Virus record (IMG/VR): IMGVR_UViG_3300025098_000327
Location: 1-21,746 of that record
DNA length: 21,746 bases
DNA from: a virus
Strand: one strand, 5' to 3'
Position 1 is the stretch's first letter; every line of letters begins with the position of its first letter. Below the pieces are notes generated by a model. It did not search any database. It saw only the letters and a list, made by a program, of their open reading frames with translations, and was not told the DNA's origin. Positions 1-21,746 of this stretch are shown one piece after another. A program made the translations under genes and the position numbers.

Positions 1-410
1 GAATTAGGGTTATCAATTAATGATGCAAATCTTACATTTGAATGCCACGATTCTGAATGATAGTTTGACATACCCACTACATCTTGCCAATCATCGATAA
101 TCCAAGTGATTGCATCACCACCTCTATTGATATCGTCAATTATCAAAATCTTTTTATTGTTCTTTAGTGCATCTCTAGCCATCTGAGCATTACGTTCGGT
201 ATTTGCATCTAATCCATCTGATTCTAATTGAACGCATAATGTTTTCATTGGGATATCAGTAGCATGTGAAAGCAGAACTGCTGGTACTAATCCACCACGA
301 GTTATACCCACGATGTAATCTGGTCGCCATTCATCTTTAAACATTTGCATAGCAATTGAATTGACTCCTTCTTGTACGCCTTCCCACGTATATTGTCTAA
401 TATGTTTCAT
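1..410 (-). CDS. Phosphoribosyltransferase (type I PRTase fold), C-terminus beyond window
   Basis: At least 136 codons are visible, running off the left edge, so the protein is partial. I translated it by hand. The segment IVGITRGGLVPAVLLSH is the usual early strand and loop of type I phosphoribosyltransferases. ILIIDDINRGGDAI is the PRPP-binding loop (hydrophobic run, two acidic residues, then a Gly-rich turn), although the usual Thr-Gly after it is replaced by Gly-Gly. Such enzymes join a base (hypoxanthine, guanine, xanthine or similar) to PRPP in nucleotide salvage; the base used here cannot be told. The start overlaps the stop of the upstream gene as ATGA, so it is the last visible gene of the uvsW-gp62 operon. 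A PRPP synthetase gene at 6138-7091 could supply its substrate. Confidence 0.82.
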   Translation of the reverse strand, partial: MKHIRQYTWEGVQEGVNSIAMQMFKDEWRPDYIVGITRGGLVPAVLLSHATDIPMKTLCVQLESDGLDANTERNAQMARDALKNNKKILIIDDINRGGDAITWIIDDWQDVVGMSNYHSESWHSNVRFASLIDNPN

Positions 411-670
411 ACAATCTCCGATTCAGGACCAGAAAGCAATGCTTCTGCGGCCTTATACTGATTGTATATGTCCTGTAATACTTTGTACTTCTTTAGCATA
501 TCTTTATCAGGCACAAGAATTGATAAACGATTTTCAATTGCTGACAATCTATCATTCATAGATTTAATTTCATCATCTCTTGGGTCAGCCATATCACTCC
601 AATAAGAATCATCAACTGATATTGTTACACCCGAGTAATCTGTATTACTAATTAAGTCATCTGGGTTCAT
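407..670 (-). CDS. Small conserved phage protein, predicted coiled coil (87 aa)
   Basis: The start is the ATG at 670, preceded by GGAGAAG; a longer in-frame extension upstream overlaps the previous gene and is unlikely to be translated. The acidic N-terminus (about residues 1-35) is followed by a heptad-like helical stretch around MNDRLSAIENRLSILVPD and a second helix ending in KAAEALLSG. This pattern recurs in small uncharacterised proteins of marine T4-like phages, from memory. The stop overlaps the next gene by 4 bases (ATGA) and the start abuts the previous stop, so it is translated as part of a tight operon. Function unknown. Confidence 0.8.
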   Translation of the reverse strand: MNPDDLISNTDYSGVTISVDDSYWSDMADPRDDEIKSMNDRLSAIENRLSILVPDKDMLKKYKVLQDIYNQYKAAEALLSGPESEIV

Positions 671-858
671 TATTTCTTCTCCGATTTTATTACATTCCAA
701 GTTCCATCTGGGTTTTCTACCCACTGTAACTCATCATCTTCACTCCATCCTAACTTCTTCAAAGTTTCTTTGGGCAATTCTAAATATAATTCTCCTGTTT
801 CTGGGTCTTTCTGTATAACTAAATTACCTATTGTTGAAGTTTCTCTTTTAGTTGCCAT
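670..858 (-). CDS. Small AbrB/MazE-like protein (62 aa)
   Basis: A 62-residue protein starting at ATG 858, with AGGA upstream and a TAATG overlap with the preceding stop. The C-terminal half, LPKETLKKLGWSEDDELQW followed by a short beta segment, resembles the swapped-hairpin AbrB/MazE DNA-binding fold: a Pro-Lys-x3-Leu-x-x-Leu-Gly-Trp helix, then an acidic turn and a Gly-x-Trp strand. Members of that fold act as small transcription regulators or antitoxins. No toxin partner is visible beside it, so a stand-alone regulator or a structural relative is more likely than a toxin-antitoxin pair. The family call is inference from the motif. Confidence 0.8.
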   Translation of the reverse strand: MATKRETSTIGNLVIQKDPETGELYLELPKETLKKLGWSEDDELQWVENPDGTWNVIKSEKK

Positions 859-1529
859 TATATTCCTGCCTTATTTAATATCATCTTTACAAACTGTACA
901 TCTTCTACTCTAGCATTGAACTTTCGTGTCCAAAATGCAGGTTCTAAATAATCATTAATAATAACCAATTCTTCATCAGAAAAACTATCGATTAATTCAG
1001 CACCATTATCACTATTAAAAATAACCCAAGGACTAATACGTCCTGATTTGATATAATGAATTGCCAATGGCTTACTGACCTCTTTAAAAAACTTATTAAA
1101 AGGTCTTTCATATTCTTCACCCCATTTCTGCATAAGTAATATGCTTCGTTCTACTGCCCTATCGGCAGATTCTTTTCTATTTAACTCTTGTATATATGTG
1201 TTATATACTGCATCTGATGTCCACTTATCTAATTTTACACTATTTTGTATAACAAAGTCAATAAATTCTTCGGGATTTATTGCATTTATATTGATTATGT
1301 GCTTTCCAAACTTAGTAAATCCTAGATAAAACTTACTTTTTGCAAACATATCAAAGTCGATTGGCTTTCCAACTGCATGTGTTAATTCATAAAATCTATT
1401 AAAAGCATAAAAGGCCAGTCTTGAATATTTTTCGTCTTTATTCATCCAACGTCTTTTAGGCTCACAGACGTGAACCATTAGAGTCCTTTCAGACTTAAAC
1501 TTTGCATTACAATATTGACATTCAAACAT
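858..1529 (-). CDS. Conserved phage protein with N-terminal C2HC zinc finger (223 aa)
   Basis: The N-terminus MFECQYCNAKF continues to Met-Val-His-Val-Cys, giving Cys4, Cys7, His20 and Cys22, a C2H2-type finger with Cys as last ligand. The remaining roughly 200 residues are a mixed helical domain with many aromatic residues and no enzyme motif I recognise. Proteins with this finger followed by CEPKRR are, as I recall, conserved in marine T4-like phages near replication genes. The zinc finger suggests nucleic-acid or protein binding. It is coupled to gp62 upstream (TAATG) and to the AbrB-like gene downstream (TAATG). A role in replication or transcription is only implied by its neighbours. Confidence 0.85.
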   Translation of the reverse strand: MFECQYCNAKFKSERTLMVHVCEPKRRWMNKDEKYSRLAFYAFNRFYELTHAVGKPIDFDMFAKSKFYLGFTKFGKHIININAINPEEFIDFVIQNSVKLDKWTSDAVYNTYIQELNRKESADRAVERSILLMQKWGEEYERPFNKFFKEVSKPLAIHYIKSGRISPWVIFNSDNGAELIDSFSDEELVIINDYLEPAFWTRKFNARVEDVQFVKMILNKAGI

Positions 1530-2011
1530 TATTTTTTCTTCTTTGCTTTCTTCTTACCAAAAATTTCACTGATTTCTTTATCAGTCATACCCATATCAGT
1601 TGCCATTTGTTTCAAATCTGCAACATCATTCATCTTTAGAAACAATTCCACTTCAACACCATTCATTGTAGGATATGTTTCTGACACAAACTGAGATATA
1701 GCATCTTTCTTTATCTTTGAGTTTGGTGGTTTAATCCATTCATGGTACTGTTTCTTGCCTGTACCAGTCAAACACATTAACTTCCAAACTAACTCATCAT
1801 GTTTATGAATATCTCCGTAATGTTTATTCACAAACTCATTCGTATTAAGCAATAGTTCATCTCGGTCTTTGCTCTTTGTAGAACTTGCATAACGCACAAA
1901 CAACCAACTACTCCATGCTTTCTTTTTCTCATCATCAAGGTTAGCATACCAATTGAAATCTTTTCTATCAATTGCACCCAATACATCATTTAGTGGTAAC
2001 TTAGTTGCCAT
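1529..2011 (-). CDS. 62: gp62-like sliding-clamp loader small subunit (clamp loader A)
   Basis: A 160-residue protein. The ATG at 2011 (MATKLPL) is chosen over an in-frame TTG at 2032 because GGAAGG lies 10 bases upstream of it. The pattern matches phage clamp-loader subunit A proteins: a short N-terminal DVLGAIDRKD segment, then NEFVNKHYGDIHKHDELVWKL, a Gly-Lys-x-x-x-x-x-Trp motif (TGTGKKQYHEWIK) and a Lys-rich tail ending in KKKAKKKK. T4 gp62 (187 aa) has the comparable helical region followed by RYGKW. In T4, gp62 and the ATPase gp44 load the gp45 clamp on DNA. No gp44 or gp45 is visible here. The assignment rests on family memory, not on a search. Confidence 0.72.
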   Translation of the reverse strand: MATKLPLNDVLGAIDRKDFNWYANLDDEKKKAWSSWLFVRYASSTKSKDRDELLLNTNEFVNKHYGDIHKHDELVWKLMCLTGTGKKQYHEWIKPPNSKIKKDAISQFVSETYPTMNGVEVELFLKMNDVADLKQMATDMGMTDKEISEIFGKKKAKKKK

Positions 2012-2216
2012 GTTTGTAATACCTTCCACCAAACACTAATAAAAATTGTTGAGCATACTCATCTCTTTCAAAATAAAAAGATTCAGCATTCTCATCTTGT
2101 ACTACTGTCCATTCTGTCAATGGAATATTATCTGAACACCATTGATAAGCCTCATCGGCTTTCTTATACGAATCAATTACGATTCTATGACCTCTATCAC
2201 TTTCAGAAAAAATCAT
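2001..2216 (-). CDS. Hypothetical protein (71 aa)
   Basis: I do not recognise this small protein. It starts at ATG 2216, overlaps the preceding gene by 14 bases and the following gp62 start by 11 bases, and has GACGAG as a weak ribosome binding site. It has aromatic-rich segments (EAYQWCSDNIP, ESFYFERDEYAQQF) and looks like a compact alpha/beta fold with no membrane segment. The tight overlaps on both sides support it as a real gene translated with its neighbours. Confidence 0.72.
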   Translation of the reverse strand: MIFSESDRGHRIVIDSYKKADEAYQWCSDNIPLTEWTVVQDENAESFYFERDEYAQQFLLVFGGRYYKHGN

Positions 2217-2703
2217 AACTCGTCATTTGGTCTGGTATGCGATTTAAATCTTTTACAAAATATGCACATTTCGGACTATCTCCATATTCTAATGGAATTG
2301 CAAGAATGTGCCCGTACTTCAATTTAGGGAAAAACCATTTCACATCTGCAAATACATTGTTAACTTTTACTGGTTGCCAATCCATTGTAAACCCTTTTAA
2401 TGGATTTGTCAATAGTGTATCAAATTTTCTTTCATTGATACTTGTAAGAGGAATGAATTCACATAATCCTAGTTCTGATTCGCCTATCATAATATTCCAA
2501 TCTATTGGCATTTCTATATTATATGGTCCAATACTAATGTTCATACTCGGCGCACTGAATGTTTCTATAAAAACCAAAGGAATGAAGAAGAAATCTGGGT
2601 CATCCTTATCTGTTACATCCATGACGCAATATCGGATATCTTCTATTTCCTCGGGCAAACTGTTCATTTCAAAACATTTATTGGCTGGTGTTAATATTTT
2701 CAT
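2203..2703 (-). CDS. Conserved phage hypothetical protein (166 aa)
   Basis: The start at ATG 2703 has AAGGA 8 bases upstream. The sequence is beta-rich, with alternating hydrophobic residues, and contains strikingly ordered blocks such as PLVFIETFSAPSMNISIG, IPLTSINERKFD and YFVKDLNRIPD. I recall similar proteins in marine T4-like phages beside uvsW but know no function. There is no signal peptide, membrane segment or nucleotide-binding motif. It follows uvsW by only 24 bases and overlaps the next gene, so it belongs to the uvsW operon. Confidence 0.83.
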   Translation of the reverse strand: MKILTPANKCFEMNSLPEEIEDIRYCVMDVTDKDDPDFFFIPLVFIETFSAPSMNISIGPYNIEMPIDWNIMIGESELGLCEFIPLTSINERKFDTLLTNPLKGFTMDWQPVKVNNVFADVKWFFPKLKYGHILAIPLEYGDSPKCAYFVKDLNRIPDQMTSYDFF

Positions 2704-2727
2704 AATTTTCCTTAGTTGTCTCTTTCA

Positions 2728-4173
2728 TTAATATGTTATTTTTTCTATTGTAAATGGGTATGACGCCTCTTTGTAATATTTCTTACGTTCTGTAAGATGT
2801 CTTTTTGAAAACTTACATCTACTCGTTACATCCCATATCTGTACAAAATCTTTATCTTCTGCAATACGAACACCACGACCAATCGACTGAATAACTCTAA
2901 CAAACGATTTACCTGGTTCTAATAATACCAAATTAAATATACGAGGAATATTTATACCAACTGCGGCTACTCCATAAGTAGCAATTGTAACTGTATTCGT
3001 GCCTTCATTTATATCATTATACGCATCCTTTCTATCTGTAACTGCCATAGAACCTTGAACAAACTCAGAATCTGGTATAAGGTCTTGCAGTGCTTCGCCA
3101 TTTTTAATTCTGTTTGTAAGAACAAGAGTATTTCCTGAAACAGATATTTCTTTAATCATGTTAGCCACATACTTTAATCTATTTTTATCTTCAAGTAAAA
3201 ATGTCATTTCATTCTGATAGTTAGGATAACTTGCGGTTTCCTGTGTTTGAATGATGTTAACGTGACAATTTGCTAACACTCCTTGGTCCTGTAACTCTTT
3301 TGCTGATAGTTTGTTTATAACATCACCAAGTGAACTACGTAAACTAGCAGATTCCCAATCACTCTTAGGAATAGTTCCTGTTAGTCCCCAACGAATAGGC
3401 ACATTAGCAAACACACTTGTCAATAAATCTTTCAATACATCTGCCTTTGCTTGGTGTGTTTCGTCAACAATAACACAACATACGCCTTCGATGAACTCTT
3501 GGATGTTTGCTTCGCCTTTCTTAGTTTTCTTTAATAAAGAATTTAAACTCTGCCATGTACAAATCGTATGTGTCTTTCCGTGGTCTTTCTTATCACCAAA
3601 ATATACTCCAACATCTAGTCCACAATTAGTATAATCTTCTTCTGTTTGTCGAACTAAATCTTTATTTGGAACTATAATAATTGACCTACCATATTTCTCT
3701 ACTACTTTACTCATCGTAGCAGTCATAATCGTCTTACCTGCTCCCGTGGCTATCTCTTGTAGACATTGTGGTGCAGATATAAACTGATTGATTACTTCAA
3801 CTTGATAATCTCGTAAAACAATGGGTTCGCCCGCTTTCGCATGTCCTTCAGGCCAAGTGACTCCTTCCCAGAAGTCCTCAGTCACTACTGAAAAACTCAT
3901 TTCTTCGTTTTTACGCCTATCATCGATAACTATTTCGTAACCTTGTTCGATGATTACAGGCAAAATATCATCTAATAAATTTAGATAAGTTCTACCACCG
4001 ACATCACAAAAGCGGACCGTTCCATCCCATCGACCGAGTTTAAATGCAGGCATATGATATGCATGAGGTAGAAAATACTTCAATTTATCACTACATTTCC
4101 TACGAGTTGATGGGTCAAGGCCTTCTAACTTAATGTTTACTTCGTCCTTGATTATGATTGTGCATTTACTCAT
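2728..4173 (-). CDS. uvsW: UvsW-like SF2 DNA/RNA helicase
   Basis: A 481-residue superfamily 2 helicase, close to the length of T4 UvsW (about 500). Motifs in order: Q-motif-like RDYQ near 121, Walker A ATGAGKT at 142-148, DETH (motif II) at 237-240, LTGTIP (motif III region) at 264-269, and the motif VI-like run QSIGRGVRIA near the C-terminus. Residues 1-110 form the UvsW-type N-terminal DNA-binding region, containing FKLGRWDGTVRF. UvsW unwinds branched DNA and R-loops, moves Holliday junctions, and in T4 helps switch from origin-dependent to recombination-dependent replication. It is the first gene after a sigma-70-like promoter at 4201-4229. Its ribosome binding site is weak. Confidence 0.93.
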   Translation of the reverse strand: MSKCTIIIKDEVNIKLEGLDPSTRRKCSDKLKYFLPHAYHMPAFKLGRWDGTVRFCDVGGRTYLNLLDDILPVIIEQGYEIVIDDRRKNEEMSFSVVTEDFWEGVTWPEGHAKAGEPIVLRDYQVEVINQFISAPQCLQEIATGAGKTIMTATMSKVVEKYGRSIIIVPNKDLVRQTEEDYTNCGLDVGVYFGDKKDHGKTHTICTWQSLNSLLKKTKKGEANIQEFIEGVCCVIVDETHQAKADVLKDLLTSVFANVPIRWGLTGTIPKSDWESASLRSSLGDVINKLSAKELQDQGVLANCHVNIIQTQETASYPNYQNEMTFLLEDKNRLKYVANMIKEISVSGNTLVLTNRIKNGEALQDLIPDSEFVQGSMAVTDRKDAYNDINEGTNTVTIATYGVAAVGINIPRIFNLVLLEPGKSFVRVIQSIGRGVRIAEDKDFVQIWDVTSRCKFSKRHLTERKKYYKEASYPFTIEKITY

Positions 4174-4200
4174 TTATACTTTTTCTTTATCATTTAAGAT

Positions 4201-4229
4201 AGTATAACATATCCGAATAGGGATTTCAA
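4201..4229 (-). promoter_or_regulatory. Sigma-70-like promoter for the uvsW operon
   Basis: On the minus strand: TTGAAA (4224-4229), 17-base spacer, TATACT (4201-4206), about 27 bases before the uvsW ATG. It lies between the terminator of the preceding gene and uvsW, so it can explain transcription of the whole operon down to position 1. Confidence 0.8.
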
Positions 4230-4251
4230 GTGTTTTCTTAGCGGATGGCAT

Positions 4252-4284
4252 AAAAAAACGGCAGTAACATTTCTATTACTGCCG
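4252..4284 (-). terminator. Rho-independent terminator after the AAA+ gene
   Basis: A perfect 9-bp stem (CGGCAGTAA at 4259-4267 with TTACTGCCG at 4276-4284) and an 8-base loop. On the minus strand it is followed by seven T residues (4252-4258). It sits 31 bases downstream of the stop of the AAA+ gene and upstream of the uvsW promoter, so it insulates the two units. Confidence 0.93.
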
Positions 4285-4315
4285 CCGAGGGGTCAACTTT
4301 TTAATTAATTACAAC

Positions 4316-5323
4316 TTATACTGCTCTTTTCATACAAGTTGATTCAGTAAGAACTTTCCATTTAGTTGGAGACATATTTCTAAGGTCTGCAATCTTTTGA
4401 GCCATTCTTAAAGAAATCTCTCTTAACCTGTCTTTCTTTTCATACATGAACTCAATGATTTCTTGTTCTTGTATCTTAGTAAGACCTTTACTATCAAACA
4501 ATCCACCTTCTCTGGCAATCTGTTTAATTCTTAACAACTTATCTCTAGTAGTGTCAAGTGTAAGGTCAAGATAATGACACCTAGAAAGAATTGCTTCTAA
4601 GTGGTCTTTGATTTTAGTTTGTCTAGTACTATCAAACTTTAAGTTTGTAATAAAGATAACTGAACCGTTGAATTCAAACTCACCAGGAACGCCTTCTCTT
4701 CTTAAAAAGTTAGAGTCCGAGTTCCAAGAAATCTTTCTTTTCTTACCGCTATCAAGTGCGGCTTTAAGAATGTTCAAGGCATCTTCATTAAAAAGAATAG
4801 TATCACAGTCATCCAGAACAACAATGCTCTTGGAATCTGAATACTTATAAAGAGTACTATATAGACCAATTGCCGACATGGCACCTTTTACAAAAGTATG
4901 TCTAAGAGGCTTATCAGCCATCATATCAAACAAACTATCTTTTTCAAGTACTTGTTCAACACCAAACGTTTTACCAACTCCTGGAGGTCCTGTTACTACC
5001 ATACCTCTAACAATGCCATCTAATGTAGCATTAGTCATTTCGTCTAGAATTTCAAAACGTTCTTTAATTCTATCCATTCCTTGTTCGTCAGTTTCAACAA
5101 GTTTTTTATTTGCTGAACCTTCGACTTCGGTAACTTGGTCTTGATTTTCGATTTTAACTCTACAAGCATCTTTACCTTTAAATACTCGTTCATCGGAATC
5201 AGTCACTTTAACTTTCACAAAGTATGACCCGTCTTTTGATTTTGTAATACCTTTAACTAATGGGAAACAACCGTTTATCTCGGTATTGTTATAAGACCCA
5301 TTTTCTATTTTTACTATATTCAT
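4316..5323 (-). CDS. AAA+ family ATPase (335 aa)
   Basis: The ATG at 5323 is chosen because GAGAGGG lies 6 bases upstream; an ATG 15 bases further upstream lacks a ribosome binding site. Residues 1-60 form a beta-rich N-terminal domain unlike T4 gp44. Walker A GPPGVGKT is at 112-119, Walker B IVVLDDCD at 167-174, a sensor-1-like stretch VIFITNLKFD follows, and an arginine-finger-like SRCHYLDL comes before a helical lid. Such ATPases remodel protein or DNA complexes. I recall relatives in marine myoviruses, annotated only as AAA ATPase. It is not convincingly gp44. It has its own promoter and terminator, so it is monocistronic. Confidence 0.88.
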   Translation of the reverse strand: MNIVKIENGSYNNTEINGCFPLVKGITKSKDGSYFVKVKVTDSDERVFKGKDACRVKIENQDQVTEVEGSANKKLVETDEQGMDRIKERFEILDEMTNATLDGIVRGMVVTGPPGVGKTFGVEQVLEKDSLFDMMADKPLRHTFVKGAMSAIGLYSTLYKYSDSKSIVVLDDCDTILFNEDALNILKAALDSGKKRKISWNSDSNFLRREGVPGEFEFNGSVIFITNLKFDSTRQTKIKDHLEAILSRCHYLDLTLDTTRDKLLRIKQIAREGGLFDSKGLTKIQEQEIIEFMYEKKDRLREISLRMAQKIADLRNMSPTKWKVLTESTCMKRAV

Positions 5324-5355
5324 TTTAAACCCTCTCATTTGTTTAATTTAAGTAT

Positions 5356-5383
5356 ATTATAGCACAGATATCATATCTGTCAA
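5356..5383 (-). promoter_or_regulatory. Consensus sigma-70-like promoter with embedded palindrome (AAA+ gene)
   Basis: On the minus strand TTGACA (5378-5383), 16-base spacer, TATAAT (5356-5361), both hexamers perfect. A palindrome ACAGATATCATATCTGT (arms 5364-5371 and 5373-5380) fills most of the spacer and runs into the -35 box, a natural place for a repressor operator. The predicted leader to the ATG at 5323 is about 25 bases. Confidence 0.9.
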
Positions 5384-5391
5384 GTTTTTAA

Positions 5392-5820
5392 CTATTTCGC
5401 TCCCTTAAATTCATAAGGTTTGTTCCACTTACCAATGTTAAGGTGAGTGTAATAAGCAGTATCAAAGTAATCAATCATTGCATCTGATTTGTCATACCAA
5501 GCACGACCACCCTCTATTGATGCTGGTGCAGTCTTCATAATTTTGACAATTTCACTGAATAATGCTTTATGTTTACCGTAATTTTCAGGATAATACTCAT
5601 TGATTTGCTCATAACCATCGAACTTATGGGCTGGAGCCTCTTTGTTCCATGGGTCTTCACGGTCTAAACTTCCGTCAAAGAAGTTTATTTCGCCAGAAAC
5701 AATAGAAACATTAAGACTTGAATAGTGTTCTCTACGAACGGAGAACTTGATTTTGTTTTTAAATCGCTCTTTAAGAGCAACTCTAACCGCTTTTACTTCT
5801 TCTGTTGATATATAAGCCAT
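5392..5820 (-). CDS. LPD29-like conserved phage protein (142 aa)
   Basis: The start at ATG 5820 has GAGAGGG upstream. The N-terminal 60 residues (EVKAVRVALKERFKNKIKFSV followed by a beta hairpin and GEINFFDG) resemble the large-polyvalent-protein-associated domain LPD29: a Lys-x-x-Arg-x-x-Leu-Lys helix, then a KFSVR strand. The C-terminal block DYFDTAYYTHLNIGKWNKPYEF recurs, from memory, in small marine phage proteins. LPD domains often occur in proteins used early against the host, but no activity is known for this one. It is monocistronic, with a promoter at 5853-5880 whose -35 region is a near copy of that of the next gene. Confidence 0.8.
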   Translation of the reverse strand: MAYISTEEVKAVRVALKERFKNKIKFSVRREHYSSLNVSIVSGEINFFDGSLDREDPWNKEAPAHKFDGYEQINEYYPENYGKHKALFSEIVKIMKTAPASIEGGRAWYDKSDAMIDYFDTAYYTHLNIGKWNKPYEFKGAK

Positions 5821-5852
5821 ATTTAACCCTCTCTTTTATTGAATATACTTAT

Positions 5853-5880
5853 AGTATACACCAAATAGAGGATTTGTCAA
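5853..5880 (-). promoter_or_regulatory. Sigma-70-like promoter for the LPD29-like gene
   Basis: Minus strand TTGACA (5875-5880), 16-base spacer, TATACT (5853-5858). The 20 bases covering and upstream of the -35 (5875-5894) match those at 5378-5397 at 19 of 20 positions. A small inverted repeat CAAAT/ATTTG (5862-5866, 5872-5876) lies in the spacer. Confidence 0.87.
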
Positions 5881-5904
5881 GTTTTTGACTATTTTTAAGT
5901 TAAA

Positions 5905-6141
5905 TTAAGCAGGAATTGGCTTATTTTTTTGTGGTTTTGCGTCTAAAACATCCCATTTTTCAATAAAATTCTCTAAATCTGTGTCTATTATTGAGCGAGT
6001 ATTACCTGACTCTACATAACTATAAGACAAAGATATAACATAAGGATTATCAGGTGGATAGTATACATCTGTAATCTTTGCTATTTTATGAGAATGTTTA
6101 TGTTGTATAACTGTTCCCACTTTTATTGTTGGTTGGTTCAT
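5905..6141 (-). CDS. Hypothetical protein (78 aa)
   Basis: Not recognised. The ATG overlaps the prs stop by four bases (ATGA) and there is no clear ribosome binding site, so it is probably read by translational coupling. The sequence begins with a small beta-rich region ([23 protein letters not shown]) that looks like an SH3-like or OB-like barrel, and ends with a Lys/Pro tail. It is the last gene of the membrane protein-prs unit. Confidence 0.72.
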
Positions 6142-7091
6142 AATTTTATGTTGTTATTAAACAAACTACTCACACTTTCTTCATTACTTACTCTGCGAAT
6201 TGCTTCACCGAATAATTTTGATACTGACACTGCTCGTGTCTTTTTACAATCATTTGGACATTTAAAATCAATACTGTCCGTTATGACTAATTCTTCTAAC
6301 ACACTATTCTCTACCTTTTGACAGGCTTCACCAGTTAAAACACCATGAGTAATATATGCTCTTACACTTAATGCACCTGCATCTATGATTGCCTGTGCGG
6401 CATTACATAATGTTCCGCCACTGTCAACAATATCATCAACTAGAATAGCATGTTGCCCATCAACATCACCAATAATATTCATTACTTCACTTTGGCCTGC
6501 TCTTGGTCTGCGTTTATCAACAATCGCAATATCTTCATGGAACATATCAGCAAACTTTCTTGCTCTAACAGTACCACCAGCATCTGGTGAAACAAATACT
6601 GTATTTTGATATGCTTTCTTTCCTAACTTTCTTTTAATATCTTTAGCAAAAGCAACTCTACTTGTTAAATCATCAAGTGGAATATCAAAGAAACCTTGAA
6701 TCTGTCCAGCATGTAAGTCCATCGTAAGAACTCTATCTGCACCGGCTTCTGTAATTAGATTTGCTACTAGTTTAGCAGTAATTGGCGTACGACTTGCACT
6801 TTTTCTATCTTGTCTTGCGTAACCAAAATAAGGAATAACTGCCGTAATACGTTTTGCACTACTACGTTTTGCCGCATCAATCATAATCATTAATTCCATT
6901 AGATTATCATTAACCGGTGTACTTGTACTTTGTATAATGAAAACATCTTCACCACGTATGTTTTCTAAAAATTCTACACTGCTTTCACCATCTGCAAATG
7001 TTTTTATTTCTGCTGGAACCAAACTTGAAAAACAATAACCAGCAATTTCTTCTGCAAGGGGCAAGTTACTATTTCCTGCTATGATTTTCAT
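6138..7091 (-). CDS. prs: Ribose-phosphate pyrophosphokinase (PRPP synthetase)
   Basis: A full-length 317-residue enzyme that makes PRPP from ribose 5-phosphate and ATP. Visible landmarks are the [13 protein letters not shown] helix (61-73), the catalytic flexible loop [20 protein letters not shown] (88-107), [12 protein letters not shown] (125-136), [18 protein letters not shown] (193-210), the PRPP loop [11 protein letters not shown] (217-227) and the conserved C-terminal [13 protein letters not shown]. No catalytic block is missing. The loop wording ([38 protein letters not shown]) is of the alphaproteobacterial type, suggesting capture from such a host. The start overlaps the upstream membrane-protein stop (ATGA) and the stop overlaps the next start. 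It could feed the phosphoribosyltransferase at 1-410 and nucleotide synthesis. Confidence 0.96.
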
Positions 7092-7327
7092 GTCTGTGTA
7101 ACTTTATTATTTTCTTTAATTAACTTTTCTGTTGCATCTTGAATTTCAAGCAACTCTGCTTTCATCATTTCAACTTTTTCTTTTTCGAAATGAATATCAA
7201 CAATAGTTGTTGCTATTTCCATGTGCATTTGTGTATATCCTGCCTGTTTACCATAACTGTAAGCAAGGTACATACAAACACCACATGCACCCCATATAAT
7301 CCAAAACATATTACTAGCCTCTAGCAT
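7088..7327 (-). CDS. Small single-pass membrane protein (79 aa)
   Basis: The start ATG 7327 has AAGGAGAG six bases upstream. A hydrophobic helix [20 protein letters not shown] (residues 7-26) is followed by a long charged helix ending in [10 protein letters not shown], a layout typical of an inner-membrane anchor with a cytoplasmic coiled coil. No family is recognised. It is the first gene after the promoter at 7358-7386 and overlaps prs by 4 bases. A link between membrane anchoring and PRPP synthesis is not supported beyond this coupling. Confidence 0.8.
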
Positions 7328-7357
7328 AAACTCTCCTTAGTTTTAGTTGTAAGAAGT

Positions 7358-7386
7358 ATTATAACATAACGATGGTAGGATGTCAA
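7358..7386 (-). promoter_or_regulatory. Consensus sigma-70-like promoter for the membrane protein-prs unit
   Basis: Minus strand TTGACA (7381-7386), 17-base spacer, TATAAT (7358-7363): a textbook match. The -35 box directly abuts the stop codon of the upstream gene (7387-7389), so there is no spare intergenic space. Confidence 0.92.
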
Positions 7387-7809
7387 TTACTTCTCAGAAA
7401 TACTTTCTTTTTTATCAACAGGTTGTTCAGGCTCTTCTACAAGATTAGAATCTTCTATCTGTGTTATCAACTCATACATCTCGTAACAATCATATCCAGA
7501 TACTGCTATTGCCCCTTTAATATAAGTTGGATTAACTCCTAAAAGACCTTCTGATATTTCGTGGTGTTTTATTATTTTATCTCTATATTTTTCACCACGT
7601 TCAGTTAAAGGTGTGCATTCTTGGACAAAATAATCTATTCCACCTAAAACTAATATAGCCATTTCTTTATCTAACAATTCATTTGCTAATACAATTTCAT
7701 CAACTGGCGTGGTGTCGTGAATAGATTCTGCCTCTACTGACTTGATGAAACTAAATATAATCACTAACGTAATAAGTGTAGCGATTAAATAGTACTTAAA
7801 TGACTCCAT
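7387..7809 (-). CDS. Hypothetical protein with N-terminal signal anchor (140 aa)
   Basis: The first 28 residues hold a hydrophobic stretch (YYLIATLITLVIIFSFI) ending at SVEAES, which looks like a signal peptide with an Ala-x-Ala-like end or an uncleaved anchor. The rest is acidic and helical, with two Cys (in QECTPL and GYDCYE) that could form a disulfide in the periplasm, and a Glu/Pro/Lys-rich tail. The start ATG 7809 lies 3 bases after the previous stop and lacks a good ribosome binding site, implying coupling. Function unknown; an exported or envelope-acting protein is inferred. Confidence 0.75.
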   Translation of the reverse strand: MESFKYYLIATLITLVIIFSFIKSVEAESIHDTTPVDEIVLANELLDKEMAILVLGGIDYFVQECTPLTERGEKYRDKIIKHHEISEGLLGVNPTYIKGAIAVSGYDCYEMYELITQIEDSNLVEEPEQPVDKKESISEK

Positions 7810-7812
7810 TCG

Positions 7813-8040
7813 TTAGATAACGTGACCCTTTTCTCTAAGTCTACGTTTCCATGCTCCACCAACTTTTTGCTCAGATAATTGCTCACGCAACCAATGTAAT
7901 GTTGGCTCTTTTTCATCTTCTTCGATACCTGGATTTCTTGCTAATGATTCGATTAATTGATTAATCTCTGTTTCAGTTAAGTTTAGTAAGTTCATTGAGT
8001 TATCCTTATCATATATATTTCCTGTCTTAATTAGTTTCAT
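7813..8040 (-). CDS. Small hypothetical protein with two plausible starts (75 or 60 aa)
   Basis: Two in-frame ATGs both have strong ribosome binding sites: ATG 8040 (AAGGAG, 6-base spacing) and ATG 7995 (AAGGA, 7-base spacing). I give the longer form. The shared part MNLLNLTETEINQLIESLA looks like a helical module common in small phage proteins, and the C-terminus is basic (KVGGAWKRRLREKGHVI). No enzyme motif is present. It precedes the signal-anchor protein by 3 bases. Confidence 0.75.
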   Translation of the reverse strand: MKLIKTGNIYDKDNSMNLLNLTETEINQLIESLARNPGIEEDEKEPTLHWLREQLSEQKVGGAWKRRLREKGHVI

Positions 8041-8088
8041 TTCTTACTCCTTTTAATTGTGAAATTTACATTGAATATCGTGTTAGTC

Positions 8089-8871
8089 TTATTTAGGTAA
8101 CCTCACGATATCTTCTTCTACACACTTGTCGCCATACTGTACTTCTAATATGTGACATGGTTCATTTGTTTCGTTACATGCTTGGTGCCATTCATTTTTT
8201 TGAATTGTCACTGTCTGATGTTCTTTGAATGTTCCTGACCATTCAATGTCAGAGGAAGCATTTATTGTATTAAATGAGCATTCTCCTTTAAGTATATACC
8301 AATGCTCTGCTCTATGTTCGTGGCGTTGCATACTTAGACTTTGACCAGGTGCAATTATTAATTCTTTTACTTTATATCCTGATTTATCATCTAACACTCT
8401 ATACCATCCCCAATTACGAATCGTTTTAGGTGATTTCCATTCTTCTAATATTAAACTACTTGAATTCTTTTTATCTTCTCCGCCTACTCCCCACATAAAA
8501 CCAAATCCAGGTGAAGTATCTGCGATAGATGTTGCAAATTCTAATTCAGGCGTGTTACCTTTCTTTCTATCACCACCATTGGCAAAGATTATTTGGTCAT
8601 TTGGATAATGTGCAATAACTTGTTTAATAAAATTGATAGCAGTATCATCGTCATCCATAAAGGTGAAGACTTCATCTACCATCTGTAAGTTATTAAGAAT
8701 TGCTAGACGCTCATTCCAAGGCATAAAAGATTTGCCCTTTTTGCGTTCTAACCATTCATCTGAGTTTAAGCCCACAATGAGCATGTCGCCCATTTCTTTA
8801 GCGGCTTTGAGATATGAGATATGACCAGAATGAACTGGGTCAAATCCACCAGTTGCAAGAACTATTTTCAT
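8089..8871 (-). CDS. Nucleotidyltransferase-cupin fusion protein
   Basis: A 260-residue two-domain protein. Residues 1-145 are a cytidylyltransferase-like domain of the HIGH-superfamily type: GGFDPVHSGH at 8-17 gives the nucleotide-binding HxGH signature, and EDKKNSSSLIL at 132-142 matches the C-terminal phosphate-binding motif. Relatives include glycerol-3-phosphate cytidylyltransferase and the adenylyltransferase domain of HldE. Residues 148-260 form a cupin like the C-terminal domain of type II mannose-6-phosphate isomerase: PGQSLSMQRHEHRAEHWYILKG at 175-196, with His184, His186, His190 and His229 as probable metal ligands. Both domains are typical of activated-sugar metabolism, so it may make or modify a nucleotide sugar for the host envelope or virion. 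It starts directly at the previous stop. Confidence 0.87.
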   Translation of the reverse strand: MKIVLATGGFDPVHSGHISYLKAAKEMGDMLIVGLNSDEWLERKKGKSFMPWNERLAILNNLQMVDEVFTFMDDDDTAINFIKQVIAHYPNDQIIFANGGDRKKGNTPELEFATSIADTSPGFGFMWGVGGEDKKNSSSLILEEWKSPKTIRNWGWYRVLDDKSGYKVKELIIAPGQSLSMQRHEHRAEHWYILKGECSFNTINASSDIEWSGTFKEHQTVTIQKNEWHQACNETNEPCHILEVQYGDKCVEEDIVRLPK

Positions 8872-9042
8872 TTACTTCTGTCTAACTTCTTCTTGGAATC
8901 TATTGGTTAAGAAATCTAAGTTCTTCTTAAGCCATTCTTTTTGAGTGTAATCTACTTTTTCATTCCACTGCATCTTTTCATCAAGGTGGTCCATCCATGT
9001 ATTTTGAATCCATGCATTAAATTCTAAACCCATTTTAGTCAT
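8872..9042 (-). CDS. Possible separately translated C-terminal form (56 aa) of the preceding gene
   Basis: An in-frame ATG at 9042 is preceded by AAGGAG (9049-9054) with an ideal 6-base spacing, stronger than the site of the full-length start. Translation from here would give a 56-residue helical protein ending in RFQEEVRQK. Whether it is made as well as, or instead of, the fused form cannot be told from sequence. Confidence 0.45.
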   Translation of the reverse strand: MTKMGLEFNAWIQNTWMDHLDEKMQWNEKVDYTQKEWLKKNLDFLTNRFQEEVRQK

Positions 9043-9297
9043 TTTTTTCTCCTTCGTTAAGTGTATTTCTATGATTGGATGGTCGTTAACAAACTTCATT
9101 ACGGTTTCGTATTGCTCACATACTCCATCTTTAATATTAGCATTGCCAATATCCATCATAATCTTTTGTAATTTTAAAATAACCTGTTGGTCAACAGTCC
9201 TAGGTACTAAACAAAAATGTGCATCGTTATGTGGTGTTAACGCAACAAAATCTTTCACTTGATAATCTACTGTACCAATTGTATCAAGGTCTATCAT
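8872..9297 (-). CDS. Hypothetical protein (141 aa) with an internal translation start
   Basis: The start at ATG 9297 overlaps the nrdB stop as ATGA; upstream in-frame codons lie inside nrdB in another frame and are rejected. The N-terminal half (MIDLDTIGTVDYQVKDFVAL...) is alpha/beta with no recognised motif. From residue 86 (MTKMGLEFNAWIQNTWMDHL) the protein becomes a helical, Trp-rich, charged module that has its own AAGGAG site and ATG at 9042. The two halves may once have been separate genes. It is followed without a gap by the nucleotidyltransferase-cupin gene. Confidence 0.75.
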   Translation of the reverse strand: MIDLDTIGTVDYQVKDFVALTPHNDAHFCLVPRTVDQQVILKLQKIMMDIGNANIKDGVCEQYETVMKFVNDHPIIEIHLTKEKKMTKMGLEFNAWIQNTWMDHLDEKMQWNEKVDYTQKEWLKKNLDFLTNRFQEEVRQK

Positions 9298-10427
9298 AGT
9301 GACATTCCACCAAATGTGTCTTCTGATACATCTTGTTTGACTCCTCCTTGTATATAAGAAGTAATCTCTGTTTCTTGTGGCGCTACTTGTACATCTGCGC
9401 CTGCAATCCATTTCTGTGTCCATGGTAACGGATTTGCTTGTGGTACTGTATATGGACATTTTAGATTTACAGCAATCATACGTTTACAGCAAATCCATTC
9501 AATATAATCACTTAATAGTTGTGTGTTTAGTCCAATCATACTGCCATCTTTAAATAGATATTCTGCCCATGCCTTTTCTTGTTCGACTGCATCAACAAAC
9601 ATTTGAATACATTCTTCTTCTGTTTCTTTAGCAATCTTAATATAATCTTTATCGTCTTTTGGCAAAACCTTAAGAAGTGATTGTGTAGATGCTAAGTGCA
9701 AGTTTTCGTCACGTGCAATTAGTTTAATAATCTTGGCATTACCTTCCATCTTCTTAAGTTCTGCAAATGCCCATGAACATGCAAATGATACATAGAAACG
9801 AACACCTTCTAAGATATTGACACTCATTAGTGTTTTATATAATGCTTTCTTAAGTTCGTATAAGTCTACTTCAACTTTCTTGCCATTGATTGTGTGTTTA
9901 CCTTCTCCTAGCAATTGATATTTTAATGACAAGTCAATAAGTTCGTCATAGTTAGTACTAATGGCATCAGCACAATCTGTAATCTCATTAATGGACATCA
10001 TTTCATCAAATACTTTACTAGGATTAGCATATACGTTACGAATAATATGTGTATAACTGCGACTGTGAATTGTTTCACTAAATGTCCAAGTTTGAATCCA
10101 CGCTTCTAGTTCCGGAATACTTACTAGTGGTCCAAATGCTTCTACTGGCGCACGACCTTGTACACTATCTAATATGATTTGTCTTTTGAGATTACTTGTG
10201 AATATATGTCTTTCATTCTCTGTAAGATTATTGAAGTCGTTTGCATCTTTATGACAATCGACTTCTTCTGGTCGCCAAAAGAAACCTAACTGCTTATCAG
10301 TTAGTTTATCAAACTGTTTGTACTTCAACATATCATATCGTTGAATTGTTACACCACCTGATGGGTCCAAGAAAGCCTTTGCTTTGGTGTGGTCTTGTTT
10401 ATTTTTTGAATTAAATACTGTTGTCAT
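9294..10427 (-). CDS. nrdB: Ribonucleoside-diphosphate reductase class Ia, small subunit
   Basis: A 377-residue beta subunit that makes the tyrosyl radical used by NrdA. The start ATG 10427 (MTTVFNSKN) has GAGGAAAG upstream and lies 10 bases after the nrdA stop. The di-iron ligands expected from E. coli NrdB are present: Asp87 (ILDSVQG), Glu118 and His121 (FSETIHSRSYTH), Glu207 (LEGVRF), Glu241 and His244 (RDENLH). The radical Tyr is Tyr125, which marks class Ia rather than a Tyr-less subgroup. T4 NrdB has 388 residues. The C-terminal tail EDTFGGMSL should dock on NrdA. It supplies dNTPs for phage replication. Confidence 0.97.
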   Translation of the reverse strand: MTTVFNSKNKQDHTKAKAFLDPSGGVTIQRYDMLKYKQFDKLTDKQLGFFWRPEEVDCHKDANDFNNLTENERHIFTSNLKRQIILDSVQGRAPVEAFGPLVSIPELEAWIQTWTFSETIHSRSYTHIIRNVYANPSKVFDEMMSINEITDCADAISTNYDELIDLSLKYQLLGEGKHTINGKKVEVDLYELKKALYKTLMSVNILEGVRFYVSFACSWAFAELKKMEGNAKIIKLIARDENLHLASTQSLLKVLPKDDKDYIKIAKETEEECIQMFVDAVEQEKAWAEYLFKDGSMIGLNTQLLSDYIEWICCKRMIAVNLKCPYTVPQANPLPWTQKWIAGADVQVAPQETEITSYIQGGVKQDVSEDTFGGMSL

Positions 10428-10437
10428 CTTCTTTCCT

Positions 10438-12732
10438 CTATATTGTGCAACCTTCACAATCCTCATCATCTATTAATCCTGGCTCTAATGGTTCATCATT
10501 AAGAGCATTAATATCTACTTCTCCTTGGCCGTCAAATGTATTGAAATAATACAACTGTTTGCCACCATATTTATAAAACATAATCAAATGTTGTAACATC
10601 TCCGACATTGGAATCTTTTCATCTTCATAATGTACAGGGTTGTAACTTGTATTTACTGATATACCTTGGTCAATATACTTTTGTAATACTGCCATAATCT
10701 TTAAGTAACCCTCTGGTGATTTTTGGTCCCACAGAAGTTCATATCTACTTTTTAACTTATGAATACCAGGAACTACTTGCTTTAACACACCGTGCTTACT
10801 TTGTTTAACACTCACCAAACTACGTGGTGGTTCAATACCATTTGTTGAGTTAGAAATCTGTGCTGATGTTTCAGCAGGCATAAGTGCCATTAGTGTTGAG
10901 TTTCTTACTCCATGTTCTTTTAAGTCTTCTCTAAGACCTTTCCAATCCATTCTCTCTGAGTGTTTTACTAGTTCATCAATCTCTACTTTACGAGTATCAA
11001 TCGGAACAACACCATGTCCGTATTTTGTTTCATCAGATTTAGGGCAAGGTCCAATCTCTTTTGCCAAATTATTTGATGCTTTGATTAGATAATAACTCCA
11101 TGCTTCTGCCCATTCATCTACTAATTCTAAGTTAGGGTCAGAATAATTTGTATCATTTTTAGCCAACCAATACGCAAAATTAATAATGCCTACGCCCAAA
11201 GGTCTCCTGTTATCTGTTGCTAACTCGGCCGCAATGAGTGGATAATCTTGGTAACTCAATAGAGCATCAAGTCCTCTTACTGCTAACTCACAAGGCTTTT
11301 CAAAATCTTCTGGTGATTTAATATTTCCCCAATTGATTGCACTGAGTGTACAGAGAGCAATTTCGCCCTCTTCATCAATTACACTGTTCAATGGCTTAGT
11401 CGGAAGAGTAATCTCACAACATAGATTTGATTGTTTAACTGGTGCGACCTCTGAAATGAAAGAACTATGGTCATTCGCATGGTCTACATTTTGAAGATAG
11501 ATTCGACCTGTATTCTTGCGTTCATTCATAAATGATGAAAATAATTCAATCGCAGGTACTGTTTTCTTACGAATAGATGTCTTGCGTTCTGCTTGTTCGT
11601 ATAATTCACGGAACTTATCTTGGTCATTAAAGAATGATTCATATAGTCCTGGTACATCTTGTGGTGAAAACAAAGTAATATTGCCACCTGACATTAGACG
11701 TTCATACATCAACTTATTAAACTGTACCCCATAATCCATGTGTCTAACACGATTATCTTCTGTACCTTTATTGTTCTTTAATACAAGTAAGTCTTCTACT
11801 TCTAAATGCCAAACAGGATAATATAATGTTGCCGCACCACCACGAACACCGCCTTGTGAACATGATTTTACTGCCGCTTGAAACATTTTATAGAATGGAA
11901 TAACACCTGTATGACTTGCATCTCCATTACGAATAGGTGAGTTTATTGCACGGATACTACCCGCACCAACCCCAATTCCTGCTTTCTGAGAGACATATTT
12001 AACAATTGAACTAGATGTCGCATTGATGCTATCTAAACTATCATCTGTTTCGATTAGTACACAACTACTGAATTGTCTTTGTGGTGTTCGTACACCTGCC
12101 ATAACAGGAGTTGGTAAAGAGATATCAAAAGTACTAATTGCATCATAGTAATCTTTTACCCATTTTAATCTTTCTTCTTTATCATATTTACTGAATAGTG
12201 TTGCCGCAATTAACATATATGCCATTTGTGGTGTTTCATATATTGTGCCAGTAACACGATTTTGAACTAGATATTTTCCTCGAAACTGTTCCATCCCTAC
12301 ATAAGTAATATCAAAATCTCTATCATGTTTGATGAAACTATTAATCTTTTCCCATTCTTCTACAGTATAATCTTCTAATAAAGACTTATCATAAAATCCA
12401 GAGTTGACATTTTGTTTAACTAAATCAAGTACATGAGATGGCTCAAAAGCACCATACACTTCTTTTCTAATATGATAATTAATTAGATTTCCTGCAACCC
12501 ATTGATAATTTGGTGTGTCTTCTGTTATTAGTTCAGCGGCCGCTTTAATTAATGTTTCTTGTATCTCACTACTTGTCATTCCGCTATAAAATTGAATATG
12601 TGATTTTAATTCAACTTCACTTGCTGATACATTATTAATATTATTACATGCTTCAAACACAACTTTGTGCATTTTTTCTAAATCTAGTTCTTCTTTCTCT
12701 CCGTTTCTTTTAACTATGTGAATCCCAGTCAT
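10438..12732 (-). CDS. nrdA: Ribonucleoside-diphosphate reductase class Ia, large subunit
   Basis: A 764-residue catalytic subunit; T4 NrdA has about 754. An N-terminal ATP-cone-like region (residues 5-90, starting IHIVKRNGEKEELD) suggests allosteric control of overall activity. Active-site residues equivalent to E. coli are Cys224 (FSSC), Asn436, Cys438 and Glu440 (SNLCCEITLPT), Cys461 (ALCTLSAINWG) and the Tyr pair in KQLYYFNTFDG. The C-terminal CxxC (EDCEGCTI, Cys759 and Cys762) is the swinging arm reduced by glutaredoxin or thioredoxin, which is not encoded in this window. The start ATG 12732 has GAGGAA upstream. The extra Cys439 next to the radical Cys is mildly unusual. Confidence 0.97.
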   Translation of the reverse strand: MTGIHIVKRNGEKEELDLEKMHKVVFEACNNINNVSASEVELKSHIQFYSGMTSSEIQETLIKAAAELITEDTPNYQWVAGNLINYHIRKEVYGAFEPSHVLDLVKQNVNSGFYDKSLLEDYTVEEWEKINSFIKHDRDFDITYVGMEQFRGKYLVQNRVTGTIYETPQMAYMLIAATLFSKYDKEERLKWVKDYYDAISTFDISLPTPVMAGVRTPQRQFSSCVLIETDDSLDSINATSSSIVKYVSQKAGIGVGAGSIRAINSPIRNGDASHTGVIPFYKMFQAAVKSCSQGGVRGGAATLYYPVWHLEVEDLLVLKNNKGTEDNRVRHMDYGVQFNKLMYERLMSGGNITLFSPQDVPGLYESFFNDQDKFRELYEQAERKTSIRKKTVPAIELFSSFMNERKNTGRIYLQNVDHANDHSSFISEVAPVKQSNLCCEITLPTKPLNSVIDEEGEIALCTLSAINWGNIKSPEDFEKPCELAVRGLDALLSYQDYPLIAAELATDNRRPLGVGIINFAYWLAKNDTNYSDPNLELVDEWAEAWSYYLIKASNNLAKEIGPCPKSDETKYGHGVVPIDTRKVEIDELVKHSERMDWKGLREDLKEHGVRNSTLMALMPAETSAQISNSTNGIEPPRSLVSVKQSKHGVLKQVVPGIHKLKSRYELLWDQKSPEGYLKIMAVLQKYIDQGISVNTSYNPVHYEDEKIPMSEMLQHLIMFYKYGGKQLYYFNTFDGQGEVDINALNDEPLEPGLIDDEDCEGCTI

Positions 12733-12745
12733 TGTTCCTCATTCC

Positions 12746-13210
12746 CTAATATGTGTTAATCTCTGAATCTTCCATTCCTGCCACACGTAACTTAATTATG
12801 TTTGACAGTTGAAAGTGTTTGATTTCAAAGCCTTTTGTTATTCCTAGGTATTGATTTCTTACAAGTGCTACTTGATTTATCAATTCACCAATTGCAACAA
12901 TTTCGTCTTCTCCATCGGCATACTTTTCAGCATCTCTGCTACTCAATACTTTATTATAATTCTCTAAATATTTTCTTAGATACGAACTTCTCTTTTTACG
13001 TAACTGAATATTCAGATGTTCAAGTATTGCTTCAATCTCTTGTAACTGGGCAAATCTTAATTCAACGAATGCAGGAAGTTGAGTAGAGTTCTTTTCAATA
13101 TTACCCTTAATCTTAACTTCCTTTCTCGCATCTAGCAACTCGCTTTCAAAAAATTGAATGCAGTTTGGAATTTTACTCCAGTCTTTTACTATGTCACTAT
13201 ACCAATTCAT
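12746..13210 (-). CDS. uvsY: UvsY-like recombination mediator
   Basis: A 154-residue protein starting at ATG 13210, which overlaps the previous stop as TAATG; an in-frame TTG upstream is less likely. The C-terminus TKGFEIKHFQLSNIIK matches the end of T4 UvsY (SRGFAIKHIQDMRAFE), and the body is a long, basic, helical region with KKRSSYLRKYLENYNKVL. T4 UvsY (137 aa) is a hexamer that displaces gp32 and loads UvsX on single-stranded DNA. Position beside uvsX and gp32 fits this. Confidence comes from both the motif and the neighbourhood. Confidence 0.9.
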   Translation of the reverse strand: MNWYSDIVKDWSKIPNCIQFFESELLDARKEVKIKGNIEKNSTQLPAFVELRFAQLQEIEAILEHLNIQLRKKRSSYLRKYLENYNKVLSSRDAEKYADGEDEIVAIGELINQVALVRNQYLGITKGFEIKHFQLSNIIKLRVAGMEDSEINTY

Positions 13211-13440
13211 TAGTCCCAATCATCGTCTTCTTCATAATAATCCTCATCATCATCTTCAAAATATCGGTCTAGTGCGACTTCTAGTATCTTATCTCCGTCG
13301 ATTAATATCTCTATGTCTTCCGGACTCATTCCTAGTTCGTCACACTGTTTGATAAACATCTCACCTGCTTCGATTCTGTCTTTTCCTGGGATGTAAGTTA
13401 GTAAAGTCTCCCATAACTCATAAAGCGATTCTGATTCCAA
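13210..13440 (-). CDS. Small acidic phage protein with TTG start (76 aa)
   Basis: An in-frame TAA precedes the coding region and there is no ATG before residue 28, so the TTG at 13440 is the start. GAGGAG lies 6 bases upstream of it. The protein has a helical part (LYELWETLLTYIPGKDRIEAG) and an extremely acidic tail with about 17 Asp/Glu in the last 22 residues. The same layout recurs, as I recall, in marine T4-like phages between uvsX and uvsY. The acidic tail resembles DNA-mimic or gp32-type tails, and a role in modulating DNA-binding proteins is plausible but unproven. Confidence 0.82.
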   Translation of the reverse strand: MESESLYELWETLLTYIPGKDRIEAGEMFIKQCDELGMSPEDIEILIDGDKILEVALDRYFEDDDEDYYEEDDDWD

Positions 13441-13479
13441 AAACGTCTCCTCTTAGTATGTCTTGTTAGTGTAAGCAAT

Positions 13480-13488
13480 GTATTTATT
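13480..13488 (-). promoter_or_regulatory. Possible late-type promoter (AATAAATAC)
   Basis: The minus strand reads AATAAATAC in the 64-base gap between uvsX and the small acidic gene. It matches the late core ATAAATA but not the G seen in the right-hand copies. No sigma-70 box with good spacing is visible here. It may allow late expression of the uvsY-nrd genes, or may be chance in A+T-rich DNA. Confidence 0.35.
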
Positions 13489-13504
13489 ACATTTTGCTTT
13501 TTTC

Positions 13505-14575
13505 TTATACTTCTGACTCAACTGGTTCCAGTTCATGCTTTTCGTCATCCAAATTTTCTTCATTCCAGTCTTTCATAACAATATCAAGTTTATCATCTGT
13601 CCAGTTCTTACGAAACTCAATCATTTCTTCACCTGATTTTGTATTATATTTCAATCGATTGCCTTGTTTTATTAATACTCCTTTTGCTTCAAAAAACTCA
13701 ACTAATCCAGAGTATGGTGACATTCCAGTTTCATATGGAATCTCTACTTGAACACCCTCAAATGGTTTAGCATATCTTGTTTTCATTACTTTACAAGCCG
13801 CCCTAATACCATGTACTTGAGATGTCTTATTGCCATCTGCATCTACTTTTAGTTTAAGTTTCTTCATTGCTACTACAATTGAAGACGCATAGATAAATCC
13901 TTGACCACCTGAGATTTTATCATCTGGGTCAAACATATCTTGTGATGCGTATGTGTGATTTGTAGCAACTAAACCGATATTATAGTCGCCAAACATATTC
14001 ACACTATTTCTTACTAGTGCCGCTAGGGCTTTTGGTTTACGACCCATATCACCTTTCATGTCACCACGATTGAACTGGTCAACATCGGTTGGGGTCATCA
14101 TCATTCCAAGACTGTCAATAACAAACAATACTTTAGGTCTGTCTTCATCTGGTGCATCGGCATATTCTGCCTTATAGTCTTTCATAAAATCTGAAACGAT
14201 TTTAGCAACATCATCAATCATTGCTACGTTCAATTTTAGTAGTTTTTCGGGTGTAGTATCTACATCGAGTGCGTGTAACCACGTTTCATCTAGTGCATTC
14301 TCACTATCTATTAGTACTACAAAAATTCCTTGTTGTTGTGCATTTCTAACTACATTACCAGCGGCAACAAATGATTTACCTGCACCACTTTCGCCTGCAA
14401 ATACTGTTACTTTTCCTAATGGAATTCCTTTATGGAATTCACCACTGATAAGTTTATTTAATGTATAATTACCTGTTGATATCCAAGTGTCTGGGTCTCT
14501 AAAACCTACACTCATACCTGGAACAGATTTTGTTATGTTTTTGCGAAATTTACTCGCATCAAAGGCTCGTGCCAT
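13505..14575 (-). CDS. uvsX: UvsX RecA-like recombinase
   Basis: A 356-residue recombinase, near the T4 UvsX length (about 390). Walker A GESGAGKS is at 61-68, the catalytic Glu region LIDSENALDE at 89-98, Walker B LFVIDS at 151-156, and DNA-binding loop regions around FNRGDMKGDMGRKPKAL and KISGGQGFIYAS. The tail is acidic (NEENLDDEKHELEPVESEV). UvsX coats single-stranded DNA and drives strand exchange for recombination-dependent replication and repair, with gp32 and UvsY as partners. The start ATG 14575 has AAGGAG 7 bases upstream. It follows gp32 directly. Confidence 0.95.
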   Translation of the reverse strand: MARAFDASKFRKNITKSVPGMSVGFRDPDTWISTGNYTLNKLISGEFHKGIPLGKVTVFAGESGAGKSFVAAGNVVRNAQQQGIFVVLIDSENALDETWLHALDVDTTPEKLLKLNVAMIDDVAKIVSDFMKDYKAEYADAPDEDRPKVLFVIDSLGMMMTPTDVDQFNRGDMKGDMGRKPKALAALVRNSVNMFGDYNIGLVATNHTYASQDMFDPDDKISGGQGFIYASSIVVAMKKLKLKVDADGNKTSQVHGIRAACKVMKTRYAKPFEGVQVEIPYETGMSPYSGLVEFFEAKGVLIKQGNRLKYNTKSGEEMIEFRKNWTDDKLDIVMKDWNEENLDDEKHELEPVESEV

Positions 14576-14605
14576 ATAATTCTCCTTATGTGATATTTTA
14601 TAAAA

Positions 14606-14630
14606 GTATGGGGAGATTTACTCCCCACAC
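14606..14630 (-). terminator. Hairpin between gp32 and uvsX (attenuator or weak terminator)
   Basis: In minus-strand RNA a 10-bp stem forms (GTGTGGGGAG with CUCCCCAUAC, loop UAAAU), one pair being G-U. On the plus strand that pair becomes an A-C mismatch, so the structure favours the minus transcript. It is followed by ACTTTTATAAAAT, only a short T-run, so termination may be partial. It lies 12 bases after the gp32 stop and 30 bases before the uvsX start. It could also protect the gp32 mRNA 3' end. Confidence 0.6.
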
Positions 14631-14642
14631 TCATATTGGTTC

Positions 14643-15647
14643 TTAGTCAGTTTTTCTACTACGAATCATTGCTAAGATATCTGCCGCATCGGCCTTCGGT
14701 GCATCAGCAGTCGTTTCTGCTGTTGCTGGTGCCGGTGTTGGCGTTGGTGTTGGTGTTTCAGCAACAGGTGTTGTTTCTGCTGGTGCAACTTCTTTAACTT
14801 CTTCTACTTTTGGAGCAGATGGAGTTGAAGTTGTAGGTGCAGAAGTTCCTGCTGGAACATCTAACCCATAAGGTTTATAGTGCTGTCCCCAACGAGTTGG
14901 GTCATACAATTCACCATCAACAGATGCTTCAAACATCTCTGTGATTACTCGCATGTCATCCTCAGTTGGACGTTTTGGCATGAACTCATTCAAGTCATAT
15001 AGACCATGAGTTTCAATTGCTTGACGTTCTTCTTCATTTAGTGAACGTTCTTTACGTGACCAAGATGAAGTTGAATAGTCAGCATACTGACCTTTTTGTG
15101 TTTTAGTAAGACGGAAGTCTGTACCTTGTTCATAATCCGTTGGTAGATTATCCATGTCTGGGTCCATTAGAGCCGCTTTCAATAACTTGAAAATTTGTGG
15201 TCCAATGATAAATCTACGAATTGGATTTTCTGGTTGTTCACCACCGATAGGGTCAGATACAACCAAACCTTGGAAAACGTATGAACGCTTTTTCCAATAT
15301 GTACGACCTAGGTCTTCCATTGCTGGGTCTTTAAACCAAGGACGTATCTCTGCGTGAATTGGGCACGATTCGCCCCACATTTCAACGCAAGGTACTTGAA
15401 CGATTACTCGTTTAGTTTCGTCACCGCCTTTAACACCAGGGAACGGAAGTTTAATAACTTGACGTTCTTTCCAAAAGAATGTGTTAGTGGGGTCTGAGTC
15501 TGGAAGGAATCTCAATACTGATGTATTGTCATTTTCCATATTCCAGAAGGGATAGACTGCATCTGTCCCTCTATTTGAGGAAGAGTTCTCTGATGCTTTG
15601 TTGTCTTGTGCAAGAAGTTTTGCACGGATTTCTGCTAGTGTTGCCAT
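14643..15647 (-). CDS. 32: gp32-like single-stranded DNA-binding protein
   Basis: A 334-residue homologue of T4 gp32 (301 aa). The N-terminus MATLAEIRAKLLAQDN is the basic cooperative-binding segment, and SVLRFLPDSDP begins the core OB fold. Cys87, Cys95 and His98 (PCVEMWGESCPIH) match three of the four T4 zinc ligands (Cys77, Cys87, Cys90); the partner of T4 His64 is not evident. Residues about 268-320 are a Pro/Thr/Ala/Glu-rich linker and the tail is ADILAMIRSRKTD. gp32 coats single-stranded DNA and interacts with recombination proteins. The start ATG 15647 has AGGAG upstream. An unusual repeated leader and two promoters precede it. Confidence 0.94.
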   Translation of the reverse strand: MATLAEIRAKLLAQDNKASENSSSNRGTDAVYPFWNMENDNTSVLRFLPDSDPTNTFFWKERQVIKLPFPGVKGGDETKRVIVQVPCVEMWGESCPIHAEIRPWFKDPAMEDLGRTYWKKRSYVFQGLVVSDPIGGEQPENPIRRFIIGPQIFKLLKAALMDPDMDNLPTDYEQGTDFRLTKTQKGQYADYSTSSWSRKERSLNEEERQAIETHGLYDLNEFMPKRPTEDDMRVITEMFEASVDGELYDPTRWGQHYKPYGLDVPAGTSAPTTSTPSAPKVEEVKEVAPAETTPVAETPTPTPTPAPATAETTADAPKADAADILAMIRSRKTD

Positions 15648-15660
15648 TATATTTCTCCTA

Positions 15661-15702
15661 TATTAGCCTTTATTAGTTTTCTTATTATTAGTTTTTTATT
15701 AG
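15661..15702 (-). promoter_or_regulatory. Repeated CTAATA leader upstream of gp32, candidate autogenous operator
   Basis: The minus-strand leader holds four exact CTAATA copies (plus-strand positions 15697-15702, 15686-15691, 15671-15676, 15661-15666) with start-to-start spacings of 11, 15 and 10 bases, in an unstructured A-rich context ending at the AGGAG site. T4 gp32 represses its own translation by binding an unstructured A/U-rich mRNA region with UUAAA repeats upstream of its start. The layout here is analogous, although the repeat differs. A 6-bp inverted repeat (15710-15715, 15732-15737) lies just upstream and could give a structured element in longer transcripts. Confidence 0.6.
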
Positions 15703-15738
15703 TTTTTATGTATCACAAATATTTCTACTAATGATACT

Positions 15739-15767
15739 ATTATACTTATCTTTTTTCTTAAAGTCAA
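15739..15767 (-). promoter_or_regulatory. Sigma-70-like promoter proximal to gp32
   Basis: Minus strand TTGACT (15762-15767), 17-base spacer, TATAAT (15739-15744). The expected start near 15732 gives a leader of about 85 bases containing the CTAATA repeats. Confidence 0.85.
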
Positions 15768-15804
15768 GCATTAAATCAGTCTTTTTGAATGTTTTTGGAA
15801 GCAT

Positions 15805-15832
15805 AAAAAAAGAGAGTTTTAACACTCTCTTT
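15805..15832 (-). terminator. Rho-independent terminator after the 485-aa gene
   Basis: A 9-bp stem (AAAGAGAGT 15809-15817 with ACTCTCTTT 15824-15832), 6-base loop, then a T-run on the minus strand (15805-15811). It ends transcription coming from the late genes on the right. The predicted start of the distal gp32 promoter lies inside the stem. Confidence 0.9.
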
Positions 15833-15833
15833 G

Positions 15834-15863
15834 ATTATAGCATAGGTTGACAATGAATGTCAA
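15834..15863 (-). promoter_or_regulatory. Distal sigma-70-like promoter for gp32, with inverted repeat at the -35
   Basis: Minus strand TTGACA (15858-15863), 18-base spacer, TATAAT (15834-15839). The -35 box is one arm of an inverted repeat TTGACA-ATGAA-TGTCAA (15847-15863). Transcription would begin near 15827, inside the terminator stem, so RNA from here would lack part of the 5' arm and should escape termination. Confidence 0.72.
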
Positions 15864-15864
15864 G

Positions 15865-15882
15865 TAGAAAATTAATTTTCTA
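15865..15882. repeat. 18-bp perfect palindrome
   Basis: TAGAAAATTAATTTTCTA is a perfect 18-base palindrome. It overlaps the stop codon of the 485-residue gene (15872-15874) and lies one base upstream of the -35 box of the distal gp32 promoter. A dimeric regulator site is one explanation; chance in A+T-rich DNA is another. Confidence 0.6.
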
Positions 15883-17329
15883 TAAGCACTCTGTCTGGGT
15901 CGAATTTTGAGAATGCTTCTTCAAGCATTTCAGATATTTGTACGTCTGCTGATTTTGGCTCTACGGTTTCTACTGATGCTTTTGACATCTTAAGTAGTGT
16001 TCCTGCCACTTGCATATCTTCTTTATCAATACCTCTTGGATTAGAACGAATAGCATCTGCAATATCTGTTAAGAAGAAAGAAATTTCAGCCGCCAAGTCG
16101 TGGCCTTTCTTCTTAGCACCTTTATCTTTTAGTGTGTCTACTGTTACTCTATCAGCAATATCATCAAAAGTCATTGCAATTTTAGAAATCTTCTGTTCAG
16201 CCGCTTCTTCTGGTGTACGAGGTTCAGCAAATTGCTTCTTAATTTTATCGTAATCATATGCTGGATTACTTGGCTCGCCAAATGATATCTTGTTAACTCT
16301 CTCGCCAGTCTTCTTAACTGTCGCTGTCATTATTTCTTTAACTCTTGCAGTTTGATTATCTCTACGATTTTCAAATTCTTCTTCATTTACACGATGAACT
16401 AATGGTAGAATATCTTTTAACGATTCTTCAAATGATGTCTTTGTGAATTTTTGAACGTATGAATCTAATGTTTCTTCTGAAATCTCTGCTTGTGTATTTT
16501 CACCATTAAGAGCAATACCTTCAACAAATTTAGCATAACCTCTAGCACCTTGAATTCTCTGTACTTTTTCTTTGATTGAGTTCATACTGCGTCTAACATT
16601 TAGTACAACTTTACGATTGTTTTCATTTACTAATTGTTGTTTATCTACTATCTTAGTGAACTCTTTTAATTGTGCTAGATTACTAGACAACTCTACAATT
16701 GCTTCGCCTACCATATCATGTGTTTCACCACCTGATGCGATATGTCTTGCCATTGCTCTTGCACCATTCAAGTGAATAAATGGATATTTGAAACGTTCGC
16801 CTTCTCCAGTCTCAACGAAGATTGCTGAGATATTACGTGAACGAGAACCACGAGATTCTTCGTTTACTGGCGCACGATGTTTTAATATTAGACGTACGTT
16901 TTCTAATGTTTGACGGCTAGTACGTGATGACCCAGACAATGGGCCCATGCCTTCATTGAATAAGTCATTCATGGTATTCTCCTTGTTTTGTTTAACCTTA
17001 TATGCATAGTTCTTAGGTTCAATATGTTTTCCAAATGAACGAATATCGAAATCTAGCATATTGGTACGTGCTAAGGACTTCAGTTGATTCATCATACTAT
17101 TAATTTCTGGATTATCTATAGCAACGTCTTCGCCGATATGAAACTTTAGTTCATTGGTGTTCCCATCAATATGAACCATCATGTTTGGCTCTTTAACGTA
17201 AAAGAATCTTGCTTCATCTGGTGTCGCTACACTCTTGCCGCTATTAGCATCGAACATTCTCATCTTGTGTCCACTGCCCTGCATCAACTTCATAGTCTTA
17301 TTTGCGATATCGTTTAAATTTACTGCCAT
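15872..17329 (-). CDS. Conserved late phage protein of unknown function (485 aa)
   Basis: The start is ATG 17329. I do not recognise a domain. The first 110 residues are alpha/beta (FYVKEPNMMVHIDGNTNELKF...), including the ordered block DFDIRSFGKHIEPKNYAYKV. A Met/Gly/Ser-rich joint (MNDLFNEGMGPLSGSSRTSR, near 119-138) follows, then a long mainly helical region with basic patches (SRGSRSRNISAIFVE) and repeated coiled-coil stretches to the C-terminus. A GATAAATAC late promoter precedes it and overlaps the terminase stop, and a strong terminator follows. Late expression next to gp17 suggests a virion, assembly or packaging role, but that is inference. There is no signal peptide or membrane helix. 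Confidence 0.88.
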   Translation of the reverse strand: MAVNLNDIANKTMKLMQGSGHKMRMFDANSGKSVATPDEARFFYVKEPNMMVHIDGNTNELKFHIGEDVAIDNPEINSMMNQLKSLARTNMLDFDIRSFGKHIEPKNYAYKVKQNKENTMNDLFNEGMGPLSGSSRTSRQTLENVRLILKHRAPVNEESRGSRSRNISAIFVETGEGERFKYPFIHLNGARAMARHIASGGETHDMVGEAIVELSSNLAQLKEFTKIVDKQQLVNENNRKVVLNVRRSMNSIKEKVQRIQGARGYAKFVEGIALNGENTQAEISEETLDSYVQKFTKTSFEESLKDILPLVHRVNEEEFENRRDNQTARVKEIMTATVKKTGERVNKISFGEPSNPAYDYDKIKKQFAEPRTPEEAAEQKISKIAMTFDDIADRVTVDTLKDKGAKKKGHDLAAEISFFLTDIADAIRSNPRGIDKEDMQVAGTLLKMSKASVETVEPKSADVQISEMLEEAFSKFDPDRVLIEN

Positions 17330-17354
17330 AATTATATTTCCGAACTTGTTTTAT

Positions 17355-17363
17355 GTATTTATC
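17355..17363 (-). promoter_or_regulatory. Late promoter (GATAAATAC) for the 485-aa gene
   Basis: Minus strand GATAAATAC, matching the T4-like late core TATAAATA and the NATAAATA form known from cyanophages. It overlaps the gp17 stop codon and lies 25 bases before the downstream ATG. Confidence 0.75.
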
Positions 17364-18924
17364 AAAATATCACAGGAAGTGGCTCTGAATAATCACTATC
17401 TGCATCGTCTAGTCTCTCACCAAGCATTTCTTCATATCCTTCTTCAAATCTTGATATAAACTGTATTTGTCTCACACATAATAGGGTTGCTGACACTAAA
17501 TCATCTGTTTCTCCAGATTTTGCCTCATAACTTTTACCTTTTGCTATAAATGTTTTCAATTCTCTTATTAAGTTTTTACTCATAGGAATCATTTTATCAC
17601 TTTCAATCCAAGATTTCATTTTCATACAGGCTGTGATTTTTGTCTTATAAGTTGTAGTAAATCCTTTTCTGGAAACCCTCTGTCTACCTTTTTTCTTCGG
17701 CTCGTGCAAGAATGTTCCAGGAAATCTATCTTCTTCCATTTCTTCAATGACTATAAGAGCGGCTTCTCCTAATGAGTTGTTCTCTACTGACCAATATAAA
17801 TCTGGTTGAGTATTTCCTAGTTCTGTCATCTCATCTTTAATAATAGTGAGAACTGTATGCATTGTCTGTACTTGTCCTCTCACATCTGTTCTATTATTTT
17901 GCCATTCTGCAACTTGTGTGAGTTCTGGTAATGCCCAAACTTGAATAGCGGCATTGTCGCCACCTGTTCCCATGGATGGGTCGAGTCCAACAACATAAGT
18001 AGAATCTTTATTAATATCTTCAAACCAACGAATTTGTCCTGTACGCAATTTTGGTTCAACACCTTTAATCCCCGACAACTTCAAACTATTTACTAGAGTT
18101 TCATCGTAGGCAATAAACTGACATTCATGTTCTCTTAAGAAACGTTCTTTACCAACACGTGCTTCTTCTTCAACTGACCATTGTTTATCTCTGTCTGGAT
18201 GTTGATGCCATAATGCTTTGTACGGTTTAAAACCATTTATACCCACATCTGTTTCGTTTCCATAATCATCTAATTGCTTATTAGCACCTGACCAGATGAT
18301 TGCGAATTGGTCATCATCTAAGTTTGGTGTTGAAGTGATAATTGCTTTACCACCCGTTGCTAATGTTGGAGATATAGAAGTCCAAAACTCTTTCGCAATT
18401 GTTGGTCGCACAAACGCAAACTCATCTGCGTATAGTAGTGAGATTGAAAGACCACGACCAGTATTTTCTGTTGTTGCTTGAGCAATGATACGAGAGCCAT
18501 TATCAAATTCAATACTACCTTTGTTATAGTTTGTTACACCTGCACGAATGAAATCTGGACACATCTCATATGCATATCTAATTCTGTGCATAATCTCTTG
18601 GGCACCAGAATATTTGTGTGCCGCAATCAGAACTGTTTGGTCTGGATTGAACATTGCATACCATAACAGATAACCAGCCGCAGTTGTTGATTTACCCATC
18701 TGTCTGCCCAACATAGATATAGAAAATCTATAATTATGATAAGACTTTGCCAAATCATGTTGATATGGATATGCCGCATATAGTATTTGCCCTTGTGTTG
18801 GATGCTGAATCCAGAAATACTGGTTCAAAAAATAGAACGGGTCTGACATACACTTGCTAAATTCTAACAATTGTGTATTACTAAATTGGGTTTTTTGATA
18901 TGGTTTTTTAGTTAAATCTGCCAT
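17362..18924 (-). CDS. 17: Large terminase subunit (gp17-like), ATPase and nuclease
   Basis: A 520-residue DNA-packaging motor subunit, shorter than T4 gp17 (610). Walker A is GRQMGKST (73-80), Walker B SLLYADE (162-168), the coupling motif STPN is near 198-201, and the RNase H-like nuclease begins with VVGLDPSMG, where Asp315 is the expected catalytic residue; Glu381 (SVENNS) and the ETDD near the C-terminus fit the other two metal ligands. It cuts the replicated DNA concatemer and pumps it into the prohead with gp16 as partner. The start ATG 18924 lacks a good ribosome binding site. A late promoter (18955-18963) lies upstream. Confidence 0.95.
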   Translation of the reverse strand: MADLTKKPYQKTQFSNTQLLEFSKCMSDPFYFLNQYFWIQHPTQGQILYAAYPYQHDLAKSYHNYRFSISMLGRQMGKSTTAAGYLLWYAMFNPDQTVLIAAHKYSGAQEIMHRIRYAYEMCPDFIRAGVTNYNKGSIEFDNGSRIIAQATTENTGRGLSISLLYADEFAFVRPTIAKEFWTSISPTLATGGKAIITSTPNLDDDQFAIIWSGANKQLDDYGNETDVGINGFKPYKALWHQHPDRDKQWSVEEEARVGKERFLREHECQFIAYDETLVNSLKLSGIKGVEPKLRTGQIRWFEDINKDSTYVVGLDPSMGTGGDNAAIQVWALPELTQVAEWQNNRTDVRGQVQTMHTVLTIIKDEMTELGNTQPDLYWSVENNSLGEAALIVIEEMEEDRFPGTFLHEPKKKGRQRVSRKGFTTTYKTKITACMKMKSWIESDKMIPMSKNLIRELKTFIAKGKSYEAKSGETDDLVSATLLCVRQIQFISRFEEGYEEMLGERLDDADSDYSEPLPVIF

Positions 18925-18931
18925 GTGTCAT
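18908..18931 (-). other. Possible 7-codon upstream ORF overlapping the gp17 start
   Basis: An ATG at 18931, seven bases before the gp17 ATG and in a different frame, encodes MTHGRFN and stops inside gp17. A GAG lies 6 bases before it, while gp17 itself has no better site. It could couple or limit terminase translation, or be irrelevant. Confidence 0.3.
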
Positions 18932-18954
18932 TATATACTCAGTTAATTATAGTA

Positions 18955-18963
18955 GTATTTATC
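18955..18963 (-). promoter_or_regulatory. Late promoter (GATAAATAC) for gp17
   Basis: Minus strand GATAAATACTA, 30 bases before the gp17 ATG. It is one half of a divergent pair with the plus-strand copy at 18995-19003, which has the same eleven bases. Confidence 0.8.
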
Positions 18964-18994
18964 ATTCATTAGAACTTAATAAACCTGTGTATGT

Positions 18995-19003
18995 GATAAA
19001 TAC
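18995..19003 (+). promoter_or_regulatory. Late promoter (GATAAATAC) for the plus-strand gene
   Basis: Plus strand GATAAATACTA, 52 bases before the ATG at 19056. It faces away from the gp17 promoter with 31 bases between the two cores. Confidence 0.78.
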
Positions 19004-19006
19004 TAT

Positions 19007-19036
19007 TGATGATTGAAGATTCCCACTTCAACATCA
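19007..19036 (+). other. Leader hairpin before the plus-strand gene
   Basis: TTGAAG (19013-19018) pairs with CTTCAA (19026-19031) around a 7-base loop. After a one-base bulge, GATG pairs with CATC, giving an 11-bp imperfect stem with one more A-T pair. It would form at the 5' end of the late transcript and could protect the mRNA. No T-run follows, so it is not a terminator. Confidence 0.55.
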
Positions 19037-19055
19037 TTCATATGGGAGAAATAAA

Positions 19056-19349
19056 ATGGCAAGATATAGAGGTTTAAGAGCAGTTGCTGGAATGTCGAAG
19101 ATTAAAGTCAGACGTACAATCGATTTAAGAGAAATGGCTGATTTTGGTGCGATTACATCTAGTGGCGATGATTTACCAACTAGAGGTGCTGGACATAGTT
19201 CAACAACGGGTGGTTCAACTGGAAGAACTCGTGGTTATACTGCGTTAGGTGAACTTACTGGACCAGTTGTTGATACTCAAAACTTTGGTTCAATTACTGA
19301 TACTGCGTCAAGTACTGTTAGAAATAACGATGGAACTTATGCATACTAA
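19056..19349 (+). CDS. Gly/Thr-rich probable structural protein (97 aa), only plus-strand gene
   Basis: The start ATG 19056 has GGGAG eight bases upstream and a late promoter before it. The N-terminus is basic (ARYRGLRAVAGMSKIKVRR) and the remainder is a Gly/Ser/Thr-rich low-complexity chain. Two copies of a short motif, DFGAIT (29-34) and NFGSIT (76-81), recall the DYGSI-type repeats I remember from structural proteins of marine T4-like phages. That and late expression suggest a virion component, perhaps a fibre or surface decoration, but no domain is recognised. A terminator follows 31 bases after the stop. Confidence 0.85.
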   Translation: MARYRGLRAVAGMSKIKVRRTIDLREMADFGAITSSGDDLPTRGAGHSSTTGGSTGRTRGYTALGELTGPVVDTQNFGSITDTASSTVRNNDGTYAY

Positions 19350-19380
19350 TTGATAATCAACTCTAAAATGTAAGAATTAG

Positions 19381-19406
19381 AAAGCCCGGCTTTATGTCGG
19401 GTTTTT
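19381..19406 (+). terminator. Rho-independent terminator after the plus-strand gene
   Basis: CCCGGC pairs with GTCGGG around TTTAT (one G-U pair), flanked by AAAG before and TTTTTT after, so the stem can be lengthened by A-U pairs. It stands between the 97-residue gene and the tRNA promoter. Confidence 0.85.
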
Positions 19407-19408
19407 TA

Positions 19409-19436
19409 TTGACAAATTTCCAAGATAATGTATACT
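19409..19436 (+). promoter_or_regulatory. Sigma-70-like promoter for the tRNA
   Basis: TTGACA (19409-19414), 16-base spacer, TATACT (19431-19436), ending 8 bases before the first tRNA base. The tRNA can thus be made by host-type sigma-70 polymerase early in infection, independent of the late genes around it. Confidence 0.87.
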
Positions 19437-19444
19437 ATTAACAA

Positions 19445-19521
19445 CTGCCCGTAGTTCAGTTGGATAGAACATTGGTTTGCGGAACCAAAGGTCACAAGTT
19501 CGAATCTTGTCGGGCAGGCCA
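19445..19521 (+). tRNA. tRNA-Arg, anticodon GCG, with encoded CCA
   Basis: A 77-base cloverleaf. Acceptor CTGCCCG pairs perfectly with CGGGCAG, D stem GTTC/GAAC with an Arg-typical A in the D loop, anticodon stem TTGGT/ACCAA with loop TTGCGGA (anticodon GCG at 19479-19481), T stem ACAAG/CTTGT with loop TTCGAAT, discriminator G and CCA. It reads CGC and, by wobble, CGU. Bacterial arginine tRNAs for this box normally carry ACG (inosine), so GCG is unusual. Confidence 0.95.
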
Positions 19522-19529
19522 AAAACAAA

Positions 19530-19551
19530 AAAGTCTCACTAAGGAGACTTT
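19530..19551 (-). terminator. Convergent terminator between tRNA and the acidic Cys-rich gene
   Basis: A perfect 8-bp stem AAAGTCTC/GAGACTTT with a 6-base loop. On the minus strand it is followed by TTTTTTG and more T, making it a strong terminator for the gp16 to 19577 unit. On the plus strand it is followed by ATTTGTT, so it may also stop tRNA transcription. Confidence 0.88.
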
Positions 19552-19576
19552 ATTTGTTCGCAATGGAGGAATGCTT

Positions 19577-20524
19577 TTAATTTTGATAATTTATTAAATC
19601 TTTAAGTCTGTCTATGTCTGCTGATTCATCGAAGTCTTCCTGATACTCGAGGCCAAGTCTGTCTTCGAGTCTATAAAAGGCACCATTCCACTGTTCAGCA
19701 AAATTATCTCTTATATACAACTCATCTTCGTTTTCTGGATAATACGGTGCGGCATTGGAAGCATTTTTATCTGTATTTGCTCTTCTTTTCGCTTGAAGTT
19801 CTGTTTGTTTAGAATATGCTTCTAAGTCATTATACACCTTAGCGACTTCTGGAGGCACTGGTGAACCTTCCTTAGTAAATACTTCATCTATAGTAAGTTT
19901 CATATGACTTAGCCAGTCATCCGCGGTATATGGACTGCCGAACATCATAAAGATGTCACTGCCAGGAGAATAAACATCATACTGTGTATTAACTAAATGT
20001 TGAAGTTTTTTAATTGTTCCGGCTGTCAATGATTTGTCTTCGTCTACACGTTCTTCATTAACTGATTCATTACAACCGCAATCGCAATCTGAATCGCAAT
20101 CGCAATCTGAACCGTGACCACAGTCACAGTCTTCTTTTAATTCTTCTTCTTTCAATTCGTCAGTTTCTTCTACTTTTTCTTCCGCAGTTTCTTCTACTTT
20201 ATCTTCTGGAAATTCTTTCATCATCGCTTCGTAAATTTCGTTTTCGTCTAATGAATACTCTAATGGGTTATCACCAAGAGTTGGTTGAATTGATTTCTTT
20301 TGTTTATTGATGCTTTCTGGAGATTTCTTAGAATAATCATCTAAGTCCAGTTCGTCATTTGCTTCAGTAGGCTCATAAACTTCTGCTTCTACTTCTTCAG
20401 TTACTTCTTCTTCAGCAACTGGTTGTGCGTCTTTAAGGCCTGCTAGTTTCATCAATCTGATGATATCTTCTGGATTTTCTGTAACAGTTTCCTCTGATGT
20501 TGTTAAGGTATATTTCTTAGTCAT
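19577..20524 (-). CDS. Acidic phage protein with Cys/Asp-rich cluster (315 aa)
   Basis: The ATG at 20524 (MTKKYTLTT) is chosen because AGGAG lies 6 bases before it; the ATG two codons upstream directly abuts the AGGAG. The region IIRLMKLAGL (21-30) is a short helix seen in other marine phage proteins, as I recall. Residues 38-132 are very acidic. Residues 133-151 hold seven Cys and one His in alternating Cys-Asp order (DCDCGHGSDCDCDSDCDCGC), which looks metal-binding. The C-terminal third (160-315) is a folded alpha-helical region rich in aromatics (DDWLSHMKL, YRLEDRLGLEYQED). Late co-transcription with gp16 and a putative internal protein suggests a virion or assembly role. No family is identified. 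Confidence 0.85.
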   Translation of the reverse strand: MTKKYTLTTSEETVTENPEDIIRLMKLAGLKDAQPVAEEEVTEEVEAEVYEPTEANDELDLDDYSKKSPESINKQKKSIQPTLGDNPLEYSLDENEIYEAMMKEFPEDKVEETAEEKVEETDELKEEELKEDCDCGHGSDCDCDSDCDCGCNESVNEERVDEDKSLTAGTIKKLQHLVNTQYDVYSPGSDIFMMFGSPYTADDWLSHMKLTIDEVFTKEGSPVPPEVAKVYNDLEAYSKQTELQAKRRANTDKNASNAAPYYPENEDELYIRDNFAEQWNGAFYRLEDRLGLEYQEDFDESADIDRLKDLINYQN

Positions 20525-21086
20525 TTTCATCTCCTGTTATGACAGATGGAGTAGATTTCTCATCTTTTGACATTTGTTCTGGTGCAGGGTCAGATTTTGG
20601 CGTTACGCTCAATTCGTTCTCTACAACATCATGTTCTTTTTTCTCTAAATCATTTAAAAACTTATCTACAAAAGTTTTACCATATGTCTTGCCATCGTCT
20701 GATGTCTCATCGTAATCTGATGCCAATAATGCCTCTTTGTCTTCATCAACAACTTCTTCTTCTGGTTCCCATCCTTCTGGATGAATAACCACATGCATAA
20801 GTGGTAAACTTAGTAAATCGCTTAATTGTTGTTGTAGAATATCTGATGACAGAGGATAACCAGTAACGATATCAATCTTTGATACTTTTGAATTCTCGAC
20901 ATCTTTAAAAAACATTGGATTCTTAGTGATAGGCGTAGTCGATGTTTTTGACATCGATTTAAGGTCATATTTAGACAAGAATGTCTCAATACGATTCTCT
21001 TGTGCTTCATCTAAGTCACAACAGAATCTCAATGTGAATTTGTGTTCTTTTGTTGACTCCGTTAGGTATTGTTTAAATGTTTTCAT
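20517..21086 (-). CDS. Putative internal head protein with capsid-targeting sequence (189 aa)
   Basis: The first ten residues MKTFKQYLTE, followed by Ser, closely resemble the T4 capsid-targeting sequence MKTYQEFIAE/A of internal proteins such as IPIII. The end Leu-Thr-Glu fits the gp21 prohead-protease rule (Leu or Ile, any residue, Glu, then cut). The next 90 residues form an alpha/beta domain (HKFTLRFCCDLDEAQENRIE, SKIDIVTGYPLSS), and the rest is acidic and disordered with a second LPLMHVVIHPEGW strand. If the parallel holds, the protein is packaged, trimmed and delivered with the DNA. It is late (promoter at 21127-21135) and overlaps the next gene by 8 bases. The function of the body is unknown. 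Confidence 0.85.
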   Translation of the reverse strand: MKTFKQYLTESTKEHKFTLRFCCDLDEAQENRIETFLSKYDLKSMSKTSTTPITKNPMFFKDVENSKVSKIDIVTGYPLSSDILQQQLSDLLSLPLMHVVIHPEGWEPEEEVVDEDKEALLASDYDETSDDGKTYGKTFVDKFLNDLEKKEHDVVENELSVTPKSDPAPEQMSKDEKSTPSVITGDEND

Positions 21087-21126
21087 TATATGTTCTCTAT
21101 TGTGTTAATTCGAATAACTTCTATTC

Positions 21127-21135
21127 TTATTTATC
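21127..21135 (-). promoter_or_regulatory. Late promoter (GATAAATAA) before the internal head protein gene
   Basis: Minus strand GATAAATAA, overlapping the gp16 stop codon and lying 40 bases before the next ATG. Confidence 0.72.
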
Positions 21136-21648
21136 ATTTTTTATATCTTTTTGGGCATTTTCTATACGTTTTAGAAGTTCATTTCTATCAATTGTAACTG
21201 CACCATCGCTTTCTAGTTCAGTTCCTTCGCCTTTATGCTTGGAAATGTTATGGTCCAACTTGGCTTTTTGTAATTGAAGATTAATCATCTTTAGTTTTCT
21301 ATCAACTTTACTATCTTTTGCTTCCATAGCCGTTTTTAGCATCTGATTTGCTGTTTCTAGTAACTTAGCACCCGCATGTACTTCTACATTCATTCCTAAT
21401 GAAAGCAAATCATTAAATGCGTCCAGAGCCTTTTGATGAATATCATCCATCTCTTTATCATGTTGATTAAGGTCTTGAACTACTGGAAGTGCATTATCTA
21501 TCTTTTCAGTAGTTTTTAACTCTTTGTAAAGAATTTCTGATAGTTCTTTAGATTCCTCTATTGTTGGCGTTATTTCTTCTTCAACTGACTCAATCTTTTC
21601 TTCTTCAGTTGACTCAATATTAAAGGTTTCTTCTAATTTTTTTGTCAT
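21127..21648 (-). CDS. 16: Small terminase subunit (gp16-like)
   Basis: A 173-residue protein. The N-terminal third is very acidic (MTKKLEETFNIESTEEEKIES...). The centre has the gp16 pattern: an acidic DLNQHDKEMDDIHQKALDAF helix, LGMNVEV, then a long helix AGAKLLETANQMLKTAMEAK followed by KVDRKLKMINLQLQKAKLDHN, matching the coiled helices of T4 gp16 (FLETAKNADS...LHKDMKDI) and, from memory, cyanophage gp16. gp16 forms a ring that recognises DNA and stimulates gp17. Between gp16 and gp17 lie two unknown genes, the tRNA and a plus-strand gene, unlike the adjacent T4 order. A late promoter lies upstream. Confidence 0.85.
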   Translation of the reverse strand: MTKKLEETFNIESTEEEKIESVEEEITPTIEESKELSEILYKELKTTEKIDNALPVVQDLNQHDKEMDDIHQKALDAFNDLLSLGMNVEVHAGAKLLETANQMLKTAMEAKDSKVDRKLKMINLQLQKAKLDHNISKHKGEGTELESDGAVTIDRNELLKRIENAQKDIKNDK

Positions 21649-21663
21649 AGTTTACACTCTTGA

Positions 21664-21746
21664 TTAATTATATACGTATTTATCAAAAATAAAGTTGCCG
21701 TTTTTTGTAGTCATAGTAGCGATATGAATAATGGATAACGGCATCC
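21664..21746 (-). CDS. Possible C-terminal end of an upstream gene (partial)
   Basis: An open frame of 27 codons runs from the window edge to a TAA at 21664-21666, reading MPLSIIHIATMTTKNGNFIF and then DKYVYN. The late promoter GATAAATAC for gp16 would lie inside its last codons, as late promoters overlap stop codons elsewhere in this window. Too little is visible to name it. Confidence 0.4.
   Translation of the reverse strand, partial: MPLSIIHIATMTTKNGNFIFDKYVYN
21676..21684 (-). promoter_or_regulatory. Late promoter (GATAAATAC) for gp16
   Basis: Minus strand GATAAATAC, 27 bases before the gp16 ATG. Confidence 0.75.

What the first reader, a model, noticed from the sequence alone, without database searches (positions are those of the whole stretch)
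8089..8871. Nucleotidyltransferase fused to a mannose-isomerase-type cupin in a phage dNTP operon
Both halves keep their signature residues (HxGH and cupin His ligands), so a working bifunctional enzyme is likely. Sugar-activation chemistry next to nrdAB suggests nucleotide-sugar production, perhaps for envelope change, virion glycosylation or DNA modification. No glycosyltransferase is seen in the window to use the product.
Basis: partly seen in the sequence, partly recalled or inferred. Interest (0 to 1): 0.55.

Follow-up and report, generated by a model that had tools for sequence, protein, structure and literature searches.

The report
Phage-borne rebuilt mannose-activation enzyme
A marine virus carries a two-part enzyme that probably converts one sugar phosphate into another and attaches it to a nucleotide; abundant ocean bacteria carry the same fusion and seem to lack the usual enzyme for that job, so it may be an overlooked replacement for a textbook enzyme.

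Summary
The gene at 8089-8871 (-) is real: 260 aa, an RfaE/TagD-type nucleotidyltransferase (1-148) fused to a type II phosphomannose-isomerase cupin (149-258). Both folds and active sites are supported and invariant in 91 non-redundant fusions.

It is not a phage oddity. 114 IMG/VR stretches encode relatives. The fusion is full-length in 20 of 25 Pelagibacteraceae and 32 of 40 SAR86-family genomes. The nrdAB neighbourhood is incidental: 54 of 82 phage loci instead place it beside glycosyltransferase-like genes.

Most likely it works like ManC (sugar-phosphate isomerase plus sugar-1-phosphate nucleotidyltransferase), built from an unrelated nucleotidyltransferase. Support: Gmd is over cut-off in 14 of 25 SAR11 genomes while ManC's guanylyltransferase part is detected in none; one SAR86-family genome without the fusion has canonical ManC in the chromosomal slot where three relatives have the fusion.

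The two domains have exchanged partners, with breakpoints at the linker. Substrate and nucleotide are inferred, not shown. New variant of a known kind.

The parts
8089..8871 (-). fusion gene, 260 aa, ATG start; start codon directly abuts the stop of the upstream ORF
8428..8871 (-). N domain, residues 1-148, CTP_transf_like / RfaE-II-type nucleotidyltransferase
8821..8841 (-). residues 11-17 with the HxGH motif (H14, G16, H17)
   Evidence: 91 of 91
8737..8742 (-). K44 and K45; K44 aligns with Lys44 of B. subtilis TagD
8566..8580 (-). residues 98-102, NGGDR
   Evidence: 91 of 91
8455..8466 (-). residues 136-139, NSSS, position of the (T/S)xxx(I) nucleotide motif (motif name recalled)
   Evidence: S138 91 of 91, S137 and S139 90 of 91
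8413..8454 (-). residues 140-153, linker where the DNA breakpoints of domain exchange fall in relatives
8098..8427 (-). C domain, residues 149-258, type II phosphomannose-isomerase cupin
8305..8328 (-). residues 182-189 with likely metal ligands Q182, H184, E189, and R187
8173..8187 (-). residues 229-233 with likely metal ligand H229, and N233
8101..8145 (-). residues 243-257 with E243, G247, E252, D254, R257, all identical in E. coli ManC
8872..9459 (-). upstream ORF (cluster 11), no Pfam family over cut-off; true start probably internal
9294..10469 (-). nrdB (neighbour)
10438..12732 (-). nrdA (neighbour)
6138..7091 (-). ribose-phosphate pyrophosphokinase, prs (neighbour)

Best explanation
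The protein is a bifunctional sugar-activating enzyme wired like ManC (mannose-1-phosphate guanylyltransferase / mannose-6-phosphate isomerase) but with the GT-A nucleotidyltransferase replaced by a HIGH-superfamily one. Proposed steps: (1) the cupin, using a metal held by Q182, H184, E189 and H229, interconverts fructose-6-phosphate and mannose-6-phosphate (inferred from residue identity with ManC and from the phosphomannose-isomerase fold); (2) a separate phosphomannomutase, in phages the host's, makes mannose-1-phosphate (inferred); (3) the N domain transfers NMP from an NTP to the sugar-1-phosphate (chemistry inferred from motifs; GTP is the best guess in SAR11, where Gmd needs GDP-mannose). 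Shown by tools: both folds, active-site conservation, wide presence in SAR11, the ManC gap, one slot replacement, domain exchange, glycosyltransferase-like neighbours. In phages the product most plausibly feeds glycosyltransferases of the same genome, acting on the host envelope, the virion or, in the window's group, perhaps DNA (inferred).
For: Every cupin residue that is invariant in 91 of 91 fusions and was compared is identical in E. coli ManC. Fold matches. SAR11 genomes: fusion full-length in 20 of 25 plus 1 cut by a contig end; PGM_PMM in 24 of 25; Gmd over cut-off in 14 of 25, 12 of these with the fusion; no match to the ManC guanylyltransferase part above 20 bits in 25 SAR11, nor above 25.3 bits in all 40 genomes. 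In genome G054 the three PF00483 proteins are GlmU, an RmlA-like and a MurU-like protein, yet Gmd (562 bits) and a GDP-fucose-synthase-like gene are present. SAR86-family genome G089 lacks the fusion and has ManC (450 bits, cut-off 373) just upstream of an RNase-D-like gene, where L136, L154 and L160 have the fusion, with shared downstream genes. Glycosyltransferase-like and polysaccharide-gene neighbours.
Against: No activity is known. The N domain scores best against heptose-1-phosphate adenylyltransferase (79 bits, below cut-off), not a guanylyltransferase, and I recall no GTP-using HIGH-family sugar nucleotidyltransferase. Two SAR11 genomes (G037, G055) have Gmd without the fusion; G055 has a guanylyltransferase-like protein one gene away from gmd, 100 and 92 bits, below the cut-offs. 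Genome completeness was not reported. An RmlA-like protein could make GDP-mannose. 6 of 21 SAR11 genomes with the fusion also have a GmhA match over 70 bits, and L115 has GmhA/GmhB/HddC-like genes beside it. N-domain-only homologues exist in cyanophages. The slot comparison rests on one ManC genome, at the variable end of a polysaccharide island. E. coli CpsB, which has the same cupin residues, is annotated only as the guanylyltransferase.
Confidence: 0.45

Rival explanations
1. A heptose enzyme: the N domain makes ADP- (or GDP-) heptose as in HldE/HldC, and the cupin isomerises a heptose or sedoheptulose phosphate.
For: Best NCBIfam and structure hits of the N domain are RfaE domain II (79 bits), 3glv and HldC. 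L115 carries HddC-, GmhB- and GmhA-like genes and a transaldolase next to the fusion. PHROG 7878 carries the heptose name.
Against: 79 bits against a cut-off of 181.5. HldA kinase scores over 60 bits in only 4 of 25 SAR11 genomes, 3 of the 21 with the fusion; GmhA over 70 bits in 8 of 25. The cupin keeps ManC residues.
Confidence: 0.17
2. A cytidylyltransferase for a non-anomeric phosphate (glycerol phosphate or another polyol phosphate, as TagD), with the cupin isomerising or epimerising the linked sugar phosphate.
For: TagD fold match Z 15.0 and gapless alignment over residues 1-70; cyanophage N-only homologues annotated as glycerol-3-phosphate cytidylyltransferase.
Against: 51 bits against 165.4 for TagD; does not explain the ManC gap and slot replacement.
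Confidence: 0.15
3. The cupin is a non-catalytic or differently acting sugar-phosphate-binding module that tunes the nucleotidyltransferase; its frequent exchange reflects regulation or specificity.
For: Cupins diverge to about 33% identity on N domains 88-95% identical; N-only versions exist in phages and bacteria.
Against: All PMI residues invariant in 91 of 91, which pure binding would not need.
Confidence: 0.13
4. In the window's phage group the nucleotide sugar is used for DNA modification, tied to the nrd genes.
For: A TET-associated glycosyltransferase in the 115-kb relative; TAGT is proposed to add a second glucose to glucosylated cytosine in T6-like phages (PMC13390438, passages). nrd neighbours.
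Against: TAGT was seen in one record and in none of the other held loci, most of which are short; no hydroxymethylase or TET was looked for systematically. Most relatives have no nrd neighbours.
Confidence: 0.1

Closest known systems
ManC / AlgA, GMP-PMI (TIGR01479), e.g. E. coli CpsB
   Same: C-terminal type II PMI cupin with the invariant residues kept; N-terminal nucleotidyltransferase; same domain order; same chromosomal slot in one comparison
   Different: N domain is a CTP_transf_like HIGH-type fold, not PF00483; only the C-terminal end of TIGR01479 matches; 260 instead of about 470 aa
RfaE domain II / HldC (TIGR02199; 5xf2, 3glv)
   Same: N-domain fold and HxGH motif
   Different: 79 bits against a 181.5 cut-off; fused to a cupin; HldA mostly absent in SAR11 genomes with the fusion
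TagD, glycerol-3-phosphate cytidylyltransferase (2b7l, 1coz)
   Same: fold; gapless alignment over the first 70 residues
   Different: 51 bits against 165.4; fused to a cupin
Thermococcus single-domain phosphomannose isomerase (7zvm, 7zvy)
   Same: closest cupin structures
   Different: not fused; 21% identity

Membership tests
ManC / GMP-PMI (TIGR01479) | full-length match over the curated cut-off | tested here: not met
   72.5 of 372.95 bits, profile positions 357-461 only
ManC / GMP-PMI (TIGR01479) | GT-A (PF00483) guanylyltransferase domain | tested here: not met
   the N domain hits PF01467 and no PF00483 is listed
ManC / GMP-PMI (TIGR01479) | PMI cupin active-site residues | tested here: met
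   21 positions compared with E. coli ManC, 19 identical in the window protein; all those invariant in 91 of 91 fusions are identical
Type II PMI cupin (PF01050) | match over gathering score and PMI-like fold | tested here: met
   78.1 bits, cut-off 23.6; 7zvm Z 16.7, rmsd 1.4, 101 aligned
Type II PMI cupin (PF01050) | fructose-6-phosphate/mannose-6-phosphate isomerase activity | not testable with these tools
   needs an assay
RfaE domain II (TIGR02199) | score over the equivalog cut-off | tested here: not met
   79 of 181.5 bits
CTP_transf_like superfamily (PF01467) | HxGH motif and match over gathering score | tested here: met
   54.9 bits, cut-off 21; H14, G16, H17 in 91 of 91
TagD (TIGR01518) | score over the equivalog cut-off | tested here: not met
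   51.2 of 165.4 bits

The most novel reading that the evidence does not exclude
The fusion is the missing GDP-mannose synthase of SAR11 and SAR86: a second, independently assembled isomerase/guanylyltransferase in which a HIGH-superfamily nucleotidyltransferase took over ManC's guanylyl transfer. It is nearly universal in one of the ocean's most abundant bacterial groups, and marine T4-related phages carry it and exchange its cupin as a module, which may retune which sugar their glycosyltransferases receive.
Probability: 0.28. Interest if true: 0.75.

Novelty: new variant of a known kind. Interest (0 to 1): 0.6.

Why it matters
If right, it fills a gap in the nucleotide-sugar metabolism of abundant ocean bacteria with a non-homologous replacement for a textbook enzyme, directly testable with one purified protein and four NTPs. 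It also shows marine phages carrying and remodelling a host sugar-activation enzyme, with a domain-exchange point at the linker.

Tried and rejected
NAD salvage (NMNAT): rejected, only weak profile matches. Pelagimyophage literature: PMC7029224 (passages read) reports rfaE and glycosyltransferases, mostly GT8, in pelagimyophages but had no hit for nucleotidyltransferase, mannose or cupin. The window's TerL is closest (53%) to PA5oct-type Pseudomonas phages, with Sinorhizobium and Agrobacterium phages next, so I did not call it a pelagimyophage.

Literature for the fusion: seven searches of the held library listed no paper that I recognised as describing it. They used small combinations of terms and the library lacks most subscription journals, so this is no proof of absence in print. 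PMC7678222 (passages) mentions a glycerol-3-phosphate cytidylyltransferase in Baikal phages; PMC8231724 (one passage) lists GDP-mannose in the table of a Pelagibacter glycosyltransferase. PMC10948575, PMC8269220, PMC8066274 and PMC2635572 were seen in search listings only.

Collections: no phage or plasmid record covered 80% of the query in one place (0 of 49 and 0 of 393 matching records); records very near the window's may be left out of these. PF00535 over 24 phage records gave only sub-threshold matches (6 of 24).

Failed computations: tree tests failed through thread count, time limit, an option clash or overwritten file; one search is the valid AU test. One search's neighbour counts rest on mechanical ORFs of 90 aa or more.

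and one search used 15 of the 40 SAR86-family genomes, chosen by me from those with the fusion; PF00483 was run on 12 of 25 SAR11 genomes, chosen because Gmd was over cut-off.

Full report
Observation. The ORF at 8089-8871 on the minus strand encodes 260 aa. Pfam finds CTP_transf_like on residues 6-84 (54.9 bits) and MannoseP_isomer on 149-258 (78.1 bits), both over their gathering scores. NCBIfam gives rfaE_dom_II at 79 bits for the N domain, and TIGR01479 (ManC) only at its last positions, 357-461, at 72.5 bits. The AlphaFold2 model has mean pLDDT 87 and pTM 0.58. VIA-align places the cupin on Thermococcus phosphomannose isomerase (Z 16.7) and the N domain on 3glv, HldC and TagD (Z 15.8, 15.3, 15.0).

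Active sites. In 91 non-redundant fusions (39 from phage contigs, 52 from the genome collection, one of them phage-like), D11, H14, G16, H17, K44, K45, R55, N98-R102 and S138 never vary in the N domain; W154, G155, K169, S180, Q182, H184, R187, E189, G196, H229, N233, E243, G247, E252, D254 and R257 never vary in the cupin. Aligned with E. coli ManC, all of those cupin residues are identical. The window protein's G-x5-Q-x-H-x4-E-x6-G and H-x3-N fit the two cupin motifs with Gln in place of the first His; that reading of the motifs, and the Q-H-E-H metal set of type I PMI, are recalled. So the 'His ligands' are better described as Gln, His, Glu, His. E. coli CpsB itself is annotated only as the guanylyltransferase, so residue identity shows kinship, not isomerase activity.

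Distribution. In IMG/VR 114 stretches encode relatives, of which the best 80 were kept. L095, filed under a bacterial MAG, reads as phage; L174 is uncertain. Among 25 genomes of the family of a Pelagibacteraceae genome, 20 have the full fusion and one has it cut at a contig end. In the family of a SAR86 genome, 32 of 40 have a match covering both domains, one of them with internal stops. In 22 loci the gene lies between cluster 3 (polA by its sequence, read by eye) and an MFS-like gene. It is therefore a bacterial gene that phages also carry.

Phage neighbourhoods. 82 loci were compared (window, 80 viral, L095). 22 belong to the window's group, with nrdB or the gene-11 or gene-12 families nearby; 54 have a cluster-4 gene within three genes; 6 fit neither rule. 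Cluster 4 is a single-linkage cluster: of five members scanned with Pfam, two scored as Glyco_transf_8 just over the cut-off and three had no family, so 'glycosyltransferase-like' is firm only for part of it. A GT8 match occurs in 16 of 25 phage records, 12 over the cut-off, and in none of the seven window-group records searched, the window included. The nrdAB setting is thus particular to one group. That group's longest record (115 kb) has a TET-associated glycosyltransferase, an epimerase and a UDP-glucose/GDP-mannose-dehydrogenase-type gene.

Domain exchange. Across 741 pairs of 39 phage proteins, N-domain and cupin identity are uncorrelated (r 0.07; means 71% and 46%). Trees from the two domains share 21 of 88 splits, and 13 of 28 supported N splits are contradicted by a supported cupin split. 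AU tests reject each domain's tree on the other's alignment (p 1.5e-14 and 1.3e-4); these test whole topologies, so they do not count events. DNA of L043 and L079 is 48-81% identical up to about nt 460 of the gene and 96-100% identical from there to near its end; L029 and L056 do the reverse, falling from 86-100% to about 53-63% near nt 404-461. The exchange point is the linker.

Pathway inference. In the 25 SAR11 genomes, HldA kinase scores over 60 bits in 4 (3 of them with the fusion), GmhA over 70 bits in 8 (6 with the fusion), PGM_PMM in 24. TIGR01479 has no match over cut-off in 25 SAR11 and 15 SAR86-family genomes; matches to its guanylyltransferase part reach at most 25.3 bits. Gmd is over cut-off in 14 of 25 and 4 of 15; 12 of those 14, and all 4, have the fusion. 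In 12 SAR11 genomes I listed PF00483 proteins; I classified them fully only in G054, where they are GlmU, an RmlA-like and a MurU-like protein beside Gmd, a GDP-fucose-synthase-like gene (480.7 bits, cut-off 500) and a phosphohexomutase. Something must make GDP-mannose there if Gmd is used, and the fusion is the best candidate I found. Against: G037 and G055 have Gmd without the fusion; in G055 a guanylyltransferase-like protein lies one gene away from gmd, below its cut-offs.

Slot replacement. SAR86-family genome G089 matched the fusion profile only at the cupin, inside a 465-aa ORF. That ORF is canonical ManC, 450 bits, just upstream of an RNase-D-like gene. In L136, L154 and L160 the fusion lies just upstream of the same gene (50-56% identical), and the two further downstream genes compared are shared (64-99% identical); in L168 one gene intervenes. 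This is one instance, at the edge of a variable island. Genome G086, also without the fusion, has a single-domain PMI cupin.

Verdict. What it works like: a ManC-type isomerase/nucleotidyltransferase, mannose most likely, nucleotide unproven. Membership: it is not ManC, because the guanylyltransferase domain and the full-length score were tested and not met; its cupin is a member of the type II PMI family; its N domain belongs to PF01467 but passes the cut-off of none of the equivalog families scanned.

Noticed in passing
L200:5041-5979 (115-kb relative of the window, contig of L005): TET-associated glycosyltransferase (PF20691, 4.1e-46) in a phage of the window's group; possible DNA sugar modification.
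   Followed up: partly
L201:5001-5420: A second, unfused CTP_transf_like nucleotidyltransferase (TIGR02199 67 bits) in the same phage record.
   Followed up: no
L199:10860-11912 and L199:11926-13431: Two ORFs that read by eye like tripartite tricarboxylate transporter parts (TctC, TctA) in a phage record; not scanned.
   Followed up: no
L082 (P-TIM68) 5986-6447; L083 (S-SCSM2R) 5989-6450: N-domain-only homologues, about 49% identical, shortly downstream of DNA polymerase and next to or near the recA/uvsX gene in cyanophages.
   Followed up: partly
L095: Part of a 335-kb contig filed as a Neomarinimicrobiota MAG reads here as phage (gp32, uvsX and uvsW relatives plus glycosyltransferase-like genes).
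   Followed up: partly
window 4316-5338: AAA ATPase of PHROG 1250 (4.7e-90), function unknown, weakly like clamp loaders.
   Followed up: no
window 19445-19521: tRNA-Arg (gcg) on the + strand, opposite to the gene block.
   Followed up: no
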